In this document: piece after piece, positions 1 to 64,000 of the stretch
How positions within the stretch are numbered: position 1 is the stretch's first letter
How the letters are laid out: every line of letters begins with the position of its first letter
From: Planktothricoides sp. SR001
GTDB lineage: Bacteria; Cyanobacteriota; Cyanobacteriia; Cyanobacteriales; Laspinemataceae
Assembly (NCBI RefSeq): GCF_001276715.1
Contig: NZ_LIUQ01000017.1
Coordinates: forward strand, 1 to 64,000
Length of the DNA: 64,000 nt
Direction of reading: 5' to 3'
The notes under the pieces: generated by a model
Seen by the model: only the letters and a program-made list of their open reading frames with translations
The model's database searches: none
What the model was told of the DNA's origin: nothing
Translations under genes and position numbers: made by a program

Positions 1-20
1 AAACCCCTACAAGATTAGCT

Positions 21-160
21 TGGCAAGGGGAGGGTTAGGGTGGGGTTCTTCTTCAGGTAAAATGTTGGGAGGACTCCGGTCCCCTCCCCTTGGCAAGGGG
101 AGGGTTAGGGTGGGGTTCTTCTTCAGGTAAAATGTTGGGAGGACTCCGGTCCCCTCCCCT
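21..160. repeat. Two exact 70-bp tandem repeats
   Basis: Positions 21-90 and 91-160 are identical. Across the junction, CCCTCCCCTT (82-91) and AAGGGGAGGG (95-104) form a perfect 10-bp stem with a 3-nt loop. No ORF covers them. This is a non-coding dispersed-type repeat of the kind common in filamentous cyanobacteria. Its role is unknown. Confidence 0.9.
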
Positions 161-169
161 TAGCAAGAC

Positions 170-261
170 CCACTAGCAGCATCTCTATTGCTTCACAAAC
201 ATTTAAGAAATCAACCCGGTTTCTGAGTCGGGGGGATGGGTAAAATCGGGATGGTGTTCCC
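170..261. repeat. Leader repeat copy A (CHAT-gene upstream region)
   Basis: This stretch matches the sequence just upstream of the TPR-CHAT gene (2885-3011). Shared blocks include GCAGCATCTC, TTGCTTCACAAA, AACCCGGTTTCTGAG and GGTAAAATCGGG. Here it precedes a frameshifted PIN gene. It is one of four copies in the first 3 kb (others at 1027-1155, 1949-2044 and 2885-3011) and may carry promoter activity or be a recombination hotspot. Confidence 0.8.
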
Positions 262-316
262 AAGCCATCAAACAGGGAATGATGCAGGAATTATTAACCG
301 GGAGAACTCGCCTAAT

Positions 317-776
317 ATGAGCGATCGCCTCAGAATTTACTTAGATGCTTGCTGTCTCAATCGTCCATTTGATAATCAAAACCAGCCGAGAATCGCCTTA
401 GAAACTCAAGCAATCCTCACTATTATAAACCAATGTGAATTAGGACAGTGGAAACTTATCGCTCCTTGCAGCCTTAGACGCAGAACTTGCTCAAACTCCC
501 GATATTGAAAGACTGAAAAATATACAATCAATCCTGAGTCTTGCTAAAATTAGGGTAAACAGTAGCGAATTTATAGAAACCCGTTCTCAAGAACTTGTAA
601 AAATAGGATTTTCTGGATATGATGCCACCCATATTGCTAGTGCAGAGCGAAGTAATGCCGATGTATTTTTATCCACAGACGATCGGCTAATAAACAGAGC
701 AAACCGAAATCTTAAAACGATAAATGTTGCCATTAACAATCCCGTACAATGGCTAATGACTGTCAACCTAAAATAA
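317..776 (+). pseudogene. PIN-domain toxin-like gene, frameshifted
   Basis: The first part reads MSDRLRIYLDACCLNRPFD and matches the intact PIN protein at 1266-1718. Near 464-468 the frame breaks and gives a premature stop at 506-508. Reading on in another frame restores homology through FSGYDATHIASAERSNADVF and STDDRL to a stop at 774-776. One surplus base in the stretch GCTCCTTGCAGCC explains the break. ATG 317 is chosen because GGAGAA lies about 10 nt upstream and homology begins there. PIN proteins are Mg-dependent RNases, usually VapC-type toxins. The acidic residues are all present across the two frames, so a sequencing error, programmed frameshift or recent inactivation are all possible. 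A small partner gene follows after 9 bp. Confidence 0.8.
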
Positions 777-785
777 AAAGCAATT

Positions 786-1016
786 ATGAGCAAGACACAA
801 CAAGAAATCATCAAACAAGGCTATCAAGTCCTAATCAATTCCTTGGGAGTTGTTGATGCAATCCGGTTTATTCAATACTTTACTCCTGGTCAAGGCGACT
901 ATACCGAAGAACGCCATCAGTTTCTCGACCAAACATCCTTAGATGAGATTCTGCTGACCATGAAAAAACAGCCAACAGACAACAGCACCCAATACGACGA
1001 AATAATTGATAATTGA
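786..1016 (+). CDS. Small partner protein of PIN gene, copy 1
   Basis: This 76-residue protein is homologous to the 65-residue product at 1732-1929. Both share (D/K)GYQ(V/I)L(I/V)N(S/H)LG, DAIRF and GQGDYT(E/Q)ER, and each sits directly downstream of a PIN gene. The gene begins 9 bp after the frameshifted PIN stop, so the two were probably co-transcribed. By position it could be the antitoxin of a toxin-first module, but no DNA-binding motif is obvious and I do not recognise a named family. The C-terminal extension (about residues 60-76, ending DEIIDN) is not shared with copy 2 and runs into repeat-like DNA. Confidence 0.7.
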   Translation: MSKTQQEIIKQGYQVLINSLGVVDAIRFIQYFTPGQGDYTEERHQFLDQTSLDEILLTMKKQPTDNSTQYDEIIDN

Positions 1017-1026
1017 TAATTGGGTG

Positions 1027-1155
1027 TTCTGGCAAAAGAAACCGGGTTTCTGGCAGCATCTCTGTTGCTTCACCAAAATTTAATAAATTAACCCCGTTTC
1101 TGAGTCTCTGGAATGGGGTAAAATGGGAGTGCTATACCCTACCCGGTGCGCGGCT
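1027..1155. repeat. Leader repeat copy B
   Basis: This is the second copy of the leader found before the TPR-CHAT gene. It contains GAAACCGGGTTTC, GCAGCATCTCTGTTGCTTCA, the GGTAAAATGGGAGTGCTAT block and CTACCCGGTG, and it ends immediately before the truncated CHAT start at 1156. It is collinear with copy D (2885-3011) along its whole length, so the duplication included the 5' end of the CHAT gene. Confidence 0.85.
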
Positions 1156-1266
1156 ATGGATGAAGAGCGATCGCAGGCTTATCTCTCCCTAATTCAAGAA
1201 CTCCTTACCTCTCCTGGGGAGGCAAACAAATGCGAGTTGGTAGCGGCTCAGTTGCCGGGGGTGTGA
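1156..1266 (+). pseudogene. Truncated 5' remnant of the TPR-CHAT gene
   Basis: The 36-codon reading frame MDEERSQAYLSLIQELL... is homologous to the first about 50 residues of the TPR-CHAT protein at 3012 (MDEQRVQAYLSLIRELL...). Relative to the full gene it lacks about 17 codons after the EAN triplet, resumes at CELVAAQL and then stops at TGA 1264-1266. That stop overlaps the ATG of the downstream PIN gene by one base (TGATG), so if translated it could couple translation to the toxin. It is either a remnant left by duplication and deletion or a short leader peptide. Confidence 0.75.
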
Positions 1267-1718
1267 TGGTTGCGGTATATTTAGATGTGTGTTGTCTCAA
1301 TCGCCCCTTTGATGACTGGGTGCAGGAGCGGGTTCGGCTAGAGGGAGACTCAGTTTTAAGTGTTTTGGAACGGGTTCGCACGGGAGAATGGCAACTGATT
1401 TCCAGTGAAGCCATTCTCGTAGAACTGGAAAAAATGCGGAATCTGGAGAAAAAAACCAGCATCTTTAATCTCTTGGCATTAGCAACACGAATGCAGGAAA
1501 TTAATCAGGCAGTTGAGGACCGTTCACGACAACTAGAAGGTCTGGGGTTTGGGCTTTTTGATTCTTTTCATCTGGCTTGTGCAGAAGCGTCTGGGGCGGA
1601 TATTTTTCTTTCTACGGACGATCGCCTGCTCAAGACGGCTCGCAGGCATGAACTACAATTAAAGGTGGCTATTAGTAATCCGGTGGTGTGGCTGATTTCG
1701 GTTTTACAGGAGCAGTAA
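1266..1718 (+). CDS. PIN-domain protein (VapC-type RNase toxin candidate)
   Basis: This protein of about 150 residues begins MVAVYLDVCCLNRPFDD. It has the N-terminal Asp (YLD), a mid Glu (ILVEL) and the C-terminal pair FDSFHLA and FLSTDDRLL expected of the PIN nuclease fold. ATG 1266 is preferred over the in-frame ATG at 1230 because homology to the copy at 317 starts there. The start overlaps the stop of a CHAT remnant by 1 nt, and a small partner gene follows at 1732, 13 bp after the stop. PIN toxins generally cleave tRNA, rRNA or mRNA; the substrate here is unknown. This is the intact copy of the tandem duplication. A toxin role is inferred from family and context. Confidence 0.85.
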   Translation: MVAVYLDVCCLNRPFDDWVQERVRLEGDSVLSVLERVRTGEWQLISSEAILVELEKMRNLEKKTSIFNLLALATRMQEINQAVEDRSRQLEGLGFGLFDSFHLACAEASGADIFLSTDDRLLKTARRHELQLKVAISNPVVWLISVLQEQ

Positions 1719-1731
1719 AAAGGAGTCGTTG

Positions 1732-1929
1732 ATGATGAACGCACTAGAGTTAAGAGACAAGGGTTATCAGATTTTAGTCAATCATTTGGGACAGTCTGAT
1801 GCGATTCGCTTTTTGCAACAAATGGGTTGGGGACAGGGAGATTATACCCAGGAACGGCGCGAGGTTTTAGAGTCGGTGACGCGGGAGGAGTTTTTGGAGG
1901 AGTTACGCAAAGTTAGGAATCTTTATTAA
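1732..1929 (+). CDS. Small partner protein of PIN gene, copy 2
   Basis: This 65-residue protein is homologous to the product at 786-1016 and shares GYQ(I/V)L, DAIRF and GQGDYT.ER. ATG 1732 is 6 nt after an AGGAG ribosome binding site at 1721-1725; TTG 1729 and ATG 1735 are alternatives. It is co-oriented with the PIN gene and 13 bp downstream. The repeated pairing with PIN genes suggests a cognate antitoxin or accessory protein in toxin-first order. The protein is charged and appears mostly helical, with no recognised DNA-binding fold. Confidence 0.75.
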   Translation: MMNALELRDKGYQILVNHLGQSDAIRFLQQMGWGQGDYTQERREVLESVTREEFLEELRKVRNLY

Positions 1930-1948
1930 TCGGTTTTCTGGGTAGTCG

Positions 1949-2044
1949 GGCAAAAGAAACCGGGTTTCTAGCAGTCTCTCTATTGCTTCACAAAAATTTA
2001 ACAAAGAAACCCGGTTTCTGAGGTTTGGGAATGGGGTGATGGGT
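1949..2044. repeat. Leader repeat copy C
   Basis: This third copy of the leader reads GGCAAAAGAAACCGGGTTTC, then CTCTCTATTGCTTCACAAAA, AAACCCGGTTTCTGAG and GGAATGGGGTGATGGG. It lies after the second PIN pair and before the convergent DUF3368 gene. It is truncated relative to copies B and D, lacking the CTACCCGGTG end and the CHAT start. Confidence 0.8.
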
Positions 2045-2061
2045 GGAAAAAACCAGGCTTT

Positions 2062-2550
2062 TTATTCTTCTTTTGCCAAGGCCAAAATCTCCTGATAGAG
2101 TTGCGAACTAACTCGAAAATTCGCATCACGGATGAGGCTATTCATCACGGGTTTAACCTCTCCAATTAGTTGTCTTTGTTTAGCCCGGATTAAGATTCCC
2201 AGGATGCCAATGATAGGAATTCCTAATTTTTGGGCTTCTCTCCGTCCTAAACGCTCATCAATTAGCAAGGTATCGGCTTTCAGTTCAACCGCTAGGGCGA
2301 TCGCATAAGATTCACCCGGATCGAGTCCTTGGGTGCGCTGTAATTGTTCGGCTAGAGAGGAATCCTGGAGGGATTTCTTTTGAATCCATTGCTGGGATAA
2401 AATATGGGTGATTCTGGAGTCAGGGGCGATCGCCAACTCGTCCGCCACAACCGGGGGAATGATTACCATCTGATAGAGTTGCGCTAACAGATTCAGATGG
2501 TTAACTAGGGCAAGATTACACAGAGATGATGTATCGCTAACGACAATCAT
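2062..2550 (-). CDS. DUF3368 PIN-domain toxin
   Basis: This 162-residue protein begins MIVVSDTSSLCNLALVNHLNLL and contains IIPPVVADEL, LDPGESYAIALA and TLLIDERLGRREAQKLGIPIIG. That is the layout of the DUF3368 branch of PIN nucleases, with acidic residues at SDTS, ADE, GES and IDE. ATG 2550 is chosen over TTG 2556 because it overlaps the upstream antitoxin stop in an ATGA. It forms an operon with the UPF0175-type gene at 2547-2798, and the pair is read toward the second PIN module. UPF0175-DUF3368 is a recurrent type II toxin-antitoxin arrangement; RNase activity is inferred from the fold. Confidence 0.85.
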   Translation of the reverse strand: MIVVSDTSSLCNLALVNHLNLLAQLYQMVIIPPVVADELAIAPDSRITHILSQQWIQKKSLQDSSLAEQLQRTQGLDPGESYAIALAVELKADTLLIDERLGRREAQKLGIPIIGILGILIRAKQRQLIGEVKPVMNSLIRDANFRVSSQLYQEILALAKEE

Positions 2551-2798
2551 AACCAACCCTGCTGGCGCAGATATTCGATGTCTTCCTGAAAGTCTTCAAC
2601 ATCGTAGTGAATACAGATGCCACGACTAGCAATTAGTTTTTGAAACTCTATCACATGAAGTCCAGCGATTTTGCTGGCGCGACCGAGGGAAATGCGTTCT
2701 TGTTGAAACAAAGCGATCGCAATTTCTCGCAACCAGTCCGATTCGGTAAACTGGCTAGTTTCCGTGAGGTCATCTGGAATCTCAAGGGTCAGTTGCAT
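2547..2798 (-). CDS. UPF0175 family antitoxin
   Basis: This 83-residue protein begins MQLTLEIPDDL and has the helix-turn-helix-like stretch LGRASKIAGLHVIEFQKLIASRG, followed by the acidic ending typical of UPF0175 proteins (here YDVEDFQEDIEYLRQQGWL). The start is set at M40 of the longer open frame because family homology begins there; the extra upstream frame lies in intergenic DNA. Its stop overlaps the DUF3368 toxin start by 4 nt (ATGA), implying translational coupling. It probably binds DNA, represses its own operon and neutralises the PIN toxin. Confidence 0.85.
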   Translation of the reverse strand: MQLTLEIPDDLTETSQFTESDWLREIAIALFQQERISLGRASKIAGLHVIEFQKLIASRGICIHYDVEDFQEDIEYLRQQGWL

Positions 2799-2884
2799 AA
2801 AGTAATGGGTTAGGCATGGATTTACCACCACCATTGTAGCGAGGTGCAAGTCACCCGGCTTCTCAATTTGAGTTGTGGCGGTTG

Positions 2885-3011
2885 GGGGCAAAAGAAACCG
2901 GGTTTTTGGCAGCATCTCGATTCCTTCACAAAGATTTAAGAAATTAACCCGGTTTCTGAGACTGGGACACGGGGTAAAATCGGGGTGCTATCCCCTACCC
3001 GGTGCTAGGTT
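2885..3011. repeat. Leader repeat copy D, directly upstream of the TPR-CHAT gene
   Basis: This is the best-preserved member of the four-copy leader family and abuts ATG 3012. It carries the palindrome-like GAAACCGGGTTT and AACCCGGTTTCTGAG elements and ends CCCCTACCCGGTGCTAGGTT. It lies between divergent genes (the UPF0175 operon and the CHAT gene), so it may hold their promoters. Copy B repeats it together with the CHAT start codon. Confidence 0.85.
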
Positions 3012-6000
3012 ATGGATGAACAACGAGTGCAGGCTTATTTATCCCTAATTCGAGAACTCCTCGACTGTCCCAGTGAGGCAAATGATATCCTCAACCGTCA
3101 TCTGGAGTTGGTGGATGAGGGGTTTGTGCAGGTGTGTGAGTTGGTGGCAGCACAGTTGCAGGAAGCTGGACAAGACGACGAGGCGGAGTTTTTGCGGAAT
3201 GTGACGCAGCAGGTGGGGGCATTTTTGGCGGAGCAGGGGACTGGGGAGAATCAGCAAGCGGTATTACTGGAATTTTGGCTACAACTACTGCAAGCGGAAA
3301 TGCAGGGCGGCACAACAGCAGTGCATCAAGTGATGCGGCCATATATGGGGTTAATTGTTCCCACCTTGGGGGATACGATTGTCCAGTGGGTTCAGGGATT
3401 CCTCGCCCAACACCCCGACCAAGCTGAAGGGGTAGCAGGCTTAGTAGAAGATACCTGCACCAGTATCTGGCAATTCCCCTATGGCAGATATGCAGAAGTA
3501 CAAGAAATTGCCATCCAGGGCTATGATGTGGTGCTGGAACTGCGGGCGGATAACCCCCCAAAACGGGCGCAAACCCTGACTAACCTCGGAATTGCCCGCA
3601 GCACCCAAGCCGAGATGGGCATCAACCCCACGGCCAATCTGGAAAGTGCCATCACTGCCTACGATGAAGCAGCAGGGATTATGCGGCGGTTGGAGTTAGA
3701 CACAAACCTCTCCACTACCCTGACTAACCTCGGTTCTGCCCGCCTTACCCAAGCCCAGATGGGCATCAACCCGGCAGCCAATCTGGAAAGTGCGATCGCC
3801 GCCTACGATGAAGCCGCCCGGATTCGGCGGCAGTTGGGGTTAGACAAAGACCTCTCCGCTACCCTGAATAACCTGGGAGTTGCCCGCCTCACCCAAGCCC
3901 AGATGGGCATCAACCCCACGGCCAATCTGGAAAGTGCCATCACTGCCTACGATGAAGCAGCAGGGATTATGCGGCAGTTGAAGTTAGAAAAAGACCTCTC
4001 CCAAACCCTGAATAACCTCGGAGTTGCCCGCCAAACCCAAGCCTCTATGGGCATCAACCCCACGGCTAATCTGGAAAGTGCCATCACTGCCTACGATGAA
4101 GCCGCCGGGATTCGGCGGCGGTTAGGGTTAGACAAAGACCTCTCCGCTACCCTGACTAACCTGGGTTCTGCCCGCAACACCCAAGCCGAGATGGGCATCA
4201 ACCCCACCGCCAATCTGGAAACTGCCATCACTGTCTTCAATGAAGCTGCCAGGATTATGCGGCAGTTGGGGTTAGACAAAGACCTCTCCGCTACCCTGAA
4301 TAACCTCGGAGTTGCCCGCCTCACCCAAGCCCAGATGGGCATCAACCCCGCCGCCAATCTGGAAAGTGCGATCGCTGCCTACAATGAAGCCGCCGGGATG
4401 CGGCGGCAGTTGGGATTAGACAAAGACCTATCGGATACGCTGACGGGCCTCGGTTTTGCCCGCAGCACCCAAGCCCAGATGGGCATCAACCCCACCGCCA
4501 ATCTGGAAAGTGCGATCGCCGCTTACGATGAAGCCGCCAGGATTCTGCGGCAGTTGGGGCTGGACAAAAACCTCTCCGATACCCTAACTAACCTCGGAGT
4601 TGCCCGCTTCACCCAAGCCCAGATGGGCATCAACCCCACGGCCAATCTGGAAAGTGCCATCGCCGCCTACGATGAAGCCGCCGGGATTCGGCGGCGGTTG
4701 GAGTTAGACAGAGACCTCTCCCAAGCCCTGGCTAACCTCGGTTCTGCCCGCAGCACCCAAGTCTCTATGGGTATCAACCCCACGGCCAATCTGGAAAGGG
4801 CAATTACTGCCTACGATGAAGCCGCCGGGATTATGCGGCAGTTGGAGTTAGACAAAGACCTCTCCGGAACCCTGAATAACCTCGGAGTTGCCCGCCTCAC
4901 CCAAGCCTCTATGGGCATCAACCCCACCGCCAATCTCGAAAGTGCGATCGCTGCCTACGGTGAAGCAGCAGCGATTATGCGGCGGTTGGAGTTAGACAAA
5001 GACCTCTCTGGAACCCTGACTAACCTCGGAAATGCCCGCCTCACCCAAGCCTCTATGGGCATCAACCCCACGGCCAATCTCGAAAGTGCGATCGCCGCCT
5101 ACGATGAAGCCGCCGGGATTCGGCGGCGGTTGGAGTTAGCCCGCGACTTAGCAACAACCCTGAATAACTTTGGTTTTGCCTACCAAGCTCAATCACGCCT
5201 CGCTGGGAACAGTTTCACCCAGACACAACAAGCCCTAGAAAATGCCTACCGTAGCTTCCAGGAAGCCCTAGACCAGGTGGAATATCTCCGGGGTGAAATT
5301 AAAGCCGATAGTGAGGGCTATAAACGCAACTTTAATGAAGAATGGAATAAAGTTCATCTCGGCATGGTGGAAGTGTGCCTAGAATTGGGCAGATATCAGG
5401 ATGCCATTGAATATGCAGACCGCAGTAAAGCCCGCAACCTAACAGAACTCATCGCCACCCGTGACGCATACCCAGGGGGAGAACTCCCTGCCGAAGTCCG
5501 CCAACGGTTGCAAGAACTCCGTCAAGCGATTTCTGAAGAAGACCGCCGCCTGCAACAAGACCCCAACCCCGACTATACCCACATCAGTCAACTGCGGGAA
5601 GAATTTCAAGCCAAATATCCCTATAAACCCTTGAAATTCTCGGATATTCAATCTTTACTTGACGGTGAAACCGTCATCTTAGAATGGTATGTCCTGGATC
5701 ACAAGTTCCTCACATTCACCCTCACTAAGCAAAACCTTCACCTCTGGACATCTTCGGAGGAAGACCGACAAAATCTCATCGACTGGACAGTTGCCTATAT
5801 TGAATACTATATGGGCAACAGCAGCCAATGGCGAGATATTCTCCCCCAACACCTCGAACAACTCCCCAAAATCCTGCATTTGGATGAAATCCTGCAAAAT
5901 CTGTGGAAACAATTCCCCAACTGCCAAAAACTCATCCTCATCCCTCACCGCTTCCTGCACTTGTTCCCCCTCCATGCCTTACCCGTTACCACAGAAGACG

Positions 6001-6863
6001 GTAAGACCTACCTACAAGACCTCTTCCCCAAAGGCGTGGGCTATGCCCCCAACTGCCAAGTCCTGCAACAAGCCCAAAACCGACAACGCCCCGACTTTAA
6101 CCGCCTCTTCGCCATCCAAAACCCCACCCAAGACCTCCAATTCACGGATATGGAAGTGGAAGCTATCCAATCCCTGTTTAACCCCCACCAAGTCCTCAAA
6201 CATGACCAAGCCGAAAAAGCCGCCATTGATGCGGAAACCCTGAAAAAAGCCCACTGTACCCACTTCTCCTGTCACGGCTACTTCAACTTTGAAGATGCCC
6301 TCAAATCCGCCCTCATCCTGGCTAAAAGCGAATTTACCCCCCCGCCGCCAACCGATGACCCCAGCCGCTATCTGCCCCTGAAAGACAACAAACTCCTGGA
6401 CCTGCAAAAATGTCTCACCTTAGAGGATATCTTGCGCCTAGACCTGACCAACTGCCGTCTCGTCACCCTCTCCGCCTGCGAAACGGGTATCACCGACATC
6501 ACCTCCACCAGTGATGAATATATCGGTTTACCCAGTGGCTTCATTTTCGCGGGTTCTCCCAATGTGGTCAGTACCCTTTGGGCGGTCGCGGATATCTCTA
6601 CGGCCATTTTTATGATTCAGTTCTATCAAACTCTCCAGCAGTCTGACCTGTCCGTGGTTTTGGCGTTGCGACAGACTCAGACTTGGTTGCGGGAAGCCAG
6701 GGTGCAAGATTTGTTAAACTGGGTGGATAGCTGTGCGGTGATTAGTGAGGAACGGCGAGGGCAAATGAAATTTACCTTACAATGGGGGAAGACCGCCGAA
6801 AGTAAGCCCTTTTCATCTCCTTACTTCTGGGCTGCATTTTGCGCCATTGGACAGATAAATTGA
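3012..6863 (+). CDS. TPR-CHAT domain protein (caspase-like protease effector)
   Basis: This 1283-residue protein has three parts. Residues 1 to about 185 are helical. Eleven nearly identical 48-residue TPR-like units follow at about 190-730 (consensus NPTANLESAI.AYDEAA). The C-terminal third, from about 960, is a CHAT peptidase domain. The CHAT catalytic pair is intact: His1088 in HFSCHGYFN and Cys1156 in LSACETGI. Also present are LILIPHRFLHLFPLHALP and the late motif FIFAGSPNVVSTLWAV. CHAT proteins are caspase/separase-related cysteine proteases, and TPR-CHAT proteins act as regulated proteolytic effectors in conflict systems such as the type III-E CRISPR protease partner. No Cas gene is present here. 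The gene is followed after 27 bp by a small acidic protein gene and further on by a coiled-coil membrane protein, which suggests a multi-gene system. Target and trigger are unknown. Confidence 0.92.
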   Translation: MDEQRVQAYLSLIRELLDCPSEANDILNRHLELVDEGFVQVCELVAAQLQEAGQDDEAEFLRNVTQQVGAFLAEQGTGENQQAVLLEFWLQLLQAEMQGGTTAVHQVMRPYMGLIVPTLGDTIVQWVQGFLAQHPDQAEGVAGLVEDTCTSIWQFPYGRYAEVQEIAIQGYDVVLELRADNPPKRAQTLTNLGIARSTQAEMGINPTANLESAITAYDEAAGIMRRLELDTNLSTTLTNLGSARLTQAQMGINPAANLESAIAAYDEAARIRRQLGLDKDLSATLNNLGVARLTQAQMGINPTANLESAITAYDEAAGIMRQLKLEKDLSQTLNNLGVARQTQASMGINPTANLESAITAYDEAAGIRRRLGLDKDLSATLTNLGSARNTQAEMGINPTANLETAITVFNEAARIMRQLGLDKDLSATLNNLGVARLTQAQMGINPAANLESAIAAYNEAAGMRRQLGLDKDLSDTLTGLGFARSTQAQMGINPTANLESAIAAYDEAARILRQLGLDKNLSDTLTNLGVARFTQAQMGINPTANLESAIAAYDEAAGIRRRLELDRDLSQALANLGSARSTQVSMGINPTANLERAITAYDEAAGIMRQLELDKDLSGTLNNLGVARLTQASMGINPTANLESAIAAYGEAAAIMRRLELDKDLSGTLTNLGNARLTQASMGINPTANLESAIAAYDEAAGIRRRLELARDLATTLNNFGFAYQAQSRLAGNSFTQTQQALENAYRSFQEALDQVEYLRGEIKADSEGYKRNFNEEWNKVHLGMVEVCLELGRYQDAIEYADRSKARNLTELIATRDAYPGGELPAEVRQRLQELRQAISEEDRRLQQDPNPDYTHISQLREEFQAKYPYKPLKFSDIQSLLDGETVILEWYVLDHKFLTFTLTKQNLHLWTSSEEDRQNLIDWTVAYIEYYMGNSSQWRDILPQHLEQLPKILHLDEILQNLWKQFPNCQKLILIPHRFLHLFPLHALPVTTEDGKTYLQDLFPKGVGYAPNCQVLQQAQNRQRPDFNRLFAIQNPTQDLQFTDMEVEAIQSLFNPHQVLKHDQAEKAAIDAETLKKAHCTHFSCHGYFNFEDALKSALILAKSEFTPPPPTDDPSRYLPLKDNKLLDLQKCLTLEDILRLDLTNCRLVTLSACETGITDITSTSDEYIGLPSGFIFAGSPNVVSTLWAVADISTAIFMIQFYQTLQQSDLSVVLALRQTQTWLREARVQDLLNWVDSCAVISEERRGQMKFTLQWGKTAESKPFSSPYFWAAFCAIGQIN
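3571..5198 (+). repeat. Eleven 144-bp coding repeats in the TPR-CHAT gene
   Basis: The codon run ATGGGCATCAACCC (once ATGGGTATCAACCC) recurs with an exact 144-bp period at 3615, 3759, 3903, 4047, 4191, 4335, 4479, 4623, 4767, 4911 and 5055. Units differ only at scattered sites (for example AEM, AQM or ASM before GIN). Near-identity at DNA level implies recent expansion or gene conversion and predicts copy-number variation between strains. Confidence 0.9.
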
Positions 6864-6890
6864 CCTGTATTGTATTAGGAAGAATCCCCA

Positions 6891-7241
6891 ATGAATCCCC
6901 AAGATTTAATTGCTGCGTTTCTGGAAGTTTGGGACAGTAACCCGGATAATATTTGGCAAAGCTCAGGCGCTATCCAAGGCTTAGATCAGCTTAACGATAG
7001 TTTAGCAGCTTGTCAAGATAAGTCGGATTTGGAATTGGCGAATGAACTGGGGAAATGGTGTGCTTCCTATCCTCAACTGACTCAAAAAGTGATGGATAAG
7101 TTGGGGGAAAGGAAGCTAAAAGGTTCTGATAATGATTCCCCCAACACCGAGGACACGGCTTATAAAAATATCTATCCGAAAATTCCCGAAATTCTGCTAA
7201 CCCGCGCTCCGAAAATGGGCAAAAAAGAGGAGAAATCTTGA
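6891..7241 (+). CDS. Small acidic protein of the CHAT operon (CATASP-like candidate)
   Basis: This 116-residue protein begins MNPQDLIAAFLEVWDSNPDNIW and looks helical, with a charged tail (GKKEEKS). It starts 27 bp after the TPR-CHAT stop in the same orientation, with AGGAAG upstream, so it is almost certainly in the same operon. Its size and position recall the small protein that accompanies caspase/TPR-associated (CATRA) systems. That family assignment is from memory of the system architecture, not from a search. No catalytic motif is visible. It could be an adaptor or inhibitor of the protease. Confidence 0.65.
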   Translation: MNPQDLIAAFLEVWDSNPDNIWQSSGAIQGLDQLNDSLAACQDKSDLELANELGKWCASYPQLTQKVMDKLGERKLKGSDNDSPNTEDTAYKNIYPKIPEILLTRAPKMGKKEEKS

Positions 7242-7352
7242 TGGTTGATTAACTGTAGGGGCGATGTTTTTTACTGGCGGCAGAGCCGCATAAAGGCGTG
7301 TCCCGGCAGAGCCGTGGCACGAGAGTAACGCAGTTTATTGCACATTAATAAA

Positions 7353-7676
7353 ATGAAACATCAAAAACTACCAGAAATTATAGAATTAATTAAACATTGG
7401 TTTAAGACGCATTATTCTGAGCAAGTTGTGCAAATCATTTTATATGGCTCTCAAGCTAGGGCAGAAGCTAAAACAGATTCAGATATTGACTTCCTGATTG
7501 TAATGAAATCTGATTTTAATTATGCTGATGAAATTGAGAAAACCAGTGATTTTATTCAGGATTTGTCTTTAAAATATGATACGGTTATTTCCCGTGCTTT
7601 TGTCTCTGACCAGCGTTTCAATCAAGAAAAAAGTCCATTTATTTTGAATGTTCAACGAGAAGGAATTGTTCTATGA
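7353..7676 (+). CDS. MNT-type nucleotidyltransferase (antitoxin of HEPN)
   Basis: This 107-residue protein contains [23 protein letters not shown], the GS-x(n)-D-x-D signature of minimal nucleotidyltransferases. ATG 7353 is preferred over TTG 7338 because it matches the family start. It overlaps the next gene by 4 nt (ATGA), the classic MNT-HEPN arrangement. In characterised pairs the MNT protein AMPylates or otherwise blocks the HEPN RNase. The pair is more A+T-rich than the flanking CHAT and membrane-protein genes, consistent with insertion as a cassette. Confidence 0.9.
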
Positions 7677-8050
7677 TTGAGGAGCAAAAATTACTCCTAG
7701 AAAAAGCTAAACGTAGTCTAATCGGTGCAGATTTATTAGTCGAGAATAATTTAGCCGAACTAGCAATGTCCCGTGCTTACTATGCAATGTTTTATATTGC
7801 TTCTGCCTTTTTACTGGCAAAAAACTTAAGTTTTTCCAGCCATTCTGCTGTGATTGGTGCATTCGGTCGAGAATTTGCCAAGGATAATCAAAAATTCCGA
7901 GAATTTCACAAGGCTTTAATTGATGCACAGGATTTGCGAAACCGTAGTGACTATGATTTAGATGTTAATATTACCGCATCTGAAGCCAGAAAACAAATTG
8001 ATATAGCGAAACAATTTATGAATTTTTGGGAAAATTATCAGGAAAATTAA
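7673..8050 (+). CDS. HEPN-domain protein, UPF0332 type (toxin)
   Basis: This 125-residue helical protein contains [32 protein letters not shown] and the C-terminal RNRSDYDLD, which match the UPF0332 branch of HEPN proteins. HEPN toxins are usually RNases built on an R-x4-6-H motif. Here the corresponding RNRSDY stretch lacks the His, as in many UPF0332 members, so nuclease activity is uncertain. It is translated from an ATG overlapping the MNT stop. The gene ends 33 bp before the membrane-protein gene, so it may be transcribed with the CHAT genes. Confidence 0.88.
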
Positions 8051-8083
8051 ATAGATGTCCTCCTCAATGGATTACAATCAGTT

Positions 8084-9628
8084 ATGATGAACATTTTCGC
8101 CCCCAACCTCTATTTATGTGCTTATCATCTCCGGGAAGATGACACCGAGGGAGACAGTCACCCCCTGTGGAAAAATTGCGATCGCCTCCTATCTCCCCTC
8201 ACCGACACCCGACTAATACCCCATCTTCACCACAGTAAAAATCGCATTCTCCTTCCCCCACCCCAAACGGAGATTTGCTTCAGCCTCCCCAACTTTTCAA
8301 ATATGAAAGGCTTTATCCAACCTGTCCAAATTCCCGAAGACAGTTATGGGGTATTTTTCAACATTGGCTATGATGATAGCAACCCCGCGAACACTGTAGA
8401 AATTCCGGTTCTGGAACTGTTTAACACCCAGCAGATTTTACCCTTTGTCCCAAGCCAATATTTTCTCGGACAAACTCTGCTATTAACCCTCAATTTAACC
8501 CCAGAAAATCAAGACTTAAAAGGCGCTAAATTAACCGAACTTGCCAATCAATGCTATCAGGCTTTATTCAGTCAAAATAATTCCCCCTCTCGATTGGGAG
8601 AATTATTTGGTAGCCCGATTTTTGAATATGGCAACCCCCGCGACCCCGATAAGTCGCCCCATATTCTCATATGGCTATTCCGAGATAAAATAGCAGATAT
8701 AAATCTAGGTAAATCTTTTCGACAAACCTTTGACCTATTTTTCTATCGCCATAAAATCACCAAAGCCTTTGAAGATAGCCGGGGAATTTCCCAGCAACTC
8801 AAACAATATTATCTCAGCCTCGACCCCACCTTAGACCAAATTCAAGCCCAAATTGACAACGCTCAACCTGACCCCCAAAATGACGACTATCTCCGGGCAT
8901 TAAAAGAACAGTTAAAACAACTAGCGACTGATTCTTTAATTTACGATCGCCTCCTGCGGAAAATGAAAGATTTTTTCAACACAATTACCATAAATCTTAA
9001 CAATTATAATGACACAATTGAAGGGATTTGTGCTATACTAGGAACCGATAAGGAAGAACTATACTTCTGGCGGTATTTCGGGGAACAAACCGCACCCCAA
9101 TTCCGGAGTCAAATTGAAGCGGATTTAAGTTATTTTGAACAGGGAACGGGGTTAATTTCCCAGGCAGTAGCATCGATTCGCGCCATTGTGGAAATTGACC
9201 AAGCGCAGTGCGATCGCACCTGGCAACAACAAGAGAAAGAACAAGAAGAACAACTGCAAGAACAACTACGCCAACAAGAACATAATTTTTTAGAACAGCT
9301 ACATCAACAAGACCAACAGTTTCAAAAACAAATGGAAGCTAATCGAGAACAAGAGGAAAAAGAAAATCAAGAGTTACAAGACCAAATTCAAGCCGTTGGT
9401 GTGGGAATTGCAGCAGGCGCAATTATGGCTTCCAGTTCCGGTTTAATTACTCAACCTTGGAGTTTTCCCAGTCGCGATCGCCTCTTACTTCCCCCTCATC
9501 CATTTATTATTGCTTTAGCGATTAGTTCTTTATTTTCTGTTGGGGCGTGGTGGCTGACCAAGAAAAAGATTGAAAGGAAAAGAAACCAGGATTCTTCTTT
9601 GCCGAAGTCAATTAACCCCAAAACCTAG
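8084..9628 (+). CDS. Coiled-coil protein with C-terminal membrane segments (CATRA-like candidate)
   Basis: This 514-residue protein has an N-terminal mixed domain beginning MMNIFAPNLYLCAYHLREDD (about 1-190). A helical region with IDQAQ follows, then a strongly Q/E-rich coiled coil (about 375-430). Two hydrophobic stretches come near the end: GVGIAAGAIMASSSG at about 445-460 and FIIALAISSLFSVGAWWL at about 475-495, followed by a basic KKKIERKRN tail. This layout fits a membrane-anchored sensor or CorA-like oligomeric transmembrane effector. The gene shares orientation with the TPR-CHAT gene and lies just past the inserted MNT-HEPN pair. I propose it as the membrane partner of the CHAT protease. 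The family name is an inference. Confidence 0.65.
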   Translation: MMNIFAPNLYLCAYHLREDDTEGDSHPLWKNCDRLLSPLTDTRLIPHLHHSKNRILLPPPQTEICFSLPNFSNMKGFIQPVQIPEDSYGVFFNIGYDDSNPANTVEIPVLELFNTQQILPFVPSQYFLGQTLLLTLNLTPENQDLKGAKLTELANQCYQALFSQNNSPSRLGELFGSPIFEYGNPRDPDKSPHILIWLFRDKIADINLGKSFRQTFDLFFYRHKITKAFEDSRGISQQLKQYYLSLDPTLDQIQAQIDNAQPDPQNDDYLRALKEQLKQLATDSLIYDRLLRKMKDFFNTITINLNNYNDTIEGICAILGTDKEELYFWRYFGEQTAPQFRSQIEADLSYFEQGTGLISQAVASIRAIVEIDQAQCDRTWQQQEKEQEEQLQEQLRQQEHNFLEQLHQQDQQFQKQMEANREQEEKENQELQDQIQAVGVGIAAGAIMASSSGLITQPWSFPSRDRLLLPPHPFIIALAISSLFSVGAWWLTKKKIERKRNQDSSLPKSINPKT

Positions 9629-9635
9629 GTCTACA

Positions 9636-9690
9636 AACCTGAAGCGATTAGAAACCGAGTCCCTAGAAACCGGGTTTCTTCTTTGCCGCA
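9636..9690. repeat. Partial GAAACC/GGTTTC dispersed repeat
   Basis: The sequence CAAACCTGAAGCGATTAGAAACC and the palindrome-like AGAAACCGGGTTTCTTCTTTGCC match the longer repeats at 10760-10850 and 11588-11669. It lies after the membrane-protein gene. Confidence 0.7.
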
Positions 9691-9708
9691 GATTACTAAA
9701 CCACGATC

Positions 9709-9843
9709 GGGCGAAGCATTCCGGTCTTTAGATTAATATTCTAAGCAGTAGGGGCGTGATCTTTCCGGCAGTCAAGTTAATATTCTAAGCATCGAGCTTC
9801 TGCCGGAAAGATCACGCCCGTACACTGCCGGAATGCTTCGCCC
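9709..9843. repeat. Nested inverted repeat
   Basis: The outer arms GGGCGAAGCATTCCGG (9709-9724) and CCGGAATGCTTCGCCC (9828-9843) are perfect complements. The inner arms at 9752-9771 and 9800-9819 (GGGCGTGATCTTTCCGGCAG and its complement) are a perfect 20-bp pair. TTAATATTCTAAGCA is directly repeated at 9733-9747 and 9777-9791. The whole could fold into a long cruciform or RNA hairpin. No ORF is present, so it may be a MITE-like element. Confidence 0.88.
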
Positions 9844-9908
9844 CTACAGATATTTGTGGTTTACTCGCGGAGAAAATTGCTGTAATACCGCTGATTTCTA
9901 CCCTGTAG

Positions 9909-10394
9909 TTAAATTCTCAATGAATCGTTCCCCGAAAAAACGGAGTCAGGACCGACAATTCTAATCCCATAGGGCTGAAATAACCGCCAATCTTCAGGAT
10001 CGTATGTATAAACTTTATATACCCCCGCAGCTAAAGCGGTAGCAGCGTGTCTGGCATCGTGAATTCTACGGGCTGTAAGCTGTTGAGCAGCGGCAATTTC
10101 TAGCATTTTCATGCTGGCTGTAAAGTTAGTTTCTAAAACTACAATTTGAGAAGGTTCATCAACCAAAGGACGAACGGCTTCACTAGCGATTTTTGGGGTT
10201 TGAGGAGGTTGAGATCCAGTCCAAGTTAAAGCTGCATAAACTTCACTCAATACTCCAACAGAAGTACAGGCAAGCAGGGTTCCGCATCGCGCCGCTTCAA
10301 CGATAGGACGAGCTTCTGAATGACGCGGATCTTGACTGAGCAAAGCCCCAATAAAAATTCCCGCATCCAAAAACACTAAATCTGTTTTACTCAT
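9909..10394 (-). CDS. PIN-domain (VapC-like) toxin
   Basis: This 161-residue protein begins MSKTDLVFLDAGIFIGALL. It has the first PIN Asp in FLDAG, Glu in LSEVYAA, and the C-terminal acidic sites in IHDARHAATA and TYDPEDW. ATG 10394 is chosen over the upstream frame because it overlaps the antitoxin stop by 8 nt and fits the family length. It forms an operon with the 69-residue gene at 10387-10596. VapC proteins are RNases held inactive by their partner; the target is unknown. Confidence 0.85.
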   Translation of the reverse strand: MSKTDLVFLDAGIFIGALLSQDPRHSEARPIVEAARCGTLLACTSVGVLSEVYAALTWTGSQPPQTPKIASEAVRPLVDEPSQIVVLETNFTASMKMLEIAAAQQLTARRIHDARHAATALAAGVYKVYTYDPEDWRLFQPYGIRIVGPDSVFSGNDSLRI

Positions 10395-10596
10395 GGTAGA
10401 TAGCGTCTTTCCATCCTTGGGGTACATACCCATCAAGTTTCGGTAAAGGTAGCAGTTCTAAGCTGGCTTTAATTTTCACCACTTCACTGCTAGAAACTTG
10501 CACAACCAGAGTTTCTTTTTGTCTTAATAAGTTCAAAAAATCCTCAACAGAAAGGTTTTTGATAGTTTCGAGTGCGATTTGGCTTGTGGACTCCAT
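10387..10596 (-). CDS. Antitoxin-like protein, partner of PIN gene
   Basis: This 69-residue protein begins MESTSQIALETIKNLSVEDFLNLLRQKETLVVQV and ends VPQGWKDAIYHE. It lies directly upstream of the PIN gene and overlaps it by 8 nt, the usual antitoxin-first order of vapBC modules. No specific VapB fold is certain. A short beta segment followed by a C-terminal tail that could wrap the toxin is plausible. Confidence 0.75.
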   Translation of the reverse strand: MESTSQIALETIKNLSVEDFLNLLRQKETLVVQVSSSEVVKIKASLELLPLPKLDGYVPQGWKDAIYHE

Positions 10597-10955
10597 TTAA
10601 GTGGCCTCACCTGAGTGGCGGCATAACTGGGGTTTCTCCGATTATAACATATAAATATTTTCCTCACCTAATTAATAAGCAAGAACCTAAAAAAACGGGT
10701 TTCTGCCTTAACTTTTGCCTAACCCCAGAAACCTGGTTTCTTGTCCCTGGGGTTCAAAAACCTGAAGCGGTTAGAAACCGGGTTGCTTTATTTTTTGCTT
10801 GAATGGCAAAAGTTAACCCAGAAACCCGGTTTCTTGTCCCTGGGGTTTATAAACCCTGTTCCTGACACCGGGTTTGTGAAAGTTTCTGTGTTATGATTAG
10901 GTTGTATTTTGGTCATCAGTTGATAAAATATTCTCTCATAATTGTCTCATAAATT
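10597..10955. other. Intergenic region with GAAACC/GGTTTC repeats
   Basis: This 359-bp stretch has no convincing gene. It holds three AGAAACC(C/T)GGTTTCT-type palindromes and, at about 10760-10850, a unit of about 90 bp (CCTGAAGCGGTTAGAAACC... to ...CGGTTTCTTGTCCCTGGGGT) that recurs at 11588-11669. It separates two PIN modules read in opposite directions. Confidence 0.75.
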
Positions 10956-11171
10956 ATGTTAAACACTGAAACAGAAATATTAGAAATCATTAGAAAATTA
11001 CCCCAACCTGCTCTAGCAGAAGTAAAAGTTTTCTTAGACTTCTTAACCTGGCGATATCAAGGAGAACAAACTCAATCCAAAGGAGTTACCCTCATTGCTG
11101 CCATGCGAGGCAAAGCAACTACAGACATGACCACTAATGAAATTCTCGACTTAACCAGGGGTGAAGAATGA
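10956..11171 (+). CDS. VapB-type antitoxin candidate
   Basis: This 71-residue protein begins MLNTETEILEIIRKLPQPALAEVKVFLDFLTWRY and ends with an acidic LTRGEE. It resembles the small DUF2281/VapB-like proteins found before PIN toxins. Its stop overlaps the start of the next gene by 4 nt (ATGA), so it is translationally coupled to the frameshifted PIN gene. It is intact although its toxin is broken. Confidence 0.8.
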   Translation: MLNTETEILEIIRKLPQPALAEVKVFLDFLTWRYQGEQTQSKGVTLIAAMRGKATTDMTTNEILDLTRGEE

Positions 11172-11568
11172 CAAATGTGTTAGTGGATAGCAATGTGATT
11201 CTGGATGTACTTACGGAAGATCCCCATTGGTTTGACTGGTCTGCTGCTCAATTGGCTGCCTGTGCCGAAACCGGAACATTACTGATTAATCCGATTATTT
11301 ATGCAGAAATTTCCATTGGCTTTCAAGACCAAGCGGAACTTGATGCCGCCTTGCCCCCGGCTTTTTTTCAGCGTGAGGCATTGCCATTGCAGCATTTCTA
11401 GCGGGTAAAGCATTTCTACGCTATCGTCAAAGTGGTGGAGTGAGGCGATCGCCCTTGCCAGATTTCTATATCGGCGCTCATGCGATGGTTTGCGGCTATA
11501 CCCTCCTCAGTCGAGATGCAACCCGCTACCAAACCTATTTTCCAGAGCTAAATTTGATTGTCCCTTAA
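11168..11568 (+). pseudogene. VapC-type PIN toxin, frameshifted
   Basis: The first frame encodes MTNVLVDSNVILDVLTEDP... with Asp in VDSN and Glu in IYAEI, and stops at 11399-11401. Homology continues in another frame as IAIAAFLAGKAFLRYRQSGG, PLPDFYIGAHAMV and YTLLSRD, ending LNLIVP at 11566-11568. One missing base near 11370-11375 (GAGGCATTGCC) accounts for the break. The second half keeps the catalytic acidic residues, so the lesion is recent, a sequencing error, or a programmed slip. This is the second frameshifted PIN toxin in the island. Confidence 0.85.
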
Positions 11569-11587
11569 CCTCCTAAAAAACTACAAA

Positions 11588-11669
11588 CCTGAAGCGGTTA
11601 GAAACCAGGTTTCTTTATTTTTTGCTTGGGTGGCAAAAGTTAACCCAGAAACCCGGTTTCTTGTCCCTT
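11588..11669. repeat. GAAACC/GGTTTC dispersed repeat, second copy
   Basis: This near copy of 10760-10850 holds CCTGAAGCGGTTAGAAACC, TTTATTTTTTGCTTG.(G/A)TGGCAAAAG and ACCCAGAAACCCGGTTTC. It lies between the frameshifted PIN gene and the 3' end of sdhA and could also act as a bidirectional hairpin between these convergent genes. Confidence 0.85.
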
Positions 11670-13395
11670 AATACTTCCGTTCCTGGGGTTCAAACATACC
11701 CATCGCTACGGAACGATAAGCAATATCAATCCCCATTGGCGAATAATAAGATAAGGTATGTTTGAGGAATTGCTCATCATTACGCTGGGGATAATCTTCG
11801 CGAGAATGTGCCCCCCGACTTTCCTTGCGGGTAATAGCTGAACCTAAAATTAACTTGGCAACTACAATCAGATTTCGCAATTCCAAAGCTTCGATAATTT
11901 CTGTATTCCAAAGCTTACCTTTGTCATCCAGATAAACCTCTTGATATTGTTCCTGAAATTGATCTAATTTGGTGAAGCCTTCTTGCATCACTTCTTCGGT
12001 GCGAAATACCCCACAATGTTCGCTCATGGCATCTTGTAATTGTTGACGCACTTCCCCAATGCGGTATTTTCCGGGTTTGTCCAGGAGGCTTTGAATCGAA
12101 GCGGCAGCTTCTTCTAAGTACCGTTGTTCATCTACTTCGGGCAGTTTGCGGTTTTGCACATAAGGCGCGATCGCAGCCCCGGTAATCTTGCCATAGACCA
12201 CACATTCTAATAGGGAATTACTGCCCAAACGATTAGCCCCATGTACGGACACACAAGCGCATTCCCCGGCGGCAAAAAAGCCCTCGATCAACCCATCGGG
12301 GCCGCTGCGGACTTGGCCGTCGATATTCACCGGAATGCCTCCCATAGAATAGTGGGCCGTGGGTCGCACTGGCATCGGTTCTTCTACGGCATCGATACCT
12401 AACAAGCGGTGTGCCTCTTCCCAGCAGAAGGGAATCCGACTCATAATCTTATCTCGACCCAGATGGCGCAAATCCAAATGGACATAAGGCCCACCGGCTG
12501 TCCCATCAGGATGAATCCCCCGACCGGCGCGAATTTCCAAAGTAATCGCCCGAGAAGTAATATCGCGGGGGGCTAACTCCATTTTGCTGGGAGCATAATT
12601 AGCCATGAAGCGATCGCCCTCGCTATTGCGTAAATAAGCCCCTTCACCGCGAACTGCCTCGGAAATCAGCACTCCCACAGGATACAACCCGGTAGGATGG
12701 AACTGGACAAACTCCATATCTTGCAGGGGGACTCCTGCCAAAGCGGACAAAGCCAAGCCATCCCCCGTAGAAGCATAGTCATTGGACGTAGTATTAAACA
12801 CCCGACCATAACCGCCCGTGGCAAACATCACCGCTTTTGCCCGCACCACTTGCAGATGACCATCTTTAATGCGATACATAACCACCCCTTTGGCGCATCC
12901 ATCCTCCAGGATTAACCGCATCACATACCACTCATCGTAAATCGTCACCCCGTAACGGCGTAAATTATTCACCAGTTCGTGCAAAATCGCATGGCCGGTT
13001 TTATCTGCCGCATAGCAAGCGCGGTTGTGACTATGGCCGCCAAAAGCTCGCTGGGCAATCCGACCATCGGGTAAACGGGAGAACAACACTCCCATGTGTT
13101 CTAAATCAATCACCACATTAGGCGCTTCTTGGGTCAATCGGGCCACTGCATCTTGGTCAGCCAGATAGTCAGAACCTTTTACGGTGTCAAAAGCATGGGC
13201 TTCCCAGCTATCCGTAGAATCGACGTTTTTTAAAGTGGCAGCGATTCCTCCTTGAGCGGCGACGGAGTGAGAACGAATTGGATGAGTTTTCGCCACCACT
13301 GCCACATTTAATTTAGGATCAATTCGGCTAATTTCTACAGCAGCGCGGCAACCAGCTAAACCACCGCCAACGATGATCACGTCGTGTTCTAGCAT
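11668..13395 (-). CDS. sdhA: Succinate dehydrogenase/fumarate reductase flavoprotein subunit
   Basis: This 575-residue protein has the FAD-binding motif VIIVGGGLAG (residues 7-16), the flavin-linking His43 in RSHSVAAQGG, the substrate-site segments FHPTGLYPVG and RGEGAYLRN, and PTAHYSMGGIP. This is the catalytic subunit that oxidises succinate to fumarate and feeds electrons to the thylakoid quinone pool. AGAGGG precedes the ATG. The gene stands alone; sdhB is not in the window, as is usual in cyanobacteria. No regulatory site is evident. The 257 bp upstream contain only weak hairpins. Confidence 0.95.
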   Translation of the reverse strand: MLEHDVIIVGGGLAGCRAAVEISRIDPKLNVAVVAKTHPIRSHSVAAQGGIAATLKNVDSTDSWEAHAFDTVKGSDYLADQDAVARLTQEAPNVVIDLEHMGVLFSRLPDGRIAQRAFGGHSHNRACYAADKTGHAILHELVNNLRRYGVTIYDEWYVMRLILEDGCAKGVVMYRIKDGHLQVVRAKAVMFATGGYGRVFNTTSNDYASTGDGLALSALAGVPLQDMEFVQFHPTGLYPVGVLISEAVRGEGAYLRNSEGDRFMANYAPSKMELAPRDITSRAITLEIRAGRGIHPDGTAGGPYVHLDLRHLGRDKIMSRIPFCWEEAHRLLGIDAVEEPMPVRPTAHYSMGGIPVNIDGQVRSGPDGLIEGFFAAGECACVSVHGANRLGSNSLLECVVYGKITGAAIAPYVQNRKLPEVDEQRYLEEAAASIQSLLDKPGKYRIGEVRQQLQDAMSEHCGVFRTEEVMQEGFTKLDQFQEQYQEVYLDDKGKLWNTEIIEALELRNLIVVAKLILGSAITRKESRGAHSREDYPQRNDEQFLKHTLSYYSPMGIDIAYRSVAMGMFEPQERKY

Positions 13396-13652
13396 ATTTT
13401 TCCCTCTAATTTTCTGATATAGGGGCGAAACATGATGTTGTTTCCTCTCGCTCTCCTCGCGTTTTCCTCTGCCTGGGAATGCCAGTCTAGAGGCGGGGAA
13501 TAATTTATGGTTGAAAACAAGAAATTTATCGATCCATCATGGTGCGCCCAATATCTATAGTCACCTAAAAAAAGATTCCCCACGAATTCGTAGGGAATTT
13601 CTTTAGAAAGATTCTAGATTTCCCCGCATGATGGGGAAAAACCATCACGGTT
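13396..13652. other. sdhA upstream region with hairpins
   Basis: This 257-bp gap is read on the minus strand between two genes. TTTCCCC (13619-13625) and GGGGAAA (13633-13639) form a 7-bp stem with a 7-nt loop. An imperfect hairpin lies at about 13569-13603. Neither is followed by a clear T tract. A 64-codon open frame here is not convincing. Confidence 0.5.
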
Positions 13653-13970
13653 TTAGCCCGCTGCTTGCGCCGGTTTCTGGCCACTGGGCTTCTTGGCGCT
13701 GATGCTGCCTTTTTTCTCCGTGGCTGGGTCTACCTCGATCAGTTCGATATGGTTGAGCAGGGTGGTGACAAAGGCAAACAGCAGAAAAGGAATGGACAGC
13801 ACTAGGATCAAACCCACGGTCATTAGGGCATAGATTTCGCGAGTGCTACTCCACAACGCCAGGGTTGATGCCAAGCTGATGAAAATAACGATTAACCAAA
13901 TGATGATTTGTCCGTAAATATCTCCAAAGGTCAGAGTGCAGGCAAAGCGATATTTTTGGATGTTATTCAT
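13653..13970 (-). CDS. Small membrane protein, unknown function
   Basis: This 105-residue protein has two predicted membrane helices (IIIWLIVIFISLASTLALW at about 22-40 and LMTVGLILVLSIPFLLFAFVTTLL at about 49-72) and a basic, Pro/Ala-rich tail (KKPSGQKPAQAAG). Its strand and position upstream of sdhA could hint at a link to the membrane anchoring of SdhA, but it lacks haem-ligand His residues typical of SdhC/D, so that is speculation. I do not recognise the family. Confidence 0.7.
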   Translation of the reverse strand: MNNIQKYRFACTLTFGDIYGQIIIWLIVIFISLASTLALWSSTREIYALMTVGLILVLSIPFLLFAFVTTLLNHIELIEVDPATEKKGSISAKKPSGQKPAQAAG

Positions 13971-14268
13971 AGTCTTCCTTGATGATTTGGTTAAGAATGC
14001 AGATTATCGGTTTCTTTCAGTTTTAAACGATTTTTCAAGATTTTTAAAATATTTGCAATATCTTGTTACATTTGCTCCCGGTGAGTGTGGGGGAAATATG
14101 GGTAAAACAGGAAATATTACTTATTGGGCGATCGCTGAAGGTGTTAGGCGATTCGCTCATTATCTCGTTTCCAGGCCGGAAAATGGAATGTCAGTAAATT
14201 TAAATATACCTATTACTTCCATCCCGGCGCCGATCCCCCCAACCTTCCTTAAGACCGCGATCGCCTTT
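13971..14268. other. Intergenic, no gene seen
   Basis: This 298-bp stretch lies between two minus-strand genes. It is A+T-rich near the small membrane-protein start and contains one HIP1-like GCGATCGC. No RNA or repeat was identified. Confidence 0.5.
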
Positions 14269-15312
14269 TTATCTCGGTTCTGGTGAAACTTTGACAATCA
14301 ATTTGCCGGTATTGCTGCCATCAAATAGCTTCAATACTGCTTTAGGAGCATTTTCTAAGCCCTCGACAATATCTTCGGCATATTTAATTTGTCCAGATTT
14401 CATCCACTGAGCGATCGCGCTTATAGCTTCCGGTAATCGATTCACATAATCCGTGACAATAAAGCCTTGTACCCGCACCCGTTTCATTAGAATTTGACCA
14501 TAATTATAAGGGCCAGGAACGGGTTCTGTGGCATTATACATGGAGATTAACCCACAAAGAGAAATCCGCGCAAACAAATTGACTTGGGTTAAAACCGCAT
14601 CCAAAATCTGACCGCCAACATTATCAAAATAGAGGTCAATTCCGTTGGGACAAGCAGCGGCGATCGCCTCTACCAAGTTGGCAGTAGTTCGATAATTAAT
14701 TGCCGCATCAAAGCCCAATTCTTCCGTAATCCAGCGGCATTTTTCGTCACTACCCGCAATGCCCACAACTCGACAACCTTTAATCTTAGCAATTTGTCCT
14801 ACAATTGAGCCCACAGCCCCAGCCGCTGCGGAAACTACCACAGTTTCTCCGGCTTTAGGTTGTCCCACATCTAATAATCCAAAATAAGCAGTCCAACCTG
14901 TTAAACCCAACGGCCCAAGATAAGCAGAAAGAGGACATAAAAGAGGCTGAGGCAATTTATTTAAAACAATCCCGGTTTCTCCCTCCGCGATCGCATAATC
15001 TTGCCACCCCAATAATCCTGACACCAAATCTCCCGGTTGAAAACGAGGATTCTCGGATGCTTCCACCACTCCCAGATTAATTCCTCGCATCACTTCCCCA
15101 ATTTTTACCGGGGGCATATATTGATCCATCTCACTCATCCAAATCCGGTTAGTCGGATCCAGAGAAAGATAAATCGTTCTAACTAAAACTTCCCCAGCTT
15201 TTGGGGTAGGAACGGGTTCTTCTCGGTATGCAAAATCGCTTGCTTTAATTTGACCTACGGGATGGGCAGCTAGGCGAAATTGTCGGTTAATTTTATCTGG
15301 TTTATCTGACAT
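14269..15312 (-). CDS. NADP-dependent oxidoreductase (MDR superfamily, CurA/PTGR-like)
   Basis: This 347-residue protein starts MSDKPDKINRQFRLAAHPVGQI and has the zinc-independent MDR layout: the N-terminal catalytic domain (LVRTIYLSLDPTNRIWM) and a Rossmann domain with VVVSAAAGAVGSIVGQIAK and YFDNVGG. These are hallmarks of the leukotriene B4 dehydrogenase/prostaglandin reductase-like enzymes that reduce alpha,beta-unsaturated aldehydes and ketones with NADPH. It is likely cytosolic and involved in detoxifying reactive carbonyls. It is monocistronic as far as can be seen. Confidence 0.92.
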   Translation of the reverse strand: MSDKPDKINRQFRLAAHPVGQIKASDFAYREEPVPTPKAGEVLVRTIYLSLDPTNRIWMSEMDQYMPPVKIGEVMRGINLGVVEASENPRFQPGDLVSGLLGWQDYAIAEGETGIVLNKLPQPLLCPLSAYLGPLGLTGWTAYFGLLDVGQPKAGETVVVSAAAGAVGSIVGQIAKIKGCRVVGIAGSDEKCRWITEELGFDAAINYRTTANLVEAIAAACPNGIDLYFDNVGGQILDAVLTQVNLFARISLCGLISMYNATEPVPGPYNYGQILMKRVRVQGFIVTDYVNRLPEAISAIAQWMKSGQIKYAEDIVEGLENAPKAVLKLFDGSNTGKLIVKVSPEPR

Positions 15313-15752
15313 AAATTGTTTCTAGAGGTTCTGGACAAAGAAATGAGATGAGACAGAATTTTTATCAAGCAAAATATTAATATAAATTATTATAACTCAT
15401 AAAAATGCTGTCCGTCAACCTACCGGCAATGATTATACCATTTTTTAAAAATATTGCTACAATTACCAGTAGGCTTTGGGCTCAAGCCGCCGCGACCTTA
15501 TGAATTGCATTTCTAATGAGAAACGGTATTAATTGAGAGCCTCATACACCCTACCCGGTATCTAAAATAATGTAAAATGTTAGATACCTTGCGGTTATAT
15601 TACCAATCTGTGATTTAGCAAAGTATTCAGATTAATAATTAATCGATCCCAAAAACGCACCCTACAGAAATGTAAAATAGTGTAAAATGGTAATTGAATA
15701 ATTAATCGCCAAACAAGCAACACCCAATACCCAATATATTTTTACAATTGTT
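15313..15752. other. Intergenic region, A+T-rich
   Basis: This 440-bp region has no gene. It holds short recurring TAATGTAAAATGTTAGATACC-like strings (AAATGTAAAAT at about 15570-15590 and 15668-15690). GAGAAACGGTATTA at about 15519-15532 is similar to a string at about 16794-16810. It presumably carries the promoters of the two divergent flanking genes. Confidence 0.5.
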
Positions 15753-16106
15753 ATGCAAATTACCTTCGATTTGCCGGATGAGATGGTAACTCAATTACAA
15801 CCTTTCAGAGATAAAATACCACAAGTTTTAGAGTTGGGGTTACGAGAACTTAATGCCAATCCCAATGAATTTTCTGGTTTAACTGAAATCTTAGAATTTT
15901 TGGCCAGTCTGCCCACCCCCGAAGCGGTGATTGCCTTGCGTCCATCAAAAGCTTTCCAAGATAAAATATCTAACCTTTTGGATAAAAATCATACAATGGG
16001 TTTAACGGCTAATGAAGAACAGCTTTGGCAAAACTATCAATACCTAGAGCATATTGTCCGGATGGCAAAAGCGAGAGCGTTTTTGAAGCTTAAGGATAAA
16101 GCTTAA
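15753..16106 (+). CDS. Hypothetical protein paired with HNH endonuclease
   Basis: This 117-residue protein begins MQITFDLPDEMVTQLQPFRDKIPQVLELGLREL. The start resembles ribbon-helix-helix or antitoxin-like N termini (a beta strand followed by helices). The rest is helical. The HNH gene starts 15 bp downstream, indicating an operon. A control or antitoxin-like role toward the nuclease is possible but not shown by any motif. Confidence 0.75.
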   Translation: MQITFDLPDEMVTQLQPFRDKIPQVLELGLRELNANPNEFSGLTEILEFLASLPTPEAVIALRPSKAFQDKISNLLDKNHTMGLTANEEQLWQNYQYLEHIVRMAKARAFLKLKDKA

Positions 16107-16121
16107 GAAGGTAAAAAATTA

Positions 16122-16547
16122 ATGAGTAAAACTTACATTCCCGTGGCGACTATCAAACAAGTTCGCGATCGGGCAAAAAATTGCTGCGAGTATTGCTTGA
16201 TGCCAGAAATTGCCACCTTTGCTTCTCACGAAGTCGATTATATTATTGCCAAAAAACATGGTGGTTTAACCCAAGCCGAAAACTTAGCTCTTTCATGTAC
16301 CTTATGCAATAAATATAAAGGAAGCGATCTCACATCTATCGATCCCGAAACCGGGGAGATTGTCCCACTTTACCATCCTCGTCAAGATTCTTGGCCTGAG
16401 CATTTTTACCTCAAAGATGCTAAAATTAATCCCTTGACTGCTAAAGGTCGTGTTAAAGTTAGATTATTGCAATTAAATCGTCCTGAAAAAGTGCAAGAAC
16501 GTCAGCTTTTAATAGAGGCTGGAATTTTGGCTCCTCCATCTAATTAA
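16122..16547 (+). CDS. HNH endonuclease domain protein
   Basis: This 141-residue protein has a zinc-coordinating CxxC at C22-C25 (CCEYC), the HNH core around H36-x-V-D (SHEVDYIIAKKHGG) with N54, and a second CxxC at C59-C62 (CTLC). The family cuts DNA with a single metal ion. AAGAAGG lies before ATG 16122. The small size and paired upstream gene resemble stand-alone HNH proteins of cyanobacteria, with functions in defence, repair or mobility. No methylase is adjacent, so it is not a simple restriction system. Confidence 0.9.
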   Translation: MSKTYIPVATIKQVRDRAKNCCEYCLMPEIATFASHEVDYIIAKKHGGLTQAENLALSCTLCNKYKGSDLTSIDPETGEIVPLYHPRQDSWPEHFYLKDAKINPLTAKGRVKVRLLQLNRPEKVQERQLLIEAGILAPPSN

Positions 16548-16807
16548 GAGTCAGCGGTAGCTATCGGTAGGGTGTTGTTCCGAGGGGGTGACACATCAAT
16601 ACCTCATATATATAGTCGTTGCGTAAGTCCTACCAATTTCAAGAATAGACAATTCTGGCTTTCATACCGTAGAAGATCCCCCCAACACCCTTAAAAAAGG
16701 GTGATTTAATTATTGCGACAATTACGAGATTAATTTGGGCAGTTGTAGGGGCTCCCCTAAGTGGTCGCCCCGCGCCCATAATATTGCATTTTCGAGTGGA
16801 AACGGTA
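16548..16807. other. Intergenic region with short hairpin
   Basis: CACCCTT (16686-16692) and AAGGGTG (16697-16703) form a 7-bp stem with a 4-nt loop; there is no strong T tract. The rest is dispersed-repeat-like sequence (GTAGGGGCTCCCCTAAGTGG). The region lies between convergent genes. Confidence 0.55.
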
Positions 16808-19720
16808 TTATTTCGCCGGTAATGGGGCTTCTAAAGCTTTGAGAATGCGATCGCTCACATCTTCTAAATGTGCCTTAGTCGCCGTATCCATTTGCTTATG
16901 ATGACGCTTTAAAGTCCGGGAAATCTGCTGACCCAACTCACGCAGTTGATAACGAGCCAAAACTCTAGCATCTTCTGGGGCATCCAAAGTTTGCAAGGCC
17001 ACAATAAAATCCAAAAAATTGGTAGCATTTCGCAAACTTTCAGGATTCCGCAACACCATATTAACTAAAATATTTAAATGCTGCCGTTGTAACCCTCGAC
17101 GAATCGTAGATATCTCCAAAGACTTCCCATCTCGTTGAATAATCTCTGACCAAATGCCCAGATGTAAGGTATTAAATAATTCTGGCATGGTCAAACTTGC
17201 CTCTGCTCCATAAGTTATTTCCGCATCGCGGACTCGTTCCAATCGTTCCGAGGACAACAGATCGCTTAATATAATTCCTTGGACAAGGGAAATCTGATTA
17301 TAAATCGGATAATCTAAGCGAAAAATTGGCAAATCAATCCCCCAATGGAACCACCGAGAAGGCGCTAACTTATTAATTAATTCTGGAGGGAAATCAAACG
17401 CATTCTCAGCAAAAATGTACTCTTGCAGTAAAGCCAAAGCTTGCCTTTGTTCTTCTAGCGGCACGATTTCAAAGGGTAAACGCGCACCGGGATCGGTTGG
17501 GCGATCGCGATAAAATCTTTGTCCACCAATATAGGTTGTGGCACTCATGGCATAGCCCATATAGTAGCCAAAAATCAGGTTAAAAGCATCGCGCAAATCT
17601 GCATAACCTTCCTGGGGCAACAGATAACTTGTATCGAGATTTCTCCAAGCCTCACGAGCATTGTTTAATTGTATTTGGGAATAGGCCAAGGGATTGGCAC
17701 TCAAATCCCAAGGTTTCGCTTTCGGATCGAGCATCCCCCAGGCATCTTCATCAGTGGCATAAGCCAGTTCTATTTCTGGGGCTCGTTGGGCAATTTTTTT
17801 CAACTCCGGGATTTCTCCTTCAGGGGTCATGGCTGGAATCGGTTTATAAGCATAGGCGATCGCCCATTCATCGTAAACACCAATCTGCGTCGGATAATAA
17901 TCGCCCTGGACTTGTCCGGGAGGTGCCAAGTTCACCGGAAGATAATCCATCACGGAACTGACTAACCCTTGATTTCGAGTAATATCAAGATTATTTAACT
18001 CTTCTGGCATCCGCAGATTACTGCCGCTAAAATTATGACGCAAACCCAGGGTATGCCCGACTTCGTGGGCAACCAAGTGGCGTAAAAACTGATGAATATA
18101 GATTTGCATTTCTTTGTCATTCAACCCGAAGTTCTGCCGTAAGGACAAAGACAACGCACCAAAAGCCGCTTTTCGGGCGGATCCAATCCCAAAGCATAAC
18201 TCATCCTGTCGGATTAATTGGGATGATGCTTGCAGTTGATTTCGCAACGGATGGGTGGCACCCAGCAAATTTTGTAAAAATGTGTCCTGTTGAAAATCTG
18301 GCAATCTCACAGCGGGATTACACACCAAAGAGTTAGCCAGCAGAGAAGAAATCCCAGAGACTTCTCCATAAGAATTTTGGACGATAGTCCGATATTCTCG
18401 CTGCATGAAATTAATCATATTGGCGCTAATCAGCACATCCGCATCCAAAATTTGTCCGGTCAAGGGATGAGCCCGAAGTGGGCCCAATGCAAACCCCCCA
18501 TCAAGAGAATTAAACCAGCGAATAGTGTTGTAGCGGACATCCGCCGGATCCCAAGTAGCATCATCGGGCATTTGTCGCACTTCGATCGCATTAATAAAGC
18601 CAGCTTTTTGAAACGCCGGATTCCACATTAATACCCCTTCGCGAATAGCATCTCGATATTCCAAAGGCACATTATTTTCAATCCAAAAAACAATCGGTTC
18701 TTTAGGTGGGGATAAAGGGGCATTCGGGTCTTGTTTTTCTAAATGCCAGCGGTTGAGATAGCGCACAAAAGTCTCTGAGGGGTCTTGACGAGATAAGTCT
18801 TGGTACGCAGTCAAGAAATGACCTACACGCTCGTCAGCTAAACGGGGGCGATAACCATTGTTAGTCGGTAGTTCCGATAAACTATAGCGCACGGTAAGGG
18901 AAAACCCGCGAGGATCTGCCAGGGTCTCTGGAGAAAACCAGGACATTCCAGTTCCCGATAAACCATAAACCCAATCAATCTCAAGATTTAACGGAAATGC
19001 TTTCAGGTTTTCCAGATAAGAAGTCCCTGAATTTAAGCTATATGATTCACCGATTAACCAAGGAAACGCTGATGCGAGTCCGGCAAAGTCAGTCATCAGC
19101 ATTTCACTGATATCAACCAGCAATGTTTTTCTTTCCGGGTGAATACTTTTGACTGTCAGCGGGTAGATGGCTGAGTCACTGAAAGCGCGAGGGAGCGATC
19201 GCCCTTGGGGATCCCCCGGTTCAGTGCGGAAACGGGTGTTTGGCACCACCAAATCCACACGAGTTTTCTGCACCTGACGCAACTGAAACACAAAATCCTG
19301 AATCGGCATTCCCTGATACATTCCCCAAGCGCCAATCCCTCCAGAGAGAGTGGCCACCATAAAGAAATTGCGATTGAGTTGCTCTGGTTTAATTTCCAGA
19401 TACACCGTATTTTCGTTTGGCTTCCGGTACAGGGTGAATAATCCTTCTAGCTTCTCAAAATTTTTGATCGCCTCATCAAAGGGTTCTAACTCCTCGGATT
19501 CTTCTTTATTTGCCTCATCTCTATTGGGTGCAGCGGGTGGCGAAGCTTGAGCCACAGACAATGGCTCCCCAGACTTAATTCGGGCAATATTTAAGTTAGT
19601 TTTTTTATTAATAAATCCTGAATCATCTTTTTGTTTAAAAACTAAATTCCCCGCTATGCCTGGAGAAATGCCTAAAAAAATGCAAAAAAAACCCAACAGA
19701 CTGAGTGATAATCTTTTCAT
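16808..19720 (-). CDS. Secreted zinc-dependent metalloprotease
   Basis: This 970-residue protein begins at ATG 19720 with the signal peptide MKRLSLSLLGFFCIFLGISP. The longer open frame upstream is not protease-like. The gluzincin/metzincin-like zinc motif HEVGHTLGLRH lies at about residues 552-562, followed by SSVMDYLP, similar to a Met turn. Length and the N- and C-terminal regions match the large bacterial DUF5117/DUF5118-type metalloproteases. It is probably exported to the periplasm or outside the cell and degrades proteins. It stands alone with a long A+T-rich upstream region. Confidence 0.9.
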   Translation of the reverse strand: MKRLSLSLLGFFCIFLGISPGIAGNLVFKQKDDSGFINKKTNLNIARIKSGEPLSVAQASPPAAPNRDEANKEESEELEPFDEAIKNFEKLEGLFTLYRKPNENTVYLEIKPEQLNRNFFMVATLSGGIGAWGMYQGMPIQDFVFQLRQVQKTRVDLVVPNTRFRTEPGDPQGRSLPRAFSDSAIYPLTVKSIHPERKTLLVDISEMLMTDFAGLASAFPWLIGESYSLNSGTSYLENLKAFPLNLEIDWVYGLSGTGMSWFSPETLADPRGFSLTVRYSLSELPTNNGYRPRLADERVGHFLTAYQDLSRQDPSETFVRYLNRWHLEKQDPNAPLSPPKEPIVFWIENNVPLEYRDAIREGVLMWNPAFQKAGFINAIEVRQMPDDATWDPADVRYNTIRWFNSLDGGFALGPLRAHPLTGQILDADVLISANMINFMQREYRTIVQNSYGEVSGISSLLANSLVCNPAVRLPDFQQDTFLQNLLGATHPLRNQLQASSQLIRQDELCFGIGSARKAAFGALSLSLRQNFGLNDKEMQIYIHQFLRHLVAHEVGHTLGLRHNFSGSNLRMPEELNNLDITRNQGLVSSVMDYLPVNLAPPGQVQGDYYPTQIGVYDEWAIAYAYKPIPAMTPEGEIPELKKIAQRAPEIELAYATDEDAWGMLDPKAKPWDLSANPLAYSQIQLNNAREAWRNLDTSYLLPQEGYADLRDAFNLIFGYYMGYAMSATTYIGGQRFYRDRPTDPGARLPFEIVPLEEQRQALALLQEYIFAENAFDFPPELINKLAPSRWFHWGIDLPIFRLDYPIYNQISLVQGIILSDLLSSERLERVRDAEITYGAEASLTMPELFNTLHLGIWSEIIQRDGKSLEISTIRRGLQRQHLNILVNMVLRNPESLRNATNFLDFIVALQTLDAPEDARVLARYQLRELGQQISRTLKRHHKQMDTATKAHLEDVSDRILKALEAPLPAK

Positions 19721-20507
19721 CGAACTAACCCATAGAGTATTTGACATCTGCCAAAGGATGATGATGGAGAAGTATGGTTGATTTCCGTCAATCGATTTGA
19801 CTGACTGTATTTGCGGAGTTGAGCATCCGTTACCGCAGCGGGTCACGAGTTGACCGCATTGCTAAATTGTTCAGCTATTCAATATTTTAAGTCTAAAGTC
19901 AATTGAATGCATGATTTGCCATAAATTAATTTACAATTTTTGGTTTTTAATCTTTTATGGTTTAATTATACTACTTTTAGTTAAATTGTTCTTTAAAAAT
20001 CGATAAAATCTGCTTTTTTTATATACAATATAGGCTGATAGCAGATATTTATTTCGGCGACAAACCCGATTAAACAATAAATAAACCAAGGCTAATTGAT
20101 GGTCGAGCGCCTTTACTGGATCGCCAACCTGTCTATATTATAACAATAATATGGTAATTATAACGATAAATAAATATTGAATATGTCAAAAAAATCAATA
20201 TTTTAAATTTTTAGTAACCTGAAATTTTTCGACTATTTCTGATTCAACTGGTTTTCTCTAAAGCAATACAGCACTTTCCTCTGCTATGGGGTACATCGCC
20301 AAGCGCTGTAATTGACCGATCCTGATACTTTCATCGGAGATTTTCCTCAACTGAACCCAGGAGGGGGCGATCGCGCATCGGTGGAAGCAGCGGCATTTTT
20401 CTGTCTTCCTGCCTTTCCCCGCCTTTCCATTAATAAATATCAAATATTAGATATCTGATAGCAAGCACTTTAATTTGTAAACCGGGGATCTTAAGTTCCC
20501 ATCTGGA
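19721..20507. other. A+T-rich intergenic region
   Basis: This 787-bp region lies between the divergent metalloprotease and ftsH genes. It is mostly very A+T-rich (TTTAATTATACTACT-type tracts) with one G+C-richer island at about 20330-20430 holding GGGGGCGATCGCGC. The 61-codon open frame on the minus strand there is not convincing. No RNA gene was recognised. Confidence 0.5.
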
Positions 20508-20537
20508 TTGACAAAATTTATTAAAATTGGCTATAAG
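20508..20537 (+). promoter_or_regulatory. Candidate sigma-70 promoter for ftsH
   Basis: TTGACA (20508-20513) and TATAAG (20532-20537) are separated by 18 bp, about 160 bp upstream of ftsH. A perfect -35 and 5/6 -10 make this the best promoter-like match in the region. Confidence 0.55.
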
Positions 20538-20592
20538 TAAAGCCAGCAGAGAATTTCAGGGCAATTATCTGACGGTATTTGGCGAAAATCGA

Positions 20593-20622
20593 TTGACAAT
20601 AGCTCGCCGAAATTCTCAGAAT
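20593..20622 (+). promoter_or_regulatory. Second candidate promoter for ftsH
   Basis: TTGACA (20593-20598) is followed after 18 bp by CAGAAT (20617-20622), a weaker -10. It is nearer to the start than the other candidate. Confidence 0.35.
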
Positions 20623-20684
20623 AGGTTAACATAAGTTTACACATAAAATGAAAATGTCTAAAAGCGCCCCATATCGGTTATCTG

Positions 20685-20690
20685 AGGAGG
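20685..20690 (+). promoter_or_regulatory. Shine-Dalgarno that decides the ftsH start
   Basis: AGGAGG lies 7 nt before GTG 20698 but only 1 nt before ATG 20692. The spacing favours GTG as the start codon. Confidence 0.7.
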
Positions 20691-20697
20691 AATGCCG

Positions 20698-22539
20698 GTG
20701 AATAACAAAAAGTGGAGAAATGCCGGACTGTATGCCCTGCTGGCGATCGTTGTCATTGCTTTGGCAACGGCCTTTTTGGATCAGCCCCAGCAAAATAGGG
20801 AGACTTGGCGATATAGCAAGTTCATCCAGGAAGTGGAAAATCAAGGTGTGGCGAATGTGAGCATTAGCACCGATCGCACCAAAGCCCTGGTGACTGCTAA
20901 AGATGGCAGCAAAGTCCTGGTGAACCTGCCCAACGATCCGGCACTGATTGATACCTTAACCAACAATAAGGTCAATATTGAAGTATTACCTCAGAGTGAT
21001 GATGGCTTCTGGGTAAAAGCTCTCAGTAGCCTATTTTTCCCCATTATTCTTTTGGTGGGTTTATTTTTCTTGCTGCGTCGAGCTCAAGCAGGTCCTGGTT
21101 CTCAAGCGATGAACTTTGGCAAATCCAAAGCCAGAGTACAAATGGAACCCCAAACTCAGGTAACATTTAGCGATGTTGCGGGGATTGAACAAGCCAAGCT
21201 GGAACTGAATGAAGTGGTGGATTTCTTGAAGAATGCCGATCGCTTCACCGCTGTGGGAGCCAAAATTCCTAAAGGGGTTCTACTCGTAGGCCCGCCGGGA
21301 ACGGGTAAAACCCTTTTGGCGAAAGCCGTTGCGGGAGAAGCCGGAGTGCCTTTCTTCAGTATTTCCGGTTCTGAGTTCGTGGAAATGTTTGTCGGGGTTG
21401 GCGCTTCTCGCGTCCGGGACTTATTTGAACAAGCCAAGTCCAGTGCCCCTTGTATTGTATTTATTGATGAAATTGATGCCGTGGGTCGTCAGCGCGGTGC
21501 TGGTTTAGGTGGCGGCAATGATGAACGCGAACAAACTTTAAACCAGTTGCTCACTGAGATGGACGGGTTTGAAGGCAATACGGGGATTATTATTATTGCG
21601 GCGACGAACCGCCCGGATGTGTTGGATGCGGCGTTGATGCGTCCCGGTCGTTTTGACCGCCAGGTGGTGGTCGATCGCCCCGACTATACAGGTCGTCTGG
21701 AAGTGCTCAAAGTTCACGCCCGAGGCAAGAGTTTGTCCAAGGATGTGGATCTGGAGAAAATTGCTCGCCGGACTCCGGGTTTCACTGGTGCAGATTTGTC
21801 TAACCTGTTGAATGAATCGGCAATTTTGGCAGCGCGGCGCAATCTCACGGAAATTTCTATGGATGAAGTGAATGATGCGATCGACCGCGTGCTCGCAGGT
21901 CCTGAGAAGAAAGACCGGGTGATGAGTGAAAAGCGGAAGGCTTTGGTGGCTTATCACGAAGCCGGTCATGCTCTGGTCGGTGCCCTGATGCCTGATTATG
22001 ACCCGGTGCAGAAAATTAGCATTATTCCTCGCGGTCGGGCCGGTGGTTTGACCTGGTTCACTCCCAGCGAAGAACGGATGGATTCTGGGTTGTATAGCCG
22101 CTCTTATCTGCAAAATCAGATGGCGGTTGCCCTGGGTGGTCGCATTGCTGAAGAAGTTGTTTTTGGTGATGAAGAAGTGACCACAGGCGCTTCCAGCGAT
22201 TTGCAACAGGTGGCTCGCGTGGCTCGGCAAATGGTGACTCGCTTTGGTATGAGCGATCGCCTCGGTCCGGTGGCCTTGGGTCGTCAACAAGGGAATGTGT
22301 TCCTAGGTCGCGATATCATGGCGGAACGGGATTTCTCGGAAGAAACTGCCGCTGCCATTGATGATGAAGTCCGCAACTTAGTTGAGCAAGCTTACCGTCG
22401 CGCTAAAGATGTGCTGGTGAGTAATCGCTCGGTTCTGGATCAATTGGCCAAGATGCTGATTGAAAAAGAAACCGTGGATGCGGAAGAGTTGCAAGAACTG
22501 TTGATCGAAAGTGATGTCAAGATGGCGGCGATCGCCTAA
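20698..22539 (+). CDS. ftsH: ATP-dependent zinc metalloprotease FtsH
   Basis: This protein of about 613 residues has an N-terminal membrane helix ([17 protein letters not shown]), a lumenal or periplasmic segment and a second helix ([17 protein letters not shown]). The AAA ATPase follows with Walker A GPPGTGKT (about 198-205), Walker [10 protein letters not shown] and the arginine-finger region [19 protein letters not shown]. The zinc site HEAGH is at about 420-424. FtsH hexamers extract and degrade membrane proteins; in cyanobacteria they remove damaged photosystem II D1. The N terminus resembles the FtsH1/FtsH3-type cyanobacterial paralogues, but the paralogue cannot be settled here. Two candidate promoters lie upstream and a clear terminator downstream, so it is monocistronic. 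Confidence 0.97.
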
Positions 22540-22604
22540 TTGATCCAGTCATAATTGGTTATTGGTTATTAAACAAGAAAGCAAAATAACTGCTCGATAC
22601 GCCC

Positions 22605-22630
22605 AACCCCCCTTTTGAAGGGGGGTTTTT
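22605..22630 (+). terminator. Rho-independent terminator of ftsH
   Basis: AACCCCCCTT (22605-22614) pairs perfectly with AAGGGGGGTT (22618-22627) around a 3-nt loop and runs into TTTTT (22626-22630), 66 bp after the ftsH stop. Confidence 0.85.
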
Positions 22631-23155
22631 ATAATTTTGCTTGATTATCTATTGGTTATTAGTTATTAATTATTAGTTTGTTGTTGGTTGTCATAACATA
22701 AATAACGAGTAACCAATAACTAATCAATTAAAAAAACCTGAAAAAAACTTGTTTGTAACAAAATGTAAAGCTTTGAGAATCTTCACAAGTTTTTCACAAT
22801 CCCTGATTATCGTAATAATTAATAAAAGTCCACACCCGATAAATAGGCTGTTTAAAACCTGGTTTAAAAATCGCTGACCAGCATTTTAGTATTTAACTTG
22901 AAATGCTTTATTTAATAAGAAAAGCGCTGGTCAGCTTATAAAAACTCACTTATGCTGAACTGGAGGTCATTTCTGAGCGTCAAACCCTGTTAATAACCGT
23001 ACTCAAATTTACCATTTTGATTTAGCCCGACTTGCACCAATTTTTCCTAACCACTACTTCTATCAATTTTAAACCTGATTTATTTTTCCATACCCTCTTT
23101 CAAAATCACTGGCCAAAACTCGGTTACACCGATCACATAAATAAAGGCCAGCATT
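22631..23155. other. Intergenic region, no gene seen
   Basis: This 525-bp stretch is A+T-rich. GCTGACCAGC (22873-22882) and its complement GCTGGTCAGC (22926-22935) flank a 43-bp spacer. The first part carries recurring TTGGTTATTAGTTATTA-type strings. No ORF or known RNA was recognised. Confidence 0.5.
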
Positions 23156-23185
23156 AAAAAAACCCAGACCCACCCGGTCTGGGTT
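23156..23185 (-). terminator. Terminator of the fructosamine kinase gene
   Basis: On the minus strand AACCCAGACC (23176-23185 region) pairs with GGTCTGGGTT around a 5-nt loop, followed by a run of T (plus-strand A run, 23156-23162). It lies about 70 bp past the stop. Confidence 0.8.
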
Positions 23186-23212
23186 AATTATTTTATCCGG
23201 TGACTAGCATTT

Positions 23213-23242
23213 GTAGGGTGGGCAAGGTGTTGCCCACCCTAC
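23213..23242. repeat. GTAGGGTGGGCAA palindromic repeat
   Basis: GTAGGGTGGGCAA (23213-23225) and TTGCCCACCCTAC (23230-23242) form a perfect 13-bp stem with a 4-nt loop. It belongs to a class of dispersed palindromes common in cyanobacterial intergenic DNA. Confidence 0.85.
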
Positions 23243-23252
23243 AGCTAACCGA

Positions 23253-24122
23253 TTAAAGATTTAATAGTTTCTGGATGATATGTTTGGCTTGTCCGGCATA
23301 GCCACCACCAAACAGGTTGAAGTGATTCAGGATGTGGTAGAGATTGTAAAGAATTTTACGATGCTCGTAACCCGGTTCTAAAGGCCATGTAGCTTGATAG
23401 CCCTGGTAAAACGCGGGAGGAAACCCGCCAAAAAGTTCGGTCATGGCTAGATCCACTTCGCGATCGCCATAATAGGTAGCGGGATCAAAAATCACCGGTT
23501 CCCCACTGGGAGTCACCGAAGCATTTCCCCCCCATAAGTCCCCGTGAACTAAAGAAGGCTGAGGTTGATGACCGGCTAAAATTTCCGGAATTTTGGCGAG
23601 TAACTCGTCGGCTTCGGGAAAATAACCGCCTCGACGTTGGGCTAACTGAAGCTGATAACGGATCCGCTGTTCTACCCAAAACTCTGCCCAATCATCAGTC
23701 CAAGCATTCATCTGTGGTGTAGAACCAATGGTATTACTTCGCTCCCAGCCAAATTTATCCGCCACCCCAGTACGGTGCATTTCTGCTAATTTTCGCCCCA
23801 TGTCTTGCCAGACGCCGGTGGTACTGGATCCTCCCAGGTCGAGCCATTCCAAGACAATATAAGCGTGATTTTCTACAGTGCCGGTACAAATGGGTTTGGG
23901 AACGCGAATGGTTTGGGTTTTCCAGATTTGCTCTAGCCCCAGGGCTTCTGCGGCAAACATTTCCACCAAGGAGGCTCTGTTCAGCTTCACGAAATAGTGA
24001 TGCTCCTGAGAGTCTAAGCGATAACCTTGATTGATACAGCCACCGCCGATAGAACGGTGCCGATCCAGTTTGAAGGTTTCCCCTGTGACTTCGGCAATGT
24101 GCGAGGCAATTTTATCCCACAT
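23253..24122 (-). CDS. Fructosamine kinase family protein
   Basis: This 289-residue protein has the aminoglycoside phosphotransferase-like fold: GGGCINQGYRL (26-36), a lysine in YFVKLNR (43-49), the catalytic loop VHGDLWGGN (192-200) and the metal-binding IFDPATYYGDREVDLAM. These enzymes phosphorylate sugar-amine adducts (fructosamines or ribulosamines) on proteins so that they break down, i.e. protein deglycation. It is cytosolic. It ends in a clear terminator and starts about 170 bp from leuB, so it may be transcribed separately. Confidence 0.93.
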   Translation of the reverse strand: MWDKIASHIAEVTGETFKLDRHRSIGGGCINQGYRLDSQEHHYFVKLNRASLVEMFAAEALGLEQIWKTQTIRVPKPICTGTVENHAYIVLEWLDLGGSSTTGVWQDMGRKLAEMHRTGVADKFGWERSNTIGSTPQMNAWTDDWAEFWVEQRIRYQLQLAQRRGGYFPEADELLAKIPEILAGHQPQPSLVHGDLWGGNASVTPSGEPVIFDPATYYGDREVDLAMTELFGGFPPAFYQGYQATWPLEPGYEHRKILYNLYHILNHFNLFGGGYAGQAKHIIQKLLNL

Positions 24123-24290
24123 GATATCCCATCAGATAAATATTAGACAAATATCAGACAGCTTTGATTGACGTTTTAGATTGTTAATCTAACAATTGTG
24201 CTATCTAGCCCCAATCCAGAGAAAGTAGTCTAAGCGCTAAAGCGATAGCCAAGCTTCACTCACTCTGGTCTGGTTAGTAGGACTGTAAAA

Positions 24291-25376
24291 TTAGGACTCT
24301 AAAATTTCGATTAATTTATCGCCCATTTCTCGACAGCCGACCAGTTTCATCCCCTGGGACATAATATCGCCGGTCCGATAGCCCGCATCAAGGACTTTGA
24401 TCACTGCTTGCTCAATTTTATCTGCCGCTGCCGGTTGGTCTAAGCCATAGCGCAGCATCATCGCGGCGCTGAGAACCTGTGCCAAGGGGTTGGCTTTATC
24501 CTGTCCGGCAATGTCTGGGGCGGAACCGTGGACGGGTTCAAATAAGCCAGGGCCTGATGCGCCTAAACTGGCAGAGGGTAACATCCCAATGCTGCCGGTG
24601 AGCATGGCAGCGGCGTCGGAGAGAATATCCCCAAATAAGTTGCCGGTGACGATGGTGTCAAACTGTTTGGGCGATCGCACTAACTGCATCGCTGCATTAT
24701 CTACATATAAATGTGAAAGCTCCACATCGGCATATTCCTGACTGAGGGCGGTGATGCCATCGCGCCAGAGTTGGGACACTTCCAGCACATTGGCTTTGTC
24801 CACAGAGCATAGCTTGCGACCCCGTTTGCGAGCGGTTTCAAAGGCTACTCGGCCAATGCGTGAAATCTCAGATTCCGTATAAGCCATTGTATTGACGCCG
24901 CGTTTTTCCCCGGTTTCGGTAGTAAAAATCCCTTTGGGTTGACCAAAATAAATTCCCCCCGTGAGTTCTCGCACCACCATAATATCTACACCGCTGACGA
25001 TTTCCGGCTTGAGACTGGAGGCATCGACCAGTTGGGGTAGAATGGTCGCCGGTCGCAGATTGGCAAATAACCCCAATCCCGCACGAATGGCTAAGAGTCC
25101 GGTTTCCGGGCGTTGATGTCGCGGCAAGTTATCCCATTTGTAGCCACCAATGGCCGCTAAGAGTACCCCGTCACTTTCTCGGCTGATGTCTAAGGTTTCC
25201 TGGGGTAAGGGTTCCCCAGTGGCATCAATGGCAGCGCCCCCTAATAAGGCTTCTTTGAATTGAAAGGTGAGGTCGAATTGGTGACTAATCACTTTGAGCA
25301 CATCTTGGGCGATCGCCATAATTTCTGGGCCGATGCCATCCCCGGGTAATAGGGTAATCCGGTATTTTTTAGTCAT
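24291..25376 (-). CDS. leuB: 3-isopropylmalate dehydrogenase
   Basis: This 361-residue protein has the isocitrate/isopropylmalate dehydrogenase signatures: [12 protein letters not shown] (9-20), [13 protein letters not shown], the NAD-binding segment [17 protein letters not shown] and [18 protein letters not shown]. It oxidatively decarboxylates 3-isopropylmalate to 2-oxoisocaproate in leucine synthesis. Length and motifs are fully typical. No attenuator or leader peptide is evident upstream. Confidence 0.97.
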
Positions 25377-25745
25377 ATAGATTTAAAATTTTTGGCGCGT
25401 TTAGCGTTGATTTTGTTTATGGCAACAATTTGCCAATCATTCATCATACAGGGGAAAGGGATTATATAGTTATTTGTTATTTGTCCGAAAGTCATTGGTT
25501 AATAGTCATTTGTCAATAGTCATTGGTCAATAGTCCTATCTCTATGCTCTTTTCAACACGACCAACAACCCCCCCAACCCGATGGCGGTCAAACGCCATC
25601 GGGCAACAAATAACAAATAATAAATAATAAATAATAAATAATAAATAATAAATCACAAATAACAAATAACAAGTAATATTAGCGAATATAACCAAAAATG
25701 GTTATAAATAAACGGTTTGCAGCTAGATTTATGAATTTTTGACAG
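25377..25745. other. Divergent intergenic region with hairpin and A+T heptamers
   Basis: This region of about 370 bp lies between divergent leuB and the MscS gene. CCCGATGGCG (25578-25587) and CGCCATCGGG (25594-25603) form a 10-bp stem. A heptameric AATAATA tract repeats about five times at about 25616-25652, and GTCATTGGT/GTCAATAGT strings repeat at 25490-25535. The 60-codon minus-strand frame here arises from the repeats. Confidence 0.7.
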
Positions 25746-26645
25746 ATGACGGCTTTACTCACACAAATTCAAGAGAGTCTATTAGAGCTATTGGGTCAAA
25801 CGATTACAGCAATTCCGGGGGTTGGCATCGCTCTGGCAGTATTATTCTGTACCCGCGTGGTGGCAAAGTTAGTCAAACGGGGAGCGGATCAATTAACCCA
25901 GCGAGCAATTAAAAGCCCTTCTCTACGGATGTTGACGATTCAAACGGCGTATGTAGCTACTTTGTCCGCAGGGGTTCTCGCTGCTTGTGTGATTGCTTTC
26001 CCGGATTTACGGTTGGGAGATATTATCGGCTTTTTAGGGTTGGGTTCTGTGGCGATCGGTTTTGCCTTTCAGGACATCTTTAAAAACTTTTTAGCCGGTA
26101 TCTTGTTACTGTTACAAGAACCTTTTCAAATCGGCGATCAGATTTTAGTGGGAAAGTTTGAGGGAACTGTAGAAGAAATTTCGATTCGGTCTACCCAAAT
26201 TCGCACTTATAAAGGAGAAAGGGTGGTCGTCCCCAATGCGATGGTGTTTACATCTCCGGTAGAAGTTAGAACCGCTTTTGCACAAAGACGCACGGATTTA
26301 GAAATTGGTTTAGATTACAATACGCCTTTGGCGGAAGCAAGAGAAGTTTTGCTCGAGGCAACCCAAGAAGTAGAGGGTGTGCTTTCACAACCGGCAGTGG
26401 AAGTAGATGTGGTGGGATTTGGCAGTAGTTCGATTAATTTGATGGTGCGTTATTGGACTTTTCCAGAAATTGCTCAGGTTCGTCGGACGAAAAGTCTCGT
26501 AATTATGGCTTTGAAAGCATTGTGCGATCGCGCTAATTACAATATTCCCTATCCTATTCGCACTTTGTATCACTTCGATCGGGAAAAATATAACGATTGT
26601 TATCCCATTGGGGCAAATGCGACTGATGGCGATCGCCCTCTTTAG
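25746..26645 (+). CDS. Mechanosensitive ion channel, MscS family
   Basis: This 299-residue protein has three hydrophobic segments: about 15-35 (TITAIPGVGIALAVLF), about 68-90 (AYVATLSAGVLAACVIAF) and the pore helix region GFLGLGSVAIGFAFQDIFKNFLAGILLLLQEPFQIGD. The last is the MscS signature, followed by the beta domain (VEEISIRSTQIRTYKGERVVVPN). Such channels open on membrane tension to release solutes during osmotic downshock. It is shorter than plant or large cyanobacterial MscS proteins. It is monocistronic. Confidence 0.94.
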   Translation: MTALLTQIQESLLELLGQTITAIPGVGIALAVLFCTRVVAKLVKRGADQLTQRAIKSPSLRMLTIQTAYVATLSAGVLAACVIAFPDLRLGDIIGFLGLGSVAIGFAFQDIFKNFLAGILLLLQEPFQIGDQILVGKFEGTVEEISIRSTQIRTYKGERVVVPNAMVFTSPVEVRTAFAQRRTDLEIGLDYNTPLAEAREVLLEATQEVEGVLSQPAVEVDVVGFGSSSINLMVRYWTFPEIAQVRRTKSLVIMALKALCDRANYNIPYPIRTLYHFDREKYNDCYPIGANATDGDRPL

Positions 26646-27042
26646 TCTCCGGTGCGATCCTGGGCCAAAAGAATTTCTGCTAAAAAAATCAAAGAAACAG
26701 CTATATTTACTGATGCTAATTTTGCGAAAATTATGCAAATATCATTATTTTATTTAATTTTTTAGGGGCGATCGTAATATCGTAATAATTATGGAGTTTG
26801 AGGTTTGATCAATTTAATATTTTTATGGAAAAAGAAAAATATTCTGTAAACGAGTCAAGAGATTATCCGGCAATCAATTGGGAAAACTCTGTCTCTCTCA
26901 GAGAGGGGAAAAATAACCGTTGACAATACAAATTGCTCAAAATGTTATATATTAGATTGGTTCATATTTTGCGTTCGCGTAGCGGTGCGGTGTACTATCG
27001 CGTAGCGGTGCGGTGTACTTTCCCCGAAAACAGAGAAATACC
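26646..27042. other. Intergenic region with tandem 23-bp repeat and candidate promoter
   Basis: CGCGTAGCGGTGCGGTGTACT occurs at 26976-26996 and again at 26999-27019, a 23-bp period; its core is a common short repeat of filamentous cyanobacteria. A TTGACA at 26920-26925 with a weak TGTTAT at 26943-26948 (17-bp spacing) could be a promoter for the next gene. The second repeat copy supplies an in-frame GTG (27013) that is not preferred as start. Confidence 0.6.
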
Positions 27043-27939
27043 ATGAACCCAGAACCAAAGCAGCGAAATATCCGCCCCAGGGCGATCCAGTATAATCCCC
27101 TAGACTGGAGTAATTACCGTCAGCGAGTGCAGGAATTTTGCGATCGCCTGAATTCTGTTTCTGACTGCGAGCAGTTGCTGCTCCTCTCAGAGGATTTTAT
27201 CAGAAATGAGAGCAAATACTATGCTTTAATTAGCGAAAAACAGTTTAAGAATTTTCAGCTAAGTTTAGCGGATTTGTCTAGTCTATTTCCCAAAAATCAC
27301 ACCGACCCAAATCGGTTAAAAATTTTGATGAAAATTCTCCTAGAACAGCAATTAGAAACCTGTTGGTATGATGAGTTTCCCCGCTATGTGAATGCTGAAG
27401 ATATCAAAAATGATGTCAAACTATACGATCTGACCACATCCCCTTCTGCTTATCCAATCAAGTTTTCTTTTATTGTGCTGCGAGAAAACGGAATTCACCG
27501 GATTATTAGTCAGATCGAACGTCGGATTCGAGGGTGGCTGAATCATCCAGCGGGGGGAACAGTGGGGATGAAAACGATCCAATCTAAGCTAGAAATGATT
27601 GTATTATTAAATGAAATATGCGATCGCGTCGGCAAAGTTTACGGAAAAGAAGTTTCTCTCCAAATTAATAGTATAATTAGAACCATTGAACATCAAAAAC
27701 ATCTGGCGCATTTGGGGTATTGGGCGCCGCCAAACAGTAGCCATAGTACCGGCTATGCGGCGGATATCGAACGCCGCTGGTATTACGACAATAATCGGCC
27801 ATTATTTACAATAATTGCACAAATTTTGCAGGATTATGAAAGTCGCTTGATTTTGAATGTCATTGACGAAGATCGAGTTTGGCATATTTGTCTAAATCCT
27901 GAGTGGATCGAGTTTTATCAAAAATTAATCAAAAGTTAA
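27043..27939 (+). CDS. LAS-type metallopeptidase-like protein (DUF5715-like)
   Basis: This 298-residue protein begins MNPEPKQRNIRPRAIQYNPLDW. Near the C terminus NSSHSTGYAADIERRWYY carries the H-x(6)-D zinc-binding pattern of LAS peptidases (VanY/peptidase M15-like). A downstream His in RVWHICLNPEW would be the second ligand. Such enzymes cut D-amino-acid or peptidoglycan cross-links. No signal peptide is visible, which is unusual for a peptidoglycan enzyme. ATG 27043 is chosen over GTG 27013, which lies inside a repeat. The gene is 30 bp upstream of an AsnB-type amidotransferase and probably co-transcribed. The family assignment is tentative. Confidence 0.7.
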   Translation: MNPEPKQRNIRPRAIQYNPLDWSNYRQRVQEFCDRLNSVSDCEQLLLLSEDFIRNESKYYALISEKQFKNFQLSLADLSSLFPKNHTDPNRLKILMKILLEQQLETCWYDEFPRYVNAEDIKNDVKLYDLTTSPSAYPIKFSFIVLRENGIHRIISQIERRIRGWLNHPAGGTVGMKTIQSKLEMIVLLNEICDRVGKVYGKEVSLQINSIIRTIEHQKHLAHLGYWAPPNSSHSTGYAADIERRWYYDNNRPLFTIIAQILQDYESRLILNVIDEDRVWHICLNPEWIEFYQKLIKS

Positions 27940-27969
27940 TTCTGGAAAATTATCAAACTTGCTTATCTT

Positions 27970-29517
27970 ATGTGTGGAATTGCGGTTATTTTTGGAGAAA
28001 ACGCCGAGTGCCAACAGTCAGAACTGTTGCAGATGATTGCGAGAATGGAGTCTCGCGGCGAGGTGACAGAAACATTTATTCATCCCCAGGTGGTGACAGG
28101 AACTAGACGACTGAAAATTGTCGATCGCGAAGCTTCCCAACAGCCAATTTTTAACCCTAATCGGGATAAGCTAGTGGTGTTTAATGGGGAAATTTTCAAT
28201 TTTGCCGAATTGCGTTCGCAGCTTGCGGAAAAGTACCCACTTAAAACTCATGGGGATACGGAAACTATTTTATATGCTTTTGAAGAATACGGGGAAAAGT
28301 GCGTTGATTTGTTTGAAGGTCAATTTGCCTTTGTCATCGTTGATTTAAAAGAAAATAAATTATTTTTTGCCCGCGACCCATTAGGAATTATCCCCCTCTA
28401 TTTTGTCCGTGATTCCCAGTTTTTGTATATTGCCTCTACCATTAAAGCCTTAACTCATTTAAACCAACCTATCGAGGTTTTATCCCCCGGTTGCTATCAG
28501 TGGAGTGATCTCCCCCCTGTCCAGTATTTTCAACCACAAATTTCAAGTCAAACCGCTACCCTTGAGGAATTTTTACCCCAACTGAAAACAACTTTAGTCG
28601 GTGCAATTCAAAGACGCACTGAAACCGATCTACCCATTGGGGTAATTTATAGTGGGGGTTTAGACAGTTCAATTGTTTTAAGTCAAGCAATTAAATATCA
28701 CCCCCAGGTGACGGCTTTTACTATTGGTTGTGAAGGCAGTGAAGACTTTGCCATTTCCCAGCGGTTTTGTCGCGATCGCGGCATTAAACAGGTGGTGATT
28801 TCTCTGCAACCGGAAGATTTCCGTCGCCACGATATTAAAGCCGCCATTCAAGAGTCTGAGTTAACGGAATATGGAGATATTATTAATGCGGCGATTAGTC
28901 TCAAATTGTTTGCCAAAATCCACGAAGCAGGGATTAAAGTGGTTTTGGGGGGAGATGGCAGTGATGAACTTTTTGGCGGTTATGAAATGTACGGTTTGGA
29001 AATGACGGACAGCAACCGACAAAATTTATTTTTTTATAAATTAATGAATCTGCACCGGACTGAATTGCAACGGGTAGATCGATGTAGTATGGCTTTTGGG
29101 GTAGAAACGAGAGTGCCGTTTTTAGCAAAACCCGTACTCGATCTGGCGTTAGCGACTCCCCAAACTTGGAAAATTAATGACGGTTTTGAAAAGTGGTGTT
29201 TGCGGCAAGCTTTTCAAGATGAACTGCCAGACTATATTATTAAACGTCACAAAAATCCCCTGTCTCACTCTAGCGGACTGCACGAATGGATTAGACGGTA
29301 TAAATGGTGTTTTCGCCATGACTACGATCGCGAACAGTATCGATTACATGATTCGCTGAAAAAAGACTTTTCAGCGATTTTAAGAGAAAATAAATATTCG
29401 GTTGATCTGGCGCTTATGGCCACTAAATATTCCCAGGACTATAGCCGTTTTGACTTGCTGCTAGAAGGAATCAAAGCGTCAGTGAGAACGGCAATTTTTC
29501 AATGGCGATCGCGCTGA
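27970..29517 (+). CDS. Asparagine synthetase (glutamine-hydrolysing)-like amidotransferase
   Basis: This 515-residue protein starts MCGIAVIFGE with the catalytic Cys2 of the Ntn-type glutaminase domain, followed by FNGEIFNFAELR and HGDTETILYAFEEYG. The synthetase domain has the PP-loop SGGLDSS (228-234) and LGGDGSDELFGGYEMY. Both halves appear active. It could make asparagine or, like Bacillus AsnB and Corynebacterium LtsA, amidate peptidoglycan precursors. The upstream LAS-like gene makes the latter worth considering. It is shorter than some AsnB proteins, with a variable C-terminal region. Confidence 0.9.
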   Translation: MCGIAVIFGENAECQQSELLQMIARMESRGEVTETFIHPQVVTGTRRLKIVDREASQQPIFNPNRDKLVVFNGEIFNFAELRSQLAEKYPLKTHGDTETILYAFEEYGEKCVDLFEGQFAFVIVDLKENKLFFARDPLGIIPLYFVRDSQFLYIASTIKALTHLNQPIEVLSPGCYQWSDLPPVQYFQPQISSQTATLEEFLPQLKTTLVGAIQRRTETDLPIGVIYSGGLDSSIVLSQAIKYHPQVTAFTIGCEGSEDFAISQRFCRDRGIKQVVISLQPEDFRRHDIKAAIQESELTEYGDIINAAISLKLFAKIHEAGIKVVLGGDGSDELFGGYEMYGLEMTDSNRQNLFFYKLMNLHRTELQRVDRCSMAFGVETRVPFLAKPVLDLALATPQTWKINDGFEKWCLRQAFQDELPDYIIKRHKNPLSHSSGLHEWIRRYKWCFRHDYDREQYRLHDSLKKDFSAILRENKYSVDLALMATKYSQDYSRFDLLLEGIKASVRTAIFQWRSR

Positions 29518-29519
29518 CA

Positions 29520-29730
29520 AAAGGGAAGAGGCAACAGGGTGTAGGGTGTAGCCCTTCGGCAGGCTCAGGGTAAGAGGTGTAGGGTGTAGGGAAGAGTGAA
29601 GAGTGAAGAGTGAATAGTGATATTTTTTTTGTACGGGCGTCCTTGCGAAGCATAATCCGTCAGGCTATATGGCCATTCGCCTCTACGACTTTTCAATGCA
29701 TCACTTTTCACTTCTCTCCCCCCTGCACCC
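29520..29730. repeat. Composite dispersed repeat (inverted relative to 54480-54720)
   Basis: This stretch includes TGTAGCCCTTCGGCAGGCTC, AGAGTGA heptamers (about 29594-29615), GTACGGGCGTCCTTGCGAAG, CATAATCCGTCAGGCTATAT and CTACGACTTTTCA. The reverse complement of 54480-54720 carries the same blocks in the same order. The two copies are inverted and about 25 kb apart. It has no coding capacity. Confidence 0.85.
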
Positions 29731-29763
29731 CCGCACCCCCGCTCCGAAAGCTCCCCCGTTTGC

Positions 29764-32280
29764 TTATATTGCTTGTACCATGCGACCAGAAATTACTTCC
29801 CAAGTACCTGGGGTAATACTTCGGGCTACATCACGACATTTAACCAGCAAATAACAGGCGTAAAAATAATCAGTCAGGGCTTGTTTTTCCCCTGGGGTTA
29901 AGTCTAACAGTTGTGGATCGAGTTGAAAACTATTTAACCAAGTTTCCCAGAGCACTTGGCGAAATTGACAATGAACTTCAGAAGAGTCATTGTTTCCAGG
30001 AATACTCGTTTGTAGGGCATTTAATCCCTCCAGCAGGGGAGAAATATCGCCAAATACTGAGAAGGTTTGTAATTGTTGGGCGACAATTCCTAGAAAGGCT
30101 AAATCTCTGGCTCGATCTAAAGATATTTCCCCTTGATTGGTCAAGACTTCATCGAAACTTAAGGAAAGATAACGCGCTCGATCTTGGGCGAGTTTTCGAG
30201 CCAGATTGCGGGTTAAATTTCTGGATAATTTGTCAATATCTAAAGGATGAGATAAGGCAAAGGTAAGATTTTGCCGGAAATCATTGGTTAGTCCACGAGT
30301 GTTATGAATAATGTCCGTCAGATTCACCCCTAAGCTATTAGATAGTTTTAAGCTGTTAATTAAGAGGAGATCGTTGTTGAGGGTTAAATTTAATTCATTA
30401 ATTAGCGGGTTTTCCTGCTGAAAAGTTTGCTGGAGGGCAAATACTGTAAATAGGGCTGCGGTTTTTTTAGCCGCAGGCAGGATGGTTTCTGAGTTGGTGT
30501 CACTGCTCCTCGTGGTGGCTTGCTCTGCCCACCGTAAGAGCGATCGCAGTTTGTTGGCATCGTTTTTGCTTTCCGAGTTGCCACCGTTTTGCTCATCCCG
30601 AACCGACGCCAGATATTCTTGGGCGCTGGCTTCAATTAACAATAGCAATTTATCCGCATTCGGAGTTTTCAAACCAGAGAAAAACAATAATACCTCTTGC
30701 CACCTCCAGACCGTTAGAGATTCTTTGACGATGTTGGCAATTAACCGATGTTCTATAATATATGCTGCGGCAAAAAACTCCTGAACCGTGGCATGAGAAA
30801 ATGCCAATAAATCCCTACTAATCGCCGTTAAAATTCCTGTATTTATGGCGATTTCCTTCAAAATATCCTCTGAAGCTTCCTTAGTTGCTGACTCGCTAAT
30901 TTGCCCCGGCATTTGACTGATTAAATCTGTCCGCAAAAAACAAAATCGTTCGGCAACTAACCCTTGATAGGCAATTTGGGATAGCCAAGATTTGAGCAAA
31001 TGTTGATTCAGGTTGAGGGCTGTTTTCTCTAGGACAATTTCTAAAGCTTGCTCATACAGTAAAATTCTATTTCCTGGGATTATCTGATCTTGATGATAGA
31101 CAAAACATAACAAATTTAAGCACAACGGCACTTGAGCTAATATTTTGGCGCTTTCATATTCTGGTTGTTGCAATGCTTGTAAAAACGATTTGGCTAAAAA
31201 TGTGGCTTTTGAGGTAGCTTCTGAGGTAGCTTCTGATATATTAACCGGAGAATTACCGGGAGAATTACCCGGAGAATTACCGGGAGAATTACCGGGAGAA
31301 TTACCGGGAGAATTACCGGGAGAATTACCCGGAGAATTACCGGGAGAATTACCGGGAGAATTACCCGGAGAATTACCCGGAGAATATAGATTGTTTTCCT
31401 GGTTTACTGCCACCGTAAACCAATGATGAATCAATTGGGCAATTTGCTGAGAAGAAAAATGGCTCAAAGCTACGGGCATAAACTTTTGCCACGGGTTAGG
31501 ATGACCAATGCGATCGCTAACAATAAAATAGTTGTTGGGGTATTGTTCAATAAACCGTTCGATTTGGGCGATCGTTTTTGGGCGTTGTTCGCTGTCTAAC
31601 TCATTCACCCCATCCAGCAAAATTAATAATCTTCCTTGTTCTAAGGCTTTTTTCGTCAGTTTTTCCGCCAGAGGAAACTCCGCACCGCGAAACAGATCCA
31701 GCAAACATTTTTCTAGATTCAGTTCTTGAAGTTTCAGGGTTTTACAAGAAATCAAAACTGGAAAATAAGTCCGAGGCAAAAATTTACCCAGCTTTTTGCC
31801 TTGAAGAGTATCCAGGCCAATTTTCCGCAACAAAGTAGACTTACCCGAACCCGCTACCCCAAACAGGACTAAATATTGATGTTCATTCACCATATCAATG
31901 GCTAATTCTTGGCGATGAATTTGATCCATCCAAGGCTCATAAGCTTTATTCAGTGATGAACTAGGGAGGTAACTTTCTGCCCTGGGGTTTTCTAGAGAAT
32001 TCAGTAATTCTGGCTGAGGCGACAGCCAACAATACATCTCTGTATAAATATCATTCAATGGCACGGAAGAATCAATGCCAAAGAGATTGACTTGGCCGTA
32101 TTTTTCCCAATATTGATGGGCATAAAGCGTCGCTGCCGTGGCGATCGCTTTTTCGGTTTTTTTGTCCAGACGTTTCTCAAAAATACCTAAAAATTTACCT
32201 TCCCCCTGATTCAGGGTTTCCAAGGTAATCTGACTAATATTTTTGGCCGCCTGAGAAATCAAGGTTTCAAGTCCAGTCAT
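29764..32280 (-). CDS. NACHT-domain NTPase (STAND family)
   Basis: This 838-residue protein has a helical N-terminal region (1-130), Walker A GVAGSGKST (141-149), Walker B LLILLDGVNELD (218-229) and the downstream SDRIGHPNPW element typical of NACHT. Residues about 300-347 are an SPGN repeat coded by a 12-bp minisatellite, placed inside the helical lid. LAQVPLCLNLLCF follows, then a long helical C-terminal part without recognisable TPR or WD repeats. STAND NTPases act as signal-dependent switches in stress, immunity and cell death. The sensor and effector domains here are not identified. It stands alone. The upstream region (32281-32724) is non-coding. Confidence 0.9.
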   Translation of the reverse strand: MTGLETLISQAAKNISQITLETLNQGEGKFLGIFEKRLDKKTEKAIATAATLYAHQYWEKYGQVNLFGIDSSVPLNDIYTEMYCWLSPQPELLNSLENPRAESYLPSSSLNKAYEPWMDQIHRQELAIDMVNEHQYLVLFGVAGSGKSTLLRKIGLDTLQGKKLGKFLPRTYFPVLISCKTLKLQELNLEKCLLDLFRGAEFPLAEKLTKKALEQGRLLILLDGVNELDSEQRPKTIAQIERFIEQYPNNYFIVSDRIGHPNPWQKFMPVALSHFSSQQIAQLIHHWFTVAVNQENNLYSPGNSPGNSPGNSPGNSPGNSPGNSPGNSPGNSPGNSPGNSPGNSPVNISEATSEATSKATFLAKSFLQALQQPEYESAKILAQVPLCLNLLCFVYHQDQIIPGNRILLYEQALEIVLEKTALNLNQHLLKSWLSQIAYQGLVAERFCFLRTDLISQMPGQISESATKEASEDILKEIAINTGILTAISRDLLAFSHATVQEFFAAAYIIEHRLIANIVKESLTVWRWQEVLLFFSGLKTPNADKLLLLIEASAQEYLASVRDEQNGGNSESKNDANKLRSLLRWAEQATTRSSDTNSETILPAAKKTAALFTVFALQQTFQQENPLINELNLTLNNDLLLINSLKLSNSLGVNLTDIIHNTRGLTNDFRQNLTFALSHPLDIDKLSRNLTRNLARKLAQDRARYLSLSFDEVLTNQGEISLDRARDLAFLGIVAQQLQTFSVFGDISPLLEGLNALQTSIPGNNDSSEVHCQFRQVLWETWLNSFQLDPQLLDLTPGEKQALTDYFYACYLLVKCRDVARSITPGTWEVISGRMVQAI
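31247..31387 (-). repeat. 12-bp minisatellite coding SPGN repeats
   Basis: Eleven full units of GGAGAATTACC(C/G) run from 31247 to 31378, with a partial twelfth to 31387; within the NACHT gene they code for the tetrapeptide SPGN. A second 12-bp motif (GCTTCTGAGGTA-like, coding SEAT) is repeated three times at about 31205-31240. Unit variants are confined to the C/G third-codon positions. Confidence 0.95.
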
Positions 32281-32724
32281 GGTGAAGTAGGGTTGCTGAA
32301 GGATGAGTCACTGTGGTTAACGGATGCAGATGTTCAGATTGTAGCAAGACTTTTCTGGCTGCAAGGCGATCGCTGCGCCCATTTGTCATCAATTCATCGC
32401 CAAAATTGCCCAAATTTTGGCGGATCTGAGGGGATACACCGGATGTAATCCCATAATTCTCAGCATTTACTTGATTAACTTGCTTTCTTTCTTTCTTTCT
32501 TTCTTTCGCCTACCTCTCGGTAAACCAGCCCGGAGAATAACTTTGAACCTTGATCCGGGCGAGTTTTTCCTGGGGAAGGGGTTTGCCGAAACCCAACAGA
32601 ACGATCGCCGAATCCGCAAAAAATCTTAATTGCCGACTCAGGAATGAATTTATGTAAAAATTTTGAACTAGAATCATACAAACTTCTGTCCACTTTTGTG
32701 AAAAAAACAAGGTTTTTTGCTCTG
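32281..32724. other. Intergenic region with CTTT microsatellite
   Basis: CTTT is repeated about six times at 32483-32506 (ACTTGCTTTCTTTC...CGCC). Several short frames cross this region on both strands, but none looks like a gene. The region lies upstream of both the NACHT gene and the permease gene, so it probably holds divergent promoters. Confidence 0.6.
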
Positions 32725-33603
32725 ATGTCCAATTTGATGAAGCGATGGCGCATCCGCGCCGCTTCGCGAACGGCCAAAGATTTGCCCAACAGATCGCCAA
32801 AACGCTATTTATCCCCCTCGGTCTTTTGGAGTATTCGCCAAGGGTTTCCCCAATGGCTGAAAATTATTTTAGCCATCACCGCTTTAGCGGTTCCATTATT
32901 TTTATGGGCGATTCTCACTTATAGTGGCTTAGTTGCCCCGATATTACTGCCTACCCCAACCGCAGTATTCACTGCGGGCATAGAAATGTTTTTTCAAGAA
33001 AACCTTTGGGTGGATATTGTCGCCAGTTTTGGCCGAGTTTTAGGGGGATTTGGAGCCGCAGCCATTGTCGGAATTCCTATTGGCATTGCTATGGGAACTT
33101 TTTACAGCATGGAAAGCCTATTGAGTCCGATTGTCGGGACGGTTCGTTATATGCCAGTGGCGGCATTTATTCCTCTAGTTATCTTATGGTTTGGCTTGGG
33201 AGAAATGGCCAAAGTGGTGATTATTTTTTTGGGCATTGTTTTTTACAATGCTATAATGATTGCCGATGCAGTCAAGTTTATTCCCAATGAATTATTGAAC
33301 GCGGCTTATACTCTAGGGGCTAATCGCAAAGATATTTTATTTAAAGTGATATTACCCGCCTCATTTCCCAGTATTCTCGATACTTTGCGGGTGAATGTGG
33401 CCGGAGCTTGGAATTTTTTAGTTATTTCCGAATTAATTGCCGCCGATAAAGGATTGGGATTTAGAATTGTTAAAGCCCAGCGATATGTTCAAACCGATAA
33501 AGTTTTAGTGACTATTATCGTTATTGGCTTGATTGGCTTATTCTTAGATTATGGCTTTAAATTAATCGCCGAAAAATTAACTCCTTGGGCTGAACATAGA
33601 TAG
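32725..33603 (+). CDS. ABC transporter permease, NrtB/SsuC/TauC type
   Basis: This 292-residue permease has about six membrane helices and the EAA-like loop NAAYTLGANRKDILFKVILPASFPSILDTLR of permeases for nitrate, sulfonate, taurine or bicarbonate. ATG 32725 is chosen because the frame before it (to 32644) looks intergenic; ATG 32737 is also possible. The cytosolic N terminus contains a dispersed 25-bp repeat (32750-32774) also seen at 52568-52592. No cognate ATPase or binding protein lies next to it, so the substrate and partners are unknown; the next gene is a radical SAM protein. Confidence 0.85.
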   Translation: MSNLMKRWRIRAASRTAKDLPNRSPKRYLSPSVFWSIRQGFPQWLKIILAITALAVPLFLWAILTYSGLVAPILLPTPTAVFTAGIEMFFQENLWVDIVASFGRVLGGFGAAAIVGIPIGIAMGTFYSMESLLSPIVGTVRYMPVAAFIPLVILWFGLGEMAKVVIIFLGIVFYNAIMIADAVKFIPNELLNAAYTLGANRKDILFKVILPASFPSILDTLRVNVAGAWNFLVISELIAADKGLGFRIVKAQRYVQTDKVLVTIIVIGLIGLFLDYGFKLIAEKLTPWAEHR

Positions 33604-33669
33604 CCGCACTTAAAATAACCAGAAGCGGCTCAGAATTTTTTCATCAGGATTTAAGCAAACCAACCATGT

Positions 33670-34530
33670 ATGCATCTCACCATTCTCTATCGCGGGCAGT
33701 TAAATAGCTGTAATTATGGCTGTGAATACTGTCCTTTTGCCAAACAATCCGCCAATGTTGAGCAATTAGCGGAAGATAAAAAAGTCTTAGAACGCTTTAC
33801 CCATTGGATTGCTACCCAAACTGGCAAGGCATTTTCGATTTTTTTTACCCCCTGGGGAGAAGCATTGATTTATGATTGGTATCAAGAAGCTTTAACCGAC
33901 TTGAGTCATAAGCCAAATGTGCAGAAAGTGGCAATTCAGACGAATTTATCCGGTGATTTAGGTTGGGTGAAATCAGCCAATCCTGAAACTTTGGCATTTT
34001 GGGCAACTTTTCACCCCGAATGGGTTTCTAGAGCCGATTTTTTGAGCCAATGTCGGATATTAGATGATTTTAAATTTAGGTTCAGTGTGGGAGTGGTTGG
34101 TTTTGTTAAATTTAAGGCAGAAATTGCGGCATTGCGGCAGGAACTTCCGCCACATATTTATCTGTGGATTAATGCGGTGAAGCGGGAGTTAACCACACTT
34201 GCTCTCGCAGACCGGCAATTTTTTGAGCAAATCGATCCGCTGTATTATTTGAATACTGAATATTATCCCTCATTGGGTTATTCTTGTCGAGCCGGAAGTT
34301 CGGTGATTTCTGTGGATGGGGATGGCACGATGCGCCGTTGTCATTTTATTAAAGAACCAATTGGTAATCTTTACGATCGCAATTTTGCCCAGGGGTTATT
34401 TGATCGTCCTTGTTCTAATGCCACTTGCCACTGTCATATTGGTTATGTTCACTTAGAATATTTACACCTCGATCGCGTGTTTGGAGACAGCATTCTGGAA
34501 CGCATTCCCCAAAAGCAATTCTTGGATTGA
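33670..34530 (+). CDS. Radical SAM protein, STM4011-like
   Basis: This 286-residue protein has the radical SAM iron-sulfur motif C14-x3-C18-x2-C21 (SCNYGCEYC) and Cys-rich C-terminal segments (YSCRAGSSVISVDGDGTMRRCHF and CSNATCHCHIGYVHLEYLHL) that could bind a second cluster. It resembles the STM4011-type family found with the STM4012-4014 genes, which are absent here. It generates a 5'-deoxyadenosyl radical for an unknown modification. It follows the permease gene by 66 bp in the same direction. Confidence 0.85.
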   Translation: MHLTILYRGQLNSCNYGCEYCPFAKQSANVEQLAEDKKVLERFTHWIATQTGKAFSIFFTPWGEALIYDWYQEALTDLSHKPNVQKVAIQTNLSGDLGWVKSANPETLAFWATFHPEWVSRADFLSQCRILDDFKFRFSVGVVGFVKFKAEIAALRQELPPHIYLWINAVKRELTTLALADRQFFEQIDPLYYLNTEYYPSLGYSCRAGSSVISVDGDGTMRRCHFIKEPIGNLYDRNFAQGLFDRPCSNATCHCHIGYVHLEYLHLDRVFGDSILERIPQKQFLD

Positions 34531-35025
34531 TACGCGATCGATTTTCGGTTTGATTCATTTAAGGCAATTGATTGGCTTCAGGGCATTTTCTCAAGTTATG
34601 CGGTTATTGAGTGCGGTTATTGAGTGCGGTTATTTGGTGCGGTTATTTGGTGCGGTGAAATTCAATCAGCGATCGCGATTATTTCCTCGTGAAATCACTG
34701 GATCGTGAAATCATTAGCTGGTGAAATCATTGATGAGATTTGATTTTCCCAAATCCTCGGTACGGATAAACCACACAATAGGTGACAATCAAGAACAACC
34801 CAGGTGACAATCTAAGACCGAAAATCCCAGGGATCTATCGGTAAAGATTTGCCAGAACAAAAGCACGAATCATCAAGAGGTAAGCTAAAGTAGAGATACG
34901 CCATCGTCCATGGCTGAAAAGCGTTTACTAGAAACCCGGGTTTGGGAAACTGCCAAAGGTGCAATCCACCAGCAGTTATTTCTAGGTTGAAGTCAGGGAG
35001 ATTTAGGCCCGAGGTAGGTGATTTT
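34531..35025. other. Intergenic region with 13-bp tandem repeats
   Basis: This 495-bp non-coding region has TGCGGTTATT(GAG/TGG) repeated with a 13-bp period at 34599, 34612, 34625 and 34638, plus a partial fifth unit. GTGAAATCA(C/T)T strings recur at about 34688-34735. The frame starting upstream at TTG 34942 is not part of the kinase. Confidence 0.75.
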
Positions 35026-38000
35026 ATGCTAGTTCACTCATTGCGTCTCCTGCTGGTTGATAAGCAAGAAGAGTCTTTTTCACGGATTAAGCAGTTCCTC
35101 AGTGAAATTGAGCTATTCACCAGTTCACTAGACTGGCAAACCAGCGCTAGTGGCGCGATCGCCTCGATCGCCGCCCGACCTTATGATGCCTATTTGGTGG
35201 ATGGGAAATTTGCGATCGCCAATGGTCATCAATTGTTCACAACGGTATTTACCCCCCAAAGCACTGCCCCAGTCTTATGGCTGGTTGAGAGTCTGGAGGA
35301 TGGCATTGCGGCGTTAAAAGCTGGCGCGGCAGACTATTTGATTCGCCGTCAGTTAAGCGCTGGTTTACTGGAACATTCTTTGCGGTTAACGGTGGAAATG
35401 GCGCGGTCTAAAGCACAACTGAGTGCTTATCACACTTGCTATCAAACAGACCTGCAAAAATACCCTCAATGTTCGATCGTCAATTTCCCCCAACTGATTG
35501 TGACTAATTTTCCCGATCCGGTTTTTATTACGGATCTTGAAGGAAACTTTCAGTTTGTTTCTCCTTGTCCTGAACCGATTTTTGGCTATTCTTGCTCTGA
35601 AATTCAGGGGTTCGGGAATATTGCTCGACTTTTGAGTCCCAGACTTTTTGACCTCCAGGATCTACAAAACCAACGAGAAATTCCCCATATTGAAACCAAA
35701 ATTATTGATAAATTTAATCAACTTCATCGTTTGTTAGTCACGGTTAAGTTAATTTTTGTTCCGGGAGAAGTGGCTACCGTGGCCAGCATTCTTTATATCT
35801 GCCATGAAATAAATCTACCCCAAGAGGAACCGGGCGATTTCAAAGGATCTAATCAATTATTGCCCCGAAACTCTGGAGAAGAATTGACTCCAGAAATTCA
35901 ACAAATCCGAGATTTAGAAGAAGCATTGCAGCAAAGTGAAGAGCGGTTTCGCATTACCTTTGAACAGGTGGGGGTTGGTCTATGTCATTTATCAACCACG
36001 GGACAATGGTTGCGAGTGAATGACAAATTTTGCCAGATTGTTGGCTATTCGCGATCGGAACTTTTAGGTAAAACTTGGCCGGAGATTACTCAACCAGAGG
36101 ATATTGAGTTAGAAAATAAGTTTTTGACTCAATTATTAGCAGGTAAAATGAATCACTGCTGTTTTGAAAAGCGGTTTATCTGTAAAGATTGCCGGGTGGT
36201 TTGGGTACAGATTACGACTACGGTATTACGGGACGGGCTGGGAGAGGCCGAATATTTGATTCAAGTGGTCGAAGATATTACCGAACGCCAAGAAAATCAA
36301 CTTCAAATTCAAAAATTAGCCGAGCGATTATTCACAGTCATTGATGCGGTGGGAGAAGGGATTACCCTGAGCGACGCCTTTGGTAATTTTATAATTTTTA
36401 ATCATAAAATGGAAGAAATCACGGGTTATAGTCCGTTGGAAGCGAATAATAGCCATGATTTTTTATCGTTAATTTATACGGAAAAAGAAGAAGAGTATAA
36501 AGCCAGAGAACATTTGTCGGAGTTATTGCAAAAAGGGCAAACCTATAATATTGAAACGACGATTCGGGCTAAAGATGGCTGCCGGAAAACTTTACTGGTT
36601 TCCAGTAATTTATTGCAACTGGGGGAGGAGCCTTGTTTTTTAAGTGCGTATCGAGATATTACCGAACGCCAAGCGGATCAAAAAGAACTCGCCAAACAAA
36701 AAGCCAATCTCGCGGAAGCCCAAAAAATTGCTCATTTGGGCAATTGGGAATTGGATGTGCAAACTTACAAACTTACTTGGTCAGAAGAGACATTTAGAAT
36801 TTTTGGTTTTGATGCCCAACAAGCAGAACCCCCGTATGAAAGAATTTTGGCCTTAATTCATCCCGACGATCTCGAACAGTGGCAAGCGACCCAACGGCAG
36901 GCGATCGCCTATCAAAAATCTTATGAAGTGGAATTACGCATTTTTCGACCGGATGGTTGTTTGCGGCATTTAGTTAGCAAAGGCAATCCCATTGTTAATT
37001 CCCAGGGTCAGGTGACGAAGATATTCGCCACCATGTTTGATATTACCGAACGGCAACGCATGGAGGAAGAACTGCGTCAAAGCAAACTGTTTATTGAAGC
37101 GATCGCTGATGCTTCTCCAGCTATTTTATATGTTTACGATCTGCGAACCGGGCGGAATATTTATGTGAATCACCAAATTTATCAAATCTTGGGATATAAA
37201 CCGGAGTATATTCAACAAAAAGGGTTTAATTTTTTATGGGAAACCATTCACCCGGACGACCAAAAATATCTCCAGGAATATTCTCACATATTCCCACATC
37301 TCCAACCGGGGGAAGTTTATGATATAGAATATCGCCAAGAACATATCAATGGTTCTTGGCATTGGTTCCGTTGTCGGTCGGTGGTATTTACTCGCGATGC
37401 GGACGGTAACCCGCAACAAATTATCGGCACCGCGATTGAGATTAGCGAAGAAAAGCGCATTCAAATGCAGTTGAAAGAAAGTGAAACTCGCTTAAATACG
37501 ATTATCAACAGTATTTCTGATGGGATTTTAATTGTCGATCGCCACGGCATCATCCGGTTTGCCAATCCGGCAGCCACGAAAATATTTGGTCGCCCCCTTT
37601 CACAGCTAAAAAATCAAGATTTAGGATGGCCAATGGTGGTGGGCAATACCGCCGAATTGGGGATTATTTTACCCAATGGAGAAGTGAGTTTTGGGGAAAT
37701 GACCGTTGCCGAAACGGAATGGGAAGGGGAATCGGTTTATGTGGTTTGTGTGCGGGATATCCATCAACGACGCAAAGCCGAAAAAGCCTTACGAGAAAGT
37801 GAAGAAAGATTTCGGCAATTAACGGAAAATATTGCAGTCTTGTTTTGGTTGATCGATGCTCAGACCCAGGAAATTCTTTATGTCAGTCCAGCTTATGAAA
37901 AAATCTCGGGACGGAGTTGCCAATCTTTATATGCGGATCCGAATAGTTGGATTGCCGCGATCGTCCCAGAGGATCGAGAAATGATTTTCACGCATCTGCC

Positions 38001-41000
38001 TAAACAGCGAGCGGGAGAATTGACCCAGATAGAATATCGGATTATGCGACCCGATGGGCAAATCCGGTGGATTGAAGCTCGGACTTTTCCGATTATCAAT
38101 GAAGAAGGGGTGATCGTGCGGATTGCAGGAATTGCTGAGGATATTAGCGAGGGCAAATGGCAACAGCAGCAATTAGAAAAATACCGCCATCGGCTGGTAG
38201 AACTGGTGAAAGAACGCACCAGTCAACTGAAAACCGAAGTCAGCCAACGTCAGCAAGCGGAATCAGAAATTTATTTTCAAGCCCGTTTATTAGATGTGGT
38301 AAATCATGCGATTATTGCCACGGATTTATCCGGGGTGATTATTTATTGGAACCGATATGCGGAAATTCTCTATGGTTGGTCTGCCCAAGAAGCATTAGGC
38401 CGCAATATTACAGACACCCTCGCCATATGGGAAAATCGCCAACAAGGTTTAGAGATGTTAAACCAACTCCGGCAAGGGAAAAATTGGACTGGGGAATTCC
38501 TGGTGCGCCATAAGAATGGCAAGATATTTCCGGTGATGGTCAACAATGCTCCTTTTAGAAATAAAGCGGGTGAACTGGTTGGGACTGTGGGGGTTTCTTA
38601 TGATATTTCTCAGCAAAAGCAGGCAGAAGAGGCGCTAAAAAAAGCCAATGCTTCCCTAGGGATTGCCGTGGAAGAACGCACGAAAGATTTAGCTGGGGCA
38701 ATCCAACGGTTGCAAGAAGAAATTATCCAGCGCCAAGAGGCAGAAATTGCCTTGCGGGATAGTGAACAAAGGTTTCGGGGAATGTTTGAACAAAGTGCTG
38801 TGGGCATGGTGTTGGCCGATCGCACGGGAAAATGGCTGCGAGTGAATCAAAAATTTTGTGAATTTTTAGGCTATTCGGAGTCAGAGTTATTACACATGAC
38901 ATGGGCAGACATTACCTACTCAGAGGATATGCTCAAATCCACCGATCTGGTTAGGCAGTTATTTAAAGGTGAGATTGATAGCTTTACCCTGGAAAAGCGA
39001 TATTTGTGTAAAAATGGTGATATTAAATGGGGTCATTTAAGCTTTTCTTATGTGCGATCGCCCGGAGGAGATCCGATTTATTGTTTAGGGGTGATTGAGG
39101 ATATTTCCGAACGCAAGCAAGCGGAAACTCAGTTGCGCGATCGCCTCCACTTAGAAATGGCTTTAGCCGAAGTTTCTCGCGAGTTAGCCAATCAACAAGT
39201 AACCAATTTGTATCGGGTGCTGCAACTGCTGGGGATGGCGGTACAAGCCAACCTTGCTTATTTAATTGTCTTTGAGTTAGAAAGTAACCTGCTCAAGGAA
39301 GTCTATGATTGGTCTGATTTCGAGCGTCCGGAAAATCTTGATAAGTTCTTCAAAATCAATCGAGCATTATTACCCTGGTGGACCGAACAACTAAACCGGA
39401 AGCAAAACCTGGTGATTTCCCAGATCAAAAATTTGCCCCCTGAAGCCGAACTGGAGAAAAATATTCTTCAAGATTTGCGGGTTGGCTCGATGATTACCGT
39501 ACCAATTCACAGCCCAGGGGGACAACTTTGGGCAGAAATTGGCTTTATTACCTTGGAAGATAACTTAAAAAATTGGTCTGAGCAAGACGCTCAGTTATTA
39601 AGAATAGTGGGCGAAATGCTTTCTAGTTATTGGACTAACCAGCGCGATCGCGAAAGATTGCGGAACTCAGAAGAACTCTATGCTGGCATCTTCCAACATT
39701 CCGCCGAAAGTATCTTTTTGTTAAAGCTGACTGATGATAATCGCTTTATTTATGAAACGATCAACCCTAGCTATGAAAAAAATTTTAAAGTTAAAAAAGA
39801 AGAAGTTTTTGGCAAGTATTTAGACGAAGTTTTACCCATAAATCTGGCCAAAAACTTCCATAAAAAATTTCACAACTATCTTAAAAAATCGGAAGCTATC
39901 AGCTATGAAGAAGTCGTAGATTTACCCGAAGAAACGAAAATATTACGCACGATTCTTTTGCCGATCAAGGATGAATCGGGCAAAATCATCAAACTACAAG
40001 GCAGTTCTAGGGATATTACTGAAGAAAAACAATTTCAAACGGAATTAGAACAAGCGAAACTGGCTGCCGAATCCGCCAACCGAGCCAAGAGTGAATTTTT
40101 GGCGAACATGAGCCATGAACTGCGAACGCCACTGAATGCCATTCTCGGATTTACCCAAATCATGCGACGGGATCTTAACCTGTTAGAAACCCACCGAGAA
40201 CAATTATCGATTATTCATCGATCGGGAGAACATTTACTCTCATTAATTAATGATATTTTAGACTTGTCCAAAATTGAACTAGGTCGAATTTACCTGGAAT
40301 TCCATAACTTTGACTTTTATCTGATGTTGGCAAGTCTCAAAGAAATGCTACAAGTTAAGGCGGATGCTAAAAATTTAGCCTTTCAGATTGAATGTTCTTC
40401 GGAAGTTCCTCAATATCTAGAAACCGATGATAAAAAATTACGCTCAACCTTAATTAACCTGGTTGGTAATGCCATTAAATTTACTGAATATGGCAGTGTT
40501 GTCTTACGAGTCAGTTTGGCAGACTATGGTTATTTTCCCCCAGCGGATGTCAGTAGCTTCCGCCTCAACCAGAAAAAGTTAAAACTGCATTTTGAAATTG
40601 AAGATACAGGCCCGGGGATTGCCTTTGAAGAAATGGATACGTTGTTTCAACCTTTTATTCAAACCAAAACCGGGGAAAAATCAGCGGAAGGCACTGGCTT
40701 AGGTCTAGCCATCAGCCAAAGATTTGTGCGACTAATGGGCGGAGAAATTACCGTCACTTCTAAAGTCGATATGGGTTCGATTTTTAAATTTGACATTCTC
40801 TGTGCAGAAGGCACTCAAATTAAATTAATCCCCCCAGAAGTCTCTCAACGGGCGATCGCTCTAGCCCCCAATCAACCTACCTATCGAATTCTGGTGGTCG
40901 AAGATCAATGGACTAACCTAAAACTGCTTACCAATATCCTGGAACCTGTGGGGTTTGCCGTCTGTGAAGCCCAAAATGGTTTGGAAGGCTTGGAGGTCTG

Positions 41001-41613
41001 GCAGCGTTGGCAACCGCACTTAATTTTTATGGATCTGAGAATGCCCGTCATGGATGGTTATCAAGCCACCCAACAAATTAGAATCCAAGAACAACAGCGC
41101 CGCCAAAAAAAATTCACCTTTAAAGGCAAAATTTTTGCTGGCCATAACTTGATGCGCTCATCATCAGTTAACGCCCAAGACCCGGTGGATCATACGGTGA
41201 TTATTGCCTTAACTGCCAGTGCCTTTGAATCTAATCGCTCGGTGGTCTTAGACGTAGGCTGTGATGATTTTATTCCTAAGCCTTTTGAGGAAAATGTCCT
41301 CCTAGAAAAAATTGCACATCACTTGGGGGTACAGTATCTTTATGAAAGAACCGCTTATGGAGAATTTTTGCCTGATCGCTTTCCGCCACAAACCCAGGAT
41401 CAACTGATTACCTCAGAAAGCTTAAGTGTGATGCCGAATGAATGGATTCTTGAACTCCGTTCCTCCGCCCTCGCTGCCCGAGAACAACGGATTTATAAAT
41501 TGATTTCACAAATCCCGGAAGCCGATAAATGGCTGGCTGTGGGTCTAACTAATTTAGTAAAAAATCTTCTCTTCGATCAGATAGTTGACTTAACCCAACC
41601 CTATTATGAATAA
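35026..41613 (+). CDS. Multi-PAS hybrid sensor histidine kinase
   Basis: This very large (2195-residue) signalling protein has in order: an N-terminal receiver-like domain (LRLLLVDKQEES..., AYLVDGKF); about ten PAS domains; one GAF domain between PAS 9 and PAS 10; HisKA with the phospho-His in SHELRTPLNAILGF; HATPase_c (NLVGNAIKFTE, DTGPGIAFEE, GTGLGLAIS); and a C-terminal receiver with the phospho-Asp in IFMDLRMPVMDG and Lys in FIPKPFEE. PAS 2 and PAS 9 are close paralogues (WLRVN.KFC...GYS.SELL). ATG 35026 is chosen over TTG 34942 because the domain starts there and GAGG lies upstream. No membrane helix is evident, so it is probably cytosolic. Signals are unknown. It overlaps the next kinase gene by 8 bp. 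Confidence 0.93.
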   Translation: MLVHSLRLLLVDKQEESFSRIKQFLSEIELFTSSLDWQTSASGAIASIAARPYDAYLVDGKFAIANGHQLFTTVFTPQSTAPVLWLVESLEDGIAALKAGAADYLIRRQLSAGLLEHSLRLTVEMARSKAQLSAYHTCYQTDLQKYPQCSIVNFPQLIVTNFPDPVFITDLEGNFQFVSPCPEPIFGYSCSEIQGFGNIARLLSPRLFDLQDLQNQREIPHIETKIIDKFNQLHRLLVTVKLIFVPGEVATVASILYICHEINLPQEEPGDFKGSNQLLPRNSGEELTPEIQQIRDLEEALQQSEERFRITFEQVGVGLCHLSTTGQWLRVNDKFCQIVGYSRSELLGKTWPEITQPEDIELENKFLTQLLAGKMNHCCFEKRFICKDCRVVWVQITTTVLRDGLGEAEYLIQVVEDITERQENQLQIQKLAERLFTVIDAVGEGITLSDAFGNFIIFNHKMEEITGYSPLEANNSHDFLSLIYTEKEEEYKAREHLSELLQKGQTYNIETTIRAKDGCRKTLLVSSNLLQLGEEPCFLSAYRDITERQADQKELAKQKANLAEAQKIAHLGNWELDVQTYKLTWSEETFRIFGFDAQQAEPPYERILALIHPDDLEQWQATQRQAIAYQKSYEVELRIFRPDGCLRHLVSKGNPIVNSQGQVTKIFATMFDITERQRMEEELRQSKLFIEAIADASPAILYVYDLRTGRNIYVNHQIYQILGYKPEYIQQKGFNFLWETIHPDDQKYLQEYSHIFPHLQPGEVYDIEYRQEHINGSWHWFRCRSVVFTRDADGNPQQIIGTAIEISEEKRIQMQLKESETRLNTIINSISDGILIVDRHGIIRFANPAATKIFGRPLSQLKNQDLGWPMVVGNTAELGIILPNGEVSFGEMTVAETEWEGESVYVVCVRDIHQRRKAEKALRESEERFRQLTENIAVLFWLIDAQTQEILYVSPAYEKISGRSCQSLYADPNSWIAAIVPEDREMIFTHLPKQRAGELTQIEYRIMRPDGQIRWIEARTFPIINEEGVIVRIAGIAEDISEGKWQQQQLEKYRHRLVELVKERTSQLKTEVSQRQQAESEIYFQARLLDVVNHAIIATDLSGVIIYWNRYAEILYGWSAQEALGRNITDTLAIWENRQQGLEMLNQLRQGKNWTGEFLVRHKNGKIFPVMVNNAPFRNKAGELVGTVGVSYDISQQKQAEEALKKANASLGIAVEERTKDLAGAIQRLQEEIIQRQEAEIALRDSEQRFRGMFEQSAVGMVLADRTGKWLRVNQKFCEFLGYSESELLHMTWADITYSEDMLKSTDLVRQLFKGEIDSFTLEKRYLCKNGDIKWGHLSFSYVRSPGGDPIYCLGVIEDISERKQAETQLRDRLHLEMALAEVSRELANQQVTNLYRVLQLLGMAVQANLAYLIVFELESNLLKEVYDWSDFERPENLDKFFKINRALLPWWTEQLNRKQNLVISQIKNLPPEAELEKNILQDLRVGSMITVPIHSPGGQLWAEIGFITLEDNLKNWSEQDAQLLRIVGEMLSSYWTNQRDRERLRNSEELYAGIFQHSAESIFLLKLTDDNRFIYETINPSYEKNFKVKKEEVFGKYLDEVLPINLAKNFHKKFHNYLKKSEAISYEEVVDLPEETKILRTILLPIKDESGKIIKLQGSSRDITEEKQFQTELEQAKLAAESANRAKSEFLANMSHELRTPLNAILGFTQIMRRDLNLLETHREQLSIIHRSGEHLLSLINDILDLSKIELGRIYLEFHNFDFYLMLASLKEMLQVKADAKNLAFQIECSSEVPQYLETDDKKLRSTLINLVGNAIKFTEYGSVVLRVSLADYGYFPPADVSSFRLNQKKLKLHFEIEDTGPGIAFEEMDTLFQPFIQTKTGEKSAEGTGLGLAISQRFVRLMGGEITVTSKVDMGSIFKFDILCAEGTQIKLIPPEVSQRAIALAPNQPTYRILVVEDQWTNLKLLTNILEPVGFAVCEAQNGLEGLEVWQRWQPHLIFMDLRMPVMDGYQATQQIRIQEQQRRQKKFTFKGKIFAGHNLMRSSSVNAQDPVDHTVIIALTASAFESNRSVVLDVGCDDFIPKPFEENVLLEKIAHHLGVQYLYERTAYGEFLPDRFPPQTQDQLITSESLSVMPNEWILELRSSALAAREQRIYKLISQIPEADKWLAVGLTNLVKNLLFDQIVDLTQPYYE

Positions 41614-42817
41614 GTTGAAATCATTGAATTATAATGGTGATATTTTGATTGTAGACGATCATGTAGAAAATCTACAAATATTGTTTTCCATGTTGACGGA
41701 TTATGGCTATGAAGTCCGACGAGTCCTCAACGGGATTCAAGCTTTGAACGTGGTTAAATCTGAGCCTCCGGATCTGATTTTGTTAGATATTCTGATGCCG
41801 GAAATGGACGGCTATGAAGTATGCAGATATTTAAAAGCTGAAGCCAGTACCGCGAGTATTCCAGTGATTTTTTTGACCGCCTTAGATGATGAAGTGGATA
41901 AGTTAAAAGCCTTTGAAGTAGGGGGGATTGACTACATTACCAAACCCTTTCACATGAAGGAAGTCATGGCGCGGATTGAAAATCAATTAACTATCCAAAG
42001 GCAACGGCGGGCGATCGCCGAGCAAAACGAGCAACTCAAAGCCCAAAATATCCGCTTAGAGCAGTTAAATACTGAACTGATTAAATTAAACTCCAAACTA
42101 GAACAATCCAACCAAGACTTAGAACAATTTGCTTATATTGCCTCCCATGATTTGCGATCGCCATTGCAAACAATCATCGGCTTTGCCCAAATTTTAAACC
42201 AGAAATATCAGCAGTACCTAGACGAAAAAGGTAAGCATTATCTAGACAGGATTATTACCGGAGGCTATCGCATGAACAAATTGATTGGGGCGCTGTTAGA
42301 ATATTCGCGGATCGACTGCAAACATCTAGAATTTAAACCCGTAGATGGAAACAAAATGCTGGCTCAGGTATTAGAATCGTTGCAAGCCGAAATTGAAAGC
42401 AGCCACGCGGTGATAGTCCGAGATAACCTGCCTAACTTTATTGGCGATGAAGTGCAAATTGAACAACTTTTTCAAAACCTAATTAGTAATGGGATTAAGT
42501 ATCGTAATCCCCAGGTAAAACCGCAAATTAAAATCACCGTTGAACCCAGAATAAATTTTGAATACTTAATTGGCATCCATGACAATGGCATAGGCATATG
42601 TGCTGAGGATTTTCAGCGGATATTCCAAGTGTTTCAACGTTTACATAACTCAGAGCAATATCCGGGGACCGGCATTGGGTTAGCGGTCTGTCAAAAAATT
42701 ATTGATAACCACGGGGGACGGCTCTGGGTTGAATCCGAAGAAAATCAAGGAACTAGCTTTTATTTTACCCTGCGCGGTCAAGAAATTCTGGCCACCCCAA
42801 CGGTGGAGCAAAAATAA
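41606..42817 (+). CDS. Response regulator-histidine kinase (REC-HisKA-HATPase)
   Basis: This 403-residue protein has an N-terminal receiver (LIVDDHVENL, phospho-Asp in LILLDILMPEMDG, Lys in YITKPF), a coiled-coil linker, HisKA with IASHDLRSPLQTIIGF, and an HATPase domain (NLISNGIKYRN, DNGIGI, GTGIGLAVCQ). Its start overlaps the end of the multi-PAS kinase by 8 nt, so the two are translationally coupled and probably form a phosphorelay in which the REC receives phosphate from the upstream kinase. No DNA-binding output domain is present. Confidence 0.93.
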   Translation: MNKLKSLNYNGDILIVDDHVENLQILFSMLTDYGYEVRRVLNGIQALNVVKSEPPDLILLDILMPEMDGYEVCRYLKAEASTASIPVIFLTALDDEVDKLKAFEVGGIDYITKPFHMKEVMARIENQLTIQRQRRAIAEQNEQLKAQNIRLEQLNTELIKLNSKLEQSNQDLEQFAYIASHDLRSPLQTIIGFAQILNQKYQQYLDEKGKHYLDRIITGGYRMNKLIGALLEYSRIDCKHLEFKPVDGNKMLAQVLESLQAEIESSHAVIVRDNLPNFIGDEVQIEQLFQNLISNGIKYRNPQVKPQIKITVEPRINFEYLIGIHDNGIGICAEDFQRIFQVFQRLHNSEQYPGTGIGLAVCQKIIDNHGGRLWVESEENQGTSFYFTLRGQEILATPTVEQK

Positions 42818-43028
42818 TTGTCAAATTAATCAAAAAATTACAAAAACAAATAAAAAAAAATAATAAAATTTTCGGTGACTGATTACTTGCATCAGTATGC
42901 TTTATAATATTCCCTGACTGACCCTTTGTTTGCCGATCAAACCCGATAGGTAGGGGAAATTGATTCATGGCTCCTACCAGATCCCTCGGTAATGGGTGAT
43001 GAATAACTCCAGACAGTGATACCTAGTA

Positions 43029-43283
43029 ATGGATAGTATGGATAGTAATGTGGTTAAATTTTTGCTCAAAGTCATGGTGGCTTCTGCCTTAATTTCCCTA
43101 GGAATTAAGTATATTGGGCCTTTATTACCTATTCCCCCCGTGAGCGCGATCGCCCTCGGAGCGGTTTTACTGCCCCCTTTGTGCCTCGGTGGGTTCTTAA
43201 CTTGGCGAATTAAAAAATCCCAATTGCTTCAAAACGAATTATTGCCGTTGTCACCCACCAATAATCAGGAGCGATCGCTGTGA
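43029..43283 (+). CDS. Small membrane protein preceding the AI-2E transporter gene
   Basis: This 84-residue protein has two membrane helices (about 8-30 and 35-58) and the segment LKVMVASALISLGIKYIGPLLPIP. It ends in a GTGA overlap with the transporter start, so the two genes are translationally coupled. The family is not recognised. ATG 43038 is an alternative start. Confidence 0.75.
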   Translation: MDSMDSNVVKFLLKVMVASALISLGIKYIGPLLPIPPVSAIALGAVLLPPLCLGGFLTWRIKKSQLLQNELLPLSPTNNQERSL

Positions 43284-44599
43284 ATTTAGGTCAATCCATT
43301 GGTTTATTAGTTTTTATCCTATCGTTTTACATTCTCTGGCAAATTCGGCAGATATTATTACTGGTCTTCGCTGCGGTAATTTTAGCCACAGCCTTAAACC
43401 GATTCGCCAGATTTTTACAACAGTGGAAAAATTTAAAGCGATCGTGGGCGGTCTTTTTATCCATTAGCTTCTTGGTGTTCATCTTCACCATTGTGGTACT
43501 GATCATTGTGCCACCTTTTGTGGTTGAATTCCAACAACTGACCAACAGATTTCCCCAAGGAATTAATAAAGGCATCCAAACCTTAAATGATTGGGTGAAC
43601 CAGCTTGAATATCGGTTTTCTGGAGAACTCGGCCAACGAGTTCTCGATTTATTCAAAATCGAAGACATCATCAGACAAGTACAAAATCTGATCAATCAAA
43701 TAGCTGAAGGACTTGGGGCATTTCTGGGCGGAACTGTGGGCTTTGTCGGCGGCACCGTAGGGGTCTTCCTCAGCTTTTTGCTGGTAATGATTTTATCCAT
43801 TATGATCCTAGCAGAACCCCTCGCCTACCGCAGAGCATTTGTCCGCTTATTTCCCTCCTTTTATCGGCGACGAGTGGAGTATATTTTAGACCGCTGTGAT
43901 GTGGCATTGGGGGGATGGTTGGTTGGGATATTGCTGAACATGACCGCAATTACCGTATTAAGCTGGATCGGTTTATCGATTTTGGGGGTACGGTTAGCCC
44001 TCGCTCACGCAGTCTTAGCCGGTTTACTCACCTTTATTCCCAATATTGGGCCTGGTCTGAGTGTTCTCCCACCAATAGTCATTGCTGTTTTAGATGACCC
44101 TTGGAAATCCCTCGCGGTTTTAATTCTTTATATTTTAATTCAACAAGCGGAGAGTAATTTTCTCACCCCATTTGTGATGGCTCAACAGGTTTCACTTCTG
44201 CCTGCTATCACCTTATTAGCTCAACTATTTTTTGCTACATTTTTTGGTTTTTTAGGTTTATTTTTGGCTTTGCCATTGACCGTAGTCGCTCAAGTTTGGG
44301 TGCAGGAAATTTTAATGAAAGATGTTTTAGATAAATGGGATAAAAAACTGGAGAATATTTCAGAAAATATGGCTAATTTAAATCAAATAAGTCAATTCTT
44401 AGATCCAGAACCAGCGATTTGCTTAGTTTCCGCCAATCCACCGCCAGAAATTTTAGAAACCTCAGAAAACACTGATATAACCCCAACAAATTCTCCTTCT
44501 GGAGCCGTGACGCCGCAGGAAAACCTAGAAAATGCGGTGGAAAATATACCGGCATCAGAGGATGTATCTGAGGCTTCGGAAAACTCTCCCCAGGCTTAA
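43280..44599 (+). CDS. AI-2E family transporter (PerM/UPF0118)
   Basis: This 439-residue protein has about eight membrane helices and the UPF0118 signatures PLAYRRAFVRLFPSFYRRRVEYI, LVGILLNMTAITVLSWIGL and QAESNFLTPFVMAQQVSLLPA. The C-terminal cytosolic tail is Ser/Pro/Glu-rich (about residues 370-439). The start is GTG 43280 with AGGAG upstream, overlapping the previous stop. Family members export autoinducer-2, other small molecules or ions; the substrate is not known here. Confidence 0.9.
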   Translation: MNLGQSIGLLVFILSFYILWQIRQILLLVFAAVILATALNRFARFLQQWKNLKRSWAVFLSISFLVFIFTIVVLIIVPPFVVEFQQLTNRFPQGINKGIQTLNDWVNQLEYRFSGELGQRVLDLFKIEDIIRQVQNLINQIAEGLGAFLGGTVGFVGGTVGVFLSFLLVMILSIMILAEPLAYRRAFVRLFPSFYRRRVEYILDRCDVALGGWLVGILLNMTAITVLSWIGLSILGVRLALAHAVLAGLLTFIPNIGPGLSVLPPIVIAVLDDPWKSLAVLILYILIQQAESNFLTPFVMAQQVSLLPAITLLAQLFFATFFGFLGLFLALPLTVVAQVWVQEILMKDVLDKWDKKLENISENMANLNQISQFLDPEPAICLVSANPPPEILETSENTDITPTNSPSGAVTPQENLENAVENIPASEDVSEASENSPQA

Positions 44600-44663
44600 T
44601 CTATTGTTTGAATAGGGTTAGAGACTTTTTCATCCATTCCTGAGAATTGATTAAAGATTTAAA

Positions 44664-45839
44664 ATGCGAACTATTGCGGAAATTAACGAAAAAATTAAAG
44701 AAAAACGTGCAGTTGTTTTAACTGTAGAAGAATTAAAAGCCCGAGTCGCCGAAACTAGCGTGGCTCAGATGGCGAAAGAAGTTGATGTGGTGACAACGGG
44801 CACGTTTGAACCCATGGAATCATCGGGAGCCATTATTAACTTAGGTCATACAGATCCACCAATTAAAATCCGCCGTTGCTGGTTAGATGGCGTCTTAGCT
44901 TATTCTGGCTTTGGGGCGGTAGATTTGTATTTAGGTGCCACGGAAGTCAGCGAAGATGGCGACGAAAGCAGAGAAATTGGCGGCGGTCATGTGATTGCCA
45001 ATCTGATTGCGGGCAAACCTGTCCATTTGCGGGCGATCGGTCAAGAAACCGACTGCTATCCCCGGGCTTCTTTTGAAACCACGATTTCCCGCGATACGAT
45101 TAATCAGTTTTATCTCTACAATCCTCGAAATCTTTACCAAAATTTTATTGTGGGAGTCAATGGAGGCGATCGCCCCCTTTATACCTACCTCGGCCCCTTA
45201 CAACCGCGCCTCGGTAACGCCGTTTACTCCAACATCGGCGCCCTATCTCCCCTACTCAACGACCCAGAACTCAAACTGATCGGCATTGGTAGCCGCATTT
45301 TCCTGGGAGGTGGCATTGGCTATGTCGCCTGGGAAGGCACCCAGCATTTTCCCCTGCAAAAGCGCCTCCCCAACCAGACCCCCATCGGCCCTGCGGCCAC
45401 CCTAGCCCTCATTGGCGACGCCAAACAAATGAATCCCAAATGGGTGCGCGGCTGCTACTTCAAAAACTATGGCCCTTCGATCATGCTCGGAGTTGGCGTT
45501 GCCTTCCCCGTCCTCAACGAAGCCGTAGTTCAATGCTGTGCCGTCTCCGACAAAGAAATCGTCGCCCCCGTGGTAGACTTCTCCATCCCGCGCCGAGTTC
45601 GCCCCACCTTTGGTTTAGTCAGCTACGCTCAACTCAAGACCGGACGCCTAAAAATCGAAGGCAAACCCGTGCGGGTTGCCCCATTAGCCAGCATCTACCT
45701 ATCTCGTCAAGTCGCCTTAGAACTCAAACAATGGATTGCTCAAGGGGAATTCACCCTCACCGAGCCCGTCGCCCCCCTGGACATGAATCGATCTTTTCTG
45801 CCCCAAAATCTTTGGGGTTCTCAAATGACTTTGGACTAA
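44664..45839 (+). CDS. Homocysteine biosynthesis protein family (DUF39/HcyBio)
   Basis: This 391-residue protein contains MRTIAEINEKIKEKRAVVLT, YSGFGAVDLYLGATE, REIGGGHVIANLIAGKPV, GGGIGYVAWEGTQHFP and the Cys-containing GCYFKNYGPSIMLGVGVA and CCAVSDKE. These match the DUF39 family, implicated in methanogens in making homocysteine from aspartate semialdehyde with sulfide. Its role in a cyanobacterium, which has other routes to homocysteine, is unclear. It is not preceded by a strong ribosome binding site. It lies upstream of, and in the same direction as, the amino-acid ABC operon. Confidence 0.9.
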   Translation: MRTIAEINEKIKEKRAVVLTVEELKARVAETSVAQMAKEVDVVTTGTFEPMESSGAIINLGHTDPPIKIRRCWLDGVLAYSGFGAVDLYLGATEVSEDGDESREIGGGHVIANLIAGKPVHLRAIGQETDCYPRASFETTISRDTINQFYLYNPRNLYQNFIVGVNGGDRPLYTYLGPLQPRLGNAVYSNIGALSPLLNDPELKLIGIGSRIFLGGGIGYVAWEGTQHFPLQKRLPNQTPIGPAATLALIGDAKQMNPKWVRGCYFKNYGPSIMLGVGVAFPVLNEAVVQCCAVSDKEIVAPVVDFSIPRRVRPTFGLVSYAQLKTGRLKIEGKPVRVAPLASIYLSRQVALELKQWIAQGEFTLTEPVAPLDMNRSFLPQNLWGSQMTLD

Positions 45840-45957
45840 CCATAACACTTAAGGTAAGCTTAAAGCGTTTCAGGCAAATCATGGAGAGGTAATCACCTCA
45901 ACCGCTTGAAAATCAACCTGCCCAGCCCATAAACAACCAACATAAAACCATAAAACT

Positions 45958-47052
45958 ATGCACAAATGCGGTTCTTTGCTCATAGGAACACTGCTGTTAG
46001 TTGCCACACTCACAGCCTGTGAATCATCGAATACCACCAGCAGCACCACAAATTCCTCTGGGGCAAATTCCACCTCAACAACCAGCACCGGAACAGGTAA
46101 AAGTCGCCTCGATATTGTCAAACAGCGAGGCCAACTCATTTGTGGCGTTGATGGCAAAATCCCCGGATTTAGCTTTGTCAATGAAAGTGGTGAATATTCC
46201 GGCTTAGATGTGGATATTTGTAAAGCAGTAGCCGCAGCAGTTTTGGGGGATCCCAATGCAGTTGAATATCGCAATTTAGACTCGACAGAAAGATTTGAAG
46301 CCTTAAAAGCAGGAGAAGTGGATATACTTTCTCGCAATACCACTTGGACAATTAGCCGTGATACCTCCGTTGGCTTAGAATTTGCCCCAACCACATTCTA
46401 CGATGGACAGGGGATGATGGTTGGCAAAGATAGCGGGATTACTAAATTAGAAGATTTACAAGGAAAAGCCGTTTGTGTGGAAGCAGGAACCACATCAGAA
46501 CTCAATTTAACTGATGCCCTGCGTCAACGGAATGTCCAGTCTGAAACTGTTACTTTCCAACAAGCTGACCCAGCTTATGCGGCTTATGCAGAAGGTCGTT
46601 GTCAAGGAATCACTTCTGACAGGTCTCAACTGGTTGCCCGTCGCAGCACTCTCCCCAATCCGGATGAACATATTCTCCTGGATGTTACCATGTCCAAAGA
46701 GCCTCTAGGCCCGGTGACAGTAAATAATGATTCCGCTTGGTTTGATGTGGTCAAATGGACAACTTATGCCTTAATTGAAGCGGAAGAATTAGGGGTGACT
46801 CAAGCCAATATTGAGCAAATGAAAACCAATGCTAACCCCAATATTAAACGTTTATTAGGCACCGAAGGCGACCTGGGTAAAGGTCTAGGATTAAGTAATG
46901 ATTTTGCCGCCAATGCAATTAAAGCCGTGGGAAATTATGGCGAAGTTTATGAAAGAAACCTGGGTCAAGGTTCCCAATTTAAACTGCCCCGTGGTCTGAA
47001 TGCTCTGTGGACAACTCCCGGCGGTTTGATGTATTCTCCACCCTTCCGTTAA
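45958..47052 (+). CDS. aapJ: Amino-acid ABC transporter, periplasmic binding protein
   Basis: This 364-residue protein has a lipoprotein signal peptide with lipobox L18-T19-A20-C21 (LLVATLTACESS), a Ser/Thr-rich linker (about 22-48) and an SBP family 3 domain beginning GQLICGVDGKIPGFSFV. The motif NESGEYSGLDVDICKAVAAAV is typical. It is homologous to the AapJ/NatF-type proteins that deliver acidic and neutral amino acids. It is the first gene of aapJ-Q-M-P. The linker is expected to let the anchored protein reach the permease. Confidence 0.9.
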   Translation: MHKCGSLLIGTLLLVATLTACESSNTTSSTTNSSGANSTSTTSTGTGKSRLDIVKQRGQLICGVDGKIPGFSFVNESGEYSGLDVDICKAVAAAVLGDPNAVEYRNLDSTERFEALKAGEVDILSRNTTWTISRDTSVGLEFAPTTFYDGQGMMVGKDSGITKLEDLQGKAVCVEAGTTSELNLTDALRQRNVQSETVTFQQADPAYAAYAEGRCQGITSDRSQLVARRSTLPNPDEHILLDVTMSKEPLGPVTVNNDSAWFDVVKWTTYALIEAEELGVTQANIEQMKTNANPNIKRLLGTEGDLGKGLGLSNDFAANAIKAVGNYGEVYERNLGQGSQFKLPRGLNALWTTPGGLMYSPPFR

Positions 47053-47349
47053 TTGTAGTTAATTGTAGGTTGGACTCTGGGAACGAAACCCAACCTAGCA
47101 GAGAGGAGAGAGGAGAGAGGAGAGAGGATTTTACTATGCAACTCTTTCCTTAACCCTACCTACGAATAGGGCTGATAAATATCGATAAGGGCGAAGCATA
47201 AGTGAATTTCTGGTAAAAATCCGCAAATTGTCGCACTTATGCTTTGCCCCTACATCCTGATTTACATAATTAAGATGCTCTCGTTAACGGTCTGCCCAAA
47301 ATCCGTAAACTTATCTGAAAATTCAGGCAAACTTACTCACTTTGCACCC
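47053..47349. other. Intergenic region with GAGAGG repeats and an inverted repeat
   Basis: GAGAGGA repeats occur at about 47100-47128. GGGCGAAGCATAAGTG (47189-47204) is complemented, with one mismatch, by CACTTATGCTTTGCCC (47234-47249). Its ends resemble those of the repeat at 9709-9843, so these may belong to one family. The longer frame reading through it into aapQ is not part of the gene. Confidence 0.7.
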
Positions 47350-48513
47350 ATGACGCTCAACTCATATCAGAAAATTACCCTTTGGCGAGATGGCCGATTT
47401 TGGCGCATTGCCTTCCAGGTTTTAGTCATTGTCGTTGTGGTTAGTTTATTCGCACTTTTAGGACTTAACCTGACGCGAAATATCAGCCAAACCGGCAGTA
47501 ATTTTGGCTTTGATTTTTTAAATACCTCCGCCGGATTTAGTATTCTGGATAGTTTAATTCCCTATACTCCGACCGATCCTTATCGTCGCGTTTTATTGGC
47601 AGGCTTATTAAATTCTCTCCGGGTCATGTTTTTTGGGATTATTCTCACAACTTTTTTAGGAATTTCTGTGGGAATTGCGCGGTTTTCCGATAATTGGCTG
47701 CTGCGTCAGTTAGCGTTTATTTATGTGGAAATTGTGCGGAATACTCCCCTATTATTACAGCTTGTGTTTTGGTATGGGGTGTTTGTCCAATTGCCTCCGG
47801 TTAAAGAAAGTTTGAGATTTTTGAACTCAGTTTTCTTGTCTAAACAAGGAATTTTTCTACCTTGGCCGTCAGGGATTCAAGGAATTATTGGCTTAGGGGT
47901 GTTAGTGATTTGCGCGATCGCTGCTGTCATCGTTTCACAACAGCGAACTAAAATTATGGTAGAACGGGGAGAGTCTGGCCAACCGCAATTAATTACCTTG
48001 GGCATCATTGGCATCATTGCTTTATTCACTTTAACCGTAGGATTAGGTTGGCAAAGGCCAATATTTAATCCCACCACCAATAATATTGAAGGCGGATTAC
48101 GCCTGACGATTGAATTTACCACAATTTTAGTCAGTTTAGTAATTTATACAGCGGCTTATATTGCGGAAATTGTGCGTGCGGGGATTCAATCTGTCCCCAA
48201 AGGTCAATGGGAAGCTGCCCGATCTTTGGGATTAAAATCCGGTTTAGTTATGCAGTTAGTGGTATTTCCTCAAGCTTTGCGAGTGATTATTCCCCCGTTA
48301 AATAGTCAATATTTGAACTTAGCTAAAAACTCCAGTTTGGCGATCGCTGTAGCATATGCGGATATGTATAATGTCGCCAATACCACCTTTAACCAAACCG
48401 GACGGGCGATCGAAGTGATGTTAATTATCATGGCCACCTATCTTAGCATTAATTTATTCATTTCTTTAGGCATGAACCGATTAAACCGCATGGTGCAATT
48501 ACGAGAACGATAA
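47350..48513 (+). CDS. aapQ: Amino-acid ABC transporter permease AapQ/NatG
   Basis: This 387-residue protein has about eight membrane helices and the amino-acid permease segment IVRNTPLLLQLVFWYG, a long insert region, and the EAA loop AAYIAEIVRAGIQSVPKGQWEAARSLGL. ATG 47350 is chosen because the upstream in-frame extension lies in repeat DNA. With AapM it forms the transmembrane pathway; the pair is fed by AapJ and powered by AapP. In Anabaena the related N-II system (NatFGH with BgtA) imports acidic and neutral amino acids. Confidence 0.92.
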   Translation: MTLNSYQKITLWRDGRFWRIAFQVLVIVVVVSLFALLGLNLTRNISQTGSNFGFDFLNTSAGFSILDSLIPYTPTDPYRRVLLAGLLNSLRVMFFGIILTTFLGISVGIARFSDNWLLRQLAFIYVEIVRNTPLLLQLVFWYGVFVQLPPVKESLRFLNSVFLSKQGIFLPWPSGIQGIIGLGVLVICAIAAVIVSQQRTKIMVERGESGQPQLITLGIIGIIALFTLTVGLGWQRPIFNPTTNNIEGGLRLTIEFTTILVSLVIYTAAYIAEIVRAGIQSVPKGQWEAARSLGLKSGLVMQLVVFPQALRVIIPPLNSQYLNLAKNSSLAIAVAYADMYNVANTTFNQTGRAIEVMLIIMATYLSINLFISLGMNRLNRMVQLRER

Positions 48514-48556
48514 ATTAGATGATTAACTTTTGTACCGGCGAAGCATTCGCGAAGTA

Positions 48557-48617
48557 CCCGCGCATTTGCGCCTAAATTTGTTGGTGCTCCGTCAATATCA
48601 ATGCGCGAATGCGCGGG
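48557..48617. repeat. Inverted repeat between aapQ and aapM
   Basis: CCCGCGCATTTGCGC (48557-48571) and GCGCGAATGCGCGGG (48603-48617) are complementary with one mismatch. The hairpin lies between co-directional genes of one operon and may modulate transcript stability or represent a small dispersed repeat. Confidence 0.7.
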
Positions 48618-48692
48618 CCACTGCTAACTGTTGACTAACAACCAACAAATCACCAATAACCACTAACCACGAACCACGAACATTGATTAACC

Positions 48693-49910
48693 ATGAATTA
48701 TATCCCATCAAATCCATCAAATCAACCGCCTGAAACCGCCGGTTTAACTGCCCAGGAATGGTTGCAAAAAAATCTATTTAATACCTGGTACAATAGTCTG
48801 ATTACCATTGGGATTACTGCCCTGTTATTATCAATGTTAACCGGGTTTATCTCTTGGGCATTCACCACAGCGAAATGGAATGTAATTCCCGCTAACCTAC
48901 CCCTATTTTTTGTCGGGCGATTTCCCGTCGATCAATATTGGCGATTGTGGGTAATCTTAGGCATGATTACCCTCCTGTCTGGGATTACCTGGGGATTTTT
49001 AGCCCGAAATTCCCGAATTCTATTTAGTAAAAATACTTTAATTGGTGCTGGGGGCGCCGGAGTCTTGGCGGTGCTGACTCCAGTAGCGATCGCCCCTCGT
49101 TTACTCTTAATCGGCATCCTATTATTGCTGTTAGCGGGGGCTTGGGGGGGAAAAATCCTGGGAAATACTCAACCAAAAATCGGCAAATGGTTGCCTTTTT
49201 CCTGGTTTCTCCTCTTGTTAATTTGTGTGTGGTTTATAGGCGGTGGACTCGGACTAAAATTAGTCTCCACGAACCTCTGGGGAGGACTAATGTTGACCTT
49301 ACTCATGTCAATTAGCAGTATTTTATTATCCTTTCCCATTGGCGTATTATTAGCATTAGGACGACAAAGTAGTTTACCCGTAATCCGCATTTGCTCAACG
49401 GTTTATATCGAAGTGTTTCGGGGCTTACCCCTAATTACCATTCTCTTTATGGGGCAAGTTTTACTCCCCTTATTCCTGGCGGAAGGAATGCGACCAGACC
49501 GGGTATTACGGGCTATTATTGGATTAACGATGTTTAGTTCTGCCTACTTAGCGGAAAACATCCGATCCGGGCTACAAGCGATTCCCAGAGGTCAAATGGA
49601 AGCCGCCAAAGCATTAGGCTTAAATACCCCTTTAACCGTAGGTTTAATTATTTTACCCCAAGCCTTAAAAGTGGCGATTCCGGCGATTGTCGGTCAGTTT
49701 ATTAGCTTATTTCAAGATACAACTTTACTCTCGATTGTGGGCTTAGTGGAATTATTAGGCATAAGCCGATCAATTCTCGCCAACCCGAAGTTTCTGGGAC
49801 GCTACTTAGAAGTGTATATTTTTATTGGCATCCTGTACTGGGTATTTTCCTATGCTCTGTCGATCGCCAGCCAAAAATTAGAAGAACAGTTGAATACTGA
49901 ACATCGATAA
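48693..49910 (+). CDS. aapM: Amino-acid ABC transporter permease AapM/NatH
   Basis: This 405-residue membrane protein has IEVFRGLPLITILFMGQVLLP and the EAA loop SSAYLAENIRSGLQAIPRGQMEAAKALGL. The N-terminal cytosolic extension includes AQEWLQKNLFNTWYNSL, seen in this family. It is the second permease of the AapJQMP system, 179 bp after aapQ with an inverted repeat between. Confidence 0.93.
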   Translation: MNYIPSNPSNQPPETAGLTAQEWLQKNLFNTWYNSLITIGITALLLSMLTGFISWAFTTAKWNVIPANLPLFFVGRFPVDQYWRLWVILGMITLLSGITWGFLARNSRILFSKNTLIGAGGAGVLAVLTPVAIAPRLLLIGILLLLLAGAWGGKILGNTQPKIGKWLPFSWFLLLLICVWFIGGGLGLKLVSTNLWGGLMLTLLMSISSILLSFPIGVLLALGRQSSLPVIRICSTVYIEVFRGLPLITILFMGQVLLPLFLAEGMRPDRVLRAIIGLTMFSSAYLAENIRSGLQAIPRGQMEAAKALGLNTPLTVGLIILPQALKVAIPAIVGQFISLFQDTTLLSIVGLVELLGISRSILANPKFLGRYLEVYIFIGILYWVFSYALSIASQKLEEQLNTEHR

Positions 49911-49984
49911 ACCTGTGGTCAGAGACAGATATCCTATAATAGAAAACACCCTGAATCCATTGTTAATCAATCCAACTTAAAACC

Positions 49985-50764
49985 ATGACACAGATACAAT
50001 CTAACACTATTCCCATCGAAACCAGTTCAGAAGAATACGCCATTATTGCTACCGATGTCCATAAATGGTACAGCAATCATTTTCACGCCCTCAGAGGAGT
50101 CAGCCTTTCGGTCAAACGCGGGGAAGTGGTAGTGATTATGGGGCCATCGGGTTCGGGAAAATCCACCTTTATTAGAACATTTAATGCCTTAGAAGAAATT
50201 CAAAAAGGCAGTATTGTTATCGATGGCATTAAGTTATCCCATGATTTAAAAAATATTGAAGAAATTCATAAAGAAGTGGGGATGGTGTTTCAACAGTTTA
50301 ATTTATTTCCCCATTTAACGATTTTACAGAATGTGACTTTAGCCCCGATTTGGGTGAGACGTTGGCCGAAAGCAAAAGCCGAAGAAGTGGCATTACAATT
50401 GTTAGAACGGGTGGGAATTTTAGAACAGGCGAATAAATATCCGGGGCAATTATCCGGGGGTCAACAGCAACGGGTGGCGATCGCACGAGCCCTAGCCATG
50501 CAGCCGAAAATCATGTTATTTGATGAGCCCACTTCTTCTTTAGACCCGGAAATGGTGCGAGAAGTTTTGGATGTAATGCGAACCTTGGCCAAATCAGGCA
50601 TGACGATGGTCTGTGTCACCCATGAAGTTGGCTTTGCGCGAGAAGTAGCCGATCGCATTGTGTTCATGGCCGATGGAGTTTTAGTCGAACAAGCAACCCC
50701 AGAACAATTCTTTAACAATCCTCAAGAAGAACGAACTCAACAATTTCTCTCTCAAATTCTTTAA
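49985..50764 (+). CDS. aapP: Amino-acid ABC transporter ATP-binding protein AapP/BgtA
   Basis: This 259-residue ATPase has Walker [10 protein letters not shown] (53-61), Q-loop [10 protein letters not shown], signature LSGGQQQR (156-163), Walker B IMLFDEP and switch His in VTHE. This polar amino-acid class hydrolyses ATP to drive uptake through AapQM. It is the last gene of the operon and is followed by a strong hairpin. Confidence 0.96.
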
Positions 50765-50849
50765 TTTTGCCCAATTTGCCGCAATTTGCCGCGAAATCCC
50801 AGCCGGGGATTTATCCTGATGTTGATCCAGTGCGCCGATCGACCCTAAT

Positions 50850-50884
50850 CCATAAGCCCCCCCTGAAATAGGGGGGGCTTATGG
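50850..50884 (+). terminator. Hairpin after aapP
   Basis: CCATAAGCCCCCCCT (50850-50864) and AGGGGGGGCTTATGG (50870-50884) form a perfect 15-bp stem with a 5-nt loop, about 85 bp after the stop. The T tract after it is poor (ATTTATC), so it may act as a stabilising hairpin or a weak or bidirectional terminator. Confidence 0.65.
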
Positions 50885-51043
50885 ATTTATCTACTCGTTT
50901 AGATCAATCCCAAGGGCTTTCGCTCCGATAACCTCGGTTTCCTGTAGAGACATTGTATGCAACGTGCAGCATTTAACCGTCTCAAATCTGTTCATAGCTG
51001 AACAAAACTGAGAATAGTATGGCATCACCAACAATGGTGAAGG

Positions 51044-51148
51044 ATGCTGCCATCAAAGCTAATCCTTAAAGAACTTAAAGAATTAGCCCGTTATTACCTT
51101 TCTTCTCCTTTTACAACAGAAGAATTGTTCTCAGAAGGGCAGTGCTGA
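51044..51148 (+). pseudogene. Short coding-like fragment
   Basis: This 34-codon frame, MLPSKLILKELKELARYYLS..., reads as a plausible helical protein start and ends at TGA 51146-51148. AAGG is immediately upstream. It lies in a gap of more than 500 bp and may be a remnant or a very small gene. No family is recognised. Confidence 0.3.
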
Positions 51149-51162
51149 GATCCCAGCTTACT

Positions 51163-51279
51163 TCACCGGGCAGCTAATTTACCGAAATGTTTCTGGGCAT
51201 GAATTGTAACTTGATACATTTTACCAGATTTAGCAAAATATAGCAAGTAATGATGAGGATTTTGCTCACCTATTATCAC
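51163..51279 (-). pseudogene. Short coding-like fragment on the minus strand
   Basis: This frame of about 38 codons, from GTG 51279, reads VIIGEQNPHHYLLYFAKSGK... to ...HFGKLAAR and stops at 51163. Composition looks protein-like. It may be the tail of a degraded gene. It faces the fragment at 51044-51148. Confidence 0.3.
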
Positions 51280-51323
51280 CTCTTTAGAAGTATCCGAGGC
51301 TAGGGTTTACCGCAGATTTGGCA

Positions 51324-52391
51324 TTAGGTTTCACTGTTGGGTTTTTGACGCTTCTTAATCGTGGGTTTGGGAACGGATCCAGACCGAGTTGGGGGTGAGA
51401 ACTGAGCGGGCTTCTGATCGGGACGCTGAAAGCTTTTCTGATAACGAGGCGGTTTGCCTCCACCAGGTCGCCCACCACCGGGCTTGTTGCCTTTCTTGAC
51501 CTTGGTTGGCCCCACCAGACCCAAATCATTTCCCTGCTCAATGATTAGATTTTGGCCTTGCCGGTGCAGATGCAAGTCCCAAAAATGACCCACCGCTTTT
51601 CCTGTAAGACTGCCTTGCAGTTTTAACTTGAAAAACTTCGGTTCATCAGAGGGTTGACGGGGATGCTGCTTAATTTTGATAATGATGTATGGTGGCTCCT
51701 GGTCTTCAAATGCTTCTGATTGATAAACCACTTCACCGCGAATGGAAAAATACCCATCGTCCAGGGGTGGATATTCCGAGGTTTCAACGGTTTTGGCATC
51801 TGATGGCGAGCTTTGGTCTGGGGTAGCCTCGGCACTCAGGTCACTACCCTCAATGGCTTTATGCTTAGGGCTGAGTTGTTCGGGTTCCCAAATTCCCACA
51901 ATTTGTAAGTGCAACTCACCATTTTTTTGTCTAGTGCGAGGATAAACCACCCAAAGATGATTTTCTTTTAGGTCAATATGATTTTTTACTAAACTCATTA
52001 CCCGTCCCAAGAGCACGGCATCAATTTCCGTGCCGTCGGTGGTGACGAGGTCACCTTTGGTAAATTGGTCGTCTGAGGCCCGGTAATGGCCATGAACTAA
52101 CCCAATGGCACGATACTGCTTGGGTTCTGATGGCGGGGGAATGGGATGTTGCCGCGCAATGGATTCGATTTCTGAAGCATCGTCGCGATCGCTCTCGACA
52201 ATTTCGTGGTTGGTTTCAGGATTAGTTAGAGCACTCACAGGCGGTGATGTTGGTATTTCTTCATGGTTTGGGGACCCAGGAGCACTAGGAACCGACGACG
52301 GTTTCTGTGCTTCAGGGACTTGAGTTGGCTTTGGTTGTGCGGATTTAGTAGATTTAGTTGACTGGATAAACTCATTCGGAGAGGAATTCAT
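51324..52391 (-). CDS. Conserved cyanobacterial-type hypothetical with Pro-rich N terminus and basic tail
   Basis: This 355-residue protein has a disordered Ser/Pro/Thr-rich N terminus (about 1-90), a central folded region (YRAIGLVHGHYRASDDQF and DAVLLGRVMSLVKNHIDLKENHLWVVYPRTR), a second acidic linker and a segment FFKLKLQGSLTGKAVGHFWDLHL. It ends in a Gly/Lys/Arg/Pro-rich tail (about 290-355; KKGNKPGGGRPGGGK). The tail suggests RNA or nucleic-acid binding. I do not recognise the family. Confidence 0.75.
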   Translation of the reverse strand: MNSSPNEFIQSTKSTKSAQPKPTQVPEAQKPSSVPSAPGSPNHEEIPTSPPVSALTNPETNHEIVESDRDDASEIESIARQHPIPPPSEPKQYRAIGLVHGHYRASDDQFTKGDLVTTDGTEIDAVLLGRVMSLVKNHIDLKENHLWVVYPRTRQKNGELHLQIVGIWEPEQLSPKHKAIEGSDLSAEATPDQSSPSDAKTVETSEYPPLDDGYFSIRGEVVYQSEAFEDQEPPYIIIKIKQHPRQPSDEPKFFKLKLQGSLTGKAVGHFWDLHLHRQGQNLIIEQGNDLGLVGPTKVKKGNKPGGGRPGGGKPPRYQKSFQRPDQKPAQFSPPTRSGSVPKPTIKKRQKPNSET

Positions 52392-53450
52392 AAAACCTCC
52401 AGATTCAGCGGAGACACATCCCTATACGGGTATTTAGACGAGACGTTGCGATCTTTACCCTGTGCGGGACAGGGGCTTGAGCGATCGACGGCAAGATATT
52501 GAGAGCAAGAAAAATCGATTTCGATTTCTTTTCCTCTCATTTTCCCTGAATGGCGCTGTTTCTAAGTGCATCCGCACCGCTTCGCGAACGGCAGAAGCAG
52601 AACCATTCCGCAGATAAATATCACCGATGGACAACTCTATACAGAGAATACACTGATGATATAGGATACACATCTGCTTAAGTGTTTTCTCTGTCTTTGA
52701 TTTGATTTACAGACTTTTTTAGCATCAGCCTGCTTATTTTACTCAATCCAAGGATGCTATACCAGAATCCGTACTATTTCTACTTTGACTGGCAAAAAAA
52801 TCTTCGGTTTCTCCCGAAATCTGGTAGGTTTGACCGATCGCCTCTTTCTTGTCTGACCATTATTTTTGACGGATTCTCTTGATCGTAGTTCTCGATCGTA
52901 GTTCTCGATCGTAGTTCTCGATCGTAGTTCTCGATCCTCGATCCTAGTTTAGGCATTGATATCTTCTCTTGCTGATTTTCTAGGGATATCCCTAGTGCCA
53001 TGCCTGTCATCGGATACATCAGCTTCAGACGGTTAACCCCTCCAAGCATTACACTTTACATTTTAGCTGATAAAAAAAGTCGCTTTTGTGATCTTCTGGA
53101 TCCAAAACTTTTCAATTTGCTAAAAGCAGATCGGTATTAACTATTGATTTCACCGGCAAATTTTCGCGAATTTATCTATCAGAAACCATCTCATATTTGC
53201 AAAATTTAATCAGAAAGCTTGAAGGTTTTTAACTTTAAAAAAATTCAGCCGATCCCATTAGATGAAAATATCTAACCGACGGCTTGGTTCAATTCGGCAA
53301 GGGATGAGATGGAATGATTGGGCGAATTGGCGGCTACCTAGGGGCGATGAATGATTCAATTTTGGCTTGGGGCGATCGCCCTTGCAGTTAACAGGCAAGA
53401 ATGTCAGGATAATATGTCAGGATAATACTAATAGAGTTCAATGTAATTCC
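52392..53450. other. Long intergenic region with 13-bp repeats
   Basis: This region of about 1 kb has no convincing gene. GATCGTAGTTCTC is repeated four times exactly (52881-52932), followed by GATCCTCGATCCTAG. A 25-bp dispersed repeat lies at 52568-52592 (also at 32750-32774 with one mismatch). Frames seen on the minus strand cross the repeats and are not supported. Confidence 0.75.
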
Positions 53451-54386
53451 GTGTCAGAAAATCGCAATCGCTGGGTAACGGTGCTCGTAATGAGCATTGG
53501 ATTAATCTCTTTTCTTGGGCTAGGAATAGCTCCCTTTATCCAAGGGCTGATTGGTTCGGATCCGACCGCCAATCAGACAAAACCTGCTCAAACTCAAACT
53601 GTTAATACTTTGCCACGAGAAGAATTAGAAGCACAGGCACGAGGATATGAACTGGTTTTGCAGCGAGAGCCTGATAATGAAACCGCCCTGCAAGGACTAT
53701 TGGAAGTTAAACTTCAATTGCAAGATTTACCGGGATCGATTGATGTCTTAGAAAAATTAGTCCGTCTGAAACCAGAGCAAACCAATTATGCGGTGTTATT
53801 GGCTCAAGCCAAGGAACAAACCGGCGATCGCGAGGCAGCCGCCCAAGTTTATCGTCAAATCCTCACCGCTCAACCGGGTAATGCCAATGCTCTGGATGGC
53901 ATGGTGAAATTGTTGATTGCCGAAAATCGTCCAGAGGCGGCGATCGGATTGTTACAAGAAACCTTGAAAACCGCTCCTCAAGCAAATCAGATTTCTCCGA
54001 ACACCATCGATGTGGTTTCCGTGCAAGTGATCTTGGGTCAGGTTTACGCCCAGGAAGAACGCTACGCTGAGGCGATCGCGGTTTACGATGAAGCCATGAA
54101 AGTGGATCAAAAAGATTTTCGCCCGATCCTGGGCAAAGCCCTCGTCCTGAAACGCCAAGGTAAAACCGATCAAGCCAGCCAACTGTTTAAAGTTGCCGGA
54201 GACTTGTCTCCCGCACAATATCGCGATCAAATTAAACAATTAGCGGCTCAACCGCCCGTTCCCGCAGCCCCTCCCGCAACTCCATCCGCAACTCCTCCCG
54301 CAACTCCTCCCGCAACTCCTCCCGCAACTCCTCCCGGAAATCTACCCGCGCCACCTTCGGCTCCAGAAAAGCCAGCGTCGCCGTAG
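53451..54386 (+). CDS. TPR-repeat protein with membrane anchor
   Basis: This 311-residue protein starts at GTG 53451 (MSENRNRW). An N-terminal hydrophobic helix (VLVMSIGLISFLGLGIAPF) anchors it, and four or more TPR units follow (LEAQARGYELVLQREPDNETAL, GDREAAAQVYRQILTAQPGNANAL, ERYAEAIAVYDEAM). The C terminus is a Pro/Ala-rich PPAT repeat coded by a 12-bp minisatellite (54275-54334). It is likely a protein-interaction scaffold in the thylakoid or plasma membrane; the partner is unknown. The longer ATG 53367 start would add a segment without family features. Confidence 0.82.
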   Translation: MSENRNRWVTVLVMSIGLISFLGLGIAPFIQGLIGSDPTANQTKPAQTQTVNTLPREELEAQARGYELVLQREPDNETALQGLLEVKLQLQDLPGSIDVLEKLVRLKPEQTNYAVLLAQAKEQTGDREAAAQVYRQILTAQPGNANALDGMVKLLIAENRPEAAIGLLQETLKTAPQANQISPNTIDVVSVQVILGQVYAQEERYAEAIAVYDEAMKVDQKDFRPILGKALVLKRQGKTDQASQLFKVAGDLSPAQYRDQIKQLAAQPPVPAAPPATPSATPPATPPATPPATPPGNLPAPPSAPEKPASP

Positions 54387-54479
54387 AACGGGGGTGTGGG
54401 GAGCGGATGGTGCGGGGGAGCCGGGGAAAGAAAGGGTGTGGGGCCGCCATCGGCCGCCATCGGCCGCCATCGGGGGGAG

Positions 54480-54720
54480 AAGTGAAAAGTCGTAGGGGCT
54501 TTCTGGCCATATAGCCTGACGGATTATGCTTCGCAAGGACGCCCGTACAAGTGAAAAGTCGTAGGGGCTTTCTGGCCATTCGCCCGTACAAGTTAAAAGT
54601 CGTAGGGGCTTTCTGGCCATTCGCCCGTACAAAAGAAGTATCACTATTCACTATTCACTATTCACTATTCACTATTCACTTTTCCCTACACCTCTTACCC
54701 TGAGCCTGCCGAAGGGCTAC
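54480..54720. repeat. Composite dispersed repeat with 41-bp and 7-bp tandem units
   Basis: Three units of AGTGAAAAGTCGTAGGGGCT + TTCTGGCCAT... occur. The first is longer (54480-54548), and the others are about 41 bp each (54550-54590 and 54591-54631). After that TCACTAT repeats five times (54641-54675), then CCTACACCTCTTACCCTGAG. It is the inverted counterpart of 29520-29730. The heptamers fit the STRR class of filamentous cyanobacteria. It fills most of the 54387-54783 gap. Confidence 0.88.
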
Positions 54721-54783
54721 GCCCTCATCCCCTCATCCCCTCCGCCCCTCCGCCCCTCCGCTCCTCTGCACCCCTGCTTCCCA

Positions 54784-55599
54784 TTAGGGCAGTAATTCTA
54801 CAAAGTCTCGCAAAGCGGCAGAATAGCGATCGCCTGCTACCCACATCACCTCATTATGGCCAGCCCCTTCGACCCATAAAGAAAGCTTGGGTTCTTTGGC
54901 AGCGGCAAACAATGCCTGTCCGTGCCAAAAGCGCACCACCTCGTCTTCCCTACCGTGCATCACCAAAACGGGGCAATTAACTTGTTTCATTTTGGCCAAA
55001 TTTTCAAACTTATCAAAGGGATAAAGGGGGACTTGAGTTAAAGCCCGGAAAGCACTGACAAAAGCGCTCTCTAAAATCAAACCAGCTACGGGCTGACGGG
55101 CGGCCAGATCCACCGAAGGCCCGCCCCCCACGGAACGACCGTAGATAATAATTTGATTGGGGGAAATGCCTAAAGTCTGCGTCAAATAATGATAGGCCGC
55201 ATCAATATCTTGATAACTCTTCGCTACGGTGGGCTGACCCCCCGAAGTACCATATCCTTGATAGTCATAAGAAAACACGGCAAATCCCATTGCTTGAATT
55301 TCTTGGAGCACTGGCAGGATATCCCCCAAGTCTTCCGCATTGCCGTGGCTGTAGAGGATCGTATATTTGGCTTCATCGTTGGGTAAATATACTGCTGAAA
55401 TCAACTCCCCGTTGGCCGATTTGAGTTTGAGGATTTCCGAAGTGTCAGAATAAGTCGCGGGTTGAGGTTGAAAAATCAGGGAATTTGAGAAAAAATAACC
55501 CCAAAACCCAATGGCCACATAAACAAAGATGATGGAACGCACTAACCGTTGCCAGGAAAAGTCGCCGATCAGCAACTGGCGTAATTTTTTTTTGTTCAT
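54784..55599 (-). CDS. Alpha/beta hydrolase, membrane anchored
   Basis: This 271-residue protein has an N-terminal membrane helix (SIIFVYVAIGFWGYFFS) and an alpha/beta hydrolase domain with oxyanion YSHGNAEDLGD, the nucleophile elbow YGRSVGGG and later Asp (HGREDEVV) and His (GAGHNEV), i.e. a full triad. It resembles the ABHD17/FAM108-type serine hydrolases. The substrate is unknown. ATG 55599 is chosen over TTG 55632. Confidence 0.9.
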   Translation of the reverse strand: MNKKKLRQLLIGDFSWQRLVRSIIFVYVAIGFWGYFFSNSLIFQPQPATYSDTSEILKLKSANGELISAVYLPNDEAKYTILYSHGNAEDLGDILPVLQEIQAMGFAVFSYDYQGYGTSGGQPTVAKSYQDIDAAYHYLTQTLGISPNQIIIYGRSVGGGPSVDLAARQPVAGLILESAFVSAFRALTQVPLYPFDKFENLAKMKQVNCPVLVMHGREDEVVRFWHGQALFAAAKEPKLSLWVEGAGHNEVMWVAGDRYSAALRDFVELLP

Positions 55600-55872
55600 C
55601 TCTGGGCAACTTAGATTTAATTGTTTAGGCAATAATCTTTACGGGGATATCTTGGCAATTGTTTTGAGATGACGACAAAGGAAAACCATCCAGGATGATG
55701 TAGCAACATAACCGCTAAGTCACCGGCGAACATCTCAGCCCATTCACCCAACTTTTGGGTAAATTCTGTGTTGAGATAGTCTTTGTCGATCTGGATCTGG
55801 TTCTAGATGCGATCGCACAAAAAACTAATCCCCAATTAATCCCCAATTAATCATTATACAGAGGAAAAAAAC
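55600..55872. other. Divergent region upstream of gcvH
   Basis: This region of about 270 bp between the hydrolase and gcvH holds no gene. It probably carries their divergent promoters. No glycine riboswitch fold could be supported by eye. AGAGGAAAAAAAC before gcvH gives a ribosome binding site. Confidence 0.5.
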
Positions 55873-56265
55873 ATGGCTTTGGAATACCCAGAAGACCTGA
55901 AATACCTAGACACCCATGAATATGTCCGACTCGATGGCGAAATTGCCACCATTGGCATCAGTGCCTATGCCATTGACCAACTCGGTGACATTGTGTTTGT
56001 CGAGTTGCCGGAAGATGGTGATGCCATAAAAAAAGGTGAAAGCTTTGGCAGCATTGAGTCGGTGAAAGCGGTAGAAGAGATGTATGCCCCCATATCTGGG
56101 ACGGTGATTTCTCGCAACCAAGCAGTGATTGATGGGCCGGAGATTTTTAGTGAAGATCCTTATGGAGAAGGTTGGTTACTCAAAGTTCGGATTACGAATG
56201 AAGATGAATTGCAAGATGCCTTAACTGCGAGTGAGTATAGAGAACAAGTAGAAGGGGAAGCATAA
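55873..56265 (+). CDS. gcvH: Glycine cleavage system H protein
   Basis: This 130-residue protein has the lipoyl domain signature [13 protein letters not shown]...[19 protein letters not shown], with lipoyl-lysine at K65. It shuttles the aminomethyl group between P, T and L proteins in photorespiratory glycine decarboxylation. Length and motif are typical. gcvP and gcvT are not in the window. Confidence 0.96.
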
Positions 56266-56303
56266 GTCCAGGAGTACCGGGCTGAGTGACGGTTTTTTTG
56301 GCC

Positions 56304-56333
56304 ATCGCGCTACCAGTCGGTAGCGCGATTTTT
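56304..56333 (+). terminator. Rho-independent terminator of gcvH
   Basis: ATCGCGCTACC (56304-56314) pairs perfectly with GGTAGCGCGAT (56319-56329) around a 4-nt loop and runs into TTTTT (56329-56333). Confidence 0.85.
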
Positions 56334-56546
56334 GTTATTTGTTATTCGTTAGTGCGGTTTTTATTGGATGAAGTACAGAGGTTTTCAAAGATTCCCGCCT
56401 TTACCCCCGCGAAGGCGCGAAGCCTGCGCGAAGCGCGCTTAGGCCGCCATCGGCTGTTCGGGACAGGTTTTTTTGTACTTCATAACTCCGAAAATTGCTA
56501 TATTCCCTCCCACCAACAAATAACAAACAACAAACAACAAATAACC

Positions 56547-57386
56547 TTAATTTTCCAGATCGTTGAGATTAAAGATAAATGGCACACTGCTGGATTTATC
56601 TCCCATAATCAAAACTTTCGGCATTTGAGCGCCCCCTTCCCGCCACGCTTGGATCGCTTCTTTCTGGAGTACCAATTGACCCCCTTGGGCTTTCAGGGTT
56701 TCAGCTAATAGTTTTTGCGCCTCAGCTTTTCCTTTGGCGCGATTAATTTCTGCTTGGGCTTCTTGTTCCGCCTCTTGAGCAATATACACCGCTCGTTGAG
56801 CTTGTTGCTCGGCAATTTGTTTTTCTTCAACAGCGCGAGCAAAGTCTTTGGAAAAATTTAAATCAACCACACTGGTATCCAGGACAATAATCCCATATTT
56901 ATCTAACCGTGCTTCTAAGGCATTATCAAAATCTTGTTTCAGTTGGCTGCGTTGGGTAATCGATTCTTCGGCAGTCCGCAAAGCTGCGGCAATTTTAAAA
57001 GATTCCTGGGTTTGGGGAGCAATAATTTTGGCGACAATATTTTCTAAAGTCCCCTGAGTTCTTCTAATCGTCACTACTTTGTCTGGATCGAGCCGGAAGT
57101 TGATGGCAAATCTGGCGGTCAGTTCTTGCAGGTCTTTGGTAGAACTTTGGGCAGGAACTTCAAATTTTTGCACGGTGACATCATAAATATCGACGGTGGA
57201 AATAAACGGCGGTTTGAGGTGAATTCCTTCTAGTAACGCCCCATCTTGGGCTTTGCCTAAAATTCTGATCACTCCCGCTTCACCGGGGTCAATAATTACA
57301 AAAGAACTCAAACTAAGCAGAATTAATAATCCGGTAATCATTCCGGCTACTAATAAGGAGAAACTTTGGTTGTAAGAATTTTTCAT
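56547..57386 (-). CDS. Prohibitin/SPFH-family membrane protein
   Basis: This 279-residue protein has an N-terminal hydrophobic helix (LLVAGMITGLLILLSLSSFVI), an SPFH/Band-7 domain (IDPGEAGVIRILGKAQDG... to SVVDLNFSKDFARAVEEKQIAEQQAQRA) and a helical coiled-coil tail. ATG 57386 is chosen over the longer in-frame start because the membrane segment begins soon after. Prohibitin-like proteins form ring-shaped membrane scaffolds and regulate FtsH-type proteases in bacteria and organelles. The ftsH gene lies elsewhere in this window, so a functional link is possible. Confidence 0.9.
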   Translation of the reverse strand: MKNSYNQSFSLLVAGMITGLLILLSLSSFVIIDPGEAGVIRILGKAQDGALLEGIHLKPPFISTVDIYDVTVQKFEVPAQSSTKDLQELTARFAINFRLDPDKVVTIRRTQGTLENIVAKIIAPQTQESFKIAAALRTAEESITQRSQLKQDFDNALEARLDKYGIIVLDTSVVDLNFSKDFARAVEEKQIAEQQAQRAVYIAQEAEQEAQAEINRAKGKAEAQKLLAETLKAQGGQLVLQKEAIQAWREGGAQMPKVLIMGDKSSSVPFIFNLNDLEN

Positions 57387-57645
57387 GGAACGTTTTTTTC
57401 TGATAATTTTGCTGAGAATTAAGGCCAAAATTTTGGTAATGAACCATATGCTAAACAAGCTCCTCATAGAGGGAATCGCTCGCTCGCCCTGATTAGAAAT
57501 GTTTGGGGTAAGTCTTGACTAATTTGAGCGATCGCACCATTGAAAACAAGGCACTTGATTTCACCTAGAAGTCACTGGTTAATAGGTTGCTGGTCATTTT
57601 GCCGGTGAGAAATGAATGGGGATGAGCGGCTGTTGCCGCTCGAAG

Positions 57646-57695
57646 TTTTCCACAGACGGGATGAATTTTCCACAGATTTTTTTGAGTTTTCCACA
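57646..57695 (+). promoter_or_regulatory. Cluster of three DnaA-box-like sites
   Basis: TTTTCCACA occurs at 57646-57654, 57666-57674 and 57687-57695, same strand, spaced 20 and 21 bp (about two helical turns). This is the form of the DnaA box reported for cyanobacterial replication origins. No dnaA or dnaN is in the window. The cluster lies in a 509-bp gap between divergent-read genes. Confidence 0.55.
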
Positions 57696-57739
57696 AAAGA
57701 GCAAAACCGACAAACCAGGAAAGAGCGATCGCCGAAATC

Positions 57740-57803
57740 ATGCACCAAAATCGGCACCAAAATCATGCACCAAAATCATGCACCAAAATCATGCACCAAA
57801 ATC
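57740..57803. repeat. 13-bp direct repeats CATGCACCAAAAT
   Basis: CATGCACCAAAAT occurs at 57740-57752, 57765-57777, 57778-57790 and 57791-57803, with a degenerate copy at 57753-57764. It begins 45 bp after the last DnaA-box-like site. An HIP1-like GCGATCGC sits between. 13-mers next to DnaA boxes are reminiscent of origin architecture, although these units are not strongly A+T-rich. Confidence 0.85.
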
Positions 57804-57895
57804 ATGGAGATGATTAAGGGTTAATACTCATCGCCTCAATGGAGATGAATTGAGGCGATCGCCCGCAACCCGTTGGCTGAGTCACTAATCAAGAA

Positions 57896-59527
57896 TTATT
57901 CCCATTCAATCGTTCCCGGTGGCTTAGAGGTGATGTCATAAACCACCCGGTTGACCCCTGGAACTTCATTCACAATTCGGTTAGAAATAGTTTCCAAGAA
58001 ATCATAAGGAACGCGAGACCAGTCAGCGGTCATGCCATCTTCACTGGAAACAAAGCGCAGCACAATGGGATAAGCATAAGTGCGCTGATCTCCCATCACA
58101 CCCACACTGCGGATCGGCAGCAAAACCGCGAAGGCTTGCCAAAATTTGCTGTACATTCCTTGTCGGTTAATTTCTTGTCGGACAATGTGATCCGCATCCC
58201 GGAGAATTTCCAGTCGTTCTTCGGTGACTTCACCGAGGATCCGAATGGCCAATCCTGGGCCGGGGAAAGGATGACGGTTGATAATTTCTTCCGGTAAACC
58301 GATGGATTTGCCCACTTTCCGCACTTCATCTTTAAATAGTTTGCGTAAGGGTTCAATCAGCTTGAAGCGCAAATCTTTGGGTAAACCGCCGACATTATGG
58401 TGGCTTTTAATTTTTACCGCCACTCGTTCGCCGGTTTTGGGGTCAACATTGGTATCGGCAGATTCAATCACATCGGGATAGAGGGTTCCTTGGGCCAGAT
58501 AGTCAAAGGGGCCAAGGCGTTTGGATTCTTCTTCAAAGACGCGGATAAACTCATGGCCAATGCGCTTGCGTTTTTCTTCGGGATCGGTGATTCCGGCAAT
58601 TTTGACTAAGAAGCGATCGCGGGCTTTGACGTGAACCACGGGAATATGAAATTGTTCCTGAAACAATTTGACCAACCGTTCTGGTTCATTCTTCCGCATA
58701 AACCCTTGGTCAATAAACATACAAGTTAGCTGATCGCCGATCGCCTTATGCAGCAAAAAGGCCAAGGTACTGGAATCAACCCCTCCAGACAAGGCCAATA
58801 AAACCCGCTTGTCTCCGACTTTGGCGCGAATTTCCCGAGTCGCTTGCTCCACAAATGCGGCCATTGTCCAGGTGGGTTCGCATTCACAAATATGATAGAC
58901 AAAGTTGCGGATCAAGGCTTGACCGCCAATAGAATGCACCACTTCAGGATGGAATTGAACCCCGTAGAGTTGTTTTTCGTGATGGGCGATCGCCGCACAA
59001 GGGGTATTTTCTGTATGAGCTAAAACCTCAAATCCTTCGGGCAGTTGCTTCACGGAGTCCGCATGACTCATCCACATCGTTGCCCCATCTTCCACATTGG
59101 TGAGCAAATCCGTAGGATCGTCAATTAACAAAGAGGCTTTACCATACTCACCTCTGTCTGCCCGTTCCACGATGCCCCCTAATTGTTGAACCATCAACTG
59201 CATCCCGTAGCAGACTCCCAGAATAGGAATCTCCAAGTCCCAAATCCCTGGATCGCACTGAGGGGCGTTGGCATCGTAAACGGAATTTGGCCCGCCAGAC
59301 AGAATAATCCCTTGAGGATTTAGTTGTTTGATTTGTGAAACCGTAGTTCGGTAGGATAAAACTTCCGAATACACCTGTGTTTCCCGAATTCGTCGGGCAA
59401 TTAACTCGGAATATTGAGAGCCAAAATCTAAAATCACCAGCATCTGGCGACTAAGTGATTCCAGGTCTGACTCGTTGACGATCGATTCCTGCTGAGGAGT
59501 TGGTTGAGTAGATGTTTGTGCAATCAC
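57896..59527 (-). CDS. guaA: GMP synthase (glutamine-hydrolysing)
   Basis: This protein of about 543 residues has the class I amidotransferase domain ([16 protein letters not shown] and the Cys nucleophile in [11 protein letters not shown]) followed by the ATP-pyrophosphatase domain ([18 protein letters not shown]) and the GuaA C terminus ending PPGTIEWE. It converts XMP to GMP with glutamine and ATP. GTG 59527 is preferred over TTG 59584 by comparison with other GuaA N termini; AAGGG lies upstream. It is monocistronic. Confidence 0.95.
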
Positions 59528-60413
59528 GGCGAAATCCCTTAAAAAGACGGATTTGGATATTGTCGAGGGCAAAAATTTAGGCAAATTATCCGGCGCTAAA
59601 AATTTGCTAAACGATCAATGATGGATCGTGTTGGATCAAGTGGGTCAATGGTACGGTTGTGTTTTCGGTTTCGATTGACCAGGGGCAGAGTTGAGCAACC
59701 TCTATGAACGGCAATTCAGGAATTTGCCTAAGACCCTAAGATCCCTATGGCAACATTTCTGGATCCAACAATCTTTGCAGAAATTTTTCGGCCATCGATT
59801 CAGGCTTTTATCAGGCTTTTAGGGTCGAATTTCTGTAAAGATTGATGAAATTCCTGATAACTTCAACTTTCAATTTATGTTGCCTAGATTAGCATAGTTG
59901 TGGCGGTAATGCCTCTCATCTTTTGCTTTTAATTATAATTTGGCTCTAATTTGGCTCTAATTTAGCTATAATTTGGCGGCGAGGATGACGATTAAATCAT
60001 AGGCAACCGGCTTGAACTTCCCCGTTGCTGTGGATGGGAATGTAATCGAGCGATCGCCCGACTCAACAATGGGGCGATCTCGCCGATCAGGGGCATGAAA
60101 ATTGACCCCAATTTGATCAATTTCATCCAGCCCTCGATACAAATATTTAAAAATTGTTGACATTTTCTTAAATTAATGCTATTGCAATTCGACCGATTTG
60201 GCGATTGTGAGCGATCGCCCCGAATCGATGGTTGGCTGGTTATATCTCCGCTTAAATATCAGTTATGGTAACGCTGGGATCCAGTCGGGCGGTTCCTAAG
60301 CTGGGCAATTGCGGACAAGGGGATAAATCTTGTTATCTTAGCAGACAGAGGCTCATCAAATTTCCACCTGCGGATCGGCGGTCAGTTTCACCAAAATAGG
60401 AGCGAATCAAACA
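59528..60413. other. Long intergenic region with 11-bp repeats
   Basis: This region of about 886 bp has no firm gene. AATTTGGCTCT (variants AATTTAGCTAT and AATTTGGCGGC) repeats with an 11-bp period at 59937, 59948, 59959 and 59970. A 65-codon minus-strand frame (59966-60163) has mixed composition and starts weakly; it is not called. It is probably the promoter region for guaA (minus) and the glycosidase-like gene (plus). Confidence 0.6.
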
Positions 60414-61556
60414 ATGGAAATACGCGGCATTTGGCTAACGAATACCGACAGCCAAGTTCTCACCTCTAAAGATAAAATCACCGAAGCAATGGAATTCCTC
60501 GCGGAAACTGGATTTAATGTGGTATTTCCCGTGGTTTGGAACCAAGGATACACCCTCTATCCTTCCCAAATAATGCAGGAAGCTTTCGGCTACAAAATCT
60601 TACCAAAATTTCAAGATCGTGACCCCCTGGGGGAACTGTGCGAAGCCGCCAAAAAAGTAGGATTAGCAGTGATTCCTTGGTTTGAATATGGCTTTGCTTG
60701 TTCCTATCGGCAAAAAGGCGGCAAAATCTTGCAAGCAAAACCTCACTGGGCAGCCCGCGATCGCGACGGAAATCTCTTGAGCAAAAATGGCTTTGAATGG
60801 ATGAATGCCTTTGACATCGAAGTGCAACATTTCCTCAGTTCATTAGTTTTAGAGGTGGCCAAGAATTATCCCATTGATGGCATCCAAGGAGATGATAGAA
60901 TGCCAGCCCTCCCCAGTGCAGGAGGCTACGATCAAAACACCATTCAAGCCTATCGCCAAGTCTTCGACTGTGACCCCCCAGAAAATCCTTACGATGCTCG
61001 TTGGATCCAATGGAGATCGGATATTTTAACCAACTTTTTATCCAGGCTTTACCAAAATCTTAAACAAGTCAACCCTAATCTGATTGTTTCTTTATCCCCG
61101 AATATCTATAAATGGTGTTTAGATGAATATTTACAAGACTCGAAAACTTGGTTAAATCGTAACTTAGTCGATCTGATTCATCCCCAAGTTTATCGCCGAG
61201 ATTTAGCCAGCTATAAACGCACCATCAGCTATATCACCAAATTAGAATATAAATCGGCACATTTGCCGAGGTTGTCGCCGGGAATTTTAATTAAAATCGG
61301 CAACTATCGCATTTCCGAATCAGACTTAATCGAAGCCATTGCCTTTAATCGATACTGTGGTGTCTCTGGAGAAGTCTTATTTTTCTATGAAGGCTTACGA
61401 GAAAATAATAATGCCTTAGCCAAAGCCCTGGGTTCAGGCCCCTACTTACATCCCGCGCAATTTCCCTCGATTAATGATTTAGAGAAATTGGTGCAGCAAA
61501 AACAGTCGCAATCAATCTTCAGCAAAGTCATAAATCATATGAAGGATTTGATTTAA
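60414..61556 (+). CDS. Family 10 glycosyl hydrolase-like (GHL10/DUF187) protein
   Basis: This 380-residue protein begins MEIRGIWLTNTDSQVLTSKD and contains FNVVFPVVWNQGYTLYPS, VIPWFEYGFACSYRQKGG, YPIDGIQGDDRMP and PNLIVSLSPNIYKWC, typical of the GHL10 TIM-barrel family found next to polysaccharide genes. The Asp/Asp pair in QGDDR may be catalytic. There is no signal peptide, so it is cytosolic or exported by another route. The polysaccharide substrate is unknown. Confidence 0.88.
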   Translation: MEIRGIWLTNTDSQVLTSKDKITEAMEFLAETGFNVVFPVVWNQGYTLYPSQIMQEAFGYKILPKFQDRDPLGELCEAAKKVGLAVIPWFEYGFACSYRQKGGKILQAKPHWAARDRDGNLLSKNGFEWMNAFDIEVQHFLSSLVLEVAKNYPIDGIQGDDRMPALPSAGGYDQNTIQAYRQVFDCDPPENPYDARWIQWRSDILTNFLSRLYQNLKQVNPNLIVSLSPNIYKWCLDEYLQDSKTWLNRNLVDLIHPQVYRRDLASYKRTISYITKLEYKSAHLPRLSPGILIKIGNYRISESDLIEAIAFNRYCGVSGEVLFFYEGLRENNNALAKALGSGPYLHPAQFPSINDLEKLVQQKQSQSIFSKVINHMKDLI

Positions 61557-61593
61557 CGCTTTCATTGACCTTGACCAATTTTATTCTGTCCCA

Positions 61594-62670
61594 TCAATTT
61601 GCCTTATAAGCTAATTTTTCCCCCAACCAATTAATCAATTTCGGCAGTTGAATTTCTGCGAGATAGGATAAAACAATCAAGGTCAGGAAGCTCAGGCATA
61701 AATCTGGCCAAGGCATTCGACCCTGGTCGTGAAAATTTCTCAGTCCCCACTGCACCAAGAGCGGATAATGTAAAACATATAAGCCATAAGAAATGGGGTA
61801 GACTTGGTTAAAGATACTCAGCAGGGGCTTAAAAAACCATTGCCAGTTGATTTTAAATGCCCCCATACTGATTAACAAGAAAATTAACCCTATCAAAAAA
61901 TGCCGAAAAATCAAAAAAGGATAATGACCCAATTTAATGGTTGACCAGCTAAAAATTGGCAGTCCGGTGACGATGACCATCACGGCGATCGCGATTAAAC
62001 AGTTTCGAGTATGATGCAGGGTTATTTTCTGATGTTTTAAATAAATAAATCCTAACTCAACCCCCAACCATTCTAAGATAAAATAAGTCAAGATTAAACA
62101 TATTTGATTCGGATGTATTGAATAAATTACATAAGCAGATACGGAAATCAGCAACACCCAATAAATTCGCTTTTCATTTTTAGGCAATAACCGATACAAT
62201 GGGTAAACTAACAGATAAAACCACCATTGATAAGAAAGTGACCATAAAGGCAAGTTGCCCAAAAATGGGTAAAACCAAGTTCCCGGTTTAACACTGCCGA
62301 AATCTTGCAATAAAAGTAAATTTCCTATCAAATGTTGCCAGGTAAAAAGCTTAGATAAACTGCCGGTAAAATAGCCGATAAAACCGGAAACCAGCAGTGA
62401 AAAAATGAAAGGAATGTAAATTCGCTGAAATCTTTTGATTAAAAATTCTTTAAAAGAAGCATATTTTTTTGCCAAAGAAAAAAATATTAAAAATCCACTC
62501 ATTAAAAAAAAACCAATCACCACTTCTTGCCCCAATGAGGCGATCAGCTTGACCGGGAACGGCACGATGTCTAGATGATATAAATTAATTGTGAAATTAT
62601 GAAAAACAATATAAACACAAAAAAAACCTCTAATTTGATTGAGGATTTGAAAATCAAATGATTTTTGCAT
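61594..62670 (-). CDS. Acyltransferase family 3 membrane protein
   Basis: This 358-residue protein has about ten membrane helices. The start FQILNQIRGFFCVYIVFHNF matches the OafA/YrhL family, with the catalytic His in VFHN. Such enzymes O-acetylate surface polysaccharides. It is convergent with the GHL10 gene, which makes a shared envelope role conceivable. Confidence 0.9.
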   Translation of the reverse strand: MQKSFDFQILNQIRGFFCVYIVFHNFTINLYHLDIVPFPVKLIASLGQEVVIGFFLMSGFLIFFSLAKKYASFKEFLIKRFQRIYIPFIFSLLVSGFIGYFTGSLSKLFTWQHLIGNLLLLQDFGSVKPGTWFYPFLGNLPLWSLSYQWWFYLLVYPLYRLLPKNEKRIYWVLLISVSAYVIYSIHPNQICLILTYFILEWLGVELGFIYLKHQKITLHHTRNCLIAIAVMVIVTGLPIFSWSTIKLGHYPFLIFRHFLIGLIFLLISMGAFKINWQWFFKPLLSIFNQVYPISYGLYVLHYPLLVQWGLRNFHDQGRMPWPDLCLSFLTLIVLSYLAEIQLPKLINWLGEKLAYKAN

Positions 62671-62816
62671 AAGAATTAAGCATCTGTGAATTTGGCGATC
62701 TATTTGTCAACAAAAACACCACAAAGGCAGGACACAAAGAGAAATAAAGAGACATAAAGAAAAATAAAGATAATCTGTTGTGTGTTGTCTGGGTCTTTGT
62801 GGTGATTCCAGATTGA

Positions 62817-64000
62817 CTACTCTTGCGCTCCTGCTTGTTGAAGGGTACGCAATATTTTTCTATAGCGGTTGAATTCAGCGATCGCTAATGCGGTATAACC
62901 TCCTTGGTTCTTTAAATTCAAGTCTGCCCCTGCGGAAATCAGCACTTTGACCGCCTCTTCACGACCCCGAGACGCCGCCCAAATTAAGGCGGTCGCCCCG
63001 GCATCATCTTGCTGGTTGAGATTGGCACCAGCTTCGATTAACGCCTGCATCACGGCAATATGATTTCTGTCAGCGGCTCTCATTAATGGGGTTTTCCCTT
63101 CGGACACGGTGGTATTGGGCGATGCCCCGGCATCGAGCAACACTTTCACGGTCTTGAGATGGCCGAATGTTGCTGCCAGGGTCAGGGGAGTTTCATTAAA
63201 GTTTTTCACATTAATATCGGCTCCTCTTTGTAGCAGCAAGGCCACAATATCCTGATGTCCTTGCAATGCGGCAACTAACAGCGGCGTATCGCCGAGTCGG
63301 TTGCGCTGCTGAAAGTCGGCACCGCGATCGAGCAGTACCTGCACCACATCCAGATATCCTTCCACAACCGCCAGATTTAAAGCGGTTTCATCATCCTTGT
63401 CTTTGGCATTAATCTGGGCGCCAGCATCTAATAAAATATGCACCAATTCCACATTGCCACTAGCCGCTGCTGCCATTAATGGGGTTTCCCCTTCTAAGTC
63501 TGGGGCATTGACATTGGCACCGGCATTTAATAACGCTTTGACAATGGAGGTTTTTTGATGCTCAACCGCTAACAACAATGGGGGTTCACTGTCTTCGTTG
63601 TGGCAATTGACCAACTCTGGCTTATATGACAGCAGGGTTTGAATCATGGCCAAATCCGCTTTGGTGACAGCGGTCAGGAAGGCGGCTATGGCGTCGGCTT
63701 CCTGGAGTTGGGCTTTGGCATGGAGTAAAATCTCTACCACATCGGCAAAGCTTAGGTTTAAGGCAATTTTCAGGGCAGTATCCCCATCTTGATCGGAGAC
63801 ATTGGGGTCAGCCCCGGCATCCAGTAGCATATGCACTAGGACGGCTTTGCCTTTCATGGCCGCCGCCATTAATGCGGTGCTGCCATCATCATTTCCATCA
63901 TTAACATTCGCACCTCTCGATAGTAAAAATTTCACAACATCTAGCTGGTAGTTAGCACAAGCCAACATCAGAGCAGTGACGCCATATTTTTTTCTTCGAG
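62817..64000 (-). CDS. Ankyrin-repeat protein, 5' end beyond the window
   Basis: At least 11 ankyrin units of 33 residues (consensus G.TPL..AA..GH...V..LL..GA....) run to a stop at 62817. The frame stays open past ATG 63968 to the window edge (preceding residues RRKKYGVTAL fit another ankyrin unit), so the gene is partial at its 5' end. It probably serves as a protein-binding scaffold. The C terminus is FNRYRKILRTLQQAGAQE. Confidence 0.93.
   Translation of the reverse strand, partial: RRKKYGVTALMLACANYQLDVVKFLLSRGANVNDGNDDGSTALMAAAMKGKAVLVHMLLDAGADPNVSDQDGDTALKIALNLSFADVVEILLHAKAQLQEADAIAAFLTAVTKADLAMIQTLLSYKPELVNCHNEDSEPPLLLAVEHQKTSIVKALLNAGANVNAPDLEGETPLMAAAASGNVELVHILLDAGAQINAKDKDDETALNLAVVEGYLDVVQVLLDRGADFQQRNRLGDTPLLVAALQGHQDIVALLLQRGADINVKNFNETPLTLAATFGHLKTVKVLLDAGASPNTTVSEGKTPLMRAADRNHIAVMQALIEAGANLNQQDDAGATALIWAASRGREEAVKVLISAGADLNLKNQGGYTALAIAEFNRYRKILRTLQQAGAQE

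Follow-up and report, generated by a model that had tools for sequence, protein, structure and literature searches.

The window is a stretch of 64,000 nucleotides from Planktothricoides sp. SR001, part of contig C80 in a genome of 7.07 Mb (G000), and its genes read as those of a cyanobacterium. Two adjacent genes, P1 and P2, lie on its (+) strand and are separated by 30 bp (Table 1). An in-frame GTG at 27013 is an alternative start of P1. No signal peptide or membrane helix is found in either protein by hydropathy, the highest 19-residue means being 0.79 for P1 and 1.22 for P2, and a PADLOC scan gives no match to either of them. A 21-bp exact direct repeat, CGCGTAGCGGTGCGGTGTACT, is located directly upstream of P1. 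On the other side of the pair, a NACHT protein (Pfam NACHT 2.4e-11, NCH2 3.2e-10) with an SPGN-type repeat run in its middle matches the PADLOC candidate PDC-S60 at 3.9e-13, and a large frame further on reads, from its translation, as a multi-PAS hybrid histidine kinase-like protein.

Table 1. Features of the P1–P2 locus and its surroundings in the window.
Feature	Position	Strand	Basis or remark
Direct repeat, 21 bp, two copies	26976 and 26999 (26976-27019)		exact
P1, 298 aa: helical N-terminal part and C-terminal LAS-fold zinc domain (model)	27043..27939	+	ATG start, stop at 27939
LAS domain of P1, residues 134-298 (model)	27442..27936	+	AlphaFold2, pTM 0.72, mean pLDDT 74.4, 11 rows (7 VanY-like)
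His234, predicted zinc ligand 1	27742..27744	+	4/4 homologues; aligned to VanY-like proteins
Asp241, predicted zinc ligand 2	27763..27765	+	4/4 homologues; aligned to VanY-like proteins
Glu276, invariant, -5 from last zinc His; possible displaced base	27868..27870	+	4/4 homologues
His281, predicted zinc ligand 3; position -3 holds R/Q/R/K, not Glu	27883..27885	+	homologue and VanY-like alignments
P2, 515 aa: glutamine-dependent AsnB-family amidotransferase	27970..29517	+	ATG start
Cys2, glutaminase nucleophile	27973..27975	+	P2 alignment
SGGLDSS, ATP-pyrophosphatase loop	28651..28671	+	P2 alignment
EYGDIINA, acceptor-site motif of pair-linked P2 proteins (E. coli AsnB VTTIRAS region)	28867..28890	+	4/4
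NACHT protein	29764-32280	-	Pfam
2223-aa frame	34942-41613	+	translation

Of 388 genomes of the order, five contain a P1 homologue, the genome itself and one of the same species included, and they represent four lineages. A second draw from the order gives 5 of 387, one of which is a weak match in G444 (1.3e-5, over residues 23-161 and within a frame of 904 aa) that is not counted as a pair; the family of G517 gives 1 of 61 and the phylum 2 of 386, and these draws overlap. P2 lies directly downstream in all five genomes with a full P1, with gaps of 30 bp in G000, in G402 (the same species, with a locus that matches the window at 99.9% identity across 18 kb) and in G298, 12 bp in G517 and 4 bp in G409. 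Between loci, P1 proteins are 40–57% and P2 proteins 60–75% identical, and the two values rise and fall together (r = 0.94, six locus pairs). The P1–P2 pair is a conserved unit, found together across distant species. It also seems to move between lineages.

Across the four lineages, the flanks of about 18–20 kb contain no common gene: 96 ORFs of at least 90 aa gave three weak, superfamily-level matches (23–32% identity), which link ATPases with each other or ORFs that resemble short-chain dehydrogenases, as labelled by reading. Among 100 small ORFs (20–90 aa) that lie no more than 1 kb from the pair, none has a match at another of the four loci at E ≤ 0.01, a comparison that can miss short peptides. 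The same-genus genome G503 contains no close copy of the MscS gene that neighbours the pair in the window. A P2-like match at E ≤ 0.001 is present in at least 145 of the 386 phylum genomes, and relatives at 23–29% identity occur at 17 loci of viral contigs, with 17 further records in phages. Among the matches listed for the phylum draw, the P1 carriers are the two genomes with a close full-length P2, the own genome and G298 (69%); the next full-length matches are 31–33% identical, and partial matches, which mainly cover the glutaminase part, go up to 46%. Two scans of viral contigs, and scans of plasmids and phages, reveal no P1 relative. Two scans of genome contigs by short exact peptide patterns find none either; since these patterns also miss the known pair genomes, and the homology searches covered this phylum, absence of P1 outside the phylum is not shown. 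No published account of the pair is found among the matches listed in a literature search, as judged from titles and the opening of abstracts, and a search on DUF5715 returns no papers.

P1 contains H234-x(6)-D241 within SSHSTGYAAD, which matches the SxHxxGxAxD zinc motif, and H281 within VWH. The H-x(6)-D and later His noticed in an earlier note on this DNA are thus present, and all three residues are identical in the four distinct P1 homologues, two of which have Thr in place of the motif's first Ser. The pattern [ST]xHxxGxAxD appears in 1 of 20,000 shuffles of P1. The LAS zinc triad is defined as H-x(3-6)-D...H in a passage of PMC4087270. Pfam DUF5715 scores P1 at 25.5 bits, or 26.1 in the genome search, close to its gathering cut-off of 26.8, which the G298 homologue exceeds with 27.0; all four homologues match this family at E ≤ 1, the best at 3.9e-7. 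For comparison, eight VanY-like proteins were collected from seven of the eight non-pair DUF5715 loci in the phylum with the patterns H..G.A.D and [WPHF]H[FILVA]. L110 was dropped as no frame fits the patterns, and L111 gave two proteins, of which the one adjoining the DUF5715 match serves as the L111 row in the model alignment. The alignment of P1 with this set is convincing from the RT..xQ..L stretch through WH, and a profile comparison lends weak support (59% probability, E 9e-5, 70 columns).

The C-terminal domain of P1 models as a LAS fold. An AlphaFold2 model based on the four P1 proteins alone (pTM 0.52, mean pLDDT 63.8) has the C-terminal strand-helix order of the LAS core, and its best LAS match by VIA, ChiX, appears at rank 13 (Z 4.7) amid unrelated rows. 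For the model of residues 134–298 (Table 1), VIA ranks 1–46 of the best 50 are Hedgehog N-domains or peptidoglycan metallopeptidases with Z from 8.5 to 5.0, of which just three chains reach Z 8, and VIA values below 8 can reflect a common arrangement; the first non-LAS fold follows at Z 4.8. The matches include ShhN (Z 8.5, rmsd 3.3, 115 aligned), LysB4 (Z 7.8, rmsd 3.6, 117 aligned), LdcB (Z 7.3, rmsd 3.4, 116 aligned) and VanX (Z 7.0, rmsd 3.8, 128 aligned), and some of the top ones, VldE included, we take to be grouped as LAS. The structure prediction suggested in the earlier note is therefore in favor of a LAS fold, with the caution that the seven VanY-like rows may pull the model toward it. 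A Foldseek search of the PDB with both models gives no match at E ≤ 0.001; for the domain model the first three rows are LAS-type endopeptidases, the best at 3.0e-3 (LysECD7). By sequence, the best PDB matches of P1 are HIV gp41 fragments (0.0051 and 0.0016), which cover about 25 residues of one helix and were taken as chance.

P1 thus shares with the LAS zinc domains (VanY/LdcB/VanX, L-Ala-D-Glu endolysins, the Hedgehog N-domain and DUF5715) the predicted fold, the H-x(6)-D...H residues, the RT..xQ..L lead-in and the WH ahead of the last strand, but differs by an extra helical N-terminal part, the absence of an export signal by hydropathy and a DUF5715 score around the cut-off. Another difference concerns catalysis. 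In LAS peptidases the catalytic residue, Glu or His, stands three or two positions ahead of the last zinc His, as exemplified in a passage of PMC4087270 by Glu204/His207 of LdcB and the H-X-H motif, and Glu occupies −3 in all eight VanY-like proteins compared. In the four P1 homologues, neither an acidic residue nor a His is observed at −3 or −2 of H281; the residues are R/Q/R/K and V, respectively. Instead, Glu276 at −5 is invariant. In Sonic hedgehog, as described in part of PMC4102407, Glu177 lies six residues ahead of the zinc ligand His183, so the position of this Glu relative to the last zinc His can vary. With the usual catalytic residue missing and Glu276 invariant, P1 would be either a zinc-dependent peptidase whose base is displaced or a binding protein, and trimming by P1 is doubtful. 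Thus, of the LAS peptidase type proposed for the first gene in the earlier note, the zinc triad and the modelled fold stand and the catalytic Glu/His does not.

P2 begins with MCGIA and carries NGE and SGGLDSS, and its glutaminase and ATP-pyrophosphatase sites appear intact from the sequence, which agrees with the complete Cys2 glutamine amidotransferase recognised previously next to the first gene. The Pfam families Asn_synthase (182 bits) and GATase_7 (128 bits) are matched. Among the NCBIfam models, P2 passes TIGR01536 for asparagine synthase (324 bits, cut-off 267) but stays below the cut-offs of PRK09431 (338 against 499), of TIGR03104 for the NAGGN amidotransferase (213 against 570) and of NF033535 for the lasso cyclase (140 against 525). 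The closest solved structure by sequence is E. coli AsnB (1ct9, 8.7e-55). Both proteins have the two-domain layout with an N-terminal Cys glutaminase and a PP-loop, and P2 shows no insertion of four or more residues relative to AsnB. Their acceptor sites differ: the VTTIRAS stretch of E. coli AsnB, whose TTxRAS region presumably supplies the Asp-binding residues, is changed to YGDIINA in all four pair-linked P2 proteins. In the nearest relatives found outside the pair loci (37–38% identity), the same stretch is AIDAMDS and AIDVMDS in two Streptomyces proteins and PVDISDM in a Tistrella pTM2 protein, each with an Asp as in P2.

A 40-row tree and a trimmed 33-row tree both unite the four pair-linked P2 proteins in one clade (100/100), which joins the Tistrella and the two Streptomyces proteins with 100/99 and 100/100, respectively. 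In the 33-row tree, a constraint uniting P2 with the AsnB proteins of E. coli and Bacteroides is rejected (p-AU 1.49e-6); this group was named after the first tree, in answer to a question already posed by the earlier note. The longer AsnB proteins (20 rows, 584–656 aa as read) form a clade that does not contain P2 and includes no verified LtsA or Bacillus AsnB; we assume LtsA and the Listeria and Bacillus AsnB to be about 100 aa longer than P2. The phylogeny proposed as a check therefore separates P2 from E. coli AsnB and does not bring it to the longer AsnB proteins. Admission to the trees required an MCG-type start and SGGxDS in the frame, which left out L025, L032 and L036 among others; the 40-row tree omits the partial copies L055–L058 and the second readings of L051–L053, the 33-row tree the long branches L053, L099 and L101 and five near-duplicates. 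A presumed Listeria AsnB reference is an unverified wastewater contig and was kept just as an unproven 631-aa AsnB; its neighbour is bile-salt-hydrolase-like by reading. The S. clavuligerus beta-lactam synthetase reference is not in the trees.

In the tree, P2 is separated from its Tistrella/Streptomyces relatives by a long distance of about 2.7 changes per column, so their substrate class is not transferable to P2. Their neighbours differ from those of P2, and no DUF5715- or LAS-like gene is among the annotated ones shown. One Streptomyces gene adjoins an adenylation/carrier/thioesterase gene as well as two EPSP-synthase-like genes; genes for an NRPS and a halogenase lie close to the other. 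In Tistrella, the gene overlaps that of a methyltransferase; the stretch shown contains no NRPS gene, and the neighbours name no clear pathway. The NRPS-side neighbours in Streptomyces are leads toward a peptide substrate, not proof. A different protein of the AsnB family, about 500 aa in length and carrying the motif ESFDxxLVRSAIPCY or one close to it, has a SAM-methyltransferase-like neighbour (424–436 aa, labelled by reading) at three of four loci, L046 (G305), L047 (G284) and L048 (G111).

What P2 amidates has to be judged from these features together with the genome contents. As P2 passes the TIGR01536 cut-off, it would be annotated as asparagine synthase, a label that is probably wrong by the acceptor motif, the tree and the pairing. 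The view in the earlier note that the pair does something other than make asparagine is strengthened by the separation of P2 from the E. coli-type synthetase, while asparagine stays a rival because P2 is the sole strong Asn_synthase match in G000; two more matches barely pass (28.9 and 22.5 bits, cut-off 21) and are 245-aa and 583-aa frames aligned over 56–62 positions. P2 would then be a divergent synthetase of free asparagine with P1 as its partner or regulator. This would fit the absence of AsnA in all ten genomes searched (the control search does detect it in both E. coli and Bacteroides) and the presence of AsnRS, which requires free Asn, in eight of eight. It would also fit the same-genus G503, which has no P1 and carries a different, longer AsnB. 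However, gatB, like AsnRS, is above its cut-off in the same eight genomes, G002 among them (the AsnRS and gatB copies of G409 are broken by an in-frame stop), and tRNA-dependent amidation with GatCAB is an established route to asparagine. G002 and G066 have no AsnA and TIGR01536 matches of at most 62 bits (best 61), thus asparagine can be obtained otherwise, for example by GatCAB. The genome contents settle an asparagine role in G000 neither way; given the altered acceptor stretch and the rejected E. coli grouping, we consider it quite unlikely. The earlier note had instead proposed that the pair remodels or amidates cell-wall peptides. P2 would amidate the D-iGlu or mDAP carboxylate of peptidoglycan precursors in the cytosol or of recycled muropeptides, and these peptides would also be the ones that P1 trims. 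The peptidase rows matching the P1 domain model are indeed peptidoglycan peptidases. AsnB relatives amidate mDAP in Listeria, Bacillus and Corynebacterium according to parts of PMC8554201, and passages of PMC11189452 report amidated cyanobacterial muropeptides and a cyanobacterial DD-peptidase that prefers D-iGln peptides. The mDAP amidotransferases share superfamily and chemistry with P2 but carry an extra loop, named in the Fig. 5 legend of PMC8554201, for which P2 has no fitting insertion, and P2 is outside the longer AsnB clade. As the pair occurs in just 5 of 388 genomes, it cannot be the usual source of the cyanobacterial peptidoglycan amide, though it could add this amide in a few lineages. 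P1 also lacks the usual catalytic residue. Nothing singles out peptidoglycan amidation for the pair, and the proposal is not supported as a specific claim; we rate it as unlikely.

Related logic is known from peptide systems. Lasso peptide systems combine a peptidase with an AsnB-like ligase, and in the NAGGN system an AsnB-like amidotransferase acts on a small peptide and is encoded in an operon with a peptidase; both resemble the P1–P2 arrangement. The NAGGN system differs from the pair by the TIGR03104 score of P2, and no ngg-like neighbour is recognised at the window locus. A lasso B/C-like maturase, in which P1 would act on a ribosomal precursor that P2 closes or caps, is very improbable: P2 does match the lasso cyclase model, but at about a quarter of its cut-off, none of the small ORFs near the pair recurs between the four loci, although short peptides can escape, and the intact glutaminase suggests that P2 transfers ammonia and does not close a ring.

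We tentatively favor, at somewhat less than an even chance, a cytosolic two-gene module that amidates a carboxylate other than that of aspartate, probably of a peptide-like compound, with P1 as a binding or trimming partner. P2 would hydrolyse glutamine, adenylate this carboxylate and yield a primary carboxamide. P1, as a LAS-fold protein that would bind zinc in the cell, may recognise the same, probably peptide-like, compound. It would either trim the compound first, exposing the carboxylate to be capped by P2, or hold it for P2. Against this reading, no transporter, NRPS or other gene is common to the four loci; P1 is without the usual catalytic residue, and P2 both passes TIGR01536 and has no strong Asn_synthase companion in its genome. 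A narrower form of the same module is possible but less likely: a cytosolic LAS domain lacking the usual base would be the substrate module of the amidotransferase, and the products would be C-terminal or side-chain peptide amides of a cyanobacterial compound.

For the AsnB family, EYGDIINA together with a DUF5715-like neighbour is a simple marker for spotting the P2 group. The pair would give a small, testable case of a cytosolic LAS domain with an altered catalytic site that is coupled to amide formation.
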